A DNA stretch of 52,958 bases from a virus: positions 1 through 52,958 of the IMG/VR virus record IMGVR_UViG_3300032241_000243; one strand, given 5' to 3'. Of this stretch, positions 1 to 52,958 are shown piece by piece. The notes under the pieces are model-generated. The model had not been told where the DNA came from, ran no database searches, and saw only the letters and a program-made list of their open reading frames with translations. The position numbers and the translations under genes are program-made. The first letter of the stretch is position 1. Every line of letters starts with the position of its first letter.

Positions 1-168
1 AGAAGCATCAGAAGCATCATCAGAAGCATCTGCAGGAGCAGAAGCATCATCAGAAGCAACAGGTGCGTCTGTATCGGTGTTGTCGTCGCCTTCTAGATCA
101 GCAGCAAGTTCAGCAATATCTTCTGCAATTTCTTCTAGATCATTTTGGATATCGTCGAGGTTTGACAT
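1..168 (-). CDS. Acidic low-complexity protein, C-terminus beyond window
   Basis: The ATG at 168 follows an AAAGGAAA ribosome binding site. The frame stays open to base 1, so only the first 56 residues are seen. The N-terminus is a strongly acidic, probably helical stretch of Asp, Glu, Leu and Ile; it passes into an Ala/Ser/Asp repeat of the DASDD type. No domain is recognised. It lies downstream of the ribonucleotide reductase gene in the same direction. Short acidic proteins of this kind are common in phages, but function cannot be read from the sequence. Confidence 0.7.
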   Translation of the reverse strand, partial: MSNLDDIQNDLEEIAEDIAELAADLEGDDNTDTDAPVASDDASAPADASDDASDAS

Positions 169-254
169 TGTATTTCCTTTCGTAGTGCAAGTTACCTTGC
201 TAGAGTATTATCTCAAACAAAGTAACTTTGCACACCTATCAACAAGGTTAACGT

Positions 255-2273
255 TTACTGATTATCTTTGATTAGTTTTACTTCACATGCGTCTGTGGTG
301 CAGTAACTTTCACCAATAGCATCAGCAGCCATGCCTGCATACACGCCCGCAAGATCAATAGGAAACAACTTCATTGTTCCTTCATCTTCGTATTGCTGTT
401 CTGTAATTTGTGTGTACGGCATCTGTGGGTAGACATCACTCATCATAGGCAAGAATGAAACAGTCTTTAGTTGTCCATCGTACATGTGAAGTGCAGTACC
501 GATTGCAGATGCTTCTGTCTCTGGGTCAAACGACACAGTGACAGACACAGAGTTGTCTGACCAGTAGCGTTGAGCAGTAGCAGCAAGAGCCATCTTCTCG
601 TAGATAGAGACATCCTTCTCAGAACGCTTTGCTTCGCTCTTGATTGGGAAGAAGACAACCGATGTACCCTTTGGATCCTCGTTTGCTGGCTCAATGCGGT
701 AGTTAGCCATCTGGAACAGAGTAAGCATTGGGTCGTTGTTACGGAAGCGGATAGCACGATTGAAGTACTTGCCACCTACAGTCCAGTGAACTCCTGGAGA
801 CTCACCAGCAAGGATAGAGACTGTTCCAGAAGGCTTAATGGTTGTGGTCTTAATAGACTCACGGATACCAAGCCACTCTGAGTAGGTCTTATCGTAGCCT
901 TGGATAACTTTGTAACCTTCATCCATCCAGTTACGAAGAACTGGAAGACCACGATTATCTGCAAAGTTTGCAACACCAGAGATAGATGTACCAATACGGC
1001 GGTTACGCTGCATGATGGCGTTTGTCTCTTCCCAGTGGGTAGGGATAAGAGTTACAGTCTTGGCATATAGGTAAGCGAACTTAAGAGTGCGCTTGAAATC
1101 TTCTAGGTCTGTATGGCGGTTGAGGTAAGTCTCTACCAAAGTACAGCACTCAAATGACTCAAGAGACTGCTCAGCGCAAGGGTTGTATCCAGCAATACGC
1201 CAGTCCTTGTTGTTCTCTGGGTCTGCTAGTCGTCCATACTTACGACTTACATCCATCCAGATAACTCCAGGCTCACCGTTTCTGGAGATACCCTCAATAA
1301 TGGGCGATAAATCTTGACCAACAGAAACTTCAACCGAGTTGTTACTCATCCAGCCGTAGGCGGCACGCTCTGGATAAAGGTTGTAGTTCTTAAGGTTGAG
1401 GAACTTCTCATCGTCAATGCGTCCCATCAACAACTCTGCTGAACGGCGAACGTTTCCAGAAACGACACAAACACCAATGCGGTTACCGATGTCAGCGATG
1501 TCAGTGCGAGTAAGTAACTCACCTGCACGTCCATCAAACATCCTTACTAGTTCTTGGTGGAACTCGATAAGTGAGTCGGGACCAGCAGCAGTGCCTCCGA
1601 AGGTCTTGATCGGTTCCCCTGCTGGACGGATTTGGCTGTAGTCAAAGACAGGGCGCTTCTGATCTGGCTTAAGGTAGGAATTGATGAGGGCTGCCGATGA
1701 CTCGACCCAACCTTCACGGGTATCTGGGATGACATAATCTTGTTCTCCTTGTGGTGCGTAGATGGTGAAGTCTTTATCTGCACCCTTATCATCAAATCCA
1801 ACTCCCACACCTAGCATGGATGCTTCCATGAGGAAGGCAAATGGTTTTGCTGGATCTGTTTTGGTCATAGACCCAGTGGAGACAAAGGCACAGTTCTGCA
1901 ACGCTGCAGAGTTACGTTGTTCATTAACAATCTTGGTACCCATGACCCATAAACCACGTCCTGGTGGTGTCCACTTCAACTCAAAGAGACGGTCAAAGGC
2001 TTCCTTGGCTGAGGCTGCTGCCTTGGCGTCTGACCATGGTAGGCGGTTCAACTTTGCGTGATCTTTTTGGAGCGAGTACATGCCGTTGATCACACGCTCG
2101 CATACGTCTACCCAAGTTTCCTTCGTACCATCTTCCTTCAGACGTGAATAGGTACGTAAAAAGGTAATCTCTCCAACCGAGTTTCCCGCAGCATCGCGGT
2201 AGCCAAAGGGCGGCTTCTTGGCGCGATACGGAGCAACAAACTCACTGGCTAACTGGAAAGAAAACATTGACAT
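255..2273 (-). CDS. nrdJ: Adenosylcobalamin-dependent (class II) ribonucleotide reductase
   Basis: Reduces ribonucleotides to deoxyribonucleotides using a B12-derived radical, supplying precursors for phage DNA synthesis. The 672 residues fit the monomeric RTPR-type class II enzyme. A Cys in a QNC motif near residue 128 and the NPCAEQ motif near residues 363-368 match the reductant and thiyl-radical cysteines. The C-terminal CTTDAC pair (about 658-663) matches the C-x4-C pair that re-reduces the active site. No small subunit is needed or present. The ATG at 2273 has AGGG about seven bases upstream; Met3 is an alternative start. A structured 183-base leader precedes it. B12 must come from the host. 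Family assignment is firm; whether the substrate is di- or triphosphate is inferred from length and the C-terminal motif. Confidence 0.93.
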   Translation of the reverse strand: MSMFSFQLASEFVAPYRAKKPPFGYRDAAGNSVGEITFLRTYSRLKEDGTKETWVDVCERVINGMYSLQKDHAKLNRLPWSDAKAAASAKEAFDRLFELKWTPPGRGLWVMGTKIVNEQRNSAALQNCAFVSTGSMTKTDPAKPFAFLMEASMLGVGVGFDDKGADKDFTIYAPQGEQDYVIPDTREGWVESSAALINSYLKPDQKRPVFDYSQIRPAGEPIKTFGGTAAGPDSLIEFHQELVRMFDGRAGELLTRTDIADIGNRIGVCVVSGNVRRSAELLMGRIDDEKFLNLKNYNLYPERAAYGWMSNNSVEVSVGQDLSPIIEGISRNGEPGVIWMDVSRKYGRLADPENNKDWRIAGYNPCAEQSLESFECCTLVETYLNRHTDLEDFKRTLKFAYLYAKTVTLIPTHWEETNAIMQRNRRIGTSISGVANFADNRGLPVLRNWMDEGYKVIQGYDKTYSEWLGIRESIKTTTIKPSGTVSILAGESPGVHWTVGGKYFNRAIRFRNNDPMLTLFQMANYRIEPANEDPKGTSVVFFPIKSEAKRSEKDVSIYEKMALAATAQRYWSDNSVSVTVSFDPETEASAIGTALHMYDGQLKTVSFLPMMSDVYPQMPYTQITEQQYEDEGTMKLFPIDLAGVYAGMAADAIGESYCTTDACEVKLIKDNQ

Positions 2274-2456
2274 GTTGGTACCCTATTTCTCTAATTGTGT
2301 AAATACCCCTACATGGGGAGTCCCCTATTGTGCTGCGGATTAACCTAGTGCATAGGTGGTAATAAGCAAAATCGTAAAATACCTACAGTGTTGCTAAACG
2401 CCAAAACTTGCTACCACCATGGTTCATGTGCTATGAACCACTGTTATCAGATACAA
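2274..2456 (-). promoter_or_regulatory. Structured leader upstream of the ribonucleotide reductase gene
   Basis: This 183-base gap is one of the longest gene-free stretches in a very compact window. Read as minus-strand RNA it has: a perfect 8-bp hairpin with a 5-base loop (2420-2440); a 7-bp pairing of 2412-2418 with 2355-2361, extended by 4 bp (2408-2411 with 2366-2369) after a bulge; a small ACCTA/TAGGT hairpin nearby; and, just before the gene, a G4, C4, G4 series (2322-2325, 2315-2318, 2306-2309) in which the C block could pair with either G block. None has a U-tract, so they are not simple terminators. I do not see the B12-box or the other conserved parts of a cobalamin riboswitch. Confidence 0.45.
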
Positions 2457-3887
2457 CTATTCTTCGATAGAAGACTGAATGATCTTAGTAACTTGGTCTT
2501 CCTTCAGTGGTTGCGGTAGGTCTTTGAGTGCCTGAGCACGGTCTCCAAAGATAGCAGACAGAACCCCACTTGAAGACTGACGGCTTGCGGTGATCTGAAT
2601 AAACTCTTTATTGGACTCCATGTCATTGACATTAGCCACCAACTTCATGAGTCGATCTACTTCTTGGCTAAGGTTAGGGTCTGCATAGCCACCGTTCATT
2701 TCTTCTGCAAAACGCATAAAAGCCACTCTTTGACCCTGCATTTCAATCATTGCAGTCAATAACGCCTTAAGTTGATCCTTGGTCTTTACCTCTACAGGAA
2801 GGTTAAAACTACACATGGTATCGGGCTTAAAGGCTGGGCAGTTCGCTGCTACGAAGCAGGTATTGCACTGGCGCAGTGAAGAACTTTGGTTCTGGATTAC
2901 TGGTACATCCTTCAAAACGTCTTTGCCATCGTCGTCAGTTTCAACGATCGTCTTCATCTTGTAACCAAAGACAGGTAGGTTTTGGATCTCAGAAGGGTCT
3001 CTTGGAACTACTTTTGTAGCCTCGTTTTTCCGCATAGGAGCGTCACTATTATCAGAAGCGCTGAGATCTAATCCCATTAAACCCGACATGAACTGATCGC
3101 TGTTATCAGATACTTCAGACTTTTTACCGCCCTCAATAATGTGAAGATCGGGAGTTTTCTTATCCATGGATGACTCCAATTGCTTGTAAGACCAAACTGC
3201 AACTTTGGTCGCTTCGAGGGTACTATCTGTAATGAACTCTGAATAGTCTAGTCCAGCCTGCTCCACAATACGCTTGTAACGTGGTCTGGCTTGATCCTTC
3301 ATCTTCTTCGGATAACGGACGATCTTACTGCCATCCCATACGATTGTCTCGCCACGTCGCATAGGTGACAGCCATGACAATGTGCTTGCTGTATCAAATG
3401 GTATCTGCCTCAGATTGTCAGGCTTGGCACATCCAAGGGCATGGAACGAGGTGCCGTACTGCCTCTCATACAGCCTTGTAAAACTTGCTAGGTTGGTTAC
3501 AGACTCGATCTCAGCGTTAGGGATAACGACATTGTCGTACTTCAATGCCATGGCTTTGAGGGCTGGCAGTCCGTAGGACTCATGCCAGATCACATGCAAC
3601 TTAGGGTCATTTTCAAAGAATGAACGCTGTGTCTCAATCCACTCTTGACCTAGAACTTGGGAATCAAACTCTTGAAATCCTGCTGCCCTGTCTGCGTTAT
3701 TGACTAGGAACTCTTGGTACTCTGCTGCGTACTCCAACAGTTCTGCCTTAGACAACCCAGCCTTGTCTGCTTGGGATGCACCCGACTCTATGTACACTGT
3801 AGTTTCTGGAAGGAAATGCTCAGATATTAGCCAAGTCTTGTGTTTTGGTAATCCGCGCTTTTTTAATCCCCAGAAGTTAAGTCCCAT
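2457..3887 (-). CDS. TGT/DpdA-like TIM-barrel protein with C-terminal Cys cluster
   Basis: The N-terminal ~230 residues resemble the tRNA-guanine transglycosylase-like proteins of phages (DpdA type). Seen are an 'ESGA' motif after a hydrophobic strand (DSGAF in relatives), an 'HxLG' strand after 'GTSF', and an 'FDTASTLSW' segment matching the usual 'DS-T-SW' block. Members of this superfamily exchange guanine for 7-deazaguanine in tRNA or DNA. The C-terminal half is different: a charged linker, four cysteines in C-x2-C-x5-C-x6-C (around residues 340-360), then a helical region. This suggests a fused metal-binding domain. No preQ0 synthesis genes are in the window. The assignment rests on motif recall only, and the Glu for Asp change is notable. 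Confidence 0.4.
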   Translation of the reverse strand: MGLNFWGLKKRGLPKHKTWLISEHFLPETTVYIESGASQADKAGLSKAELLEYAAEYQEFLVNNADRAAGFQEFDSQVLGQEWIETQRSFFENDPKLHVIWHESYGLPALKAMALKYDNVVIPNAEIESVTNLASFTRLYERQYGTSFHALGCAKPDNLRQIPFDTASTLSWLSPMRRGETIVWDGSKIVRYPKKMKDQARPRYKRIVEQAGLDYSEFITDSTLEATKVAVWSYKQLESSMDKKTPDLHIIEGGKKSEVSDNSDQFMSGLMGLDLSASDNSDAPMRKNEATKVVPRDPSEIQNLPVFGYKMKTIVETDDDGKDVLKDVPVIQNQSSSLRQCNTCFVAANCPAFKPDTMCSFNLPVEVKTKDQLKALLTAMIEMQGQRVAFMRFAEEMNGGYADPNLSQEVDRLMKLVANVNDMESNKEFIQITASRQSSSGVLSAIFGDRAQALKDLPQPLKEDQVTKIIQSSIEE

Positions 3888-3954
3888 GTACTGGACGTTC
3901 TGACCCTCTAACAGTGTGCGGTTTGAGCCAACCTCTACCCCTGAAAAGATAATC

Positions 3955-4446
3955 TTAATCTGAGTACTCCCCGATGTCGTTTGTTGGGGTCATGCGGTCT
4001 TTAGCACGGGCTACGTTCACTCGGTCTACAGCCTCTACGATTTGATCCCATGTACGGAACTTCTTAGGGGCGTTAGGGCGGTGCTCTACTTTCGCGTAAG
4101 ACGGATGATTTACTAGGACACTAGTTACGCGCTGCTCCTCGAATACCCACGCACACATGGCAGGATCAGAGTCAATGTACATCTCTACAGGGGCATGGCT
4201 ACGAGCGATCTTAAACTGACGTTGCTTTAGATCGTCACCTTCTAACCGAAGGGAGTTGTCAATCAAATCATCATAGTTAATGATTCCATGCGAGTGCAAC
4301 CAGTGAGTTGCATCGTCCTTGTCACGCGCAGTAAGCAGGGTGACTCGATGCCCTGCAGTTAGTGCGTAGTAAAGAGTGATCCCTGCTGGAATCGGTTCTC
4401 CTGTATCCGAACAAATTACTCCGTCTAAATTCACCAATGTATTCAC
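3955..4446 (-). CDS. HAD-superfamily-like protein with altered nucleophile motif
   Basis: The start is GTG at 4446, preceded by AGGAT at good spacing and two bases past the stop of the gene before it. The fold signature is HAD-like: a first strand ending in N-L-D-G-V-I (usually D-x-D-G-x-x), a 'TLLTARD' strand (motif II type), and 'MYIDSD' as a late Asp motif. Phage HAD proteins are typically 5' nucleotidases or polynucleotide phosphatases. Here the first Asp, the nucleophile, reads as Asn (AAT codon), so phosphatase activity may be lost. It sits between a nucleotidyltransferase-like and a TGT-like gene. Confidence 0.6.
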   Translation of the reverse strand: MNTLVNLDGVICSDTGEPIPAGITLYYALTAGHRVTLLTARDKDDATHWLHSHGIINYDDLIDNSLRLEGDDLKQRQFKIARSHAPVEMYIDSDPAMCAWVFEEQRVTSVLVNHPSYAKVEHRPNAPKKFRTWDQIVEAVDRVNVARAKDRMTPTNDIGEYSD

Positions 4447-4449
4447 GTT

Positions 4450-5388
4450 TTATCCTTTGTTTCTGTATGTCGCCGCTCTACGAATAAGTGTTGATGTATC
4501 TGGTAGTTCTACGCCATAGTTCTTTTCTGCAGTACCTTCGTTGTATGCTTTGAGGTAGTCATGAAGGCTGCGTAGTGCAGGTACCGTTCCGTACTTTTTA
4601 CCAGCCTGCCAACGATAGTTGTAGAAGTCTGCATAACCCATACCGCTTTTACTGAATGCATACTTGCGACCAGTATGGATACTGTCGTACAGTGCAGAGG
4701 CTTGTTCTAGTGCTAACTGCAAACGGCTCTCTGCGTTACGACGTGAGGCATCATTCTGAGCACCTTGAAAGTCTGCTAGTGCCTTTGAGTAGCGAGAAAC
4801 AATGTCTTGAGCAACCTTTGCATCACGCTCTGCGTTGGTGTCCCACACTTTATTTTGAGGTGCACCCTCATGCGAAGGAACCACTGTCCACTCATTATGA
4901 GTAAGATCGTAAGCAGCGTAAGGGTTGATACTACGAATGTCTGTAGCCCCTGGGTTTACATAGAATGTAACTTCGTACCCATTCCAGTCTGCAGTCTCTG
5001 GGTAAAGATGTTCGCGAAACTCTTCGTTCAACATCTGGCTGATTTCAGCATCACCAAGACCTGAGTATTCTGGGTTAGATCTACGAAACTTTATGTAGTC
5101 AATACCGATCAAAACATCTAGATCTCCAGGCTGACGTGCTGCAGACCACTGGTAAGAAACTCCAGAACCTGCAATCCACACATGTGTCCAAGTATCTGCG
5201 TGTCGGTAGACCTCATGTAAGAAGTCAAACAATAACTGCAAAAGACCATTACGTACCCATCCCTTGAGTTGGGTACCAGAAAATAACTTAGGGTCAAGAT
5301 CCGCTTCAGGCGCAGAAAAGTACGAGGTAGCACCTTGCTCCAGATTGACTGGCTGAAGGTACTTGTCTAGACCATCTGGGCGATTCAT
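4450..5388 (-). CDS. Nucleotidyltransferase-fold protein
   Basis: Residues about 72-97 carry the polymerase-beta type signature: a strand ending in G-S-G, then about a dozen residues later D-L-D-V-L-I (the metal-binding D-x-D). A second region rich in aromatic residues and a further beta strand ('YEVTFYV') follow, as in minimal nucleotidyltransferases. The C-terminal half is helical and I do not recognise it. The likely chemistry is transfer of a nucleotide to an unknown acceptor (RNA, protein or small molecule). It is followed closely by the HAD-like gene, so the two may be co-translated. The fold call is fairly safe; the substrate is unknown. Confidence 0.6.
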   Translation of the reverse strand: MNRPDGLDKYLQPVNLEQGATSYFSAPEADLDPKLFSGTQLKGWVRNGLLQLLFDFLHEVYRHADTWTHVWIAGSGVSYQWSAARQPGDLDVLIGIDYIKFRRSNPEYSGLGDAEISQMLNEEFREHLYPETADWNGYEVTFYVNPGATDIRSINPYAAYDLTHNEWTVVPSHEGAPQNKVWDTNAERDAKVAQDIVSRYSKALADFQGAQNDASRRNAESRLQLALEQASALYDSIHTGRKYAFSKSGMGYADFYNYRWQAGKKYGTVPALRSLHDYLKAYNEGTAEKNYGVELPDTSTLIRRAATYRNKG

Positions 5389-5400
5389 ACCCTAAGTCTA

Positions 5401-5679
5401 TTAGTTTTTGTCGGGTTCTATGCCTCTATCGCGTAACGCATCAGCAAGTTTTGCCTTAATTTCAGCATTAGGATCTGCAGGAGTAAGGCGCTCTACAACC
5501 ATCTGAGCGACCATATCAGCCATCATTTTGTGATCAATGTTAGAGAACAACTCTTTGCTGGTTGTGTAGATGTCGTATGCAGTAGGTTTACGAGAAATAA
5601 CGCCCTCTTGGGCTTCCATACCTTGGGTGTTGATGGTTCCATCGTCATTGACAGTTACAACATACTGAAATGTAATCAT
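5401..5679 (-). CDS. Small protein of unknown function
   Basis: 92 residues. The start ATG overlaps the stop of the gene before it (CATGA overlap), which supports translation. The first ~35 residues look like beta hairpins; the rest is helical with conserved-looking Met/Asp patches and ends in a charged tail. No motif is recognised. It is co-transcribed with the nucleotidyltransferase gene. Confidence 0.65.
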   Translation of the reverse strand: MITFQYVVTVNDDGTINTQGMEAQEGVISRKPTAYDIYTTSKELFSNIDHKMMADMVAQMVVERLTPADPNAEIKAKLADALRDRGIEPDKN

Positions 5680-6230
5680 GCTAGGCCTCCTAGTAGTTTT
5701 TGCTTACGGGTGTTTACTGCAACTGCCACTGGGCAGAAATCGCATAGGTAGGTCTTTGGACCCGCTTCGTCTTGATAACGAGCCATGCCTTCTGCTTTGC
5801 GTTCTTTTGCGGTTTTAGGTACGAGCATCTTGTGCTTTGAGTGCCAGTCATCGCAGCCTTCTTTTGGCTTATTGTGCTGGCGATAGCATGCCATAGCGTC
5901 GTCCATAAATGTTGAACGTGAGTCATAGTAGGTCTCATCAAGTTCTGCAAGACCCTTAGAACCACCGCCTTTAATCTGGCGAATGATCTCTCTTTTAGAC
6001 TCTGTCTTTGCCCAATACTTTAATGGCAGTACATACAACTTGCCTTTGTGTGGCTCACCAGATGGGAAGATGTGAACTTCACAAGCAATTTCAAGTAGAG
6101 TGTCTTGATCAGACGGCCCCTCGTAAGGAGGCAACTCTTCGAGAGTATCGCAAACCAAGCAGTGAAGTAAACGAAAGACTGGGTCAGTAGGTTGCTGTTG
6201 ACGCTGACCCAAAATAGGCACGTTTGCCAT
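5676..6230 (-). CDS. Putative zinc-binding protein, unknown function
   Basis: 184 residues with several Cys pairs: C-L-V-C near residue 24 and C-D-F-C near residue 163, plus single Cys and His residues between them. Two CxxC knuckles at either end of the chain suggest one zinc site holding the fold together. The middle contains a basic stretch with 'KGGGSKG'. No enzyme motif is seen. The next gene starts inside its stop codon. Confidence 0.65.
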   Translation of the reverse strand: MANVPILGQRQQQPTDPVFRLLHCLVCDTLEELPPYEGPSDQDTLLEIACEVHIFPSGEPHKGKLYVLPLKYWAKTESKREIIRQIKGGGSKGLAELDETYYDSRSTFMDDAMACYRQHNKPKEGCDDWHSKHKMLVPKTAKERKAEGMARYQDEAGPKTYLCDFCPVAVAVNTRKQKLLGGLA

Positions 6231-6280
6231 GTAAATGCTCCTTGTAGTAGTCCAGGTACCCTATCATACCCTGCAAAAAG

Positions 6281-6643
6281 TTAGTCAGGGTTTCTTGGAG
6301 TCCAAGTAACGTCGTGTACTGAAGAGTCAGGCATAAATCCAGCCAATCCACCTTTGTCCTGAGAATAGAGGTGAATACCAGACTCTCCTGCTTCATTTTT
6401 TCCAGGAACTGCTCGTGCAAAAGTTCCTACATGTAACTCAGAACTGTCTGCTACACCTTCAGGGTGTTGCTTCCAAACATTGATGTTGTAGTTAGAAGGG
6501 TTCTGACCCATGTGAGTGTCATTATGAAAGTAGTTCATCTTTGCACTGGCAGAAGAGAACATCTTGTCTGAAAAGCCTTGACCGTAAAGTTTAGTCCCTA
6601 CAGCACGCTCTGGTCCACCACGATTAGGTACTGGATTAATCAT
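6281..6643 (-). CDS. Hypothetical protein of the accessory block
   Basis: 120 residues, rich in Gly, Asn, His and Pro, with no hydrophobic segment and no recognised motif. It belongs to a series of nine closely spaced, same-strand genes (6281-10103) whose products share this polar, Gly/Pro-rich, weakly structured character. The coding frame is supported by spacing of two bases from the preceding gene. Function unknown. Confidence 0.6.
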   Translation of the reverse strand: MINPVPNRGGPERAVGTKLYGQGFSDKMFSSASAKMNYFHNDTHMGQNPSNYNINVWKQHPEGVADSSELHVGTFARAVPGKNEAGESGIHLYSQDKGGLAGFMPDSSVHDVTWTPRNPD

Positions 6644-6645
6644 AG

Positions 6646-6876
6646 TTATTTACCTTCTTCTTTAGGTGCCTTTGGGTTGTTGTCATACTCAGGCATTGCC
6701 CATCCACCCATATTTGGCATGTGTTTTTTTAGGTCAGAACCATGAGGTTGACCTGAACGATACCCTTTAGGGCTTAACCAACGAACATCAGCAGTATGGC
6801 TGTAGTCACCATTTGCGTGATAAAAGTTAATTTTACGCTTTGGATTATCCCCACGATCAGGAACGATTGTTGGCAT
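6646..6876 (-). CDS. Small hypothetical protein
   Basis: 76 residues, polar, with many Pro, Gly, Asn and His residues. The C-terminal third ends in a charged tail. It is spaced two bases from both neighbours in the accessory block. No motif recognised. Confidence 0.55.
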   Translation of the reverse strand: MPTIVPDRGDNPKRKINFYHANGDYSHTADVRWLSPKGYRSGQPHGSDLKKHMPNMGGWAMPEYDNNPKAPKEEGK

Positions 6877-6878
6877 GA

Positions 6879-7085
6879 TTACTTACCTGGGTTTACCTTG
6901 TTTGGGTACTCAGATGTAATGAAGTCATAACCCCAGAATGGATTAAGGGTTTGGCGATCAGCCAGTGTCTGCTCATTCCCTGCACCTGGGATTACCTCAG
7001 TGTCTGGGCGAGCCTTGCGATATTTACCATCAGTTGCGCCAGCATCGAGTGACTGGTTCATTGATCGTGATGAGTTAACTGCCAT
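6879..7085 (-). CDS. Small hypothetical protein
   Basis: 68 residues, polar, with Ser/Asn/Gly-rich N-terminus and an aromatic 'FWGYDF' patch near the C-terminus. The start shares a base with the stop of the zinc-ribbon gene upstream, so translation is probably coupled. No motif recognised. Confidence 0.55.
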   Translation of the reverse strand: MAVNSSRSMNQSLDAGATDGKYRKARPDTEVIPGAGNEQTLADRQTLNPFWGYDFITSEYPNKVNPGK

Positions 7086-7294
7086 TATGCCATCTTACCT
7101 TTCACTCGTGCCACTTTACTCTGGTTAAGGCAATCAAAGCAGTGACCTTTATTAGTCATAAATTCTACTGGATTCATAATTACTCCGCAGGTTGGACATG
7201 GAGCAGATCCATTGTATCGAATGGCGTTTTGCATGATCTGCTTTGCTTGCAGATCCATGGTCAAATTGCCGCTATCGTCACCTGTTCCTGGCAT
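7085..7294 (-). CDS. Small zinc-ribbon protein
   Basis: I take the ATG at 7294, which follows GGAGAAAGAGAG. An ATG 18 bases further up (7312) lies deeper in the previous gene and is less likely. The 69-residue product has C-P-T-C and C-F-D-C about 20 residues apart, a simple zinc ribbon. The tail is basic (Lys/Arg). It may bind nucleic acid or another protein. The overlap with the GNAT-like gene suggests co-translation. Confidence 0.65.
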   Translation of the reverse strand: MPGTGDDSGNLTMDLQAKQIMQNAIRYNGSAPCPTCGVIMNPVEFMTNKGHCFDCLNQSKVARVKGKMA

Positions 7295-7859
7295 TTTTCT
7301 CTCTTTCTCCATGCTCTCTAGCCTGAGTCATACCTGTGTCGTAGTCAGGTACTTCAGGAGTGCTTCCTGGTCGGTAAGACTTTCCTGAGTTCATCTCTCG
7401 TGCAACTGAACGATCTGCACCAAGAAATGCCACATCTGGTCGTCCTTGACGGCTGACCTTCCAACGAGGTGGCTTGTACTCTTCGTTCCACTGTACATGA
7501 GATAGTGCTCTAAATCCGCCTTTGCCGTACATCTCTGGCAACTTAGGGTCAAATGCTGAGGCGTGGGTTGCTCCACCGAGTAATGCAGCGTGCTCTGCTG
7601 CATGGCGGGCTACATCTCTGTATGGAGAATCAGGGTGCTTGAACACCGAGGTAAGTTCTCCAGAAGGGTGGACTGCGTAACCAGCCAAACCATCGTTAGT
7701 CATAAACATACGCGCTTTTTTGTAGTCTGCTACCTTGTGTACGTCTACAGCCGCGCCATTAGGGTTTGCGTTTCGTGCGCGTTGTAGGTGCGCTTTGAAC
7801 ATACCTGCATCTTCAGGTTGTAGTTCATTAAAGTGTGGGAAACCATCTTCTCGTGACAT
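7278..7859 (-). CDS. GNAT-fold-like protein, unknown substrate
   Basis: 193 residues. The middle part has a strand pattern 'GLAGYAVHPSGELTSVF', then a helix with a 'HAAEHAALLGG' segment, then 'Y-x-K-x-GF' followed by 'VQWNEEYKPPRW', as in the C-terminal half of acetyltransferase-like domains found in phage and polymorphic-toxin proteins. A Gly-rich acetyl-CoA loop is not clear, so catalytic activity is uncertain. Its C-terminal 30 residues are basic and disordered. It stands in the accessory block of otherwise unknown genes. Confidence 0.45.
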   Translation of the reverse strand: MSREDGFPHFNELQPEDAGMFKAHLQRARNANPNGAAVDVHKVADYKKARMFMTNDGLAGYAVHPSGELTSVFKHPDSPYRDVARHAAEHAALLGGATHASAFDPKLPEMYGKGGFRALSHVQWNEEYKPPRWKVSRQGRPDVAFLGADRSVAREMNSGKSYRPGSTPEVPDYDTGMTQAREHGEREKNARNR

Positions 7860-8221
7860 TAGTTATTTCCTAAGTCGTTACGGCTGCTGCCACTATAACC
7901 AGCAGGGGATCCTGAATACCAAGAAATGCGAGGCTCTTGGTAGTTTCTGTCAATACTGACAATGTCTTCAATTCCAGGTTGAACGCGAGGGCCATAACCA
8001 TAACGATCTGGAAACAAACGGATCTGTGGAAGAGGTGGTCGAACCATTGCCTGAATATCTGCTGCAGGGATAGTTGCTACCATCAATGCTTGAGAAGTTA
8101 GGCGCTCCATGTTGCTCGACCAAGGACCGTTGTAAGACCACTTCTTTGCTACTTGATCAGGCTGTACAGGTGCACGCCATGGCTTGGTGTAATCGTAATT
8201 GCCATCAAATGTCTGTGTCAC
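7859..8221 (-). CDS. Hypothetical protein
   Basis: 120 residues, rich in Pro, Tyr, Trp, Ser and Gly, especially in the last 35 residues. No domain or membrane segment. The start and stop each share a base with the neighbouring genes, which supports translation as part of the block. Function unknown. Confidence 0.6.
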   Translation of the reverse strand: MTQTFDGNYDYTKPWRAPVQPDQVAKKWSYNGPWSSNMERLTSQALMVATIPAADIQAMVRPPLPQIRLFPDRYGYGPRVQPGIEDIVSIDRNYQEPRISWYSGSPAGYSGSSRNDLGNN

Positions 8222-8871
8222 TATCGGCCCTCTCTATGCGCTACCCATGTCATGGCCTGTAGTTGATTAGGGATCTTTATTCCACTTTGTTCAGAGGCTG
8301 TTAAATAAGCATTTTTAAAGTGTTCGTATCTTCCCTGTGCACTAAGACCCAAATTTGGTTTTGTATCGAATTTTTGACCAAAAGGTTTTGCAATCGCAAT
8401 ATCATGAGCATGACGATCAATTGTTACTTCATGTGGTGCATCTGGGTTTAAAATATTATGGTAAAAACTTGTAACCTTATGACCACCAAGAACGTCTAAT
8501 GGGTGTTCTCCACTTAAAATTCGTAAGGCTTTTGTGTTGTTATCTGCGGTTTGCAAATGAAATGGACTACCAGTTTTTGCAATGTGATAACCACCTTGAA
8601 CGTTTGAATCCCAATCCATTGCAGGAGATAATGCAGCAAGTATTCCTGCACCCTTTTCTACATTACCGCTACCAATTCTTACTGCATGATCATGAGCCTT
8701 TGGGTACCAGTTTCTACCTGCGACAATGTCTTCTTTAGACGCATTTGCTAATTTTGCACGAATGTTCATCACGTGAGTAGGTAATACTTTTGCTGCTCTT
8801 TCAGGATCCCAATTACCTGTTAAAGGATCGGTACCAAGAGCATCAAAATTTGGGTATTCAGATTTAGCCAT
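8221..8871 (-). CDS. Actinophage conserved protein, possibly HhH-GPD (DNA glycosylase)-like
   Basis: 216 residues of a family I recall from actinophages as an uncharacterised conserved protein. The conserved blocks are 'GAGILAALSP' followed by 'W-D-S-N', then 'GGHK' followed 20 residues later by the Asp of 'TIDRHA'. In HhH-GPD DNA glycosylases such as endonuclease III, a catalytic Lys is followed about 18 residues later by an Asp in 'VDTH'. The spacing and the D-x-H end are similar, so a remote relation to DNA glycosylases is possible. No Fe-S cluster cysteines are seen. This relation is inference. Confidence 0.5.
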   Translation of the reverse strand: MAKSEYPNFDALGTDPLTGNWDPERAAKVLPTHVMNIRAKLANASKEDIVAGRNWYPKAHDHAVRIGSGNVEKGAGILAALSPAMDWDSNVQGGYHIAKTGSPFHLQTADNNTKALRILSGEHPLDVLGGHKVTSFYHNILNPDAPHEVTIDRHAHDIAIAKPFGQKFDTKPNLGLSAQGRYEHFKNAYLTASEQSGIKIPNQLQAMTWVAHREGR

Positions 8872-8872
8872 G

Positions 8873-9406
8873 TTATGCCCACGCAGGTCTCAAGTAAGCA
8901 AGCATCGCTTGACGGCGTGCATTGATCTGTACAGGTTCATTAGCCATAGTGTTGGCTTTGCCATCGTTAACAAGGTGAGGAGCGGGAGCCAAACGAGCAT
9001 CTGGTGCAAATCGTTCTGTTTTATAAATCATTACGCCTTGATCATTAACAAGAGCAGCCTTCATTTGGCGTTGAATACCAGCCTGGTTGTTAACTGCATC
9101 TGGCCAAAAATACATTGACGGCTCAATACGCTCGCCTTTGTGTACACCACGTTGATACGATTTTTGATTAACTCTGTTTTTAATTGAGTCAAGGAGTCGA
9201 TCATCACGGCGTGAACGAATCGTTCCTAGGTAGCCGTCAGGATATTCTGCTGATGGAACACGGCCAACACCCATACGGCTTGTATCTAGCGCATCACGCG
9301 CTACTGGGATACCTTGACCACCTTGGTTGTTGTATCCATACATGCCTCCGCCACCCAGAGACTGCCAGTTCTGGGAAGGAGAATAGTTATTAACTCCACC
9401 AGCCAT
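8873..9406 (-). CDS. Hypothetical protein, Gly-rich N-terminus
   Basis: 177 residues. The first 35 are Gly/Asn/Gln-rich and probably disordered. The middle has a basic stretch with 'RSRRDDR'; the end is a short predicted helix. No motif recognised. It could be a virion-associated or DNA-binding protein, but the sequence does not decide. One base separates it from the next gene. Confidence 0.6.
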   Translation of the reverse strand: MAGGVNNYSPSQNWQSLGGGGMYGYNNQGGQGIPVARDALDTSRMGVGRVPSAEYPDGYLGTIRSRRDDRLLDSIKNRVNQKSYQRGVHKGERIEPSMYFWPDAVNNQAGIQRQMKAALVNDQGVMIYKTERFAPDARLAPAPHLVNDGKANTMANEPVQINARRQAMLAYLRPAWA

Positions 9407-9409
9407 TAG

Positions 9410-9643
9410 TTACTCCTGTACGGAACGTTTAGACGATTGATCGTCTTCAAATTTGTAAACACTACCTTCTGTACGTGATGACAAAGGTAGTGGGCTTCCA
9501 GAGTCTGATAATCCGCGTGTGCGCCAAGCAGTTGCTTGTGCAGCACTTCCCGATGTACTAGAACTTAGCGACAGAGGAGCAGCAACCTGGGGATGTTGTT
9601 GAAACATGTCCCCAGTGCTACCGAATTGCTCAGATGAAATCAT
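9410..9643 (-). CDS. Small Ser-rich hypothetical protein
   Basis: 77 residues, Ser/Gln/Gly-rich with a charged tail; likely disordered. One base separates it from the previous gene. No motif recognised. Confidence 0.5.
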   Translation of the reverse strand: MISSEQFGSTGDMFQQHPQVAAPLSLSSSTSGSAAQATAWRTRGLSDSGSPLPLSSRTEGSVYKFEDDQSSKRSVQE

Positions 9644-9644
9644 C

Positions 9645-10103
9645 TTAGTAGGCGTCTGCCTCGCCGCTTTGGAAGTTAGGTGTTTGGCGGCCCATTACTG
9701 AAGGCACTGTGCGAGCGTTTGCCATTGTTGCGGCTGCTGCTGGCTCAGAACCTGCAGGAAATGAGTGTCCTACTGAATACTTTGCACCCATGCGCTCTGA
9801 CTGTGCTGCAGAACCTGCAAGTACATTACTGCGGTTAGCCTTGTCAGAGATTGTTGGGTCTCCCGCCTGTGTGTTCTTGCGTGGAGCAGAGATTGTGTTA
9901 CCTGGTTCTGCAGAAACATTTGTAAAATGTTCAGCATCTTGTCCCATGTAACGACGTGGTGACTTTGCGTGCGCTGCTGAAGCGATGATCTCTTCTGGTG
10001 TTGGTACGTTGCGTGCCATTGAGGTTCCTGCCGATTCTAGGTGAGATGAAGGTGCACCCATGCGACGGCGCATAGCATGCCCTAGTGATGTCCATTTAGC
10101 CAT
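9645..10103 (-). CDS. Hypothetical protein, first of the accessory block
   Basis: 152 residues, rich in Ala, Ser, Gly and Met, largely without predicted secondary structure apart from short Ala-rich helices. The start ATG has an AGGAG-type site (GTAAGGAGTCACTC before the ATG). It is the first gene of the unknown block after the SpoVS gene. No motif recognised. Confidence 0.6.
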   Translation of the reverse strand: MAKWTSLGHAMRRRMGAPSSHLESAGTSMARNVPTPEEIIASAAHAKSPRRYMGQDAEHFTNVSAEPGNTISAPRKNTQAGDPTISDKANRSNVLAGSAAQSERMGAKYSVGHSFPAGSEPAAAATMANARTVPSVMGRQTPNFQSGEADAY

Positions 10104-10140
10104 GAGTGACTCCTTACGTTAATACAAGGATACGGCGTTT

Positions 10141-10431
10141 TTATGATGCTGTAATGTGAAAAACGATTGCAGAAATGTCACCATCACGCGATTGGATGGT
10201 AGTAAATCCTGGTTTATCTGTGAGATCCATGCCACGAGGGGCAACGTATCCACGTGCGATCGCAATGGCTTTTACAGCCTGGTTTACTGCTCCAGCACCT
10301 ACTGCACGGAGTTTAACCTCGCGCTTGTCGTAGATTGCATGGGCGATGGCAGAGGCCACTGACTGTGGGTTAGATCCTGCACTTACTCGAAGGAATTGCT
10401 CTTCTGCAGGAAGTTCTGGTGTAGTGCTCAA
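10141..10431 (-). CDS. SpoVS-family (Alba-like) protein
   Basis: The 96 residues align throughout with stage V sporulation protein S: a start 'LRVSAGSNPQSVA', the central 'RAVGAGAVNQAVKAIAIARG' block, 'GYVAPRGMDL', and a final strand ending in 'IVFHI'. SpoVS has an Alba-like fold and is thought to bind nucleic acid. The start is TTG at 10431, supported by AAAGGA seven bases upstream; no ATG is available. It lies alone between the RuvC-like gene and the accessory block, with about 56 bases upstream that contain an ACTATAAG box (10487-10494 region), possibly a promoter. In a phage it could be a regulator or a DNA- or RNA-coating protein. Confidence 0.85.
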   Translation of the reverse strand: MSTTPELPAEEQFLRVSAGSNPQSVASAIAHAIYDKREVKLRAVGAGAVNQAVKAIAIARGYVAPRGMDLTDKPGFTTIQSRDGDISAIVFHITAS

Positions 10432-10487
10432 GTTGTAGTCCTTTAGTTCGGGTTTATGCGCCTCTCCCCGACTGAAAGGGTACCTAC

Positions 10488-11075
10488 TTATAGTCTAGGT
10501 TGATCCCTAAACTTAGAATCTTCCATTTGCTTGGCTACTGCCTTCTCGACTTCGTCTTGAGTAGTTTTTGAAACAAGGCGTGCCAAAGCGTAAGAGTCAG
10601 CAGCATTATCGTCCGAGAATTCGATGCCCCAACGCTTGTAGATCTGCATAAGCATCTCTTGCTTCTTGGCGTTACCTTTGCCTGCTGCATACTTTTTAAG
10701 AGTCATTGGTGGGACCTTCAAGGGATATCTACGGGGATCTCCCTCTTCAAAGTGATCGTATATTGCCATGCGAACTACCGCCGACAACTCTCCGAGTACA
10801 AGGGCAGCATGGCTTGCAAGAACAGTTCCTTCTAATCCCAGGTCATCTATGACCCAGTACTTTTCGCAGTAGTTCAACGTGTCCGTTAGCCATTGACGGA
10901 TATCAGCGAGTCTCTCGATACCAAAATAAGGAGACTTGTACACCCACGTAATGAACTCTGAAGGGTCGTCTGTTGCTAAAACAGTGAGGGCAAACCCTGT
11001 AAGAGATTGATCAATACCAATAGATACTAGTGAGTCCCCAGGTATTGCCTTACCTTCAATTAACTTTGTTGGCAT
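10488..11075 (-). CDS. RuvC-like Holliday junction resolvase
   Basis: The RNase H-like fold is marked by four acidic residues in order: Asp22 in 'GIDQSLTG', Glu82 in 'LGLEGTV', and the Asp155/Asp156 to Asp160 group in 'FSDDNAADSYALA'. The helix with 'AGKGNAKKQEM' before the last motif is also typical. The 195-residue length fits phage RuvC-like enzymes, which cleave branched DNA during replication and packaging. It overlaps the dNMP kinase gene by 20 bases. This is one of three different junction-resolving nuclease types in the window. Confidence 0.88.
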   Translation of the reverse strand: MPTKLIEGKAIPGDSLVSIGIDQSLTGFALTVLATDDPSEFITWVYKSPYFGIERLADIRQWLTDTLNYCEKYWVIDDLGLEGTVLASHAALVLGELSAVVRMAIYDHFEEGDPRRYPLKVPPMTLKKYAAGKGNAKKQEMLMQIYKRWGIEFSDDNAADSYALARLVSKTTQDEVEKAVAKQMEDSKFRDQPRL

Positions 11076-11607
11076 CTAACAGGGGTTCCGTTCTTACTTG
11101 GACTAGTAGTTCTAGATCCTTAAGTGTTCCCCCGTTATGCAATACCTTATCCCACTTGTATCCGTCTAGTGCGGTTTCTGAGATATGTCGATTAACAGCC
11201 TCAACTCCTGGGCGCTGAATTCTCCACAACTCTCCACCCAGTTGTTTGATCATCCCTGATTCGTTTTCAAATCGAACGTCTGTAATTACGTAGTTGGTGT
11301 TGATGTCAGACATCTGGTGCATAGCAGCAATCACCCAAACGTCTTCTCCAAGACGCTTACGTGCACCTACTCCAAGTTCTTGAAGTAGACGTCTTACTTC
11401 TGGAAACTGTGTTTTAGCAACATCCCAACCGTAAGCACCAACAATACCTTGCAGTGTGTAGTCTGTTTTTAAAACAGGGTTTAAATCCCATAACAAATTG
11501 CGAATAGGATCAGCAAATGCCACACGTGTAAAGTTGTACTTTTCTACAAGTACTTTTGCAACTTCATCTTTTCCGCTTCTGGCATACCCGCTTAGGCCGA
11601 TGATCAT
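11056..11607 (-). CDS. Deoxynucleoside monophosphate kinase (T4 gp1-like)
   Basis: The P-loop is at the N-terminus (GLSGYARSGKDEVAK), followed by 'FADPIR', a 'D-V-R-F-E-N-E' segment that is the hallmark of the T4 gp1 and related phage dNMP kinases, and 'LWRIQRPG'. These enzymes phosphorylate dNMPs, in T4 including hydroxymethyl-dCMP. The start ATG overlaps the carbamoyltransferase stop (ATGA), so the two are translationally coupled. This pairing suggests, but does not prove, that the kinase acts on a precursor of a modified base. Confidence 0.85.
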   Translation of the reverse strand: MIIGLSGYARSGKDEVAKVLVEKYNFTRVAFADPIRNLLWDLNPVLKTDYTLQGIVGAYGWDVAKTQFPEVRRLLQELGVGARKRLGEDVWVIAAMHQMSDINTNYVITDVRFENESGMIKQLGGELWRIQRPGVEAVNRHISETALDGYKWDKVLHNGGTLKDLELLVQVRTEPLLDANKVN

Positions 11608-13271
11608 TTATTACGTCCTTTGACTAGTGCGTTTAACTCTGGTAAATAAAGGTAATCAATATCAGACTCACGCAAAGTTTGTAAAGCGTCAGTAAGAGTT
11701 TCAACTATGGCATTTCCTGCCAAATTGAAGGAAGTATTAAAAACAATTGGAACACCAGTTATGTCATCAAAACTTTTTATAAGATCGTAGTAGAACGGGT
11801 TCTGCTCTCTGGATAGGGTCTGTACTCTACAAGTCCCATCAACGTGTGTTATTGCAGGTATTTTGGTTTTCTTTTCCTCAATAACGTCTACAGCGTACAT
11901 CATGTAAGGTGATTCATCCAAAGACAACATGTTAAACCAGTCTTTAGCCTTTTCTTTTAAAACTGTACCAGCAAAGGGTCGGTACCATTCTCTTTTTTTG
12001 ACTGCGTTTACGTGATCTTTTCCATTAGGGTCTCTAGGATCGTACAAGATACTTCGATTACCTAATGCTCTGGGACCTGCTTCTGATCGTCCTTGATATA
12101 AGGCAACAATTTTTTTATCTGCAAGTAATTTAGCAACGTCTTCTGCGGTCACGTTTATTTCATAGTCGGTACCACGTATATCTTCAAGAGTGTAGTTATA
12201 GGTTAATCCATAGTAAATACTATTTTGAGTAACAATGTTTTTACTTTTAGTCTCTAAATAGTAAGCGGTCTTTGCTGATCCAAGAGCATTTCCGTCATCA
12301 GTTGACATTGGTTCTACGTAAATAGACACACCTTTTGGTAACTTTTTTAATAAATGGTAGTTTGAAACACAGTTTAAAAAAAACCCACCAGATAAACAAA
12401 GGTTTTTTTGTCCAGTTTTTTCTAGCATGTTTAGTATGTAGTTGGAAACATGTTCTTGAGTGTCTTGTTGCACTCTGTATGCAAGGTTTGCTCGTGTTTG
12501 AAAATCATCAGGTAGATAACCCTCAAAAATGGGTGACCTGTTGCATATTTTAGTCATCCATAAAGTGTTATTTAGTTCACCGTTAGCGTATAACGAAGGA
12601 AAACGAGTGTCATCTACTCCATAAGAAGACATTCCCATCACTTTTCCCGCACCGTGATGTCCTAGACCATAGTGCAAAGAAAGATCCTCAAAAATAGCGG
12701 CTTCTGAGAATACGTTTGTTGTGTAAACAGTTTCGTTTAAGTTGTAAGAGGTTGTTGGGGAGTGAAAAGCGCCGCCCTCATCAAAGCAACGACTTTGTTG
12801 AATAGTCACAACATTGTGGGGGTAACTCATGTAAAAACTAGTAGTTCTTTCAAAGTGAGTTATCCCGTCTATAATTGTACCTGATCCCTTACCGTCTATA
12901 ACGATACACAGTGCTTCTTTAAATCCAGAGTTATAAAAAGCAGTTGATGCGTGCATTTCATGATGATTTTCGGAAAAGTCATAGGTTTTAAAAGAACTAT
13001 CAAAAAAAGTTAACCCCAATGATCGTACAGCGTCTTGTATCACCATCTCATCCGAATATGTTCGCTCTTTCCATGCACGAGACCTTGCAGAAACAGCCAA
13101 GATGTCAATGTGGTCTACATAGTCTTTTACTTTTTGTAAAGAAGTAAATATTGAAGCATCATGTTTTATGTTGTTTAATCGTTCTTCTTGAACATGAAAA
13201 AGAACTTCAGTATCCCTGAGCAAAGCAACTGAACCATCATGGTTAGATTTATTTACACCCAAGATGATCAT
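11604..13271 (-). CDS. NodU/TobZ-type O-carbamoyltransferase
   Basis: 555 residues with both domains of the family. The N-terminal Kae1-like part begins 'ILGVNKSNHDGSVAL' and has the metal-binding His motif 'HHEMH' near residues 102-106, then 'VIDGKGSG'. The YrdC-like-linked C-terminal part has 'GRSEAGPRALGNRSIL' near 392-407 and 'FNTSFN' near 515. The family makes carbamoyladenylate from carbamoyl phosphate and ATP and transfers the carbamoyl group to a hydroxyl. Phage members have been linked to 5-carbamoyloxymethylcytosine in DNA; others act on nodulation factors and antibiotics. The gene is visibly more AT-rich than its neighbours, suggesting separate acquisition. The start overlaps the previous stop (TAATG). 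Confidence 0.9.
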   Translation of the reverse strand: MIILGVNKSNHDGSVALLRDTEVLFHVQEERLNNIKHDASIFTSLQKVKDYVDHIDILAVSARSRAWKERTYSDEMVIQDAVRSLGLTFFDSSFKTYDFSENHHEMHASTAFYNSGFKEALCIVIDGKGSGTIIDGITHFERTTSFYMSYPHNVVTIQQSRCFDEGGAFHSPTTSYNLNETVYTTNVFSEAAIFEDLSLHYGLGHHGAGKVMGMSSYGVDDTRFPSLYANGELNNTLWMTKICNRSPIFEGYLPDDFQTRANLAYRVQQDTQEHVSNYILNMLEKTGQKNLCLSGGFFLNCVSNYHLLKKLPKGVSIYVEPMSTDDGNALGSAKTAYYLETKSKNIVTQNSIYYGLTYNYTLEDIRGTDYEINVTAEDVAKLLADKKIVALYQGRSEAGPRALGNRSILYDPRDPNGKDHVNAVKKREWYRPFAGTVLKEKAKDWFNMLSLDESPYMMYAVDVIEEKKTKIPAITHVDGTCRVQTLSREQNPFYYDLIKSFDDITGVPIVFNTSFNLAGNAIVETLTDALQTLRESDIDYLYLPELNALVKGRNK

Positions 13272-13717
13272 TACATGCTCCTCTGACGTTGTTCTGATGC
13301 TCTGCGTGTAATCTCTCTGGACACCAAAGTAAGATCACGTTCGTGATTGTTAAGGATCATCTCATAAGTTTTGCGAAACGCGTAAGCGCTTTCCACACGA
13401 TCTTCTAACTTGATAATCTTAGGATCAATAGATATCTCTGCTTTGATCAGAGTGACTTTGTCGCCCTTAGTTGCTGAACCCATACGAGCAACCAACATAC
13501 GAGCGTTCTCACGGTCTAGTATTAGTTGGCACTCACGCTCTTCTAACTGTGCTTCCACTAATTTAGAAGCAAAGAAATCTGCCCATCCAGTTAACTTCGT
13601 AAACAACTCTGCTAGTTCATCTCCACCAAAAGTGGTGATGTCTTCTGGTATGTCCATGCGCTCATATCGTGGTTGTAATGGGCTTGCCACTGTTTGTACT
13701 ACTGGATCAAGTTGCAT
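13271..13717 (-). CDS. Helical protein of unknown function
   Basis: 148 residues, mostly long amphipathic helices with many Arg, Glu and Leu, likely forming a coiled coil. No catalytic motif is seen. It overlaps the 3' end of the Cas4-like exonuclease by 19 bases and is followed by the carbamoyltransferase with a shared base, so it is translated in the same run. A role beside the exonuclease or another replication protein is plausible but unproven. Confidence 0.65.
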   Translation of the reverse strand: MQLDPVVQTVASPLQPRYERMDIPEDITTFGGDELAELFTKLTGWADFFASKLVEAQLEERECQLILDRENARMLVARMGSATKGDKVTLIKAEISIDPKIIKLEDRVESAYAFRKTYEMILNNHERDLTLVSREITRRASEQRQRSM

Positions 13718-14535
13718 TCTTTACACCCATTCTCTGGATCGATGTTGCACTCAGGCATCTTACCAGCCTCTACAGCATCGACGATCTTCTCAGCAATCCA
13801 GAAGATTCGTTCTACCATTTCAAAGTCAGCCTTTACGCTGAACTCTTTATATGATTGATCTGCTTTTAGTTCGTAGATGAAGACGATTTCTTTAGGAGCC
13901 TCGTCCCCATACATACGCTTCGCAAGTTCCAAGTACATCTGACCTTGAAGAAGGTGAGATCTAAATGGGCGCCTAATGTTTTTAAACGCTTTAGACACAT
14001 CGTTGTCAGCATCAGCCAGTAGGTCGGGAGCGTCAAACCGCATAGTTCCAGTTCCGATGGACTTGATCTCAATGAGGCAATCGTCACCGATACCCTTGAT
14101 CCAACCATCAGTATGACCTGCAATACGCAACTTTTTATCTAGCATTTTTACTTCGTTGTACTTCAACGCACCACCACAGGACAAGCAACTTTCTGGAGAG
14201 ATACCTGTGGTTATCTCTTTGCAATACACGCACTTAAAATCTCCGTAGAGATTACCCATTTCATAGAAATAGGTTTGCCACTTATCGTGGATGTAATGCC
14301 CCTCGTCAAAGATAGATTGCAACTTTAACGAAGGTTTACTTCCAAGTTTTACTCCACCACTCATAAGGTAGTAGGAATACCTATGGCAAAAATCAGGTTT
14401 AATAATTTCAGATGGATGCAATACCAAAGTAGAACGATCACCCTGTGGGCGTCGCATCATATAACGTTCAACATCACCTAGAAGACGTGTTGGTTTCTTC
14501 TTAGCGTCTAAAAACTTCTGTAAATCGCTGACCAT
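13699..14535 (-). CDS. Cas4/RecB-like PD-(D/E)XK exonuclease
   Basis: The nuclease core is visible: 'GHTDG' (the D motif), 'LIEIKSI' (E-x-K) and the helix with 'QGQMY'. An inserted zinc knuckle, C-V-Y-C and C-L-S-C 13 residues apart (about 100-117), lies before the core. The last residues have three further Cys, as in Cas4-type proteins that may hold an Fe-S cluster together with an N-terminal Cys. This type degrades single- or double-stranded DNA and is usual in phage recombination modules beside a RecA or annealing protein. Confidence 0.85.
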   Translation of the reverse strand: MVSDLQKFLDAKKKPTRLLGDVERYMMRRPQGDRSTLVLHPSEIIKPDFCHRYSYYLMSGGVKLGSKPSLKLQSIFDEGHYIHDKWQTYFYEMGNLYGDFKCVYCKEITTGISPESCLSCGGALKYNEVKMLDKKLRIAGHTDGWIKGIGDDCLIEIKSIGTGTMRFDAPDLLADADNDVSKAFKNIRRPFRSHLLQGQMYLELAKRMYGDEAPKEIVFIYELKADQSYKEFSVKADFEMVERIFWIAEKIVDAVEAGKMPECNIDPENGCKECNLIQ

Positions 14536-14542
14536 GTCGCCC

Positions 14543-14884
14543 CTATTGTTGGTAGATATATTCTTCTAGACTAAGCGTAGTACGTTTTAGTCTAAACTCT
14601 TTTTGCCACTTACGCTTTAAGGCGTTTCGCTCTCTATGGCTAAGCCCACCCCAGATTCCATGAGGTTCATCTCTAGAAACGGCATCCCATAAACAGTCGG
14701 AGCGTACTGGGCAGGGGTTCTTACCTGTCTCACCAAGACAGTAGACCTTCGCTTTATCTGCAATGATCTTGTACTTTGCCTTATCACGAGGAGGATAGAA
14801 GATGTCTTCTTCATCACGGGATTTAGGAGCAGCGCCAAAACAGCGTGCGTCGTAACGCCATGAGTACTCTGGCTCGTCATTCAT
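14543..14884 (-). CDS. WhiB-family iron-sulfur transcription regulator
   Basis: 113 residues with the four conserved cysteines (Cys15, 49, 58, 64), 'CPVRSDCL' and the 'GIWGG' turn followed by a basic segment, the WhiB signature. WhiB-like proteins are confined to actinobacteria and their phages and bind a 4Fe-4S cluster and the primary sigma factor. The usual C-x2-C spacing between the second and third cysteines is widened here to C-x8-C (Cys49 to Cys58), which is unusual. The start overlaps the previous gene's stop by 8 bases. It probably shifts host or phage transcription. Confidence 0.93.
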   Translation of the reverse strand: MNDEPEYSWRYDARCFGAAPKSRDEEDIFYPPRDKAKYKIIADKAKVYCLGETGKNPCPVRSDCLWDAVSRDEPHGIWGGLSHRERNALKRKWQKEFRLKRTTLSLEEYIYQQ

Positions 14885-15197
14885 CTTCTAGAAGACTCTC
14901 TCTCATCTCTAGGTAGTCGTCTTCAGTAAGAATAACATAGTTCTTATTGTTGAGACTAATGCCGAAAATCGGTGTACGACTTTCCAAAATTGCATGTGTT
15001 ACATTCTTTTCTAAGTCGACGGCTTTAAGGGTGTAAGTCTTATTGCCTGTGTACTTGTGCTCGATAAGCAAGCCGTCAGCCCGCACATCGCCTTTTCTAG
15101 ACCAAAAAGAACCAGACCCTGCGTTTACAGTTCCGCCTAGTCTTTTAGCCAACCGCTTTTCATGCTTTTGGGATTGCTTTTGACCTTCAGTCTTCAA
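14877..15197 (-). CDS. Hjc-like PD-(D/E)XK nuclease (possible junction resolvase)
   Basis: The start is TTG at 15197, overlapping the 3' end of the previous gene by 11 bases; no ATG is available. The core reads 'GSGSFWSRKGDVRADGLLIEHKYT': a Gly-Ser-rich turn, then G-D (metal-binding Asp), then E-H-K. That is the arrangement of Hjc/RecB-type nucleases. At 106 residues it is close to the minimal size of such enzymes. It stands between RecA and WhiB, within the recombination module. Confidence 0.65.
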   Translation of the reverse strand: MKTEGQKQSQKHEKRLAKRLGGTVNAGSGSFWSRKGDVRADGLLIEHKYTGNKTYTLKAVDLEKNVTHAILESRTPIFGISLNNKNYVILTEDDYLEMRESLLEDE

Positions 15198-15432
15198 GTT
15201 CGATCTTACCTTCTTCGTACCCTTTAATCAATTTAGGGGTGATGTAGGTAAGGGCTTCACGCCATAAGCAAGTTCCACAGCCACAGAACAATTCACCTGA
15301 CAGTGTTTCCGAGATACCTTCCTCAGAGGTCTCCCACATTGCTTCAAACAACATGTCGGTGTATTCCTCTACTCCGCGCTGGAGTTCGTCAGCCCAGTCA
15401 GGGTCGTTGATTACAAATCCTGATTTATTCAC
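15187..15432 (-). CDS. Small Cys-containing protein of unknown function
   Basis: The longest open frame starts at 15513 deep inside recA, but the real start is probably the GTG at 15432, six bases after GAGG and overlapping the recA stop. This gives 81 residues. Near the middle is a C-G-C-G-T-C cluster that could bind metal or a cofactor. The rest is acidic and helical. No domain is recognised. It lies between recA and the Hjc-like nuclease. Confidence 0.65.
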   Translation of the reverse strand: MNKSGFVINDPDWADELQRGVEEYTDMLFEAMWETSEEGISETLSGELFCGCGTCLWREALTYITPKLIKGYEEGKIELED

Positions 15433-16474
15433 TGTCTTCCTCCGCTGCTGATGGGAACTCATTGTCTTCAAAAACTTTAACTCGTACCTCTTCTTTAAGG
15501 TCGATCTCTTCACGGATGCTTTGAATGACAGGTTCTACTCCCTGCCACTTACGCTCTCCGTAGTAATACCAACCACCTTTGCGTGTGATAATCTCTTTAA
15601 CAAGTGCCAAAGATACAATCTCTTTAGCAAAGTCGAACTCTCCTGGAGCACACTCTCCGCCTTCAGCAAAGTAAAAGTCAAAGTACGCTACCCGTTGTGG
15701 TGGGGCAGACTTATTCTTCAAAGTGCGCACCTTAATGCGTTGGCCTACGCGTACTTTTTTGTCACCAGTGCCCACTTCAATCCACTCATCACGCTTGACT
15801 TCCGAACGAGTAAAGAAAGCATAGTTCTTGCCTTCTCCTCCAGGAGTGGTACGTGGGTCTCCGTGCATGACGCCGATCTTCATACGATACTGGTTAATGA
15901 TCAACCCTAGTACTGGACGCTCATCTTCTACAAGAGAACGCTTCATGGCGGTTCCTACTACACGGAAGAACTTGTTTGTAAGTAAGGCTCCACGACCTAC
16001 CGTAGCCTCTGACATGTCTTTTTCCATTTCAGGGGCAGGAGAAAGGGCAGGTAGTGAGTCGATGACAATGGCGTCTACAGCCTTTGATTCAGCGAACTGA
16101 ATGACTGCTTGATACGCCTCTTCCATGATAGAAGTTTCGATAACAATCACACGCTCAGTATCTACGCCGCACATAGCAGCGTACTCAGGTACCCACTGCT
16201 CTGCGGCTACCCAAACAGTTAGGTATTCAGGATTTACTGCTTGGTTTGCTGCGATTGTTTTAAGAGCGAGTGCTGTTTTACCATGAGACGGTTCGCCAAT
16301 GAGTTCATTCCATTGATTGCCAGGGAACCCACCACCGAGAACATAGTCCAAGGTAGTAGAGCCACTAGTAATACGAGGGATAAGATCACTTCGAATGTCC
16401 GAAGCAAGAACAACAACGTTATCCCCAAACTTTTTGTTAAGTAAAGCCATAACTTTTTTCGCTTCATCATTCAT
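15425..16474 (-). CDS. recA: RecA/UvsX-family recombinase
   Basis: 349 residues from the ATG at 16474, whose A is also the last base of the previous gene's TGA; a GTG one codon up is possible. The Walker A motif is 'GEPSHGKTA' (about residue 60), Walker B is in 'DAIVIDSLPAL', and 'GLIINQYRMKIG' with 'TTPGGEGKNYAFF' are the loop region and the L2-like segment. The protein forms filaments on single-stranded DNA and carries out strand exchange. Phage members are shorter than bacterial RecA, as here. Confidence 0.92.
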   Translation of the reverse strand: MNDEAKKVMALLNKKFGDNVVVLASDIRSDLIPRITSGSTTLDYVLGGGFPGNQWNELIGEPSHGKTALALKTIAANQAVNPEYLTVWVAAEQWVPEYAAMCGVDTERVIVIETSIMEEAYQAVIQFAESKAVDAIVIDSLPALSPAPEMEKDMSEATVGRGALLTNKFFRVVGTAMKRSLVEDERPVLGLIINQYRMKIGVMHGDPRTTPGGEGKNYAFFTRSEVKRDEWIEVGTGDKKVRVGQRIKVRTLKNKSAPPQRVAYFDFYFAEGGECAPGEFDFAKEIVSLALVKEIITRKGGWYYYGERKWQGVEPVIQSIREEIDLKEEVRVKVFEDNEFPSAAEEDSE

Positions 16475-16848
16475 CACTGCACTCTTCCGATAATGTTCTG
16501 TGGGTTGTAGTTGTTTGTTGTGTCATTGCCTAGTGCTGCTTTAGCACTACCCTGTACTTGAGCGCCGTTCAATACACCGAAGCGACCACCTGATTGTTCT
16601 ACTGGGTAACCACACTCCATACAACGTGGTTTTGCTCCTTGAACAGACATGTAGTTGGTTGAGTGACAGTCTGGGCACATCGCTGTCTGAGTTGCACTGG
16701 TTAAACCTTTAGGTGTTTGAGGTGCCTGCGGTGGGTATGCAGGTGTCATAGGTTGTTGAGAAGGTGGCATCGGCATAGCCATTGGGCGTGGTTGCGGTGC
16801 TTGTGGTTGTGTGCCTAACTGTTTGGCCCACCAGTCTGAATTACTCAT
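16474..16848 (-). CDS. Pro/Gln-rich zinc-ribbon protein
   Basis: I take the ATG at 16848, with GAGG seven bases upstream, over the ATG at 16860 that overlaps deeper with the previous gene. The first 55 residues are disordered Pro/Gln/Met-rich sequence, and a zinc ribbon follows with C-P-D-C and C-M-E-C 19 residues apart. Phages often carry such a protein between the polymerase and RecA. It may contact replication proteins. Confidence 0.7.
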   Translation of the reverse strand: MSNSDWWAKQLGTQPQAPQPRPMAMPMPPSQQPMTPAYPPQAPQTPKGLTSATQTAMCPDCHSTNYMSVQGAKPRCMECGYPVEQSGGRFGVLNGAQVQGSAKAALGNDTTNNYNPQNIIGRVQ

Positions 16849-17185
16849 CTTTTTCCTCATTTTTTAGAGATTCGTTTTTCATTTCATTGCCTACCTGTAT
16901 AAACCACGCAGCCATCTTTTGTCTAGCAGCATAGTGCCCACGTTCGTAGGCTTCTTCCGCATCTTGCTTATACTCTGGAGTGTGGACACTAAGTTCAAAC
17001 TTCTTACGCCATTCTTCAGACTCTGCAATCTTTGTAGCGTTTCGCTGATGCCACTCTTCTAACTCATAGTTGCGAGACTGTAACTTTTGGTTCTCACGAG
17101 AAAGTGCTTTAAAGGCCTCTTCGTTGCGCTCTATATCCCATTTAAGTTCTGCGATTTGATCTTCTAAGGATAGATCGTCATCCAT
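16841..17185 (-). CDS. Coiled-coil protein next to DNA polymerase
   Basis: The ATG at 17185 overlaps the polymerase TGA (TGATG) and has GAGAGG seven bases upstream, so I use it rather than the longer frame to 17203. The 114-residue product begins with an acidic patch and a heptad-type region (about residues 8-50: Leu/Ile spaced by Glu, Lys, Arg, Asn), a likely coiled coil, then a helical end. Unknown function, translation coupled to the polymerase. Confidence 0.7.
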   Translation of the reverse strand: MDDDLSLEDQIAELKWDIERNEEAFKALSRENQKLQSRNYELEEWHQRNATKIAESEEWRKKFELSVHTPEYKQDAEEAYERGHYAARQKMAAWFIQVGNEMKNESLKNEEKDE

Positions 17186-19188
17186 CACTTTGCCTCTCCC
17201 CACTTATCTACAATCTTTACATCTGCTATAAGAGGAACTGTAATCTGTGGGAAGGAGATACCCTCCATAGACACGCGGATGGCTTCCGCTGCTTCCTCTG
17301 CTAGGTGCTCAGGGGTAACAGTAACGATTTCATCGTGGATAGTCAACAGGACGTTCACCTCTGGCTCTTCTACAAAACAGGAGTGGGCACGTACCAGTGC
17401 TAGTTTCATAATGTCTGCTGCTGATCCCTGGATAACAGTGTTGAAAGCCTGTCGTTCGCCCCTAGACTTTAAGCCTTGTTCCTTGCTCATCAGTTCTGGA
17501 AGATAACGGCGTCGTCCCATAAGGGTTTCAACATAAGGCATTGGCCTCTTTTGTTCTGCCATACGGATTACTTTTGCCTTGTATTTGGCAATGTTTGAGA
17601 ACTTATCTGAGAAGTTATTGAGGAGGTCTTTAGCCTCTTTAATAGAGCAACCGATCTGGGAAGCGATCTTGTCAGGTCCGACTCCGTATGCAATAGAGAG
17701 AACCAACACCTTACCAGCCTTACGATTCACGCCCATTGTGTCACCGATAGTGGTGTAGATGTCACCGCCAGTTAGGTAGTTGTCCACCATAATCGGGTCA
17801 TTAGATAGGGCAGCAATGATGCGTGGCTCAATTTGAGAGTAGTCGGCTACTACTAACTTGTACCCTTCAGGAGCAATAAACAAGTTACGGATCAACTTGC
17901 CGTAATCACCACCACTTGGGATGTTCTGAAGATTTGGTTCTGAAGATGAGAATCGACCAGTCTCTGCACCATGAGCCTTAAAGTTGGTGTGTACCTTTCC
18001 ATCAATAAGAAGGCTCTTCTTATCTACAATCTTGGATTTACCAGAAGTTGTTCGAGTCACTTCTCCACCCAGATAAGGCATCACATAGGTAGTCATTAAC
18101 TTATTAAGGTCTTGGTACTCCAAGATAGCGTCTACCAGATCGTCTTTACCACGATAGAACTCAAGTGCGTCTGAAGAGACGGAGTAATGCTCAATACTGA
18201 TCTTAGAAGGATCGTTGTAAAGTAACTCTTGGCCTTTAGGTGTAAGCGCAATCTTGAGTTTAATGTTTGGTTTTATACCTCTGCCACCTTCTTCTTTAGG
18301 ACCAAACAACCACTTCTGCTTTTCTGCGATGGAGTTAAGAGAGAAAGCCTCCCCTGTAATCTTCCATGCTTTAGCCTTGGCTACCTCTAAGTCCTTGTCA
18401 ATGCGAACTTTGAGTTGTGTAAGTTCCTCAACATCCAGCGTCGCTCCAGACAACTCCATGTCACACAGCGCTGCTACTACACCCATCTCTAACTGCCATA
18501 CAGCCTTAAGGTTTCCCTCTAACTGTGGGGCTAACTTCTTGTACAACTGCCATGTAACATCAGCGTCAATGCCAGAGTACTTAGCCACGTCCTCAAAGGA
18601 GTGAACCTCTACTTGAGCACCCACACCTTTTTCAACAACGATACCAAGTTCACGCTTGGAACAGTCAGCAAGACCAAGTCCTAGTCGGTTGCGGTTATCA
18701 ATGATGAAAGATGCCATCAAAGTATCAAAGAAAGGTTTGTTAGGAACAACGCCTCTGTAGTACTTAGCAATTGACTTTAAATCAAACTTAACGTTGTGAC
18801 CAATCTTTAACTTATCACTAAAGAACAACGGCTTAAGAGCCTTGAACACTTCCCCTGGAAGAAGTTGCTTAGGTGCTGGACCAAACACTGGTCTCCAGTT
18901 TGCTTTGTTTTTTGAGTAATCTGCATCAGTTAAAGGCTTGCCTTTTTCTAACTTAGCAAGTCCACTTTTAAGAATGTCTTTGTCCCAGTGTAGGAACTCC
19001 CCGTTTGGGTGTCCCATAGGGATGACGTCTACGCGTCCTTCAGTTGCTAACGAGATCCAAAGTACATCGTTAACTACTGGTTGTATTCGGTTTTCACCGA
19101 CTGTCTCTACGTCAAAGGCAAACGCTTCGACCTTTAAATAATACTTAACTAGATCTTCTAGTTGCTCTTGCGTTGTGATGATGTTCAT
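17185..19188 (-). CDS. polA: Family A DNA polymerase with 3'-5' exonuclease domain
   Basis: 667 residues without the 5' nuclease domain of bacterial Pol I. The exonuclease domain has 'FDVETVG' (Exo I), 'IGHNVKFDL' (Exo II) and 'YSGIDADVTWQLY' (Exo III). The polymerase domain has motif A 'DYSQIEPRI' near residue 448, the O-helix 'RKAGKVLVLSIAYG' near 489-502, and motif C 'IHDEI' near the end. The residue that corresponds to E. coli Phe762 is Leu497 by this alignment. The ATG at 19188 follows GGGGG. It is the phage replicase; a hairpin lies in its leader. Confidence 0.95.
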   Translation of the reverse strand: MNIITTQEQLEDLVKYYLKVEAFAFDVETVGENRIQPVVNDVLWISLATEGRVDVIPMGHPNGEFLHWDKDILKSGLAKLEKGKPLTDADYSKNKANWRPVFGPAPKQLLPGEVFKALKPLFFSDKLKIGHNVKFDLKSIAKYYRGVVPNKPFFDTLMASFIIDNRNRLGLGLADCSKRELGIVVEKGVGAQVEVHSFEDVAKYSGIDADVTWQLYKKLAPQLEGNLKAVWQLEMGVVAALCDMELSGATLDVEELTQLKVRIDKDLEVAKAKAWKITGEAFSLNSIAEKQKWLFGPKEEGGRGIKPNIKLKIALTPKGQELLYNDPSKISIEHYSVSSDALEFYRGKDDLVDAILEYQDLNKLMTTYVMPYLGGEVTRTTSGKSKIVDKKSLLIDGKVHTNFKAHGAETGRFSSSEPNLQNIPSGGDYGKLIRNLFIAPEGYKLVVADYSQIEPRIIAALSNDPIMVDNYLTGGDIYTTIGDTMGVNRKAGKVLVLSIAYGVGPDKIASQIGCSIKEAKDLLNNFSDKFSNIAKYKAKVIRMAEQKRPMPYVETLMGRRRYLPELMSKEQGLKSRGERQAFNTVIQGSAADIMKLALVRAHSCFVEEPEVNVLLTIHDEIVTVTPEHLAEEAAEAIRVSMEGISFPQITVPLIADVKIVDKWGEAK

Positions 19189-19210
19189 TTACTACCCCCG
19201 TTGTTGTGTG

Positions 19211-19257
19211 TAGTAGGACTGTGGAGTCTGGAGGATGTCATTACCACAGTCCCACTA
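19211..19257 (-). promoter_or_regulatory. 14-bp hairpin in the polA leader
   Basis: Arms at 19211-19224 and 19244-19257, loop of 19 bases. In the minus-strand RNA all 14 positions pair, one of them as G-U; on plus-strand RNA that position would be an A-C mismatch, so the element is built for the minus-strand transcript. The spacing to the polA start is 22 bases. There is no U-tract, so it is not an intrinsic terminator. A control site for translation or stability of the polymerase mRNA is possible. Confidence 0.6.
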
Positions 19258-19271
19258 CAAGTTGTTGGAAC

Positions 19272-19928
19272 TTATCCTGCTGCGCGAGCGATGCCAATTA
19301 GTTCAGAGCGGGGGGTCTCACGAACTACTTGTTCTGCTGTGTAAGGAACTGCAGATGCTACAAGCGCATTGACAGTGTCGAGATCCAACTTCCATTCCTC
19401 AGCAAGGTCGCGACCACGCACGTACGTTAGGTTGTACTGTGTTGTTGGTCCCATACCTGTGCGGGAAATTTCCCAGAACTCTCGTACGAGAGGTCCTTTG
19501 CGCTCATCCTTGTTCGCTGCTGCGATCTGACGAGCGAAGACTGGCGGTACAGTAAGAACTTGTACGGTCTGCTCTGCGCCACTAAGGACGAGAATGTTCC
19601 ATGAGAACTTACCGCGTGGCTTATCTCCCAAGATGTTACAAAGTGGGCACTCGTCTCCGATGCAAACAAAAGACTTGCGTCCTTGACGCTCGATCCAGTG
19701 TTGCTCGTAAACTGCGAATGGTCCATCTTCGAGGAACTTAATGAGAACAGGTTCTTCACTGAACTTGAAGTCTGTTGGATAAGCAGTTGTTTCAGGCTTA
19801 ATGAGATCGTCTAATGCGTCCCATCCACCCTTAACAGTTGATGATGATTGAGGTGCAGAGACCTCTTCGGTTGCTTCAATGTCAGCAGAATATTCTGCTG
19901 CTTGAAACTTAGGTTGTGTAATTGGCAT
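19272..19928 (-). CDS. gp32-like single-stranded DNA-binding protein
   Basis: I use the ATG at 19928; the open frame extends to a TTG at 19979 with no ribosome binding site. The N-terminus is disordered and acidic. The core holds a zinc knuckle 'CIGDECPLC' within a segment with aromatic residues ('HWIERQGRKSF', 'FSWNIL'), the layout of phage T4 gp32-type SSBs. Unlike gp32, the C-terminus is not strongly acidic here. It coats single-stranded DNA during replication and recombination. It lies immediately upstream of polA. Confidence 0.6.
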   Translation of the reverse strand: MPITQPKFQAAEYSADIEATEEVSAPQSSSTVKGGWDALDDLIKPETTAYPTDFKFSEEPVLIKFLEDGPFAVYEQHWIERQGRKSFVCIGDECPLCNILGDKPRGKFSWNILVLSGAEQTVQVLTVPPVFARQIAAANKDERKGPLVREFWEISRTGMGPTTQYNLTYVRGRDLAEEWKLDLDTVNALVASAVPYTAEQVVRETPRSELIGIARAAG

Positions 19929-19988
19929 GATTGTCTTTTCTGTAGTTTGGCAATGAGTACTGCATAGACTGTTGTGCAAAGACCTTGT

Positions 19989-20471
19989 CTATGTCGGACT
20001 CTCGGTTGTTGTGATGCTCTTCCATCGGCGGATTAGCGCTTCTGTTAGATCATCGTGGATGCTCCACTCTACACGAGCAGAGCCTAGAAGTCCACGCACT
20101 GAGAACTCCTCAATGGCAGATTCTATAAGCGCTCTGGTATACACCCGATTTCCCCCAGTCTTAGACCCATTAAGAGTCTTTGACCGAAGTCTATACGGGG
20201 CACGTGGGATGTACCCTTTGCGCTCCCATAGGCGAATAGTGACAATTGTCTTTTCTAAAGCGTGCGCTAACGCACCTATAGTAAAAACTTCTGTTTCTAC
20301 TCCACCTAATGACTTAATGATTGGGTTTTCATCCCAACCATTGCTCTCACCTTTTTTACGGCGAGAAACCTTTGGATCTGGTTCCCTACGCTTTTTCTTC
20401 TTAGAACCTGGAAGGTATTCCAAGTCAGAGAATGAAGCAAGGATCTCATCGTCCCCACGTAAACCTGGCAT
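19989..20471 (-). CDS. MerR-like helix-turn-helix protein
   Basis: 160 residues. Residues about 55-110 have the winged helix-turn-helix of MerR and excisionase proteins: 'IGALAHALEKTIVTIRLWERKGYIPRAP', followed by a loop and 'RVYTRALIESAI'. A Lys/Arg-rich patch precedes the domain. The family binds DNA as a dimer. Without an integrase in view, a role as replication-module regulator is as likely as excision. Confidence 0.8.
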   Translation of the reverse strand: MPGLRGDDEILASFSDLEYLPGSKKKKRREPDPKVSRRKKGESNGWDENPIIKSLGGVETEVFTIGALAHALEKTIVTIRLWERKGYIPRAPYRLRSKTLNGSKTGGNRVYTRALIESAIEEFSVRGLLGSARVEWSIHDDLTEALIRRWKSITTTESPT

Positions 20472-20474
20472 CAG

Positions 20475-20915
20475 TTACTTCTTATTAAGAACTATAGCCC
20501 AAGTAACAACTTGTGGATAAATACTATCAACTTCTTCTTCACTAAGTTCTGCGCTGTACATGGCAGCCATGAGTGCGTCTTCATCTACAACTCGAATGGT
20601 CTTATACAACTTATCTTCTAAACCTTTTTCAGCAATCAGTTGCTCTGCAAGTGTTTCATCGATCTTGCGCTTTACTCTGCGTTGCTTTTTAAAAGATCTA
20701 ACACCATCAATAGGCTCTTTAAGTTCAAGGATGATGTGACCTTCGCTGTCTACTTCACCTTCAACATCAATCTTACTAAAGATTTTTTCTTTAAGGTCTT
20801 TGTGCTTATCTTCAAAGTAGTCTAGTTGCTTCTTAACAAAAACAAACTCTTTGGCTTGTGCAATAAACTCGTCTTCAGTTACATTTCTTGGTTCACTAGG
20901 TTGTACTCGCGCCAT
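20475..20915 (-). CDS. Hypothetical protein of the replication module
   Basis: 146 residues with a strong GGAGG ribosome binding site. Charged (Lys/Glu) helices flank a short beta hairpin ('GHIILELKEP'). The pattern of an N-terminal helical part, central strands and a C-terminal acidic helix resembles phage nuclease-inhibitor or helper proteins, but no family is recognised. It lies between the SNF2 helicase and the MerR-like gene. Confidence 0.65.
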   Translation of the reverse strand: MARVQPSEPRNVTEDEFIAQAKEFVFVKKQLDYFEDKHKDLKEKIFSKIDVEGEVDSEGHIILELKEPIDGVRSFKKQRRVKRKIDETLAEQLIAEKGLEDKLYKTIRVVDEDALMAAMYSAELSEEEVDSIYPQVVTWAIVLNKK

Positions 20916-20924
20916 GGTTCCTCC

Positions 20925-22466
20925 TTATGGCCTATTATTTGTAAGGAATCCTATAAGAGATCCCACTGTCAAGTCAACTCCACCTTTGGCATTGATTCCC
21001 TCTCCATCTAGTACAGCATCTGCTACCGCGTTCTTTTGAGCCAACAGGTCGTACTGCCGTTCTTCGATAGAGTTTTGTACCAAGATGTCTTGGATAATCA
21101 CTGTAGGCCAACGACTAGACGCACGTTTAATGCGCCCGTTTCGCTGGACTGACAGCCCCGCACTCCAAGGTAAGTCATAGTTTACTAATAGGTTTGCGTT
21201 TGGCAAATCTACACCATAACCCCCTGCATCAGAGGAAATGAAGACACGACACTCTGGGTCATTAAGAAACTTTTCTTTGCTGGACTCTTTTTGCTTTGCG
21301 TCCATTTGTCCTGTGTAAACAGTTCCGCCAACCGTCTCTTGGATCAGACGAACCATACCTACCCATGAGGTAAACACAACTACCTTGGCGTCTGGGTCAG
21401 TCTCTAAATGGTCCTGGACATACTGCTTAAGAGTGTCTAACTTATGGGATTTAGTCGAAGTAAAAAAGTCTCGGTCTTTTAAACTGTAACAATAACTACT
21501 GCCTTCTCCAAGTTCCTCTTCAAATTTTTTTGCAGAATCAAGTAGCAATGACGGATGATCACACAGCATTCTGAGGGCAGTGATCTTAGACATTATAGAC
21601 CCACGTAACGCATCTGCTGGTCCACCATGTTGGTTTTCTTGCCCGTAGTGTGCCATCAAAGAAAAACTAGCACCAAGAAGTTGTTGTGCTTCGTACAGTT
21701 CCTGCTGTAACTCTTCAGCAATATAGTTGTACAAATTTTTATTATCTTTATCAAACTTAACGTAAACAGGTTCACGGTGTATGGTGTCAGGTAAGTAAGG
21801 TGCAACATCTGGATCACTTTGAGTTTTTCTTACAGAGGCTGTTTTAACTCTTTCATGAAATAACGGTAGGTTCCTGTAGCGTTGTACACCACCAAAATGA
21901 TTTCGCACGATAAACGTCTGATCAAATAAATCAAATCTTCCAAGCAATGACGGATCTACAAACTGAAAAATAGAGTACAGTTCTTCAGGGCGACCGTTCT
22001 CAATAGGTGTACCAGTCAGCGCAAACCTAACTTCTACATTCTTAGATAACTGTTTGACCTTCTTGGACCGTTGGGAACGGAAGCCCTTTATCGCTGTTGC
22101 TTCATCGCAAACGATTGCGTCCCACTCAATTTTACTTACTGTATCCCAGTCATTAACAACAGCCTCATAGTTACATATAATGTATTTAGTGTCTGATAGC
22201 CACTGCTTCTCACGTGCGGTTTTAGAACCATCAACTACTGTCGAAGTTGAGTCAGAGAACTTTGTTATCTCTTTTTGCCATTGATACTTGAGGCTTGACA
22301 GCGCAATGACAAGAACCTTACCTTCAAGTTGTAAGTTCTCTAAAGCAGCGATGGTCATGACAGTCTTGCCAGTACCCATCTCAAAGGCTACAAGCATCTG
22401 CTTACGTTCTACCATTTTGTCAACTGACTCGACTTGGTAGGGCTTCAGTGTTCCTTTAAACGTCAT
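20925..22466 (-). CDS. SNF2-family DNA helicase/translocase
   Basis: 513 residues with both RecA-like lobes: Walker A 'FEMGTGKTVM' (residues 28-37), 'VIALSSLKYQWQKEI' (Ia), 'VCDEATAIK' (II, DEAT), 'ALTGTPIENGRPEELYSIFQF' (III), then the second lobe with 'VVFTSWVGM' (IV), 'FISSDAGGYGVDL' (V) and 'QRNGRIKR' (VI). This is the SNF2/Swi2 helicase pattern, usual in phage replication modules, where it probably remodels protein-DNA complexes or branched DNA. The ATG overlaps the endonuclease VII stop. Confidence 0.92.
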   Translation of the reverse strand: MTFKGTLKPYQVESVDKMVERKQMLVAFEMGTGKTVMTIAALENLQLEGKVLVIALSSLKYQWQKEITKFSDSTSTVVDGSKTAREKQWLSDTKYIICNYEAVVNDWDTVSKIEWDAIVCDEATAIKGFRSQRSKKVKQLSKNVEVRFALTGTPIENGRPEELYSIFQFVDPSLLGRFDLFDQTFIVRNHFGGVQRYRNLPLFHERVKTASVRKTQSDPDVAPYLPDTIHREPVYVKFDKDNKNLYNYIAEELQQELYEAQQLLGASFSLMAHYGQENQHGGPADALRGSIMSKITALRMLCDHPSLLLDSAKKFEEELGEGSSYCYSLKDRDFFTSTKSHKLDTLKQYVQDHLETDPDAKVVVFTSWVGMVRLIQETVGGTVYTGQMDAKQKESSKEKFLNDPECRVFISSDAGGYGVDLPNANLLVNYDLPWSAGLSVQRNGRIKRASSRWPTVIIQDILVQNSIEERQYDLLAQKNAVADAVLDGEGINAKGGVDLTVGSLIGFLTNNRP

Positions 22467-22966
22467 TGGTTTAAGTAAGTAATCATTTTGTTAAGTAACT
22501 CCGTATCATCTTTTAGTTCTCCCAATATTAAATTGCATCTAGTGCACAGTAATCCCCTGAAACATTTACCACAATGTTTAACAGTACCTGGACAGCAGGT
22601 ATGGTCATGATCTACAGCAAAGTTTTTACGTTGATGTCCTGGAGTTTTTGTTCCACAGATCTTACATCCTCCGCCTTGCTCTTTAAGAATGCGTTCATAG
22701 TCATCAATTGTTAACCCTTTGTATTTAAGTGATCGTTTTCTACTGCGATCAGGGCTATTTACCGAATGCCAGTGTCTACGGCAGGCTCCTGTCGGACCTG
22801 CTTTTGTTGAACAGTTTTCTACTAAACATGTTCCCCAAGAATCAGGTAACTTTTGAGCAGGACCTAGTTCACCTTTTGTTCTTAAACGAGTGTAATGCAT
22901 TAGGCAATAACTTTTTACAATACGTTTAGAGTTACCTGTACAACCTTCTATTGAGCATTTATTCAT
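22463..22966 (-). CDS. T4 endonuclease VII-like recombination endonuclease
   Basis: The C-terminal ~80 residues match the endonuclease VII family: C-K-I-C, then 'VDHDHTC', then 'RGLLCTRCN' followed by a helix. The DHDH and Asn residues belong to the beta-beta-alpha-metal site that cuts Holliday junctions. The N-terminal half has two further zinc knuckles of the type C-x4-C...C-x-x-H-Y. I use the ATG at 22966; the ATG at 22984 is possible. The gene is coupled to the SNF2 helicase by an ATGA overlap. It lies within replication genes; a homing-type origin cannot be excluded, because such HNH-like genes move. Confidence 0.85.
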   Translation of the reverse strand: MNKCSIEGCTGNSKRIVKSYCLMHYTRLRTKGELGPAQKLPDSWGTCLVENCSTKAGPTGACRRHWHSVNSPDRSRKRSLKYKGLTIDDYERILKEQGGGCKICGTKTPGHQRKNFAVDHDHTCCPGTVKHCGKCFRGLLCTRCNLILGELKDDTELLNKMITYLNQ

Positions 22967-22999
22967 AACTGTAGGGTAGCACATTAAACGCCACAGTTG

Positions 23000-23182
23000 T
23001 TAACTATACCAACGGTCTTCGGGAAGCGGGGTAGGGGCGGTGGCTAAACTGCCACATAGCGCACACTCCATATCCAACATGTACAAAGAGATCTCTCCGT
23101 CTTCAAACATGGCTTTAACATTCCACAGTGTGGAACCACAGATGCACACCTCTAATGGGCGGTCTTTATCTCTTAAGTCCAT
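23000..23182 (-). CDS. Small zinc-binding protein
   Basis: 60 residues with C-I-C-G and C-A-L-C-G, about 27 residues apart, a possible zinc ribbon. It overlaps the primase 3' end by ten bases. Small zinc ribbons next to a primase are common in phages but no function is proven. Confidence 0.6.
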   Translation of the reverse strand: MDLRDKDRPLEVCICGSTLWNVKAMFEDGEISLYMLDMECALCGSLATAPTPLPEDRWYS

Positions 23183-24111
23183 GTGTATGCAGCCTTACCT
23201 TCCACCATGTGACGAGCGTGCTTGATGCCCCAGTGTATCTGCTCTTCGGTCATATCGCCAATGTCCTTGACATCTATGCCGTTGTAGTTAAAGAACATGA
23301 GATTAAGTCCATAGGTATGAGCAAACTTTACAATCTCCTCAGAGGCTTTACGCCCTGCCTCGTCCTTGTCGTATGCCGCCATCACTGTCTTAGCGTTACG
23401 AAGGATCTTTGCCTGCGTATCGCTGAGTGCTGCTCCATAAGGGGATACCGCTCCTGTGTACCCTACGGTTTCTAGACGAACAACATCAAGGGGCGATTCA
23501 ACAACAATGACCGTATCAGTGCTCATGTTCTGTACATTGAACAGGGTCTTAGACTTCTTTACCCCTCCTGGCTGGTTCTTGAAGAACCTTCCTTGGGCGC
23601 CCTTCTCCTGCCATCCCCAGAGGTTGTAGTTCTCAGGACTACGGATAGGGAGAATCCATGCAGATGTCTTGGGATCCCAAAGAACACCGCAGGCACGAGC
23701 CGACTCAAGGGTAATAAAACGCTTCCTCAGATCCATTTCAGGAGGGTCAGTAAAGACCGCTAAACGTGCTTCTGACATCTCCAGAGGCTCTTCTGGTACT
23801 TGGTACACGGGAAGATCTCTAAGACGGGCTAGAAGGTAATCAGCCGTCGATTCCTTCTGCTCGTTGACGAACTCTTGAGCATCAAAGTAATCCATGCCTT
23901 TGAGGTCTCTAACAAGAGTAAAGATGTTTCCCTTGTAACCGCACGAGAAGCAAAGGTGCATGCCGTTAGTTGTGTTGAACCACCATGAGGGGTGGTTGTC
24001 GTCTTTACCTGTGCGAGCCTTATGCATAGGGCATAGGCCTTCAAGTTCTACCCCACGCTGAGAAGTGAACTTGAGGTCTAGACCTACAATAACCTTCTCG
24101 TAATCAATCAT
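23173..24111 (-). CDS. DnaG-type primase
   Basis: Starts at the ATG that overlaps the helicase stop (ATGA, 24111); the open frame goes further up but without a start signal. A zinc-binding domain is at residues about 20-55 ('CPMH' and 'CFSCG'), followed by the Toprim domain: 'TVIVVESPLDV' (the catalytic Glu strand) and 'MAAYDKDEAG' (the D-x-D strand). At 312 residues it is shorter than bacterial DnaG, like other phage primases. It makes the primers for the replicase and works with the DnaB-like helicase encoded just before it. Confidence 0.9.
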   Translation of the reverse strand: MIDYEKVIVGLDLKFTSQRGVELEGLCPMHKARTGKDDNHPSWWFNTTNGMHLCFSCGYKGNIFTLVRDLKGMDYFDAQEFVNEQKESTADYLLARLRDLPVYQVPEEPLEMSEARLAVFTDPPEMDLRKRFITLESARACGVLWDPKTSAWILPIRSPENYNLWGWQEKGAQGRFFKNQPGGVKKSKTLFNVQNMSTDTVIVVESPLDVVRLETVGYTGAVSPYGAALSDTQAKILRNAKTVMAAYDKDEAGRKASEEIVKFAHTYGLNLMFFNYNGIDVKDIGDMTEEQIHWGIKHARHMVEGKAAYTWT

Positions 24112-25367
24112 GGTCGGTTTAACATCCAAGAAGCACAGTAAGTACATTTAGTTGTCTCAGACTCATCGTGAAAGCAACCTGTTTCCCACAACCATGTAAT
24201 AGAAGTCTCTGTAGGTGGGCAGTTACGGCTTGCTACTACGCGCAACTTACGCACCTCTTCATCTTCTTCTACTGGTTCTAAGCCTAGGATTACGTCTGAG
24301 TCTTGGAAGAAAGATGATGAGTAACCGATAGAGTCTGCAGTCACTTTGCCACCACGCATCTTCCATAGGAGAGTCTGTGTGGTGATGATTATAGGCTTGT
24401 CAATACGCTGCGCTAAACGCTTGAGTGCGCGGGTGATGTTTGTAATTGCTTGGGGAGTGTTCATCTCTCCAGAAACCTCATCCAACATCAAATACACACC
24501 ATCTACAAAAACTACATCAGGATTAGTCTGCTGGATCTTTGCCGATAGAGCAGAGACAGTAAGACCGTTCACAGCATCTACTAGATGAAAAGACTGCATT
24601 TGTTCCATGCGGTCTAGCATGTCTGTAAAGCGTTTGTCCTCTGCTGAAGTCAACTTACCTCGACGCAAACGAGTGTGTGAGATATTTGACCTAATAGAAT
24701 CATGGCGTTGTTGCTGTTCCTTGTTGTTCATCTCAAAAGATTGAAACATGGGAACTTTACCTTGCTCGTGAACATTGATAGCCATCTTCAATGCAATCTG
24801 AGATTTACCTGTTTTTGGTGGAGCAATGATAGTGATCAATTGACCACCTTGTAATCCAGCAGTTGCTTCATCGATCTTTTCAAATCCAGTTGGAACACCT
24901 AGGAACTCTTCGTTCTGTAACTTCAAGTATTCTTTGTAACGTTCTTCGGTGTCTTTACTTAGGTCTAACTCATGTGTACCTAATACACCTTGATCGTTTA
25001 CAAGGGTGATGGTCTTTTCCATCTGGATGAGGGCGCCATCGTATTCACCGATGCGAATCTGCTCTACAGACGCTTCCAAGCCATTACGAGTGATCATCTC
25101 CTTACGGAGTGCGACCATCTTGTCGAGGATGTACTCGACGTTATCAGCAATCTTGTCTTCTTCTAAGACTACATAGTTTGGGTAATTATCAGCGATAACA
25201 ACCTCTGAAGGTATCTCGTTGTAATCAGCGTAATGCTGTACAACTAGTTCCCATACCTTTCGGTTATCGGGATCTAAGAACCACGCTGCGTTTACTTTGC
25301 GCTGTAGTGCTGGAACGATGTTACGTTCGCGAATGATCTTACTTATTAAGCGTTGTTCGTTGTCCAC
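24108..25367 (-). CDS. DnaB-like replicative helicase
   Basis: The likely start is GTG at 25367, five bases after AGAGGGG, rather than the GTG at 25406 that overlaps the previous gene. The N-terminal domain has the helical pattern of DnaB-N ('ISKIIRERNIVPALQ', 'AAWFLD'). The helicase part has Walker A 'APPKTGKSQ', 'QSFEMNNKEQQQR' (motif 1a), 'VVFVDGVYLM' (Walker B) and 'IITTQTLLWKMRG'. The last 20 residues have 'CFHDESETTKCTYC', a possible zinc knuckle. It unwinds the fork; the primase starts in its stop codon. Confidence 0.92.
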   Translation of the reverse strand: MDNEQRLISKIIRERNIVPALQRKVNAAWFLDPDNRKVWELVVQHYADYNEIPSEVVIADNYPNYVVLEEDKIADNVEYILDKMVALRKEMITRNGLEASVEQIRIGEYDGALIQMEKTITLVNDQGVLGTHELDLSKDTEERYKEYLKLQNEEFLGVPTGFEKIDEATAGLQGGQLITIIAPPKTGKSQIALKMAINVHEQGKVPMFQSFEMNNKEQQQRHDSIRSNISHTRLRRGKLTSAEDKRFTDMLDRMEQMQSFHLVDAVNGLTVSALSAKIQQTNPDVVFVDGVYLMLDEVSGEMNTPQAITNITRALKRLAQRIDKPIIITTQTLLWKMRGGKVTADSIGYSSSFFQDSDVILGLEPVEEDEEVRKLRVVASRNCPPTETSITWLWETGCFHDESETTKCTYCASWMLNRP

Positions 25368-25378
25368 GTCTGCCCCTC

Positions 25379-25795
25379 TTACAAATTGTTTAGTTCTACG
25401 CCCCACGATCCATATCGAGCCACTCTACCAGGAATGTCTATGACGCCCTTAAAGTTTGCCCTGTATGGTAAATCATCTATGAAGTTCTCTATATCTGGAT
25501 AGAGTTCTGCATAGTTAAACGGATTAGCACCTCTGCGGTCTAGCCTCTCCATAAAATTATCTAAGTGTTCTTGTGTCCAAAGACCGTCTGCATACGCAGC
25601 AAGTTCAATCGACAACCCAAACTTATTACCCAAGTTCCACAAGTGACTCAAGGCCGCTGGGTTTAACTTTGTTATCTTTTTCTCTTCAGTTGTCCTGAGT
25701 AGTTTTTTCGACTCCACCATTTCGCTACTAGCCACAACGTCAATATGGACAATAATACGAGGAGGCGTTTCGTTCGAGATGTCACCATTTTTCAT
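25379..25795 (-). CDS. HAD-like degenerate protein or unknown
   Basis: 138 residues. The pattern of a first strand with Asp ('HIDVV'), a helical middle, and an end with a 'VARYGSWG' segment resembles small HAD-type phage phosphatases, but the D-x-D motif is not clear. I regard the family as doubtful. It lies between the SWIM-finger gene and the helicase, with an ATGA overlap to the former. Confidence 0.45.
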   Translation of the reverse strand: MKNGDISNETPPRIIVHIDVVASSEMVESKKLLRTTEEKKITKLNPAALSHLWNLGNKFGLSIELAAYADGLWTQEHLDNFMERLDRRGANPFNYAELYPDIENFIDDLPYRANFKGVIDIPGRVARYGSWGVELNNL

Positions 25796-26091
25796 AGTAC
25801 CTCTATGGTGTTGTACTTGATGATGAGATCTCTAAACTTCTTTGGATCTTCAAATGCTTCTTCAAGTTCTTCTTCGGGAACTTCTGTGGGGATACTAATA
25901 AAGTAACTACCCTTGTTGTTCTTACCTTTTTGGTTAATAAAACGAACATGCTTGCATGATCCGTCCTTAGCCCACACAGGACAGTTACAACGCAAGTCTT
26001 TGGTGTCGGTATCTACTTCAACTTCAAAGACACCAGCGCCACCAGCAGAGATGAACACTTGAATAGTGCGCCATGTAGTCACTGCGTTCAT
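25792..26091 (-). CDS. SWIM zinc-finger protein
   Basis: 99 residues. The finger is C-x-C, then eight residues, then C-x-H ('CNCPVWAKDGSCKHV', about residues 34-48), the SWIM pattern, followed by a helix. SWIM domains bind DNA or proteins, often in recombination factors. It overlaps the DnaC-like gene's stop by four bases (ATGA), so it probably helps the loader or helicase. Confidence 0.75.
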   Translation of the reverse strand: MNAVTTWRTIQVFISAGGAGVFEVEVDTDTKDLRCNCPVWAKDGSCKHVRFINQKGKNNKGSYFISIPTEVPEEELEEAFEDPKKFRDLIIKYNTIEVL

Positions 26092-26810
26092 CCTTTCTCC
26101 CTTAAGTCTGACCCAAATATAGGTACACGGATAAACGCTTCGTTGGCAAAACTTGCCATCGCCTCAGAGTAACGTGTCTCCCAGTCCTCAAGTTTAACAT
26201 TTGTTGTAACGATTGTTGGCAAAGCACGATCGTATCTAATACGCAAGATTTCATCAAACGAAGCATCGTCGTACTTGGAACCGTACTCTTTGCCGAGGTC
26301 GTCGATGATAAGGATGCGAACGTTTAGCCAGTCAAACTCTGATCGACCATGTAAGCCATCCAACTTGTCGTTGAGCGACTGCTTCTCTGAGCCTGATGCG
26401 TCGAACGAAGACTTCTTATAAGAAAGAAACTCTGGATAAGTTAAATAGTGTATTGGTCGGCAAGACATGCTGATGTCACTCTGCTTTAACTTTAAGAGAT
26501 TTGCTATACCCGCATCGTCATCTGGCATACGACGAAGGATCTCCATTGCAGCGACTACTGCGTGTGTGGTCTTGCCCAAACCTGGACCGCCATCAAACAG
26601 CATGCCAACACCTGTAGTACCCAGACCACCGATGCTTTTAATAACGTCTCCCTCAAGGACTGTGTCTACCCAGACAGAAATTGGGCGTGGGAAATCCCCT
26701 GTGTGAGCGACTATATCTGAAGGTTCTAGTCCCAGAAACCGTCGAGGGATATTAGACGTACGAAGCAACCAGTTGCGCTTCATCGGTGACAAACTGTTCA
26801 AGTCGTACAC
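26088..26810 (-). CDS. DnaC/IstB-like helicase loader (AAA+ ATPase)
   Basis: 240 residues from GTG at 26810, overlapping the previous stop (TAGTG). The Walker A is 'GGPGLGKTTHA' (about residues 75-85), Walker B is 'ILIIDDLGKEY', sensor 1 is 'IVTTN', and an Arg in 'EAFIRVPIFG' serves as finger candidate. Proteins of this group open or load the DnaB hexamer at an origin. The neighbours (SWIM-finger protein, DnaB, primase) fit. Confidence 0.88.
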   Translation of the reverse strand: MYDLNSLSPMKRNWLLRTSNIPRRFLGLEPSDIVAHTGDFPRPISVWVDTVLEGDVIKSIGGLGTTGVGMLFDGGPGLGKTTHAVVAAMEILRRMPDDDAGIANLLKLKQSDISMSCRPIHYLTYPEFLSYKKSSFDASGSEKQSLNDKLDGLHGRSEFDWLNVRILIIDDLGKEYGSKYDDASFDEILRIRYDRALPTIVTTNVKLEDWETRYSEAMASFANEAFIRVPIFGSDLREKG

Positions 26811-27196
26811 TACCTCTTGCCTCCCAAGTAATCTGCGATGTATGACAACTGCGTAGCGATCTCTAGCATAGCGGCTGCTTGTTGAGCCATAGCGTCTGCC
26901 TGCATTAATTCCGCTACTGCTTTTACGGCCTCAGATCCCAAACTACGAGCCATGTGTAGTGACTCATCGATAACTTTCTTTTGACGAGTTGACCACGGAA
27001 TCTCTCGGTTAGGGGAAGGTTGTAATCCTTGAACCCCCACAGGAGCAGTCAGACCATTCATTGGGTTTCGGTTTATACCCTGCGTACTGCCCTGCACACC
27101 TTGAAGGGATCCTGTGGTTGGAAATGGCGCCCTGTGATTAGCCAAAGCCTGCTCAATCGTAGGGCTTAATAGATCGGGTTTTCTTTTTAGTCTCAC
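26810..27196 (-). CDS. Hypothetical protein with helical C-terminus
   Basis: 128 residues from GTG at 27196. The first 55 residues are Gln/Gly/Pro-rich and probably disordered; the last 60 are Ala-rich helices that could oligomerise. It precedes the helicase loader by a one-base overlap. No family recognised; a role with the loader is inferred from position only. Confidence 0.6.
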   Translation of the reverse strand: MRLKRKPDLLSPTIEQALANHRAPFPTTGSLQGVQGSTQGINRNPMNGLTAPVGVQGLQPSPNREIPWSTRQKKVIDESLHMARSLGSEAVKAVAELMQADAMAQQAAAMLEIATQLSYIADYLGGKR

Positions 27197-27219
27197 GCTG
27201 TACCCCCCCTCAGAGATAG

Positions 27220-27543
27220 TTACTTGTTTAGGTATCCTTCACGGATTGCTTCTAAAGCATCTACATCCTGCTTGTACTTAAGTTCACCTGTAAAAGATAC
27301 AACCTTAGCAACGCCATCAACGTTACCTTCAAGTGGTACCCACTTAATTGACTTACGGGGTGTGTAGTCATTGACGATCACTTTGGCACGACGCTTTGCT
27401 GCTGATGCGTTCTTGTACGCTTCGAATGCTCCAAAGTTCAAACCATCAGCGCCACCAATTGACCAGTGAAGCAACCATGCTCCACCGCTTGCGCTGTTTA
27501 GGACAATACTCATGTTGCATGTTACGTCTGTCTTCTTAGCCAT
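27220..27543 (-). CDS. Hypothetical protein
   Basis: 107 residues with a beta-rich first half ending in a helix and a basic stretch. The N-terminus overlaps the 3' end of the initiator-like gene by eight bases. Alternating hydrophobic residues suggest a small beta-barrel, perhaps nucleic-acid binding. Not recognised. Confidence 0.55.
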   Translation of the reverse strand: MAKKTDVTCNMSIVLNSASGGAWLLHWSIGGADGLNFGAFEAYKNASAAKRRAKVIVNDYTPRKSIKWVPLEGNVDGVAKVVSFTGELKYKQDVDALEAIREGYLNK

Positions 27544-28531
27544 CTTTGTTTGCCTCCTTTAGGCGGTCTTCGTAGCGCTTATACGCGGCACGTCCTGCAA
27601 TCGTTCTATCAAACTCTGTGCCATCACTGGCTACTAACTTAGTGGGCTGGACTGTAGCACCTACTGGTTGGGTTTCGTCAAACTTTTTGCTGGTAACTGA
27701 TGAAAGCCCAAGATTCTGTCGAGCCTTGTTCATGTTGCGGTTGAAGGATGCAAGGTACTTCTTGTAGAGGAAACCTCCGTCGTCGCCTACTCCGCGGAAG
27801 TTATCAGGGTCTGCCATGAACAACCGCATCAACTCTAACTCAATGACGGCGGTTGTGTGGAAGTCTCTGCGGTACTTGCTCAGTGCTCCTGCGAGATCTC
27901 TGACCTTAACGGTTCCTGGGAGAAGTGGGTACTTACGCCCGATGAGGAATGAGAACTCAGATGCAACATCCATGGGAGTCCATTCGTGCTCTGGTCGCTT
28001 GCCCCGAGTCTTAGGGTCGTTCTTCGAGAACTTCTGCGCTGGGGACGCTTTTGGTTCGACAAGTCCAAAACCTGCCAAATCGTCTCCATCATCTTCATAT
28101 TTTCTCACAAGTACGAGGGGTCCTTCCTCGGAAACCTTTGGGTTTCCAATATCTTTTATTTGATTATATGTTTTGTTATTAGGTACTAATGACATATCTA
28201 CAGTATTACTACGTGTACTAATAGTCACCTTATCATGTGAGGTGCGGTCACCAGTGACAGGGTGTCTGTCACCCATGACAGGCAGGTATTCATTCACGCC
28301 TAGGTATCCGTTAGCCCGCTTGGTACGGCGAACCACAAGGTAGCCAGAAGTCTCCAATGACTTTATAGCCCTTCTAACGGTGCTGTCGCTGGCTTTTGGT
28401 AGCAAACCCTGTATTTCGGCTACAGAAGCCTTGTAGACCCCTTCAGAGCCTGATTTAAGGCATATAAGACCAAGAAGCCTGACGGCAAAATCGCTGAGAT
28501 CGGATGTGAACGCGCCCTCTGGAATGATCAT
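27536..28531 (-). CDS. Winged-helix replication initiator-like protein
   Basis: The ATG at 28531 overlaps the preceding stop (ATGA). A longer frame adds 18 residues of Arg/Gly repeats that are only the antisense reading of the acidic tail next door, so I reject it. Residues about 10-75 form a winged helix-turn-helix ('FAVRLLGLI', 'VAEIQGLLPKASDSTVRRAIKSLETSGYLVVRR'), as in replication initiators and DnaD-like proteins. The rest has a Lys/Arg-rich linker and a helical end. The gene heads the replication module, right after the tail genes. Confidence 0.7.
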   Translation of the reverse strand: MIIPEGAFTSDLSDFAVRLLGLICLKSGSEGVYKASVAEIQGLLPKASDSTVRRAIKSLETSGYLVVRRTKRANGYLGVNEYLPVMGDRHPVTGDRTSHDKVTISTRSNTVDMSLVPNNKTYNQIKDIGNPKVSEEGPLVLVRKYEDDGDDLAGFGLVEPKASPAQKFSKNDPKTRGKRPEHEWTPMDVASEFSFLIGRKYPLLPGTVKVRDLAGALSKYRRDFHTTAVIELELMRLFMADPDNFRGVGDDGGFLYKKYLASFNRNMNKARQNLGLSSVTSKKFDETQPVGATVQPTKLVASDGTEFDRTIAGRAAYKRYEDRLKEANKDG

Positions 28532-29133
28532 TCGTCGAAGTCCTCGTCGTCCTCGCCGTCCTCGTCTAGGATGTGATTGATCCAAGCCTCTTCTTCCATG
28601 CTCTCAGCAGTCTCACGGAGAACCCTCATGACCTTGGCGGCTACATACGACCCCATCAGTTCGACAATGTCGCCCATGGCATCTTGGATAACCTCCAACA
28701 ATGCCTCTTCAGGATCTTCGTCCCCGTCATCCACAATGATGAGTTCAAGTTCTCCCATAATGTTCCAAGCGTCTACCCCATAGTCCTCTACAGAGTGCAA
28801 GGCTTCGTGGCATTCCAGAGAATCATCCCATGCGATCGCAAAGATGTCGTGTGCCTCAACTTGCTTGATGACTTCCTTAGTTGGATCTACTGCGCTAGTA
28901 AATGTCCCTAACTCATTTGTCACTTCTGGAAGTTCAAGAGCCGAAGAATAGTAAGCGTGGTACTTAACCTTGTGCTCATTGATGACCTTCATGACGCTGT
29001 CATAAAACGTCAAGTTGTCGTTCATTGCAAAGACAATCAGTGGCTCTGGAAACATGGTTACCAGATCTGCAACTGCAGCAGAAACATCTACGTCTTTAAA
29101 TGAAACTATGTTTATACGTGTCATGTCACTCAT
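28528..29133 (-). CDS. Acidic hypothetical protein
   Basis: 201 residues, acidic throughout, with alternating alpha/beta pattern in the first 120 residues and a tail of Glu/Asp (last ~14 residues). No motif recognised. Acidic tails like this appear in DNA-mimic and in ssDNA-binding protein partners. It overlaps the membrane protein gene and the initiator gene by four bases each. Confidence 0.6.
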   Translation of the reverse strand: MSDMTRINIVSFKDVDVSAAVADLVTMFPEPLIVFAMNDNLTFYDSVMKVINEHKVKYHAYYSSALELPEVTNELGTFTSAVDPTKEVIKQVEAHDIFAIAWDDSLECHEALHSVEDYGVDAWNIMGELELIIVDDGDEDPEEALLEVIQDAMGDIVELMGSYVAAKVMRVLRETAESMEEEAWINHILDEDGEDDEDFDE

Positions 29134-29432
29134 GGCAACGTCGGCATCTGCGGTAGACGGCGGCGAGGTGCTTGAGGGACTGTTGTAGGTTTATTAAGCC
29201 ACTTGATAATGACTACTGAGACAAATGTAGATGCTGGAACAGCAACGATAAGTTGTTTATCCCAATACCCAAGTGAGTAGAGGCCACCAAAACTTAACGG
29301 TAGAGTCAAATACTTTTGACCAAAGTTAGTTCCAAAGTAATCAAAAGATAGAAGACCTAGGAACTCAACAACGTAAGGTACTGCTATGCCTGTGACGGCT
29401 ATTGATATGAGTAGGTTAACCATGGCCCGCAT
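29130..29432 (-). CDS. Small membrane protein, holin candidate
   Basis: 100 residues. The N-terminal segment (about 4-24) and a second segment (about 62-80) are hydrophobic and fit two membrane helices; the C-terminus is Pro/Arg-rich and soluble. It lies at the end of the tail genes, where holins often stand. No endolysin gene is in this window, so a lysis role is an inference only. Internal Met4 is another start. TAGTATG coupling with the tail gene upstream supports expression. Confidence 0.5.
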   Translation of the reverse strand: MRAMVNLLISIAVTGIAVPYVVEFLGLLSFDYFGTNFGQKYLTLPLSFGGLYSLGYWDKQLIVAVPASTFVSVVIIKWLNKPTTVPQAPRRRLPQMPTLP

Positions 29433-29433
29433 A

Positions 29434-31617
29434 CTACACGGTCAGGCTGGTGTACCCCACTCCTTCATAGGATCGAATTCGCCAAAACGAGTTCATAGGA
29501 ACCCAGTTATTGAGCGTGTTGGCTAGGCGTGTCATCTTAAGAGCCTTGCTGTAATAGACGTAAGACGGGGAGTTGTTCACCGTTCCTCCCCAAACAGCGC
29601 CAAAAGACTCTGGAAGAGATCCGTCAAAGTAGTCAGTAGGAGAGTAGGTCTGCTCCAACTGTACTCCGTCAATGTAGAACGTTCCCGTAGAGCCACTGAT
29701 CTTCATCTGGAGTGTGGTTCCTGTGGAGTTTGGTGGTACAAGTAAATAAACATTAGAGCGCTCAAAAGAACTTGAGATTGGAATTGTAACGCTGTTGGTA
29801 TCGACCACTGTGCTTCCATTAAGCGTTTCAAGAGTAAGTGTTACAGGCGCTGTGTTCTCAAGATAAAGAGAAGCGTTGAAGTATTGGCCGTATTGTCCAG
29901 AAGTCAAAGTTACAGAGTTGGGCTTGTATGTCCATGACCCTGTGCCAATGATTTTTGCACTGTGAGTTCCTGCAAGGATTGTGTCAGGAACAGACGTTGC
30001 TTGAGATGCGGTCGCAGACCCATTAAGTGTCCAAGAGTCTGTAACGTTTACTTCAAAAGAAGGGTTGTGTATGTAGTTAGTTTTATTTGGGTATAGAAAC
30101 ACCTCTGTAGTAACCGCATCATCGTATGTGATTGAATCACCTTGTTCTAAGCAAACCATGTCTACGTAGTAGGTACCAGCAGCAGACCATGCAAGAGTGA
30201 TACCTACGTAGTCGGCATCATCAGAGTTGTTTGTTACATATCCAGGTGTACTAGTTGTTCCTGTTGTTGAGTTAGCAATAACAAAGGTTGTAGGTGTAGG
30301 TACCGAAGTAACAGTAAGGTCAGTTCCATTAAAGGCTGTGATATCTAAACCTGTAATAGTCACGGTATTACCTGCAAAGATTCCGTGAGCAGAAGGTGTT
30401 GTGTATGTAACGTAACCACCCGCACCAGTTGCAGATAAGACTGCAGAGGTAGCATAACTTGATGGGGTGGCAGTAAGGCTTACATTGGACCAAGTACTTG
30501 TAGCATTGTGTGCTGTACCTGTTGTTGTTCCGATAAGGTTTCCATAACCATCATAAGTAGTGATAGAGGGAGTTATAGTTCCAGCGCTACTGGCTGAGTA
30601 AATTTGAACACTCATGGTGACATCAGGAGAGCCCACGTAATTGTCGATTGAGATACCGCGAGTAATAGGGAAGTCATTTCCAAGACTCATGTGTCCAGCA
30701 CCTGATGCTACGATCTTGCAAGTGTAAGTTGTGTCAACAGCATTTGATACAACTGGAGGAGTAATATCGGTTGAAGACGTAATGGTCCCACCAGTTGCTA
30801 CCCAGTTACCAGTTCCTTTATAAAACGTGTTGTCTTGAACTGACAGCATGGCATTTAAAGAAGGAGTGATAGTTGCTGGATATCCAGTAAGATCCTGAAC
30901 GTATGTTTGAAGACCATTGCTGGTCCCTTTAACTGTATACGTGTAGATTGCATCTCTAACAAGTTTCTTTTGGTTTTTATAGGGCAAACTTACTTCAGGT
31001 GTTTGTCCGTAGTTACTGCTTTCAATAGGTAACAAAGATACAGGTGTGTTAGTTAGAGTCGCATTTGGTTGAAGAAGATCGACAGATGTAAGTAATTCAT
31101 CAATAATAAAACCTGCAGAACTTAAGAACTGGTATAGGTCTGAAGTTTTATCGACCTCAGCAAGAGGACTTTGCTCTGCACTAGTAAAAACTCTAGGTAA
31201 ATAATTTATGATGGCATCTTGCATACCGTGGTCTGAAGGAATGATGTCTTGAACGCTTCCAGCGTTTACCCACTCGTTATCTGAGTCAAGCAAGAACATG
31301 GTGTAATAAATAGGCTTACCAGGAACGATTGCTACACCAGAGGTATCCTCGATACCCCCTCCGTCATTGAAGGCTGTCTTAGTAACACTAGAGGTTACCT
31401 GAGACCAAACTGTGACGCCGTCCTCCTGGTTTTCTGAAAAAGCGTTTTGGTTACGAACAAGGCGTGCTTGAGAGTATTCTCCCCCTGGTACATTCCAGTA
31501 AACGTAACACTGAGTGTAATTTACGACAAGGGTAGTCATCGGAGAAACTGACAGCGTTGAGGCTGGAGTTGATCCGTAAGTACTTAGACCATATATGGCA
31601 TTGCCGTATTGAGCCAT
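29434..31617 (-). CDS. Tail protein I-like baseplate protein with carbohydrate-binding domains
   Basis: 727 residues. The N-terminal third is like phage tail protein I and related wedge proteins ('NYLPRVF', a 'DLYQFLSSAGFIIDELL' helix, 'KGTSNGLQTYVQDLTGYP'). A short beta module (about 405-450) of the kind 'HGIFAGNTVTITG' resembles the FCCH-like repeats of phage fibres. The last ~200 residues have the jelly-roll pattern of a CBM (start 'NPSFEVN', end 'GTFYIDGVQLEQ'). It likely links the baseplate to the receptor-binding part and may bind host glycan. Confidence 0.7.
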   Translation of the reverse strand: MAQYGNAIYGLSTYGSTPASTLSVSPMTTLVVNYTQCYVYWNVPGGEYSQARLVRNQNAFSENQEDGVTVWSQVTSSVTKTAFNDGGGIEDTSGVAIVPGKPIYYTMFLLDSDNEWVNAGSVQDIIPSDHGMQDAIINYLPRVFTSAEQSPLAEVDKTSDLYQFLSSAGFIIDELLTSVDLLQPNATLTNTPVSLLPIESSNYGQTPEVSLPYKNQKKLVRDAIYTYTVKGTSNGLQTYVQDLTGYPATITPSLNAMLSVQDNTFYKGTGNWVATGGTITSSTDITPPVVSNAVDTTYTCKIVASGAGHMSLGNDFPITRGISIDNYVGSPDVTMSVQIYSASSAGTITPSITTYDGYGNLIGTTTGTAHNATSTWSNVSLTATPSSYATSAVLSATGAGGYVTYTTPSAHGIFAGNTVTITGLDITAFNGTDLTVTSVPTPTTFVIANSTTGTTSTPGYVTNNSDDADYVGITLAWSAAGTYYVDMVCLEQGDSITYDDAVTTEVFLYPNKTNYIHNPSFEVNVTDSWTLNGSATASQATSVPDTILAGTHSAKIIGTGSWTYKPNSVTLTSGQYGQYFNASLYLENTAPVTLTLETLNGSTVVDTNSVTIPISSSFERSNVYLLVPPNSTGTTLQMKISGSTGTFYIDGVQLEQTYSPTDYFDGSLPESFGAVWGGTVNNSPSYVYYSKALKMTRLANTLNNWVPMNSFWRIRSYEGVGYTSLTV

Positions 31618-31623
31618 TTAGAT

Positions 31624-32055
31624 TTACAACGCCCCCATCAAGTTCAAGACTCCAAGTGAAGACCTTTCTAAATTAGTAATTCCAGAGCCTTCTCCTGTGA
31701 TAGAGCCAGAAACAGTTAGGCTGGTTAAGGTACCAACACTGGTAAGGCTAGAAGTAACAACTGTGGAACTCAGGGTAGTGCCTGTAAGACCAGAAGCGGC
31801 TACCGTTCCAGTAAGGGCGTTGTTTAGGCCGTACTCAATGTTTTGGACACGGGCAGCAAGACTTGCCCAGGTGGTGGTGCTGGTCGTAAAAGAGCCAGAC
31901 CAACCTGCACTGATGTGCGGGTTAGCACCTAGGTAAGTTTCTACCGCAGTAATCTCGTCTTGAAGATCATTGACGTCTATGTTTTCTACAGTGTTAATGA
32001 AGTTCTGTTTGACGCTGAAGTTATTGCGTATGTTCGATGGGTAGTACGCTGTCAC
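31624..32055 (-). CDS. Fibre/tail tip protein
   Basis: 143 residues. The N-terminus is polar with 'NDLQDEITAVETYLG' (helical), and the last 70 residues are Ser/Thr/Gly/Leu repeats of the type found in fibre shafts ('TGTTLSSTVV', 'SLTSVGTLTSLTVSG'). It stands between the spike and the large tail protein. A fibre or adaptor role is likely. Confidence 0.6.
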   Translation of the reverse strand: MTAYYPSNIRNNFSVKQNFINTVENIDVNDLQDEITAVETYLGANPHISAGWSGSFTTSTTTWASLAARVQNIEYGLNNALTGTVAASGLTGTTLSSTVVTSSLTSVGTLTSLTVSGSITGEGSGITNLERSSLGVLNLMGAL

Positions 32056-32120
32056 GAAACGTCCTTTCTATCTTAAGTCCCTATTTTCGGGGTTTTGCCT
32101 CTCAATTACTGGCTGAACTA

Positions 32121-32672
32121 CTACCAACTACTGCTGTCTGTTCCGATGCGAACCCATGAGTTAGTCGCGATACAGAAATAAACATAGGTTGTACCAGAAA
32201 CCGTGCCTACAGCAAAGTCTCCTTTAGTACCTGTAGAAGTCTTGTGTGCAGGTGGTGACGCTACAAACCTCAGTGCACCTTTTGCTATACCGATCAAACT
32301 GCTTGTTAAATCAAGTTCTTGTGTTCCGTCTGCTTTTGACGTAACTGTGATTACGTCGGTGTATCCAGATAATGAAACAGAGTTACTTAGTGGTTGTAAG
32401 TAAACGGCCTTATTGTTTCCTTGGTTTTTTCCAAAAGACCCGTGCCAAATAGGGTGCTCGGGGTCTCCTCCAATGTAGGAGACCCAAACTCCCTGACCTA
32501 CCACTGGAACTGCGGTGTGCACGCCTGCTGGATCTACAGGCCATACCCAGTCAGTAGTTTCCGACCCCGTTACTTGGGGTACGGATACTTGAAGCCTTCT
32601 TTGGCTCTCTGGATCAACGTTGTTTTTGACAACGCCACGGTACATACCATGAAATCTTTTTATATCATTCAT
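32121..32672 (-). CDS. gp5-like baseplate spike (OB-fold) protein
   Basis: 183 residues. Starts with 'FHGMYRGVVKNNVDPE' and runs through 'RRLQVSVPQVTG', 'WVWPV', 'PVVGQGVWVSYIGGDPEHPIW': the OB-fold of T4 gp5/VgrG. The C-terminal end is short and beta-rich, so the long triple-stranded needle is reduced or absent, and there is no lysozyme domain. It caps the hub and pierces the cell envelope. Confidence 0.85.
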   Translation of the reverse strand: MNDIKRFHGMYRGVVKNNVDPESQRRLQVSVPQVTGSETTDWVWPVDPAGVHTAVPVVGQGVWVSYIGGDPEHPIWHGSFGKNQGNNKAVYLQPLSNSVSLSGYTDVITVTSKADGTQELDLTSSLIGIAKGALRFVASPPAHKTSTGTKGDFAVGTVSGTTYVYFCIATNSWVRIGTDSSSW

Positions 32673-32674
32673 CT

Positions 32675-34432
32675 TTAAAGTGTGATGTTAGATTGTTGTA
32701 GTCTAAAAATTTCGTATGGGGCACCCTGTTGCGTTCCGTACCCTGTAACAGTTCCTGTTCCAGTAGTTGCCGAAGTGGTAGTTCCAGCAACAGTGAAGGA
32801 ATTCAAACCACCTACCGCAGTAACTGTGGCGTTAGTGACGTTGTACCCAGAGGTTGAGAAACCAGTAATTGTTACCACGCTACCAACCGAAAGTCCGTGG
32901 TTAGTAGACGTTGTATAAGTCATTGCTGTTCCAGAGCCTGTAACTCTAGTTGCGCTGATGTTTGCACGGTAGAACGTGGTTACTGTTGCCGTTCTAACTT
33001 CTGGAACGTTGTTCACGATGAGTTGAGAAACATCTGAAGGATAGATGGTGTCCCCAAAGTTCATACCAACGTAGTTAAAAGCAGACAACAAAGTGTTGAG
33101 AATGTTGGTTTGTGCTGTAGCATCGACAGCAGAAGGATACAAGACGTAACTTATACCTAACACAAGGTCTACATAAACTGGTGGTTGAATTGTTAGGTTA
33201 GTTCCTATTAAAGTTTTGTCTGCTAAAAATGTAGTGATATTAGATTGAAGCGTTGTAAACTCAGTTGTTTCAGAGCCGTTGTTATCTAGACCTGGTTGTA
33301 TATCAATAGTCCCAGGTTGACGAACAGGTGCTACGTACAAGGTTACAGAGGTCCATGCTTCAGCAACTGCGTTTGCTTTTCCACAGTTTGTAACTGTTAA
33401 AGCAAGGTCACTAAAATCACTAGTAGTAATGGCACGGTTTCCAGCCCGTAAAGTTGCAGGGGCACCTTGACGAATTGAATCGTTTGTCTCTGGGTCGTCT
33501 CCTCCAAAAGCGTTACTGTTATTAGTAACAGTTACACTGGATTGAAGAGCAGTTGTTTGAGAATCAGACAATCCAGGTACGTATGTAATAGTAGTCAATA
33601 CTCCAGGATTAACGTTGGTTATTGATCCACCACCTACGCTGTACATCGCTCGTACTTCTGAGTAAGTTACAGGGATAGATCCTGCAACTCCATCTCCAAA
33701 GTTAACTGAGACTAAGTTGTTCTCATCGGTAGACAGCGTGTAGACAAGATCGTTTGGACCGTAGTCAGTTAAGTGTGTTACTTGAGTCCATTGAGAGTAA
33801 ACATCTCCGTCTTGAATGTATATGGTAGTCGATCCATCTACTACAGGTGACTGTAAGAAAGCAAAGGACTGATTAGGAGTACCATCAGATGTACCAACTA
33901 ACTCTCCGTAATTAGCGATAGCATAACTTGATACTAGGTCTACGGTTTGGCCTGAAGAGACAGCAGAATCTGCGCTGGAACCAGCGGGAACGGTGACATC
34001 AGCAATCGTAGAAAAGTAAACAGTCTCTACACTTCCACTTACTGACACCTGTCCAGAAACAACGGTTCCGCCAGGAATAGTAATGTCTGATCCAGACGAG
34101 TTAGTAAACGTAACGTCTGTGTAGGCTGGTCTGTAGCCAGAGGTTTGATACCCGTAAATTTGAGAGATGTTCAGGATGCTCTGTCGTTGGGTGGCTGTAA
34201 GGATAGATGACTCATTAGCACTTCGGTCAATGTAGTAAGAGATAACGTCTCCTACATAAGCAAATGCTTCTACTAAAGCCAACCCAAAATCAGAAGGATC
34301 AGTTGCAGCCCAGTTAGGTAGGCGGTTCTGAATGACAGAGATCAGGTCGCTTCTAATAGAGGTAAAATCACGCGACAAGTAATCGATAGAAGTAGGGATA
34401 CTTGATACTGGGACGTTTTGTTGTGTTGTCAT
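32675..34432 (-). CDS. Baseplate J-like wedge protein (gp6/gp47 type)
   Basis: 585 residues. N-terminal 'SIPTSIDYLSRDFTSIRSDLI', 'SDFGLALVEAFAYVGDVISYYID' is the signature of baseplate J proteins, which form the inner ring of the baseplate. The middle is Ser/Thr-rich beta structure. Close to the C-terminus is a short module 'HGLSVGSVVTITGF' like the one in the large tail protein. The last 20 residues ('PYEIFRLQQSNITL') probably contact the hub. The start overlaps the gp25-like stop. Confidence 0.9.
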   Translation of the reverse strand: MTTQQNVPVSSIPTSIDYLSRDFTSIRSDLISVIQNRLPNWAATDPSDFGLALVEAFAYVGDVISYYIDRSANESSILTATQRQSILNISQIYGYQTSGYRPAYTDVTFTNSSGSDITIPGGTVVSGQVSVSGSVETVYFSTIADVTVPAGSSADSAVSSGQTVDLVSSYAIANYGELVGTSDGTPNQSFAFLQSPVVDGSTTIYIQDGDVYSQWTQVTHLTDYGPNDLVYTLSTDENNLVSVNFGDGVAGSIPVTYSEVRAMYSVGGGSITNVNPGVLTTITYVPGLSDSQTTALQSSVTVTNNSNAFGGDDPETNDSIRQGAPATLRAGNRAITTSDFSDLALTVTNCGKANAVAEAWTSVTLYVAPVRQPGTIDIQPGLDNNGSETTEFTTLQSNITTFLADKTLIGTNLTIQPPVYVDLVLGISYVLYPSAVDATAQTNILNTLLSAFNYVGMNFGDTIYPSDVSQLIVNNVPEVRTATVTTFYRANISATRVTGSGTAMTYTTSTNHGLSVGSVVTITGFSTSGYNVTNATVTAVGGLNSFTVAGTTTSATTGTGTVTGYGTQQGAPYEIFRLQQSNITL

Positions 34433-34842
34433 AGTGTTACCTCATAACTTGGATTAGAACCTGATAGTGCAATAATTCCTAGGGTTGTAGTTGTTGAAGT
34501 GCTGTTTGGCAGAGTGTAAACAACCGATATGTTTATTGATCCAGAGGTGTAATCAAAAGCCACATCAATGCTTTGTACTGTTAGTGCGCTTAAAAATAAA
34601 GCAAATGCCTTAGTCACTTCTGCTTTTACCTCTGCCTCAGCACTGTCAGAGTTCTCAAAAAGTGCGTAAGGAATCAAGGTACCAAAATTAGGTAGAAGAA
34701 GCCTTTCTCTAACAGTAGTTCCCAGGACAGATAGAACTCTGTCTTCCCAAATCTTTGTCTGAGTGTTTGCTACAGCCACTTTTCCAGAAACATCAATAGA
34801 AAACGGAAGAGCAATTGCTGACTCTGAAAGCATAATAGCCAT
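34429..34842 (-). CDS. gp25-like baseplate wedge protein
   Basis: 137 residues with the pattern of the gp25/lysozyme-related family: 'EDRVLSVLGTTVRERLLLPNFGTLIPYALFE' (the conserved core) and an acidic helix before a C-terminal beta sheet. The family initiates sheath assembly from the baseplate. The ATG overlaps the hub gene by one base and its 3' end overlaps baseplate J by four. Confidence 0.88.
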   Translation of the reverse strand: MAIMLSESAIALPFSIDVSGKVAVANTQTKIWEDRVLSVLGTTVRERLLLPNFGTLIPYALFENSDSAEAEVKAEVTKAFALFLSALTVQSIDVAFDYTSGSINISVVYTLPNSTSTTTTLGIIALSGSNPSYEVTL

Positions 34843-36098
34843 TAGTTACTTACCCACCTTCTAGGAAGAATTTTGAAACCTGTGTTTGATTGGCTTAGCA
34901 TTGCTGCTGTAGAACTAAGTTTAGTAGGTTTAGGCTTGACATTTGAGGCTGTACTAATAGAACTTGCTACATTTATCGCAGACGTGATGCCTGCATTAAC
35001 TGGTCGAGTTACAGATGGTTGGTTTGAGTTTATGCCGTCTGTTGCGCAGGTAAAACTTACTTGGTATTTACCATTGAGGTCTATGGAATGCTCTGCACTT
35101 TTAACAATCCAGTATCCATCCGAAGAAGAGCCTGTCCCTCTAATTTCAACAGTGCCCCAAGGAGATATGCGAGGATCGCCTTGACCTTCTCCCATTCCTG
35201 GGATAGCAAGTCTGGATAACTGGGCTTTAGCATCTGATAAAGACTTAGCCATAGCAGAACTGTTTGCAACAGTCCCCGCTTCTATCTGAGAGAACAACGG
35301 GTCTTTTGTAGTTTGCCTTAAGGACTGCCCTACCTTGTTGGGGGAAGAGGTAGCCGTGTAGGGTGTAGAGGTTATAGGGTCAACACCTGCAACTACTTTT
35401 GTAGATCTGTTGTTTTTGTCAGACTCAACATAGTCTCCAAGTTTTGAAGTAAATGAGTTAAGGGTCTGAACGTAAGTATGCGCGTTGTTATTAGTAAATG
35501 GGTCTTTAAAAGACATTACAGGAATAGACGTCATGAACTGATCAATCATTTTGTCAATAGGATGAAAGTGAAGATCAGTGTTTAGTACCTGAAAAGCGTA
35601 GCCAATACGGTCGGCTAACTCATTTAACTTTTCAAAATAAGAGTGTCCTGCTAAAGACTGTTGACCGTATCGTATATTGCTTGGAGTTACTATCGGGTTA
35701 AGATTAAACTTTTTTGCAATATCAATAGCAATCTCATCTGCCGTGCTGTTGGTCCAAATCTTAGACTCTTTATCCTTTAGAGGGTATGATGCACCTGTGC
35801 ACTCGATAGTTACTGTTCTATTTAAAATTTGTGAGACTGGGTATGTAACATGAGATACATATCCGTAAAAGGTTTTGCTTACCTTGTCATTGCTCCAGGT
35901 AAACTGGACAGGGGTACCCGTAGTCAATGTTTTAATTAAAAATGCACTTGAGTATTGGAACGTCATTCTTAAGATATCATGACTACCCATCTCTTGGTAC
36001 AAAACTGCAGACCTAGGCTTCGTAGTAAAGTTAGGGTAATCAGGAAAACTGCAGGTAAAAGAGTTACCGTACTTTAACTGGCGTTCTGGATCAAGCAT
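34842..36098 (-). CDS. Baseplate hub protein (gp27/late-control-D-like)
   Basis: 418 residues with a beta-rich N-terminus ('RMTFQYSS', 'GTPVQFTWS', 'FYGYVSHV'), the helical 'YFEKLNELADRIGYAFQ' segment (about 160-180) typical of the hub proteins, and a C-terminal domain 'GTVEIRGTG-SDGYWIVKSAEHSI' as in gpD proteins. Hub trimers carry the spike. The stop overlaps gp25 gene start. Confidence 0.8.
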   Translation of the reverse strand: MLDPERQLKYGNSFTCSFPDYPNFTTKPRSAVLYQEMGSHDILRMTFQYSSAFLIKTLTTGTPVQFTWSNDKVSKTFYGYVSHVTYPVSQILNRTVTIECTGASYPLKDKESKIWTNSTADEIAIDIAKKFNLNPIVTPSNIRYGQQSLAGHSYFEKLNELADRIGYAFQVLNTDLHFHPIDKMIDQFMTSIPVMSFKDPFTNNNAHTYVQTLNSFTSKLGDYVESDKNNRSTKVVAGVDPITSTPYTATSSPNKVGQSLRQTTKDPLFSQIEAGTVANSSAMAKSLSDAKAQLSRLAIPGMGEGQGDPRISPWGTVEIRGTGSSSDGYWIVKSAEHSIDLNGKYQVSFTCATDGINSNQPSVTRPVNAGITSAINVASSISTASNVKPKPTKLSSTAAMLSQSNTGFKILPRRWVSN

Positions 36099-36378
36099 TT
36101 GGGATCCTCAAAAGTGTTCCAGGTTGGATATTAATGGGGTTAACAATCTCTGGGTTAATGTCTAAAATCTGCCACCAAAGGGTAGGGTCACCTAAAAACT
36201 TTAATGAGATGTTGTCTAAACGATCATCTTCTACCCATTGGTAGATGCTAAAGTTTTCTGAGTAGGTAGGCCAGTTTCTAAAAACGGTAGCGTCGTATTG
36301 TTGCTTGTTAGCATTCCAGGCTTTAAAAACCAACGTACTGCCTGCACTAGGGGCATAACGGCTATCTGAGAATATCAT
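36091..36378 (-). CDS. LysM-like tail protein (gpX/gp53 type)
   Basis: 95 residues ending in a LysM-like module: 'LDNISLKFLGDPTLWWQILDINP', then 'INIQPGTLLRIP'. In P2 and T4-type phages this class of small protein links hub and tube. The stop and the next start overlap by eight bases. Confidence 0.8.
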   Translation of the reverse strand: MIFSDSRYAPSAGSTLVFKAWNANKQQYDATVFRNWPTYSENFSIYQWVEDDRLDNISLKFLGDPTLWWQILDINPEIVNPINIQPGTLLRIPNA

Positions 36379-36389
36379 TTATATCTCCT

Positions 36390-37814
36390 TTAACTTCCGT
36401 TTGTAAAGGCTGCGTTGTCGATGTATCTGGTGCAAGAAATATCAACTTGGGTAAGGATAGGCACCATTCGTTCATTAAACATAATGTGTTGAACATCAAG
36501 GCTATTGATACGAACCAAGTAACGCATGCCATCTCCAAGATGGAGTTCTACTGGAATTGGCTGTAGCCAACCGTAGTCAGCAGTAGGTCCATTAAGGGTA
36601 GACATGTAAGTTGCGTCGTATCCACCTGTAGCCTTAAAAAAGTATTCAAGGTCGTACATGGTTCCTTTTTTATAAATCAACTGTCGGTCTTCAAGGGATA
36701 CTGGAAATGGATATATGTCCGTATGGTTTGGACCATCAAAAACCAACGATGGAACACCATTTACATTTCTTTCTTTTAAGTTCACTTCTACTTCAGACTG
36801 AGAAACGGGCTGTACAACGTACTGCCCACTAGGAGCAAGCACACTCATGTCACCGATACGGTTCAACATGAGAGAAAAACTAACTGTACTTGCCATCAAA
36901 CCTGAACCAACAGCAGAGGCAGGGTCTTGACCAGTTGCTTCGTATGGTGGTGAGAAAGAGTCTACAAGTCCCCAGGACATAGATATAGATGTTGGGTTGT
37001 ATAAAAACTTAAACCCATAAGCATTTTTATCTGCTTTAAATACATTCTTAGCATTTGAAGCGGTAGTTGCTTGAGTAGTTGGGTTTGATGTTGCCAAACT
37101 TTGAAGAGTTGTTTGGCTCATTTGAATGGCACCTTTTCCAGTCCATTGAAAAGACCCAACATCTTTTGGAGGTGTGGTTACAAGTATGCTGTTTCCTGCA
37201 GAAGCAATCTGGGGTCCAAGAGGACCAAAATAAGCAGTCTTAACCATAGGAGCGTTGTACACGTAAGGTTGTGCTGGAGGTGCTTTCTTGGTTTTGTTAA
37301 GACCTGAACCACCTGCGTTAGATCCACCAGTGCTAGTTGTAGGAGGAGGTGTACCTCCTGCAGCAAGTATCTTGTCTTTAGCGATTTGTGCTTCAATACT
37401 ATTGTAATTAGCCTGTTGCTTTGTTAATAGAGCAGAAACATCCTTAGCGCTTGTTTCAAGATTCGTCTTTCCTTGATCGATATTAGTCCATGTTGCAAGT
37501 GCCTTGTTATAAGTGTTAGATGCAGCAAGAAGTTGATCAGAGGTGTAATGAGATGGATTTTGTTGGTATGGTTTATAGGCATTTTGCGCAGTAATCCATG
37601 TTTTTTGAGCAGGACTCCATTGAGTTTTTACATAGTTTTTTAATTCTGTTTGAATAGACGTTAGGTTAGTTTGAAGTTGAGCAATAGGTTGTTGTGCCAA
37701 CGCTGCTTGTTTTTGCAGTTTTCCACTCTTAAGTTCGTTTGCTGATTTAACAACTGACGCCGCAAACTGCGCTTGACTTTGACTTGTTCTTTTACCAGAC
37801 GATGGAGTAGCCAT
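36390..37814 (-). CDS. Tail hub/tube adaptor with long helical N-terminus
   Basis: 474 residues. The first ~170 are Gln/Lys/Ala/Ser-rich with heptad-like spacing, probably a coiled coil, then a Gly/Pro-rich linker. The second half (about 215-474) has beta blocks such as 'FLYNPTSISMSWGLVDSFSP', 'SFSLMLNRIGDMSV', 'VSLEDRQLIYKKGTM', and an end 'LTQVDISCTRY', the type seen in proteins between the tape measure and the hub of contractile tails. Function as baseplate or tube-initiator is inferred from place and pattern. Confidence 0.6.
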   Translation of the reverse strand: MATPSSGKRTSQSQAQFAASVVKSANELKSGKLQKQAALAQQPIAQLQTNLTSIQTELKNYVKTQWSPAQKTWITAQNAYKPYQQNPSHYTSDQLLAASNTYNKALATWTNIDQGKTNLETSAKDVSALLTKQQANYNSIEAQIAKDKILAAGGTPPPTTSTGGSNAGGSGLNKTKKAPPAQPYVYNAPMVKTAYFGPLGPQIASAGNSILVTTPPKDVGSFQWTGKGAIQMSQTTLQSLATSNPTTQATTASNAKNVFKADKNAYGFKFLYNPTSISMSWGLVDSFSPPYEATGQDPASAVGSGLMASTVSFSLMLNRIGDMSVLAPSGQYVVQPVSQSEVEVNLKERNVNGVPSLVFDGPNHTDIYPFPVSLEDRQLIYKKGTMYDLEYFFKATGGYDATYMSTLNGPTADYGWLQPIPVELHLGDGMRYLVRINSLDVQHIMFNERMVPILTQVDISCTRYIDNAAFTNGS

Positions 37815-40228
37815 TATGACCTTCCTGCAATAGATAACGAGTTGTTATCTGCGAGTAATGTTTTAACTCTCTTAGCAAGGTTAACCGCTTCTGCTTCTGA
37901 GGCTTGAGCAACACTTACGTTGATTGTAATGTTGTTGGTACTACCAGCCGAGTTACTTGCAGTGCCTACAGCACTTCCGCTCATAGTGGACGTGGTAGTT
38001 GCAGGCATCGAAGCACCGTAACCAGAGTTACCGCCACCTGCACTTGATGGAATGTGAGTTCCCCACGCAGATCCGTTAATTGCACTTAGTACTGCTGCAG
38101 TACTGTTACCCTTTTTGAGGGCTTCACGGATAGCAGAGTATCCTCGTTGGTTCTCATTAAGAGTGCTGATAGTGGCATTTAATCCTTGAGAATAAGAGAC
38201 GTAGGATTTAACACCAGCAGAGTTAATGTTGGTAGCCCCAGTTTCATCAAGAGTGGTGTTTATTGGGTTATAGTGAGCAGAGTTATTCCACTGGCCACCT
38301 TCATACGCCATCCACGTTGTTACAGCCTTCATGTTTGAAGATGTAACAGGATCACCCATTTTGGTCAAGAAGTCTTTAGCCCAAGCCTGTTGGCTACCTG
38401 TTCCAAGGATAGTTCCGTAGGTAAGTTCTTGTGTTCCAGAAACCATACCCACGCTCATGAAGTTACTACCAAGAAGGACAGATGGGTCTACAGGGTTGTT
38501 TTTACCTTTACGAACCTCGAAGTGCAAGTGGGGACCCGTAACGTTTCCTGACTCACCTGATTTAGCAATGATTTGCTTGGCACTGACGTTGTCACCGATT
38601 TTAACGCTCTTGCTGCTTAGGTGACCATACAAAGTTGTGTACCCGTTACGATGGTCAATTTGAACTGTAGTTCCGTATTCAAAACCAGGATTATCATCGA
38701 ACACAACTCCAGGAGCAACGGCTTGAACAGGTGTTCCAATCGGAACAGCGTAGTCTTGACCTTTGTGGTTGTTACCTGAAGGTGTGTTCCACAAATCAGA
38801 ACCTGTGGCTCCGTAAGCAACTGTTGGTGACATTCCTTTAATAGGTGAAACAGCATTATTAGCAACGGCATTTTGTGCTACTACTTCTCCGCCAACTGCT
38901 GCACCAAAGCCAGAGTTACCACCACCTATACCATGTTCTAATCCTGATAATACTAAAGCCCCCGCACCTTCAAGGATAGATCCAACACCGTGGACTATTC
39001 CACCAATAACAGAAGTTGCAGCCTTACCGACGTTAGACGTACCCATTCCTTGAGTAAATCCTTTTACTTTAGAAACAGCGTCAAGAACACTTCCAAATTG
39101 AATTAACTTTTTGTTTACTGCGGTGATTACATTTGCGGCATCTTGATACCCTTGAATCATCGCTTTTTGACCAGCCTGCTCTACTGCAGTTTGAGAAGAT
39201 GTAATTTGCTGAGTTGCTTTTGTTGGGTTTCCTACACCAGATGCTGAGGCAAGGTCTGGATTTTGACCACTAGCAATTTGCAAGAATTGCTTTCTAAATA
39301 GGTCTTGTTGATCAGAACTAAAACCCATTGCGTTTAGATCGGCGCCTGCAAGTCCATACTGAAGAGACATCTGTACTTGACTAGCAGTAGCGCCGTGTTG
39401 AAAGATGCGTTTGTAAAGTTGGGTGGCAATGCTTGTTTCAGAGGCAGGTTGACCATTTGGACCAAATTGATTAATACCATACTGGTACAGGTTGGCTCCC
39501 ATAGCACCTGTTTGTAAACCGCCAATGGCTTGAGCGGCGGTAGCGTTGTTCATGTTAAGAAGTCGAGATGCTCCGCCAATTTCTCCCATGGCTGCAAGGT
39601 AAGCGGCACTTCCTGGAGCATACCCATATCCCTGAACGAGTTGTGCAGCCGCTGCCGCATCGTCCCCCATACCAGATATTCCGTAACCAAACTTTCCGTT
39701 GATTGCAGAAAGGCTAGACTGCTGTAATTGTGTGTAGCCAAGTCCAGTTGGAGAATACTGAGAACTGGTGTAATAACTACCAGCACGAGATACGGTGGAA
39801 CCCAGGTCAGGTGCAAGGGCAGCAACTCCTCCTACAATTCCACCAACAATTTGCCCCGCTCCAGAAACGATCTGGCCAATCCCCATAGATGATTGGCTAG
39901 GCATAGAAGTGTTACTAGCAACTGCTTGTTGAAAGGCGGAGGCTGGAGCACCCGCATCGATGATGCTAGGGACGTGTGTTCCACCGTTACTTACCCCAGT
40001 TCCAGCAGTGGAGAAACTAGCAGTGTCTGTACCAAGAGTTTGTCGGTTAGTCTTACCGTTGCCCTTTTGACCACCTTTGCTGATGGCACCCTTCATCGTG
40101 GATGTAGCGTCGTTTGCTTGGGCAGTGATGTCCTTGATGGATTGGTTGATGGAGTTAAGGGTCGTCAAAGTATCCTTCAACGCATCGTTGAGGGATTTAA
40201 CGCTTGTAACAGGGTTAACTGACGCCAC
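37814..40228 (-). CDS. Tape measure protein with M23 peptidase and transglycosylase-like domains
   Basis: 804 residues from GTG at 40228 (AGGAG upstream). The first ~470 are Gln/Ala/Gly-rich helices, as in tape measures. Then comes an M23/LytM endopeptidase: the H-x3-D motif in 'HKGQDY' (about 487-492), 'YGHL' and 'PHLHFEVR' (about 565-570). Next, about 640-725, is a lysozyme-like segment starting 'WMAYEGG' with 'YNPINTT' and ending 'WGTHIP', like tail transglycosylases. The protein sets tail length and opens host peptidoglycan during DNA entry. The last 60 residues are Ser/Gly/Thr-rich with a helix. Confidence 0.88.
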   Translation of the reverse strand: MASVNPVTSVKSLNDALKDTLTTLNSINQSIKDITAQANDATSTMKGAISKGGQKGNGKTNRQTLGTDTASFSTAGTGVSNGGTHVPSIIDAGAPASAFQQAVASNTSMPSQSSMGIGQIVSGAGQIVGGIVGGVAALAPDLGSTVSRAGSYYTSSQYSPTGLGYTQLQQSSLSAINGKFGYGISGMGDDAAAAAQLVQGYGYAPGSAAYLAAMGEIGGASRLLNMNNATAAQAIGGLQTGAMGANLYQYGINQFGPNGQPASETSIATQLYKRIFQHGATASQVQMSLQYGLAGADLNAMGFSSDQQDLFRKQFLQIASGQNPDLASASGVGNPTKATQQITSSQTAVEQAGQKAMIQGYQDAANVITAVNKKLIQFGSVLDAVSKVKGFTQGMGTSNVGKAATSVIGGIVHGVGSILEGAGALVLSGLEHGIGGGNSGFGAAVGGEVVAQNAVANNAVSPIKGMSPTVAYGATGSDLWNTPSGNNHKGQDYAVPIGTPVQAVAPGVVFDDNPGFEYGTTVQIDHRNGYTTLYGHLSSKSVKIGDNVSAKQIIAKSGESGNVTGPHLHFEVRKGKNNPVDPSVLLGSNFMSVGMVSGTQELTYGTILGTGSQQAWAKDFLTKMGDPVTSSNMKAVTTWMAYEGGQWNNSAHYNPINTTLDETGATNINSAGVKSYVSYSQGLNATISTLNENQRGYSAIREALKKGNSTAAVLSAINGSAWGTHIPSSAGGGNSGYGASMPATTTSTMSGSAVGTASNSAGSTNNITINVSVAQASEAEAVNLAKRVKTLLADNNSLSIAGRS

Positions 40229-40230
40229 TG

Positions 40231-40386
40231 TTAACTCCTTCCGTATCGAGCCTTAATAAGTTCTAACCAGTTCTTACGTTCTCTAGGAGACATCTCTTTA
40301 ATCTCCGTAAGGTTCCAGTTGGGGTATAACTCAGAGATCGCAGCCCATTCTGCAAAGATCTCTATGTAAGCCTTTAAACTAGAATT
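40231..40386 (-). CDS. +1 frameshift extension of the gp26-like chaperone
   Basis: A reading frame with no usable start codon that stays open from 40416 to the stop at 40231-40233. It encodes 'AYIEIFAEWAAISELYP', 'WNLTEIKEMSPRERKNWLEL', 'KARYGRS'. Its Trp/Glu-rich and 'MSPRER--W' pattern is like the short C-terminal partners of tail chaperone frameshift proteins. A +1 slip at UUU-C (TTT at 40388-40390, C at 40387), where the Phe tRNA can re-pair with UUC, would give a fusion of about 319 residues. Placement directly before the tape measure is the canonical one. Confidence 0.7.
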   Translation of the reverse strand, partial: NSSLKAYIEIFAEWAAISELYPNWNLTEIKEMSPRERKNWLELIKARYGRS

Positions 40387-41191
40387 GAAACAAGGTGCCC
40401 AAATTAATGGATACCGTTACCTCACCTTCACAGTCAGGGCAAGGCAATTGAATATCGTTAAACTGTGGACCAGGAGATCGTAGTGAGATCTCTTCAAGGA
40501 TCTTTTTACGATCAACAACTCCCAAGTTTTGAACTTGGATCTTGTTGTAGACAGGCGCTCCGTTAATCTCAAGGACTGTCTTTTCTAGAAGAATAGTGTT
40601 TAACTCTGCTGCTGTTTTATCAGCATTGTTAATAAGTTCTTTTTGAGCAAGACCTGTAGGTAGTTGTACTTTAATAGGTCCTTTTTTACCTTCAACCATA
40701 AACACGCGATCTTCAATTGGGTTTGCCAACATCTTGATTTTGATGTCTTCGTCTAGGTCTACAGAAACTGTTTTAAAGTCATTGCAACCAGAACAGTAAG
40801 TTGGGATATCTGCAGTTTTTCCAAAAGTTACCTTTAAGATACCGAGAAGAATGGTCTCTCGGTCTGCGGCCAACATAAAGTTAAGCGCAGATTCTGAAGC
40901 CTTGGCATCTCCCACAGAAACAAGCCCACGGTCTAAAATGGTTAGAAGAGCCTTACCAACGCTTGATGCTTTGGAGATCGCCTCTTCATCTTTACCCGTC
41001 AGTTCACGAACCTCTGCTGTGCGGAGCAACTCCCCAGAGGCTGTTATGTAGCCTCCAGGAAGTTGGACCGTAGTATCCGAAGGTGGAACAATGGTGGCCT
41101 CAACTGGTTCCGTAGGACCCTCATTGAATGCCTCATTAAGCAGGTTGTTTGCCAATGCGGGATTAGCCGCTGCCGAAATTGTGTTAGTCAT
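40379..41191 (-). CDS. T4 gp26-like tail assembly chaperone
   Basis: 270 residues. Two CxxC pairs (C-S-G-C near 130 and C-P-D-C near 250) probably bind one zinc. Strands such as 'GKKGPIKVQLPTG' and a helix 'LTGKDEEAISKASS' fit the T4 baseplate/tail-chaperone family that I recall for gp26. It normally ends at TAG (40379-40381); a +1 shift would add the next frame. Such proteins coat the tape measure during tail assembly. Confidence 0.7.
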   Translation of the reverse strand: MTNTISAAANPALANNLLNEAFNEGPTEPVEATIVPPSDTTVQLPGGYITASGELLRTAEVRELTGKDEEAISKASSVGKALLTILDRGLVSVGDAKASESALNFMLAADRETILLGILKVTFGKTADIPTYCSGCNDFKTVSVDLDEDIKIKMLANPIEDRVFMVEGKKGPIKVQLPTGLAQKELINNADKTAAELNTILLEKTVLEINGAPVYNKIQVQNLGVVDRKKILEEISLRSPGPQFNDIQLPCPDCEGEVTVSINLGTLFQF

Positions 41192-41208
41192 TGTTATCCT
41201 TTAGTTGA

Positions 41209-41862
41209 TTATCCGTTGAATGTGTTTACGTTTACTGATGTTCCATAGGTTGTGCCCCATGCAATATCGATACCCTCATGAACAAGAGACATCTGCTCTA
41301 CAAGAAGAGCGTTGTCGCCAGCATTTAGGTCTGAGTATGAAATGGATGTAGGCCATGCATTATAGATATAAAAACTTTGAGCAATTACATCTTTTGAAGC
41401 AGCAGCAGCAGCACCCGCACCAGTTGATAGGCCAGAAGCATCACTTACTGTTTCAGCACTTGAAATAGGGTGTTGCAAAACATCGATGCGAAGATCGCAA
41501 CGAAAGTTAGCAGTTGCAGAAAGTGTGCTTCCACCACCTTGTACTGTTGCAAACAAGTTGCGCATCCAATCCCAGTTAACTGAAGTTCCAAGAATCACAC
41601 CACGTTGTAGGGTGATAGGTGAGAAAGTTGTTTGACCAGGAATTTGGTGAACGGTGGTGTTGTAGCCACCTTCACGGTAAGGAATAGAGTCTGTTGTTAC
41701 AGACATTCCTGATACCGATGTAAATCCGAATGAGATCGGAGGTGCGCCCACAGCAGTTACCGCTGCTGAAGCGTTTGCTTGTGGGATGAACGTAACTAGA
41801 TATCTAAAGTTACGTAATGGATCAGTCGCAAGACTTGATCGGTTATTTTGGATTGTTGCCAT
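41209..41862 (-). CDS. Tail tube protein (gp19-like)
   Basis: 217 residues. 'DPLRNFRYLVTFIPQ' near the start, 'FTSVSGMSVTTDSIPYREGGYNTTVHQIPGQTTFSPITLQRGV' and 'WDWMRNLFA' are the classic blocks of contractile-phage tube proteins (conserved motif around residues 55-100). The protein polymerises into the inner tube through which DNA passes. The order sheath, tube, chaperone, tape measure fits. Confidence 0.9.
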   Translation of the reverse strand: MATIQNNRSSLATDPLRNFRYLVTFIPQANASAAVTAVGAPPISFGFTSVSGMSVTTDSIPYREGGYNTTVHQIPGQTTFSPITLQRGVILGTSVNWDWMRNLFATVQGGGSTLSATANFRCDLRIDVLQHPISSAETVSDASGLSTGAGAAAAASKDVIAQSFYIYNAWPTSISYSDLNAGDNALLVEQMSLVHEGIDIAWGTTYGTSVNVNTFNG

Positions 41863-41879
41863 TGTTTATCCCCTTCGGA

Positions 41880-43397
41880 TTAGGATGCGATCATCTGGTT
41901 GATGTTAATAACGACAAACTCAGCAGGATACTCAAGCGCTACACCAACTTGGATGTTGACAATACCGTTTTGAATTGATGCTGAGGTGTTGTTTGTTGCA
42001 TCGCAAAGAACGTAGTAAGAAGAGCCTGGAGTTGCTCCAGCCAATCCACCTTGGTTGCGATACCCATTTAAGAAGGTGCTAATTGCACCAGACAAACGCG
42101 CCCATAGTTTGTCGTCGTTGTTCTCAAACAGTGCGTTTTCAGCAATAGCATCGATGCTCTTTTCAATGTAGATAAGAGAACGACGCATGTTTACATAGCG
42201 GTTTGCTGTGCCATCTTGTTTAAGAGTACGAGCGCCCATTACAACTAGTCCAGCACCAGGTACCTGACGAATTGGGTTTACTGGAGCAACCGAGCCAGTT
42301 CCTCCTGAAGGAAGGCCTAGATTCAAGTTGTCAAGATCTGTTGATGAGAATGAACGCTCTACAGAGATAACACCTGAAAGAGATGCACTAAGTCCTGCTG
42401 GAGCCTTAAACACTCCCTTTGAAGCATCAGTTGCAAGATATAAACCAGCAACCGCTGCGGAAGGTCCTACTAAACGAAGAGCACTGTTACTGCGTCCTAC
42501 TGGGTCTGAAATGTAAATATTAGGATAGTAAACAGCAGTATTGCTTGAAGCCGTTAGTGACTGTGCGAACTCGATTACACCGTCTACAGTTAAACCAGAA
42601 GCAGTCTCTGACACATAAAACGCGTCGTTATTTGCCGACCATGAGATAGCATCAGTAATAACGTCTACTTCTCCTGAAGCCAAGGTTAAAAATAGGTTTG
42701 GTGTAAAGGTAACAAGAGCACGGTTCAATGAATCAAAAGCATGCCATACAGTACTTCCTGTTGAAGCGTATGAGGTGTAGTCTGTTGACACTACCGTGCT
42801 TCCATCTGATCCACTTGCTAGTGGGTAAGGTGCAGAGATAACAGGAGTACCAGAGGCTGTTGCGCTGATCGTAATATACGAAGAAACGTTGTTAATAACG
42901 GTCTCTGCGTAATCAGACTGAGTGGAATCAGCAAACTGAATATTCTGGTACTGCTCAAGAAGAACGTTTCCAGTAGACACTGTGTTATACAAAGCCAATG
43001 TGTAAGTTCCAGAAACTGTTCCAGCACTTAGATTTACATAGTAGTTGTTAGCAGCGGCTCCACGGCTTTTTGCTGTAATAGTAGCAACCGTTGCAGAAGC
43101 AGATGTAACAACGTTCACAGTCGCAGCAGCAGCGTCTGAGTGCATGATGCGCTTTACATAGAGTTCGCGACCACCGTTGTTGAAGAAGGTTGCGATAGCA
43201 AATGTTGCTGGATACGCAGCGTTGTATCCACCAAAGATGCTTGTGAATTGGTACCAAGAAGTGATATAAGTCACTGTTTCTGGACCTTGAGGTAGAGGTG
43301 CAACAACCGCACCTGCAGCGTTTGCTGAAGGGCCTTGTGGCAGTGGTGCAGGTAGGAGTGTCTCTGAAAGGTACACTCCAGGACGACCGTAAGTCAT
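41880..43397 (-). CDS. Contractile tail sheath protein
   Basis: 505 residues. N-terminal 'YGRPGVYLSETLLP', a middle 'WYQFTSIFGGYNAAYPATFAIATFFNNGGRELYVKRIM', and the C-terminal part 'GAGLVVMGARTL-DGTANRYVNMRRSLIYIEKSIDAIAENALFENNDDKLWARL' are standard sheath signatures. This gene defines the phage as contractile-tailed. The middle domain (about 120-260) is a Ser/Thr/Ala-rich surface insertion. The start is ATG with GGAG-type site. Confidence 0.93.
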   Translation of the reverse strand: MTYGRPGVYLSETLLPAPLPQGPSANAAGAVVAPLPQGPETVTYITSWYQFTSIFGGYNAAYPATFAIATFFNNGGRELYVKRIMHSDAAAATVNVVTSASATVATITAKSRGAAANNYYVNLSAGTVSGTYTLALYNTVSTGNVLLEQYQNIQFADSTQSDYAETVINNVSSYITISATASGTPVISAPYPLASGSDGSTVVSTDYTSYASTGSTVWHAFDSLNRALVTFTPNLFLTLASGEVDVITDAISWSANNDAFYVSETASGLTVDGVIEFAQSLTASSNTAVYYPNIYISDPVGRSNSALRLVGPSAAVAGLYLATDASKGVFKAPAGLSASLSGVISVERSFSSTDLDNLNLGLPSGGTGSVAPVNPIRQVPGAGLVVMGARTLKQDGTANRYVNMRRSLIYIEKSIDAIAENALFENNDDKLWARLSGAISTFLNGYRNQGGLAGATPGSSYYVLCDATNNTSASIQNGIVNIQVGVALEYPAEFVVININQMIAS

Positions 43398-43431
43398 TCT
43401 TTCTCCTAACTAGTTTTGGATAGGTTCCGAT

Positions 43432-44100
43432 TTAACCCGAAATAGTTTTACTGGTAATGGCTGTAAAGATTGGTTGTGTTCCTCCTTCAACCAGATCAGA
43501 ATAGCCAGTGAGTCCGACTTGTAGTGCCTTGTACAAGGCTGAGTATTCTGCAGGTGCGATCTCACTTGAGATACGCACTGTGAAAGCGTTTACGAATAAC
43601 CGCTTTCCTGCTTCTGAAATGTCTCTTTTAGAAACATCCAGAACGTCAAGACGACGTACCGTGTTGTCGTCAAGTTCTATTGCTCCCATACGAAGGGGCA
43701 AACGGTTGAACATCAACTCTGCTAACATCTCTCGATCATGGCGCGGTTGACGTGCATAGGTTGTAACTTGGTAGTCAATGTTTACTGGGATAGGCATATC
43801 TATTTCCCAGTTGTTAACATCTGGGTTATAAGCCGTGGTTCCGTCACCTGCAATGGCTGGGTCATCGTAATACGCAGGCTTTACTTTTCCACGCATAGAG
43901 CGCTCAAAGGCTTCAGCGATGTCCACCATGTCAATGGTTATGTATGGGTATTCTTGCTGTCTAATCTGTTCATCGGGTTGCCCAAACCACACGCCAACAT
44001 TGCGGGTCGCAGTTCCTCCTGCGTCTGATTTCTGGTCAGTTACAGTCATGCCTGTTAAAAGATTGCGAAGAGCAGCATCTTCAGATAGTAAAAATGTCAA
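43432..44100 (-). CDS. Tail terminator / sheath-stabiliser-position protein
   Basis: 222 residues. The start is TTG, whose last two bases are in the TGA of the gene before it (TTGA). Region about 1-90 has 'WFGQPDEQIRQQEYPYITIDMVDIAE', followed by beta strands ending 'NIDYQVTTYARQPRHDREMLAELMFNRLP', a pattern I associate with tail terminators. Located upstream of sheath, as gp15-type proteins. Fold not certain. Confidence 0.6.
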   Translation of the reverse strand: MTFLLSEDAALRNLLTGMTVTDQKSDAGGTATRNVGVWFGQPDEQIRQQEYPYITIDMVDIAEAFERSMRGKVKPAYYDDPAIAGDGTTAYNPDVNNWEIDMPIPVNIDYQVTTYARQPRHDREMLAELMFNRLPLRMGAIELDDNTVRRLDVLDVSKRDISEAGKRLFVNAFTVRISSEIAPAEYSALYKALQVGLTGYSDLVEGGTQPIFTAITSKTISG

Positions 44101-44426
44101 AAGAACTTACCCCCTAAGTGCTCAGAAAGTCGTCCTAAAAGAAAGGACTCTGCTTCAGCGCGGTCGCTGTCACGGTTAGCGAAGCGTCGAAGAGCGTAGG
44201 TGGGCTGTTGTCCTGGGGTGCCATACTCTAGGTCTAACGCTTGCGCGTGGTAGGAAGGGTGTACATGAGTAGTAAACCCTTTTTCAGGGTGGTATTTAAC
44301 ATGAAGTCCACTGACAATGTTGTCGGGCCAACCTGCAGCCCTTGCCTCAGAACGTAGTTGGGCAGACATGTAGCGTGTGGTCTCGTGTGCAGAAACGTGC
44401 ACGGCGCGTTGGGTCTTAGACTTCAC
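44097..44426 (-). CDS. Neck/head-tail joining protein (gp10-like)
   Basis: 109 residues from GTG at 44426, overlapping the stop of the gene before it. The sequence has a helix 'AQLRSEARAAGWP', then 'FTTHVHPSYHAQALDLEYGTPGQQPTYALRRF': the conserved 'LEYGTP' pattern of HK97 gp10-type neck proteins, which connect head and tail. Confidence 0.75.
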   Translation of the reverse strand: MKSKTQRAVHVSAHETTRYMSAQLRSEARAAGWPDNIVSGLHVKYHPEKGFTTHVHPSYHAQALDLEYGTPGQQPTYALRRFANRDSDRAEAESFLLGRLSEHLGGKFF

Positions 44427-44599
44427 TTCCGCTTCATCGCTTTCGATGCTACTTTGCCAGCGACATACCCAGCGATAAGAGCAGCGAAAACAGGTTGTTT
44501 CTCTTTTGGACGGAAACCGAAGACACCGCGAATGAAGTTCTCGCGTTCATGCTGATTGTTAATCTCAGCAGCCTCTTCATACCAAGCACGATGTGCCAT
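44423..44599 (-). CDS. Short protein with a membrane-like segment
   Basis: 58 residues, starting at the ATG at 44599; too short for a usual ORF cutoff. Its stop (TGA at 44423-44425) overlaps the GTG of the next gene. After an acidic N-terminal helix it has 'FAALIAGYVAGKVASKAM', an amphipathic or membrane-like helix, ending in Lys/Arg. It may be a neck-associated or leader-type protein. The ribosome binding site is weak, so the start is somewhat uncertain. Confidence 0.6.
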   Translation of the reverse strand: MAHRAWYEEAAEINNQHERENFIRGVFGFRPKEKQPVFAALIAGYVAGKVASKAMKRK

Positions 44600-44670
44600 A
44601 TCTAAACCCCTTTATCGCAACCAGTGGGAACTGTGGCGGACACCAGCGCGGTGTTCCGTTGGTATAAGGG

Positions 44671-44699
44671 TAAAGAAAAAGCCCTGATTTCTCAGGGCT
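44671..44699 (-). terminator. Rho-independent terminator
   Basis: On the minus strand: perfect 8-bp stem (arms 44680-44687 and 44692-44699), 4-base loop, followed by TTTTTCTTTA (44671-44680). This is the best intrinsic terminator in the window. It closes the run of small basic genes to its right and separates it from the tail genes. Confidence 0.9.
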
Positions 44700-44704
44700 A
44701 AGTC

Positions 44705-44827
44705 TTACTTCTTTTTGGATTTAATCTTTTTAGCCAAGGCTTTATCGTTCTTGGCATCTTCCTTTTCGAACTTCTTCTTCTGGGCTGGGGTCATGCCCTT
44801 TTCCCATTTAGAATCTTTATGAGCCAT
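44705..44827 (-). CDS. Small Lys-rich protein
   Basis: 40 residues, strongly basic (Lys about one third), helical; pattern 'KGMTPAQKKKFEKE' with 'KKIKSKKK' end. It is the last gene before the terminator. Too short for usual gene calls, but the start and spacing fit its neighbours (the next gene begins one base away). No known function; like its neighbours, it may bind nucleic acid. Confidence 0.6.
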   Translation of the reverse strand: MAHKDSKWEKGMTPAQKKKFEKEDAKNDKALAKKIKSKKK

Positions 44828-44956
44828 TTACTTCTTCTTGCCCATTTTCTTCATTGAAGCCATTGGCTTAGCAGAGGCTTTCTTAGAACCAGCCTTTGGG
44901 CCTTTGCCGTATCCTGCTTCGCCCTTCTTCTTTCCACATCCACATGACATGCACAT
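44828..44956 (-). CDS. Small Cys/Lys/Gly-rich protein
   Basis: 42 residues. Begins with a compact Cys cluster (C-x2-C-x-C in 'MCMSCGCGKKK'), continues with Gly and Lys, ends with 'MKKMGKKK'. The Cys group may bind a metal. The stop is at 44828, adjacent to the next gene. Unknown function. Confidence 0.6.
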   Translation of the reverse strand: MCMSCGCGKKKGEAGYGKGPKAGSKKASAKPMASMKKMGKKK

Positions 44957-44958
44957 AG

Positions 44959-45123
44959 TTATTTGCCTTTCGATTGTTTTGCTGCCCAAATATTATCGAC
45001 AGCGTTTGGGTAGGGGCGACCCGCCTTTTCAGCGCGAGCCTTAGCCGACGCCTTCTGTCCAGAAGACAGAGGAGTGGACTTCTTTCTTGGGTTCTTCTTC
45101 TCCCAGATTGGCTTACTTGCCAC
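44959..45123 (-). CDS. Small Lys/Arg-rich protein
   Basis: 54 residues from GTG at 45123, whose first base is also the last base of the preceding TAG. The sequence has 'WEKKNPRKKSTPLSSGQKASAKARA' followed by 'GRPYPNAVDN', a conserved motif I recall from other phages' small basic proteins, and a basic end. It is likely translated with the previous gene. Confidence 0.65.
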   Translation of the reverse strand: MASKPIWEKKNPRKKSTPLSSGQKASAKARAEKAGRPYPNAVDNIWAAKQSKGK

Positions 45124-45392
45124 TAGCAGTCCCACTTACGTATGGACTTGTTAATACGACTGTTTGGATCTTTCGCCGTTTTGGAAGAGGTGTTCTTGTC
45201 TTTCATTCCTTCCATTCTGGCACAGAAAGACTTGCGTCGAGCCGCAGACTTTGGAGACTTCGCTGCTTGCTCTTTAGACACAGGAGCCTTAAGGTTATGA
45301 CCTTCTTTTTTAGCAGAAGCCCGCCCCTTAGCATTTAGGCCGCCCTCTGGGTCCTGTCCTTCTTTACGAGTCCATGCAGGTGATTTAGACAT
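45123..45392 (-). CDS. Conserved small basic phage protein
   Basis: 89 residues, basic. Conserved blocks 'PAWTRKEGQDPEGGLNAKGR', 'RRKSFCARM' and 'SRINKSIRKWDC' are familiar from many environmental phages as a small protein family of unknown role. It overlaps the next gene by one base on both sides. Probably nucleic-acid or virion associated. Confidence 0.75.
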   Translation of the reverse strand: MSKSPAWTRKEGQDPEGGLNAKGRASAKKEGHNLKAPVSKEQAAKSPKSAARRKSFCARMEGMKDKNTSSKTAKDPNSRINKSIRKWDC

Positions 45393-45649
45393 TACATTCC
45401 CTTTTTCTTGTGATAAGTCTTAAAAGCAGTCACACCCTGCTTTACAGAGGTAATACCTTTTTTCTCTGTCAAGTTATGAGTAGCACTCGTACCTTTGCGA
45501 TGATGCGTATGGTCAATCATCACATTACCCATCTTGTCTTTATAGACCTTGTGGGTAGAGCGGGGCGCTTTGCCAGGAACACCGATGGTTAATGTTGCAG
45601 GTGGTTCTGGCTTTTCCTCTTTAGGTTTATTACTTTCCGTGTTTGCCAT
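45392..45649 (-). CDS. Small basic protein, paralogue of the next one
   Basis: 85 residues. The C-terminal ~50 residues align with the product of 45630-45851: H-x-V-Y-K, then a G-x-V-x-x-D-H block, then L-T-x-K-x-G-x-x-x-V-K-Q-G-V, then H-K. The N-terminal 30 residues are Pro/Glu/Lys-rich and disordered. The two genes overlap by 20 bases, consistent with tandem duplication. Confidence 0.7.
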   Translation of the reverse strand: MANTESNKPKEEKPEPPATLTIGVPGKAPRSTHKVYKDKMGNVMIDHTHHRKGTSATHNLTEKKGITSVKQGVTAFKTYHKKKGM

Positions 45650-45851
45650 GGGACTTATGCCATTGCTTTACAGAGAGGACACCTTGCTTAACAGTCTTGA
45701 CTCCAGCCTTATCGGTTAGGTCAATCTTGTCCCATTTACCGTTGTTCTTACCTACATGGTCAACAATGACGTCCCCGTCTTTGCGCTTGTAGACACGGTG
45801 ACCTTTGCCGCCTGCTTCAACGAATGCTGGGTTTTCTTTCTTCTTGGCCAT
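45630..45851 (-). CDS. Small basic protein, paralogue of the previous one
   Basis: 73 residues, very Lys/His/Asp/Gly-rich. Shares the 'H-x-V-Y-K / D-H / VKQGV' pattern with its neighbour. Similar in layout to a small beta-rich DNA-binding protein, but no known fold is recognised. The start ATG has a reasonable site and follows the next gene's stop by one codon. Confidence 0.7.
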   Translation of the reverse strand: MAKKKENPAFVEAGGKGHRVYKRKDGDVIVDHVGKNNGKWDKIDLTDKAGVKTVKQGVLSVKQWHKSHGKHGK

Positions 45852-46019
45852 TTACTTTTTCTTTCCAGCCTGTGCCATCTTCTCCATCTTCTTAACGCCG
45901 TACTTCTTCATGCCAGCAGCCGCAGCAACTGCAGCAGGGTTCTTAGCGCCAGACTTCTTAGCCTCTTCTGCAACTTTTTTAAAACGAGATCCTGTACCTA
46001 GGTTTGCTTCTTTAGCCAT
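45852..46019 (-). CDS. Small Lys/Ala-rich conserved protein
   Basis: 55 residues of the pattern 'GTGSRFKKVAEEAKKSGAKNPAAVAAAAGMKKYGVKKMEKMAQAGKKK' (split here: 'GSRFKKVAEEAKK', 'NPAAVAAAAG', 'KKYGVKKMEKMA'). A similar conserved motif, RF-x(n)-GxxNPxAvAAxxGxKKYG, is common in phages. The product is basic and helical. The preceding gene's stop is two bases away. Confidence 0.7.
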   Translation of the reverse strand: MAKEANLGTGSRFKKVAEEAKKSGAKNPAAVAAAAGMKKYGVKKMEKMAQAGKKK

Positions 46020-46020
46020 T

Positions 46021-46170
46021 TTACTTACCTGATTTCTTTCGTTGTTCGGATAGGGCGATTGCTACTGCTTGCTTCTTAGACTTAACGACTGGACCCTTTT
46101 TAGACCCTGAGTGTAACTTACCTTCGTTGTACTCTTTCATGACTTTTTTAATCTTGCCTGTATCAGTCAT
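46021..46170 (-). CDS. DUF6496-like small phage protein
   Basis: 49 residues from ATG at 46170. 'VMKEYNEGKLHSGSKKGPVVKSKKQAVAIALSE' is the family pattern I recall as DUF6496: common in environmental phages, unknown function. It overlaps the acidic gene before it by eight bases (ATGACTGA), with its stop just next to the Lys/Ala-rich gene. Confidence 0.75.
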   Translation of the reverse strand: MTDTGKIKKVMKEYNEGKLHSGSKKGPVVKSKKQAVAIALSEQRKKSGK

Positions 46171-46294
46171 CTTCTTCATCAAAGTCATCCTCATCTGTTA
46201 GGTCGTCGTATAGGTCTTCAGAGATTAAACCTAAATCCAGAAGTTCTTCTAGGCTAGGCTCATCATCAAAGATATCATTCTCATCGTTTGCCAT
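46163..46294 (-). CDS. Small acidic protein
   Basis: 43 residues, strongly acidic (about 20 Asp/Glu), two short hydrophobic patches 'LEELLDLGLI' and 'DLYDDL'. It is the only acidic member of the basic small-gene run and opens it. Such an acidic partner might shield or load basic DNA-binding proteins. Function unknown. Confidence 0.6.
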   Translation of the reverse strand: MANDENDIFDDEPSLEELLDLGLISEDLYDDLTDEDDFDEEDD

Positions 46295-46303
46295 AGCGTC
46301 TCC

Positions 46304-46819
46304 TTAGTTGGCGTAGGCTTGAAATTGTGGGTAGTTAACCAACTCTTCAGAGTTAACTTGGTTGCAGTCAATCGACACAATCGCATAGCGGTTAGCGTAG
46401 AGGCCGCGAGGAGCAACTCGTGTAGGGCGGTAAACGTCGTTCTGGAAGATGATCATATCTTTGATATGGTCGGTTGGGTCAATAATCATGCTTGGGATTA
46501 AACGATTTAGGTCTGCTACAGCCACGGTTAGGCTCATGGTGTCAACTGTGTAAAAGCCTCGCTCATTAGGCTCATTGTCGCCGCGTTGTACTCTGGCAGC
46601 AATTACTGGGAGAATAATAGGGGAGTTCCAACGAAGACCCTGGTTTGTTGTTTGGTTAGACACATCATAAATCGGGTCTACCCAAGTGCTGGAGTTTTCA
46701 GCCAAAGCATTGGGATCCCAAACCCACCAGTCAACCTGGTTACCTACAGGGATGCGAAGATCATCTACTGTACCCTCGTCATTGGACATGGTCTCGTAGT
46801 CAATGGAAAATCGTCCCAT
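46304..46819 (-). CDS. Probable neck/virion protein
   Basis: 171 residues from the ATG at 46819 (GGAG upstream); an ATG at 46837 lacks a site. The sequence has 'DWWVWDPNALAENSSTWVDPIYDVSNQ', 'GLRWNSPIILPVIAARV', 'MSLTVAVADLNRLIPSMI', and 'DVYRPTRVAPRGLYANRYAIVSID'; beta-rich with few Lys. The placement between small basic genes and the zinc-binding gene, near neck genes, suggests a head-tail connector or tail-completion protein. Family not certain. Confidence 0.6.
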   Translation of the reverse strand: MGRFSIDYETMSNDEGTVDDLRIPVGNQVDWWVWDPNALAENSSTWVDPIYDVSNQTTNQGLRWNSPIILPVIAARVQRGDNEPNERGFYTVDTMSLTVAVADLNRLIPSMIIDPTDHIKDMIIFQNDVYRPTRVAPRGLYANRYAIVSIDCNQVNSEELVNYPQFQAYAN

Positions 46820-46878
46820 ACGTTGGTCTCCGCGCATGGATTAAGTATGAGGTATTCATTTTCTAAAAGTGGGTGAAA

Positions 46879-47385
46879 CTATGACCACCCTGCGGTCTGT
46901 GAAATAGCCTGCATGTCAGGTTCGGCGTTTAAACGTAGTTGTTTGTAGGTTCCTCGCTCAAACTCAAAGTCCTCAGTAGTTTGCATAAAGGGGCAAAAAG
47001 TCCGTCCCTGTACCATACAGGGTTCGTGCATGGGCAAATGATCAGATCTTATTTGAATACCCCGTATGCCCTTTACCGAAGTCCAACGAATACATTGTTC
47101 ATCGTCACTAAACTTTACGCCACAGTACCCGCATAACCCTTCTTCGTATACTTTTTTCTCTCGGTCTATAATTAGGCCAAGATTGCTTGGATTAGGATTA
47201 CTTAAAGATGACACATCTTTTCTACCAAATACAGGAACGGATTGCCAAGGTATAGGAAGTCTTTTATGTTTAAATGTAGTTTTGTTGTTTCCTCTACTTA
47301 GGAACTCTTCTGAAAGATCGTAGTAGGGTCTAGGAAGACCGATATGGGCGCTGGACTCGTCAGTCCACTCTTGACGTTTACTCAT
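46879..47385 (-). CDS. Cys/His zinc-binding protein, actinophage type
   Basis: 168 residues. Cys/His pattern: C-G-Y-C-G, then C-I-R-W, then 'DHLPMHEPC', then 'F-C-P-F'. This matches a treble-clef/HNH-like zinc site, with His but lacking an obvious catalytic pair. I recall similar proteins from actinophages without function. Its start is ATG at 47385. The gene precedes the DUF-like pair in the direction of transcription. Confidence 0.6.
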   Translation of the reverse strand: MSKRQEWTDESSAHIGLPRPYYDLSEEFLSRGNNKTTFKHKRLPIPWQSVPVFGRKDVSSLSNPNPSNLGLIIDREKKVYEEGLCGYCGVKFSDDEQCIRWTSVKGIRGIQIRSDHLPMHEPCMVQGRTFCPFMQTTEDFEFERGTYKQLRLNAEPDMQAISQTAGWS

Positions 47386-47401
47386 ACTTTAATAGTTCTT
47401 T

Positions 47402-48106
47402 TTAATCATATTGCTTTTTTTTCCAAAAGTTCTTCTTGTACCAAGAGTCTATTCCCGCTGCTAAGGAGGAGTTTAATGATGCTTCTTTTAACAAGTTAGG
47501 AGAGTATTTTCTTTTCCAGTTTTCTCTCTTAAATAGTAGGACTTGAGCAAAAGGAGTTCCAGCAGGAATTATTCCCTCAAAGTTTGAATCAAAATAAACG
47601 GGTAAATTTCCAGGGTGCATAACAAACTCTCCGTCTAAAACCCCGTTTAAAGTTACAAACGGTAAATCATAACGGTTTAAAGGGTGAACGATAGCCGCGC
47701 TATACCCTTTAGGGATTTTAAATCCTGTTTGTAATTTCCATGCAAACTGGGTTGGATAGCATCCTTTTGGAACAGGTATACTGATGTTGGCCATGGGAAT
47801 ACGTGCGTCCACGACCGTGACGTCTGAAGACGACCAACTTACAGACGGACCCTTTTCAGTTTGCTCTACTGCAATGTCTACTGGAGTTGACAGCATGTAC
47901 CCTGTAGTAAACGCATCTAAGAATGCTACACATGCTTTAACTCCCTTTTTGTGAGGAAGACGAACTAGTGGAACTCTAGTGTCAGTACTATGCATCGGAA
48001 GTTTTTTATACCATTCTGGTATAAATTGTTTTGAAGGAGATACCTTGGGGTACGCTTCAGATGTTACGTAGTGCTCAAAAACAGTTTTTGGTTTAAACCA
48101 CAGCAT
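47402..48106 (-). CDS. Conserved phage protein, first paralogue
   Basis: 234 residues, paralogous to the next gene. Shared blocks: a 'P-x-W-Y-K-K' near the start, 'K-x-C-x-x-F-D-A-x-x-x-G-Y-x-x-x-x-x-V-D', 'P-K-G-Y-S', 'F-E-G-I-I-P-A-G-T-P-x-x-Q-V', 'FKRENWK'. I recall the family from T4-like and cyanophage genomes, with no function known to me. AT-richer than the tail genes. Its start overlaps the previous gene's stop by one base. Confidence 0.7.
   Translation of the reverse strand: MLWFKPKTVFEHYVTSEAYPKVSPSKQFIPEWYKKLPMHSTDTRVPLVRLPHKKGVKACVAFLDAFTTGYMLSTPVDIAVEQTEKGPSVSWSSSDVTVVDARIPMANISIPVPKGCYPTQFAWKLQTGFKIPKGYSAAIVHPLNRYDLPFVTLNGVLDGEFVMHPGNLPVYFDSNFEGIIPAGTPFAQVLLFKRENWKRKYSPNLLKEASLNSSLAAGIDSWYKKNFWKKKQYD
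47550..47591. repeat. 42-bp exact repeat (copy 1 of 2)
   Basis: Identical to 48254-48295, both in the same frame of the paralogous genes, encoding 'DSNFEGIIPAGTP'. The rest of the two genes has diverged more, so the perfect block may reflect gene conversion or strong constraint. Confidence 0.85.
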
Positions 48107-48816
48107 TACTTATACTCCTTTTTAGACCAAAACAATCTTTTATACCTATCATAAAACTTCGTTTCTAGTAATCTTTCTGAAGTCTCTGCATTTTCTGTGG
48201 AAAAATCAATAGCGCTTTTCCAATTCTCTCTTTTAAAAGGTATAACTTGAACTAAAGGAGTTCCAGCAGGAATTATTCCCTCAAAGTTTGAATCATTTAA
48301 AACAAACGGAAAATTAATGCCAGCGTTGTACGTATCTGTATCAACTACTCCCTCAAGAACAGAGAAGTAGACATTTGAGTGGTGAACAGGGGGGATGAAC
48401 AGGCAAGAGTATCCTTTAGGAGTTTTAATGCCCCAAGGGTTTAACCATTTAGGGTAGTGGTTACCACCAGATGCAGGATGGTAAGGGGCCTGTGCTAGGT
48501 TGTGCTCTGGTATTTGACTGGACCTACTACTTAACGTGTATGTCTTCTTACCAAAGCCGTCGTTTGAAACCAACAAATCAACATAAGTAGGGATTATGTA
48601 GCCAGAACATAGTGCATCAAAAACTGGCATACACTTTTTTATAGTCTGGTTCCACTCTTTTGAGATGTGGTTATAGACCCTAGTGGTGCTACCCATATAC
48701 GAATCAGTTTTTTTGTACCAATCAGGAAGGCACGAAGATGCAGGCACAGGAGAGTATCTAGGATCAACGTTGTATATCGGTATAGGGGTAAATTTAATTT
48801 CTTTATTATTTAACAT
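48106..48816 (-). CDS. Conserved phage protein, second paralogue
   Basis: 236 residues with the same layout as its neighbour. Family features 'LPDWYKK', 'KKCMPVFDALCSGYIIPTYVDLLV', 'NPWGIKTPKGYS', 'FEGIIPAGTPLVQVIPFKRENW'. It is the first gene after a promoter-like sequence (48825-48851). AT-rich. The neighbours are a zinc-binding protein and fibre genes, so a virion or host-interaction role is possible, but the family is unknown to me. Confidence 0.7.
   Translation of the reverse strand: MLNNKEIKFTPIPIYNVDPRYSPVPASSCLPDWYKKTDSYMGSTTRVYNHISKEWNQTIKKCMPVFDALCSGYIIPTYVDLLVSNDGFGKKTYTLSSRSSQIPEHNLAQAPYHPASGGNHYPKWLNPWGIKTPKGYSCLFIPPVHHSNVYFSVLEGVVDTDTYNAGINFPFVLNDSNFEGIIPAGTPLVQVIPFKRENWKSAIDFSTENAETSERLLETKFYDRYKRLFWSKKEYK
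48254..48295. repeat. 42-bp exact repeat (copy 2 of 2)
   Basis: Identical to 47550-47591, same strand and frame, in the paralogous gene. Confidence 0.85.
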
Positions 48817-48824
48817 TTGTACAC

Positions 48825-48851
48825 CTTATAGTAGACAACTGCACTAGTCAA
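48825..48851 (-). promoter_or_regulatory. Putative promoter for the paralogue pair
   Basis: On the minus strand: TTGACT (48846-48851), 15-base spacer, TATAAG (48825-48830), about nine bases before the start of the gene at 48816. The boxes are near consensus for a vegetative sigma factor but the spacer is short by two bases. The similar box ACTATAAG lies upstream of the SpoVS gene. Confidence 0.35.
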
Positions 48852-48891
48852 TGCTTGCGCGTGACAGTGCTACAGATTTGAGAGGTAACTC

Positions 48892-49413
48892 TTACGCAGA
48901 AGGTGGGGTATCCGCAGGAGTTGCTGCAGACGCTACCTCTATTTCAATAGGTGCTGGAGGGGCAACTACTGTTGCTTGGAGTGCTTTTTGTCGTGTAGCA
49001 TCACTTTCTAAGACTTCAAGGGGAGTTGGTTGTAAAGAGGCTGAAGTTGTGACCTCAATATCCCCGAGTGTAGTAGTAGGAAGTGTGGCTCTAGTATCAG
49101 GGGAGTTAAACTTTGTGCCATCCCATGTCCAAAGAACTTTAACATCAGGATCTGTAATTATAGGATTAGTTCCTGCTTCAGAACTGAAGTAAGTTGTTTC
49201 AATTTTAATCACAGTGTTGTTGCTGTCTAAAATTGCATACCGAATCTCTGGAGCATCAGAGAATGTTCCATCACTATTTTGTATTTTATTTAGGTAAGGG
49301 GCTTCTTCTCCAGAAACTGTAACAATTGTTTCTGAGGTTTCGATCTCACCATCAGTTTGATGATGGGCAAAAACTACTCCGTCTTTTAAATGTACATAAT
49401 GATTATCTGGCAT
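48892..49413 (-). CDS. Fibre-associated or virion protein, Pro/Thr/Ala-rich tail
   Basis: 173 residues. The first ~100 are beta-rich, with 'HYVHLKDGVVFAHHQTDG' and 'VKVLWTWDGTKFNSP', reminiscent of fibre chaperone/assembly proteins. The last ~50 are a Pro/Ala/Thr tail. It lies among the fibre genes. Function unproven. Confidence 0.5.
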   Translation of the reverse strand: MPDNHYVHLKDGVVFAHHQTDGEIETSETIVTVSGEEAPYLNKIQNSDGTFSDAPEIRYAILDSNNTVIKIETTYFSSEAGTNPIITDPDVKVLWTWDGTKFNSPDTRATLPTTTLGDIEVTTSASLQPTPLEVLESDATRQKALQATVVAPPAPIEIEVASAATPADTPPSA

Positions 49414-49424
49414 TGTATCTCCTA

Positions 49425-49985
49425 TTAGTAGTATTCAATAACTTGGTAATTACATGGACCTGTTACTGTAATAGTGGTTGAGTTAGTAAGAGTTGCACCA
49501 TACGAAGCAGAGTATAGCCCAGAGGTAGTTCCGCCAGTTAGAGAAGTTGCATTCAAGCCAACGTTCATTCCGTTAGTATTCATGGCGTTCATAAACTGGT
49601 TAACAGCAGCGTATGTAGCAGCCGCAACACCTGAGTAGCGGTTACTAGCGTAGAATGTATAGTTACCACTGGCGCTCATCCCTTGCTGACCGTATGATCC
49701 ATAACCAAAGTTTGCGTTACCTTGGTTGTAAAGCATGTAATTGTCGATGCTTCCGTATGCTGCAGAAAATGAGATTCCAGAAGTAGACCCGTTAGCAGCG
49801 TTAATGGACCCAGACGCAGCAACCGTTCCTGCAGAACCTGTAGATGTAGCATAGACAAATGTTTTAGCAGTGTTAACTGCCGTAATAGTAATCGTACCCG
49901 AAGATGAGGCTGTACCTGTTTGCAGTGATTTAACTTCAGAAGCAAGACCTCCACCGCCTGATGCGGGAAAACTAGCAACAGCCAT
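49425..49985 (-). CDS. Fibre/decoration protein
   Basis: 186 residues, Ser/Gly/Thr/Ala/Asn/Tyr-rich beta structure without Lys or Arg beyond the first part: typical of phage fibre or decoration proteins. A repeat-like 'GNANFGYGSYGQQG' and 'NQFMNAMNTNGMN' occur near the middle. One base separates it from the next gene. Confidence 0.6.
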   Translation of the reverse strand: MAVASFPASGGGGLASEVKSLQTGTASSSGTITITAVNTAKTFVYATSTGSAGTVAASGSINAANGSTSGISFSAAYGSIDNYMLYNQGNANFGYGSYGQQGMSASGNYTFYASNRYSGVAAATYAAVNQFMNAMNTNGMNVGLNATSLTGGTTSGLYSASYGATLTNSTTITVTGPCNYQVIEYY

Positions 49986-49986
49986 G

Positions 49987-50295
49987 TTATACGATCTCCA
50001 CTCCGCTAATTAAAAAGTTGACAGAAGTTGCTGAGGCAGAACCCGTGATCGTTTGAGAGGCGTTAAGAACCTGTTTAAGATCAATGAAAGTAGAGGAGTT
50101 TGCTGGAATAGACACTCCTGAAAGAACTGCGATACCATTGAAGTTAAGGGTAAAGGTTTGTGCAGAGCCAGAGGTATTAGCAGCCACAACGTTGGTGACA
50201 ACTGCTACTGCGCCCGAAGATGACGGCGCCGTATAAAGAGTAGTGTTCGATGTGGCAGCAGCGGTATTCGCCATCTGCTTGGATGTTGTAGCCAT
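49987..50295 (-). CDS. Small beta-rich virion protein
   Basis: 102 residues, Ser/Thr/Ala/Val-rich, nearly no charge. Pattern 'TLYTAPSSSGAVAVVTNVVAANTSGSAQTFTLNFNG' followed by 'VSIPANSSTFIDLKQVL' resembles Ig-like or jelly-roll decoration proteins of phages. The ATG is followed upstream by the divergent intergenic region (50296-50378). Confidence 0.65.
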   Translation of the reverse strand: MATTSKQMANTAAATSNTTLYTAPSSSGAVAVVTNVVAANTSGSAQTFTLNFNGIAVLSGVSIPANSSTFIDLKQVLNASQTITGSASATSVNFLISGVEIV

Positions 50296-50378
50296 TAATT
50301 ACTACCTTTCCTAAAGATATGTCTATAGGGTAGGCATTTAGTTATGACTTGTAAGCCTAAACTGGTAATGTTCCGCCC
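50296..50378. promoter_or_regulatory. Divergent intergenic region
   Basis: 83 bases between the minus-strand decoration gene and the plus-strand GH130-like gene. It must hold control signals for both directions. On the minus strand GGAAAGG lies before the ATG. On the plus strand no ribosome binding site is seen before the ATG at 50379; the sequence there (GTAATGTTCCGCCC) suggests weak or leaderless translation. I see no clear sigma boxes. Confidence 0.4.
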
Positions 50379-51380
50379 ATGAATCTTGTACAAAGGGCGG
50401 TTTCTCAGGGCGGCAAGTTGGCCCCCATTGTCATTTCAGATGGTCTAACGGCTGGTACAGGGTTGATGAACCCCTCAGTCTTTGTGGACGACGACGGGGA
50501 TATCCTCGTTAACCTGCGCCATGTCAACTACACCCTGTTCCACTCAGAGAACAAGCAGAGGTACCCAAGCCCATGGGGTCCTCTTTCGTACCTTCATCCA
50601 GAGAAAGATCAGCATCTTCGCACAGAGAACTACTTGTGCCGTCTTAACTCCGACCTTGTGATGACCGACCACGCTCATGTAGATATGCTCGATCTACACG
50701 AACCCACCTGGGAATTTGTAGGGCTAGAAGACGCTCGCCTCATGCAGTGGAATGGTCAGTACTTCCTCGTGGGCGTTCGCAGAGACACGACAGATACTGG
50801 TGTCGGTCGCATGGAGTACACCTGGATTGATATCGATAAAGACAAGTGGATAGTCAAAGAGACCCACAGAGTGCGCATTCCTGCCCCAGCACCTGATATT
50901 TCATACTGTGAGAAGAACTGGTACCCGATCCTTGATCGCCCATATCACTTTGTTAAGTGGACATCTCCTACAGAGATTGTTGAGGCTGATCCCAATACAC
51001 CACTTTGCGAACAAGTTTCACTTACAGACGGGTTGTCTACACTTAAAGACCAACGTGGTGGTTCTCAGATCATTAACTGGGGCGATTACAAGATCTGTAT
51101 TACTCATGAGGTTGATCTGTTTAAAAACTACCTTAATCAAAAAGACGGCATCTATAAGCACCGCCTGATCGTATGGGACAAAGATATGAACATGATCGGC
51201 GTTTCTCCAGAAGCGTTCACTTTCTTAGATGGTCGCATTGAGTTCTGCGTAGGAGCGGCTCAGTACCAAGATGACTTGCTTATCTCATTTGGCTTTCAAG
51301 ATAATGCTGCGTTTGTTCTACGCACTCCAAAGGTAATGGTAGACGAGATGATTGAAGAGGCACTCAATGCGCACCGATAA
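50379..51380 (+). CDS. GH130-like five-bladed beta-propeller protein
   Basis: 333 residues. 'MNPSVFVDDDGDILVNLRHVNYTLF', then 'WEFVGLEDARLMQWNGQYFLVGVRRD', 'EKNWYPI', 'RGGSQIINWG', 'ITHEV' and 'RIEFCVGAAQ' are the conserved strands of GH130/GH43-like propellers ('GLEDaRl' is the GH130 hallmark). Known relatives are mannoside phosphorylases or occur beside glycosyltransferases. Whether the catalytic Asp is kept is unclear. It and the next gene are the only plus-strand genes here, a likely accessory (moron-like) pair. Confidence 0.75.
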   Translation: MNLVQRAVSQGGKLAPIVISDGLTAGTGLMNPSVFVDDDGDILVNLRHVNYTLFHSENKQRYPSPWGPLSYLHPEKDQHLRTENYLCRLNSDLVMTDHAHVDMLDLHEPTWEFVGLEDARLMQWNGQYFLVGVRRDTTDTGVGRMEYTWIDIDKDKWIVKETHRVRIPAPAPDISYCEKNWYPILDRPYHFVKWTSPTEIVEADPNTPLCEQVSLTDGLSTLKDQRGGSQIINWGDYKICITHEVDLFKNYLNQKDGIYKHRLIVWDKDMNMIGVSPEAFTFLDGRIEFCVGAAQYQDDLLISFGFQDNAAFVLRTPKVMVDEMIEEALNAHR

Positions 51381-51945
51381 GATTGAAGCACTGGTAGTAG
51401 AACTATCAAAAGATCCTTTTAATCCTCGACTTAATCTCAATGTAGCCAAGGAGTACGAGCGACTAAACCAGACAGCCTCTGCTGCTTCGTTTTACTTGCG
51501 GGCTGCTGAGTATGGTGAGGACGATAAAGAAGTTGTATACGCATCTTTGTTGAAGATCTCTCAATGTTTAGCAGATCAAACAGGTCGAGAACACACCGTC
51601 ATTAACTCACTTATGCAGGCACTTACTGTTTGCCCAAATCGACCAGAAGCATACTTCCTCATCTCACAACTCTATGAGCGCCAAGCAAAGTGGCAAGAGT
51701 GCTTTACCTTTGCAGAATTAGGACTGGCTACACCTGATCATGACCCACTCCCAGTAGACGTGGGCTATTACGATCGTTACTGCCTAGAGTTTGAGAAGGC
51801 TGTATCTGGTTGGTGGATTGGTCGTAGTGAAGAGAGCCGTCAACTCTTTCATGACATTCTAAAGATCAAAGGCGTCAAGAAAGAGTACAAGGACTCAATC
51901 AGAAGTAATCTTGCCGCTATTTGGAAAGAAGAACACGCGGGTTAA
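51367..51945 (+). CDS. TPR-repeat protein
   Basis: 192 residues from ATG at 51367, six bases after GAGG and overlapping the previous stop. Helix pairs 'NPRLNLNVAKEYERLNQTASAASFYLRAAEYG', 'RPEAYFLISQLYERQAKWQECFTFAELGL' and 'WWIGRSEESRQLFHDILKI' match tetratricopeptide repeats, as found with glycosyltransferases. Together with the propeller gene it likely handles a glycan. Its stop overlaps the stop of the fibre gene on the other strand (TTAA at 51942-51945). Confidence 0.75.
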   Translation: MRTDKIEALVVELSKDPFNPRLNLNVAKEYERLNQTASAASFYLRAAEYGEDDKEVVYASLLKISQCLADQTGREHTVINSLMQALTVCPNRPEAYFLISQLYERQAKWQECFTFAELGLATPDHDPLPVDVGYYDRYCLEFEKAVSGWWIGRSEESRQLFHDILKIKGVKKEYKDSIRSNLAAIWKEEHAG

Positions 51946-52958
51946 TAAGCACCCATGATGTTCATGATCTGGTTGTCGTTTGACCAGCGAACACCGTTTG
52001 TTTGAGTTGAGTCTGAGACTAGCGACCAACCCTTTGTTCCTTGTGCCAAAGTTGCGTAAGATCCAGATGCAGTTCCTACAAGGATAGTTCCTTGTGCAGT
52101 AAACGCAGATGTCGGAACATAACCAGCAGGTAGTGGTCCCTGAATACCCTGAGTACCTTGCAAACCTTGTGTGCCTTGAATACCTTGTGTACCTGCACCT
52201 GTAGTTCCTTGGTTACCTTGAGTACCAAATGTTCCTTGTGTTCCGTTGAATCCCTGGGTACCTGTGGCACCTTGAGTACCGTTGGTTCCTTGGGCACCTG
52301 TATTACCAGTTGTTCCTTGGGTACCTTGAACAGTTCCACTTGTGATGAGTGTTGCAGAGAAGTTAGTTCCGCTACCAGAAGAGTTTCCTTGTTGCAAGGA
52401 CTGGCTAGTTACTGGTGACCAAACGCTGAAGTCAATATAGTCAGTAGAGCCATTAAGGTAAATGACTTTGCTGCCTGACATAAAGTACGGATTGTTTGCA
52501 TCAGGTGTGCGCTGCAAGATAACTTCTGTGTTACCGTTTTTACGAATCTGAGCATTTGTTTGGTTTGTGCTGCTGAGCGATGACAATAGCGTGTTGTAAC
52601 TTATGTAGTAGTAACCAGCAATCTTAGGATTGAACTGATGCGAAGTAGTGTTGAGCCAACCTTGTGGGTCAGCATCAACAACAAAGTTAACGACAGTATC
52701 TGTCGAAGCAACTGTTAAGTTTTGGTTAGCACTCAAAAGGCCGATAGTTGTGTAACTGGTAGCAGTGAGCATTCCGCCATTAAGGCCTTGGATACCCTGC
52801 AAGCCTTGAGTCCCTTGAATGCCTTGGGTGCCTTGTAGACCCTGCAGACCCTGTTGACCAGTGGTGCCTTGTGTTCCGTTAGTTCCTTGTGAACCAGTAA
52901 TTCCTTGGATACCCTGAGTTCCTTGGGCACCTGTAGTTCCTTGGGTACCATTGGTGCC
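51942..52958 (-). CDS. Collagen-like tail fibre with C1q-like domain (N-terminus outside window)
   Basis: The frame is open to the right edge; a TTG at 52802 is only part of the repeat, not a start. Order: Gly-X-Y collagen-like repeats with many G-T-Q and G-I-Q triplets (52775-52958), a ~140-residue beta domain like C1q/TNF ('NFVVDADPQGW', 'GYYYISYN', 'SGSKVIYLNG', 'YIDFSVW'), a second collagen stretch (52133-52331), and a C-terminal end 'WSNDNQIMNIMGAY'. Such fibres bind host surface sugars. No cell-attachment specificity can be told from the sequence. Confidence 0.85.
   Translation of the reverse strand, partial: GTNGTQGTTGAQGTQGIQGITGSQGTNGTQGTTGQQGLQGLQGTQGIQGTQGLQGIQGLNGGMLTATSYTTIGLLSANQNLTVASTDTVVNFVVDADPQGWLNTTSHQFNPKIAGYYYISYNTLLSSLSSTNQTNAQIRKNGNTEVILQRTPDANNPYFMSGSKVIYLNGSTDYIDFSVWSPVTSQSLQQGNSSGSGTNFSATLITSGTVQGTQGTTGNTGAQGTNGTQGATGTQGFNGTQGTFGTQGNQGTTGAGTQGIQGTQGLQGTQGIQGPLPAGYVPTSAFTAQGTILVGTASGSYATLAQGTKGWSLVSDSTQTNGVRWSNDNQIMNIMGAY
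52133..52331 (-). repeat. Collagen-like Gly-X-Y repeat (segment 2)
   Basis: About 65 residues with Gly in every third position, with Thr-Gln, Ile-Gln and Leu-Gln pairs; DNA repeats of the form (CCTTGnGTn) on the plus strand. Such regions are prone to length change by slippage. Confidence 0.85.
52775..52958 (-). repeat. Collagen-like Gly-X-Y repeat (segment 1, continues outside)
   Basis: The same Gly-X-Y pattern as segment 2, running off the right edge. The true length of the shaft is unknown. Confidence 0.85.

Follow-up and report, generated by a model that had tools for sequence, protein, structure and literature searches.

How does a virus translate a reading frame that runs on past the end of a tail gene and has no usable start of its own? 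The question is raised by the tail genes of the window (the whole stretch of DNA that was analysed, a virus record of 52,958 bases), in which the frame of a 270-aa protein is overlapped near its 3' end by an open +1 frame. Genes of this kind are known from lambda, whose gpG/gpGT-type tail assembly chaperones were reportedly treated by Xu, Hendrix and Duda in 2004. The first-pass annotation had proposed a programmed +1 frameshift at a UUU-C between the two frames. Comparison with relatives argues that the gene is very probably a tail assembly chaperone of a contractile-tailed phage, with a long form made via a +1 shift at UUU_C.

The tail locus

The tail genes of the window (Table 1) follow the order sheath, tube, chaperone, extension, tape measure, which is shared with Streptomyces phages, Bacillus phage SP-15 and Flavobacterium phage immuto. 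As in lambda G/GT, the chaperone thus sits between the tube and the tape measure. The M23 domain of the tape measure (residues 487-582) probably serves cell-wall passage. Since the PHROG matches of this protein, some of which are tape-measure families, mostly cover the M23 region, its name also rests on position and length. An AAGGAG at 40240-40235 lies within the last codons of the extension, ahead of the tape-measure GTG. Upstream of the tail genes, a series of short lysine-rich open reading frames (ORFs) is present on the minus strand at 44423-46019.

Table 1. Features of the tail locus in the window, with coordinates, strand and the evidence for each.
Feature	Coordinates	Strand	Evidence
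Tail sheath protein	41880..43397	-	PF17482 1.4e-7; PHROG 23 1.8e-42
Tail tube protein (T4 gp19-like)	41209..41862	-	PF06841 2.9e-24
Short (N) chaperone form, 270 aa, frame 0, ATG to TAG	40379..41191	-	PF12322, PHROG 150, model
Putative shift site TTT_C, 0-frame A-site codon CAA	40387..40390	-	140/140 distinct loci, 0 parsimony changes
+1 open frame, 61 codons + TAA	40231..40416	-	Open likewise in relatives
Predicted extension, 51 codons read post-shift	40234..40386	-	Translation; pN/pS 0.198; three-helix model
Possible downstream hairpin, window only	40299..40384	-	z -2.30; 4/200 shuffles fold as well
Tape measure protein, GTG start, M23 peptidase domain	37814..40228	-	PF01551 4.8e-31

Frame 0 of the chaperone ends GGC ACC TTG TTT CAA TTC TAG (TAG at 40381-40379), so that the TTT of TTTC is a frame-0 codon lying 9 nt from the stop. 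The +1 frame, open from 40416, closes at a TAA (40233-40231) two bases short of the tape-measure GTG (40228). The coordinates first given for this frame, for the site and for the gap to the tape measure all proved exact on re-reading. The frame had also been described as lacking a usable start; its sole ATG, GTG or TTG in the window is an ATG about 29 codons beyond the frame-0 stop, inside the conserved part of the extension, and none of the three lies ahead of that part. When TTTC is read as a single step, the translation runs ...LGTLF-NSSLKAYIEIFAEW..., which reproduces the predicted LF/NSSLK junction. The predicted long (NC) form comprises 319 aa, i.e., frame-0 residues 1-268, the last being the Phe at UUU, followed by 51 codons. 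The -1 frame of the window closes 1 codon past the stop, and a classical -1 heptamer (X_XXY_YYZ) is absent from the chaperone's last codons there. However, the window alone is weak evidence because a 49-codon open run past the stop has a chance of about 0.1, (61/64)^49. Its open +1 frame proves little by itself, and comparison with relatives decides.

Relatives compared

Sixteen relatives were found in viral contigs, 12 of them 54-67% identical to the window chaperone, and five Streptomyces phages (GiJojo, BRock, pSt2308, LuckySocke and Alone3; L017-L021) were 36-39% identical. In all of these 12 and five, TTTC lies in frame ahead of the stop, and the +1 frame is open and conserved. Loci L013-L016 (25-27% identical) have no TTTC; they were left out of the count and used as an outgroup. 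Alignment-based scans added the best 80 of 399 matches, 5 loci from bacterial genomes and the best 80 of 428 matches. For the first 80 and the bacterial loci, the scan patterns included a conserved peptide immediately 5' of the site but excluded the site itself. Two of the last 80 (L145 and L178) were left out, having no frame-0 stop before the contig end. The resulting set of 181 loci includes the window and some contigs fetched twice; 140 are distinct, which counts distinct sequences and not independent lineages, and only the tree count below allows for relatedness. The +1 frame runs off the contig in three loci (L059, L144 and L163), which leaves 137 complete frames.

Chaperone relatives with the same +1 site also occur in contigs of Saccharothrix, Streptomyces, Actinomadura and Nonomuraea (L104-L107). 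Read by eye from their ORF translations, the last three have sheath, tube and chaperone followed by a long ORF resembling a tape measure, and the four loci may be prophages, tailocins or injection systems.

Conservation of UUU_C

The homologue comparison suggested by the first-pass annotation gave a uniform result: an in-frame TTTC with the +1 frame open across the site was found in 181/181 evaluable loci (140/140 distinct). Fitch parsimony on a tree of these 140 loci counted 0 changes at each of the four TTTC bases, against 21-46 changes at third codon positions near the site. Zero changes alone are not unique to the site, because 1 other of the 37 positions examined (-17, the second base of a codon) is equally unchanged; the bases that protein constraint leaves unexplained are the third position of TTT and the following C. 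The frame-0 Phe is invariant in the ten members of one alignment (A2). The residue encoded in the A site was replaced 23 times (Arg in 69, Gln in 47, Leu in 20 and Pro in 4 of the 140), with the first base always C, and the Arg and Leu codons AGR and TTR do not occur. Of the 140 loci, 36 have a GC content of at least 0.58; in these the site is TTT throughout, whereas TTT makes up 14 of 203 Phe codons elsewhere.

The distance from TTT to the stop is 3 codons in 80 loci, 4 in 46 and 2 or 6-9 in 14. With TTTC fixed and this distance ranging over 2-9 codons, it is the site that is kept and not the stop. In 52 of the 140 loci the +1 frame first opens within 20 nt of the stop, and any shift must therefore fall in the last few codons. 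In-frame TTT-C is scarce elsewhere in the chaperone genes (24/428 TTT codons are followed by C, against 106/478 TTC codons). This scarcity was not used as evidence because a milder bias runs through the window (41/315 TTT vs 37/158 TTC, p 0.0056) and the Streptomyces phage loci have none (12/74 vs 43/262).

The extension as coding sequence

In 137/137 complete cases, the +1 frame stays open for 42-80 codons beyond the stop. Beyond the stop, pN/pS is 0.198 over 35 non-overlapping pairs and 0.25 over all 245 pairs, and substitutions at codon positions 1, 2 and 3 number 221, 147 and 485. From these sequence comparisons, the extension is judged to be under purifying selection and to evolve as protein in the +1 frame. 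Its core reads Y..L..E...L.....GW.L.EIK.LS.RER.NW, and the predicted model has three helices (pLDDT 87.4). A Pfam search with the extension returned nothing (best Spectrin_2, E 0.15), and a Foldseek search of its model against BFVD gave no E under 0.86. The overlap near the 3' end that is typical of frameshifted G/GT genes is seen here through comparison only, across the 140 distinct loci.

The chaperone protein

The short form belongs to PF12322 (T4_baseplate), which it matches at 5.7e-10 and 39.7 bits against a Pfam cut-off of 24.5; it also matches PHROG 150 'baseplate hub' (2.2e-9). All ten members of alignment A2 match PF12322 at E up to 5 (best 3.5e-11), while Phage_TAC_7 was matched by one of the ten at E 0.0085, the same protein scoring 16.4 bits against a cut-off of 25. 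Two CxxC pairs are present in the 270 residues, one near the middle and one near the C-terminus. Furthermore, the predicted model (pLDDT 87) has as its top PDB match the HK97 tail assembly chaperone 2ob9 (Z 6.9, rmsd 4.1, 91 aligned of 104 residues); this Z is below 8, the next-ranked PDB row has Z 3.1, and the Foldseek E for 2ob9 is 0.19. The model-based match agrees with a tail-chaperone role without proving that role. The best predicted viral structure is a 'T4-like baseplate hub assembly protein' (1.2e-19), and the chaperone profile, used in an hmmsearch of the PDB, found nothing below E 0.26.

Alternative explanations

The extension might instead be a separate small gene with its own start, translated by reinitiation after the chaperone stop. 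The records of GiJojo, BRock, LuckySocke and Alone3 do list a small ORF there, and TAATG overlaps occur in distant T4-like loci (L013-L015, L191 and KVP40). However, the annotated starts differ, being separated from the frame-0 stop by 31 nt (a TTG) in GiJojo and BRock and by 73 nt (an ATG) in LuckySocke and Alone3, and no gene is annotated at the extension in pSt2308. A start codon giving a separate ORF in homologues had been named beforehand as the observation that would tell against a shift. It is not the rule: among the 133 loci in which the conserved motif was located (the other 7 of the 140 were dropped), 41 carry a +1-frame ATG ahead of the conserved part and 92 do not, and 48, like the window, have no ATG, GTG or TTG there at all. 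A separate gene would also leave unexplained both the openness of the +1 frame upstream of the stop and the unchanging TTTC, and we regard it as very unlikely. Alternatively, the overlap might be accidental and TTTC kept only through the Leu-Phe ending of the protein. The invariant frame-0 Phe fits such an account, but protein constraint permits TTC, the codon preferred elsewhere in the GC-rich relatives, and would not fix the first base of a following codon that encodes four different amino acids. Moreover, the downstream frame evolves as protein, and an accidental overlap is scarcely credible. None of the 140 loci combines TTC at the site with an intact +1 extension, and L227, a locus of the distant marine clade described below that reads TTC TTC TGG, shows no open +1 frame.

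The +1 frame could also be reached by another route: the ribosome might slip at the stop codon, as it does in prfB, or shift by -2, as in Mu, or transcription might slip along a run of T. The stop is close to the site in the window, -2 and +1 shifts land in the same frame, and many sites of a marine clade described below read TTT TTT TGG, a seven-T run able to slip otherwise. Yet the distance to the stop varies while TTTC does not. As we read the base pairing, the last sense codon (TTC in the window) offers a poor match after a move of one base. A -2 move from UUU at CTG TTT or TTG TTT would, on the same kind of reading, set UGU under the Phe anticodon. As for transcriptional slippage, the run in the window is short (three T), and several marine-clade members in which the T run is broken (TTC TTT TGG or TTT CTT TGG) still have an open +1 frame. 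These routes are considered extremely unlikely, and a +1 ribosomal shift at UUU_C is the reading followed below.

Proposed mechanism and stimulators

The sequence comparison shows an overlapping +1 coding frame, an invariant UUU_C and the gene order, and a +1 shift would work as follows. Most ribosomes would make the 270-aa short form, while some would shift +1 near the 3' end and give the long form. The P-site tRNA-Phe (anticodon GAA) would slip from UUU to UUC, one base forward, while the A site is empty. This anticodon pairs better with UUC than with UUU, and UUU-pyrimidine sites are reportedly the subject of work by Schwartz and Curran in 1997. The efficiency of the shift is probably a few per cent. 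By analogy with lambda gpG/gpGT, the role of the short form would be to coat the tape measure and that of the extension to recruit tube protein, the long form being a minor product that links tape measure and tube. A Salmonella UUU-CAA site, identical in its six bases to the site of the window, gave a product in which tRNA-Phe had shifted when Gln-tRNA was reduced (PMC3617221).

Better pairing at UUC, to which the first-pass annotation had pointed, does not suffice as the whole cause of the shift. In-frame UUU-C is common in other ORFs of the window: the 43 long ORFs hold 41 copies (the site and 40 others) among their 315 TTT codons, and with 40 other copies the tetranucleotide alone cannot give a strong shift. 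Either another factor must raise slippage at the site or the level of shifting must be low. Pairing of the upstream sequence with the anti-Shine-Dalgarno only slightly exceeds in strength that at other Phe codons (mean -3.94 vs -3.42, p 0.011), and the relatives share no consistent Shine-Dalgarno-like element. Over 46 loci, taken as every third of the 140 with enough sequence, folding downstream of the site is unremarkable, with a mean z of -0.62 and 7 loci below -2. Three candidate stimulators were rejected: the hairpin of the window is not a common feature of the relatives; a rare A-site codon does not apply, CAA being the commoner Gln codon in the window; and a phage tRNA can hardly drive the shift, as the window has no tRNA or tmRNA gene.

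The wider PF12322 family

Distant relatives, all at the same place in the gene order, were found by tblastn. UUU_C is present in Streptococcus phage GXN1 (TTC TTT CGT), a 484-kb uncultured phage (AAC TTT CTA), Bacillus phage SP-15 (TTT TTT CAC) and Flavobacterium phage immuto (AGC TTT CTT), and in these four the +1 frame is open 66-89 codons beyond the stop. The first three match PF12322; immuto matches no Pfam family and is a relative by tblastn to locus L193. In Listeria phage LIS04 and Microcystis phage Mel-JY01 the site is UUU_U, not UUU_C, and the +1 frame is likewise open, and a huge phage (LR756511, L194) has neither TTTC nor an open +1 frame.

The scan of marine-type loci, which started from these distant relatives, took the best 80 of at least 436 relatives, among which only the +1 frame is open in 59, both frames in 14 and only the -1 frame in 1, the remainder being 4 that run off the contig and 2 duplicates. 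In the 59, the overlap has TTTC (8) or TTTT (53), two loci having both. Together with SP-15, immuto and the Microcystis phage, the marine-type loci form a second large clade (L196-L199 and L202-L281) with the +1 frame open after the chaperone. Its sites are mostly TTT TTT TGG (UUU_U), and some are TTT CTT TGG or TTC TTT CGT. One marine locus (L227) reads TTC TTC TGG, and there the +1 frame is not open and the -1 frame is.

In KVP40 (L201), Bellamy (L200), L013-L015 and L191, a U UUU UUC or UUA lies near the stop and the -1 frame is open. Judged by sequence, these T4-like loci are candidates for a -1 shift, and the TAATG overlaps in several of them make reinitiation possible. T4 has two genes, 26 and 51, and the KVP40 record lists a small ORF after gp26 that is likened to the gp51 C-terminus. 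The profile of the window-clade extension, compared by hhalign with that of all -1 extensions and the T4 gp51 C-terminus, scored 31.4 with a probability of 82; among 100 column-shuffled controls four scored 131-137, the one inspected being a four-column artefact, and the next highest scored 15.9. The hhalign probability was 32 for the window clade against the second +1 clade and 22 and 25 against the -1 subgroups. For the second +1 clade it was 72 against all -1 extensions and 80 against one -1 subgroup, and for the two -1 subgroups against each other it was 0.8.

Common descent of the +1 and -1 extensions is therefore possible on these profile comparisons. Within one chaperone family, the direction of the shift seems to vary, the sequences suggesting +1, -1 or a second gene. 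We would also put forward, tentatively and with rather more doubt than conviction, that in PF12322 the long form is normally, and perhaps ancestrally, reached by a forward slip of tRNA-Phe at UUU-pyrimidine, and that the candidate T4-like -1 sites and gene 51 are altered forms of one and the same locus. If true, the direction of frameshifting flipped while the product and its position stayed.

Comparison with known systems

Tail-chaperone frameshifting is already known, as are +1 cases, known or proposed, and +1 shifts at UUU_C in eukaryotic viruses. As far as the literature search shows, the invariant UUU_C in PF12322 chaperones and the apparent change of direction within the family are new. 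The search, which ran outside subscription papers, found nothing recognisable as a description of a +1 site in a PF12322 chaperone, and the text of the BRock announcement mentions neither a frameshift nor a tail nor a chaperone. The records examined annotate the extension as a separate gene or omit it; if the shift is confirmed, those of the five Streptomyces phages need joined CDS features. The locus is a bacterial UUU_C case whose evolutionary signature is unusually clear, and it concerns a gene whose product ratio would, by analogy with lambda, matter for tail assembly. It also lets one ask which factors other than UUU_C cause forward slippage of bacterial ribosomes.

Like lambda G/GT, the gene of the window lies between tube and tape measure and is predicted to give a short form and a low-level frameshifted long form. 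Unlike lambda, which shifts -1 at a slippery heptamer, and Mu, which shifts -2, the window would use +1 at UUU_C, in a chaperone of the PF12322 domain. G/GT frameshifting has been called widely conserved 'except T4' (PMC5009743), and for T4-like phages two separate genes were reportedly described by Vladimirov, Gautam and Davidson in 2022. The window gene shares its Pfam family with T4 gp26/gp51, and its extension weakly resembles the small ORF of KVP40 and Bellamy and the gp51 C-terminus; unlike T4 with its two genes, and KVP40 and Bellamy with their open -1 frame, the window clade uses the +1 frame. This bears on the 'except T4' statement, as T4's own chaperone family seems to reach the long form by +1, -1 or a second gene.

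A +1 shift had been called unusual in the first-pass annotation. Unusual it is, but not unheard of for tail chaperones, judging by two sources. One describes a very likely +1 shift in the tail chaperone of the haloarchaeal myovirus HSTV-2 and +1 shifts at CCC_U sites in Listeria phages PSA, A118 and A500 (PMC5009743). The other, on PRFect, counts 350 forward sites among 2718 positives, its authors stating that no general forward-frameshift motif was identified (PMC10885494). The window resembles PSA, A118, A500 and HSTV-2 in having +1 in phage tail genes, in HSTV-2 at the equivalent chaperone locus; unlike it, the PSA-type shifts occur at CCC codons and lengthen capsid or tail-shaft proteins.

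Similar sites, known or proposed, occur in eukaryotic viruses. In influenza A, PA-X is made by a +1 shift at UUU_C, as shown by peptide sequencing, and P-site stimulators of the UUU_C type were predicted as a class by Firth et al. (PMC3498833). UUU_CGN has been proposed as the +1 site of plant amalgaviruses (PMC5052127). As in these viruses, the P-site UUU is followed by C in 140/140 loci, and Arg CGN occupies the A site in 69 of the 140. However, the A-site codon of the window is CAA and not CGN, the ribosomes are bacterial and the gene serves structural assembly. The UUU_CGN sites of PA-X and the amalgaviruses are thus an analogue of the window site and not a relative.
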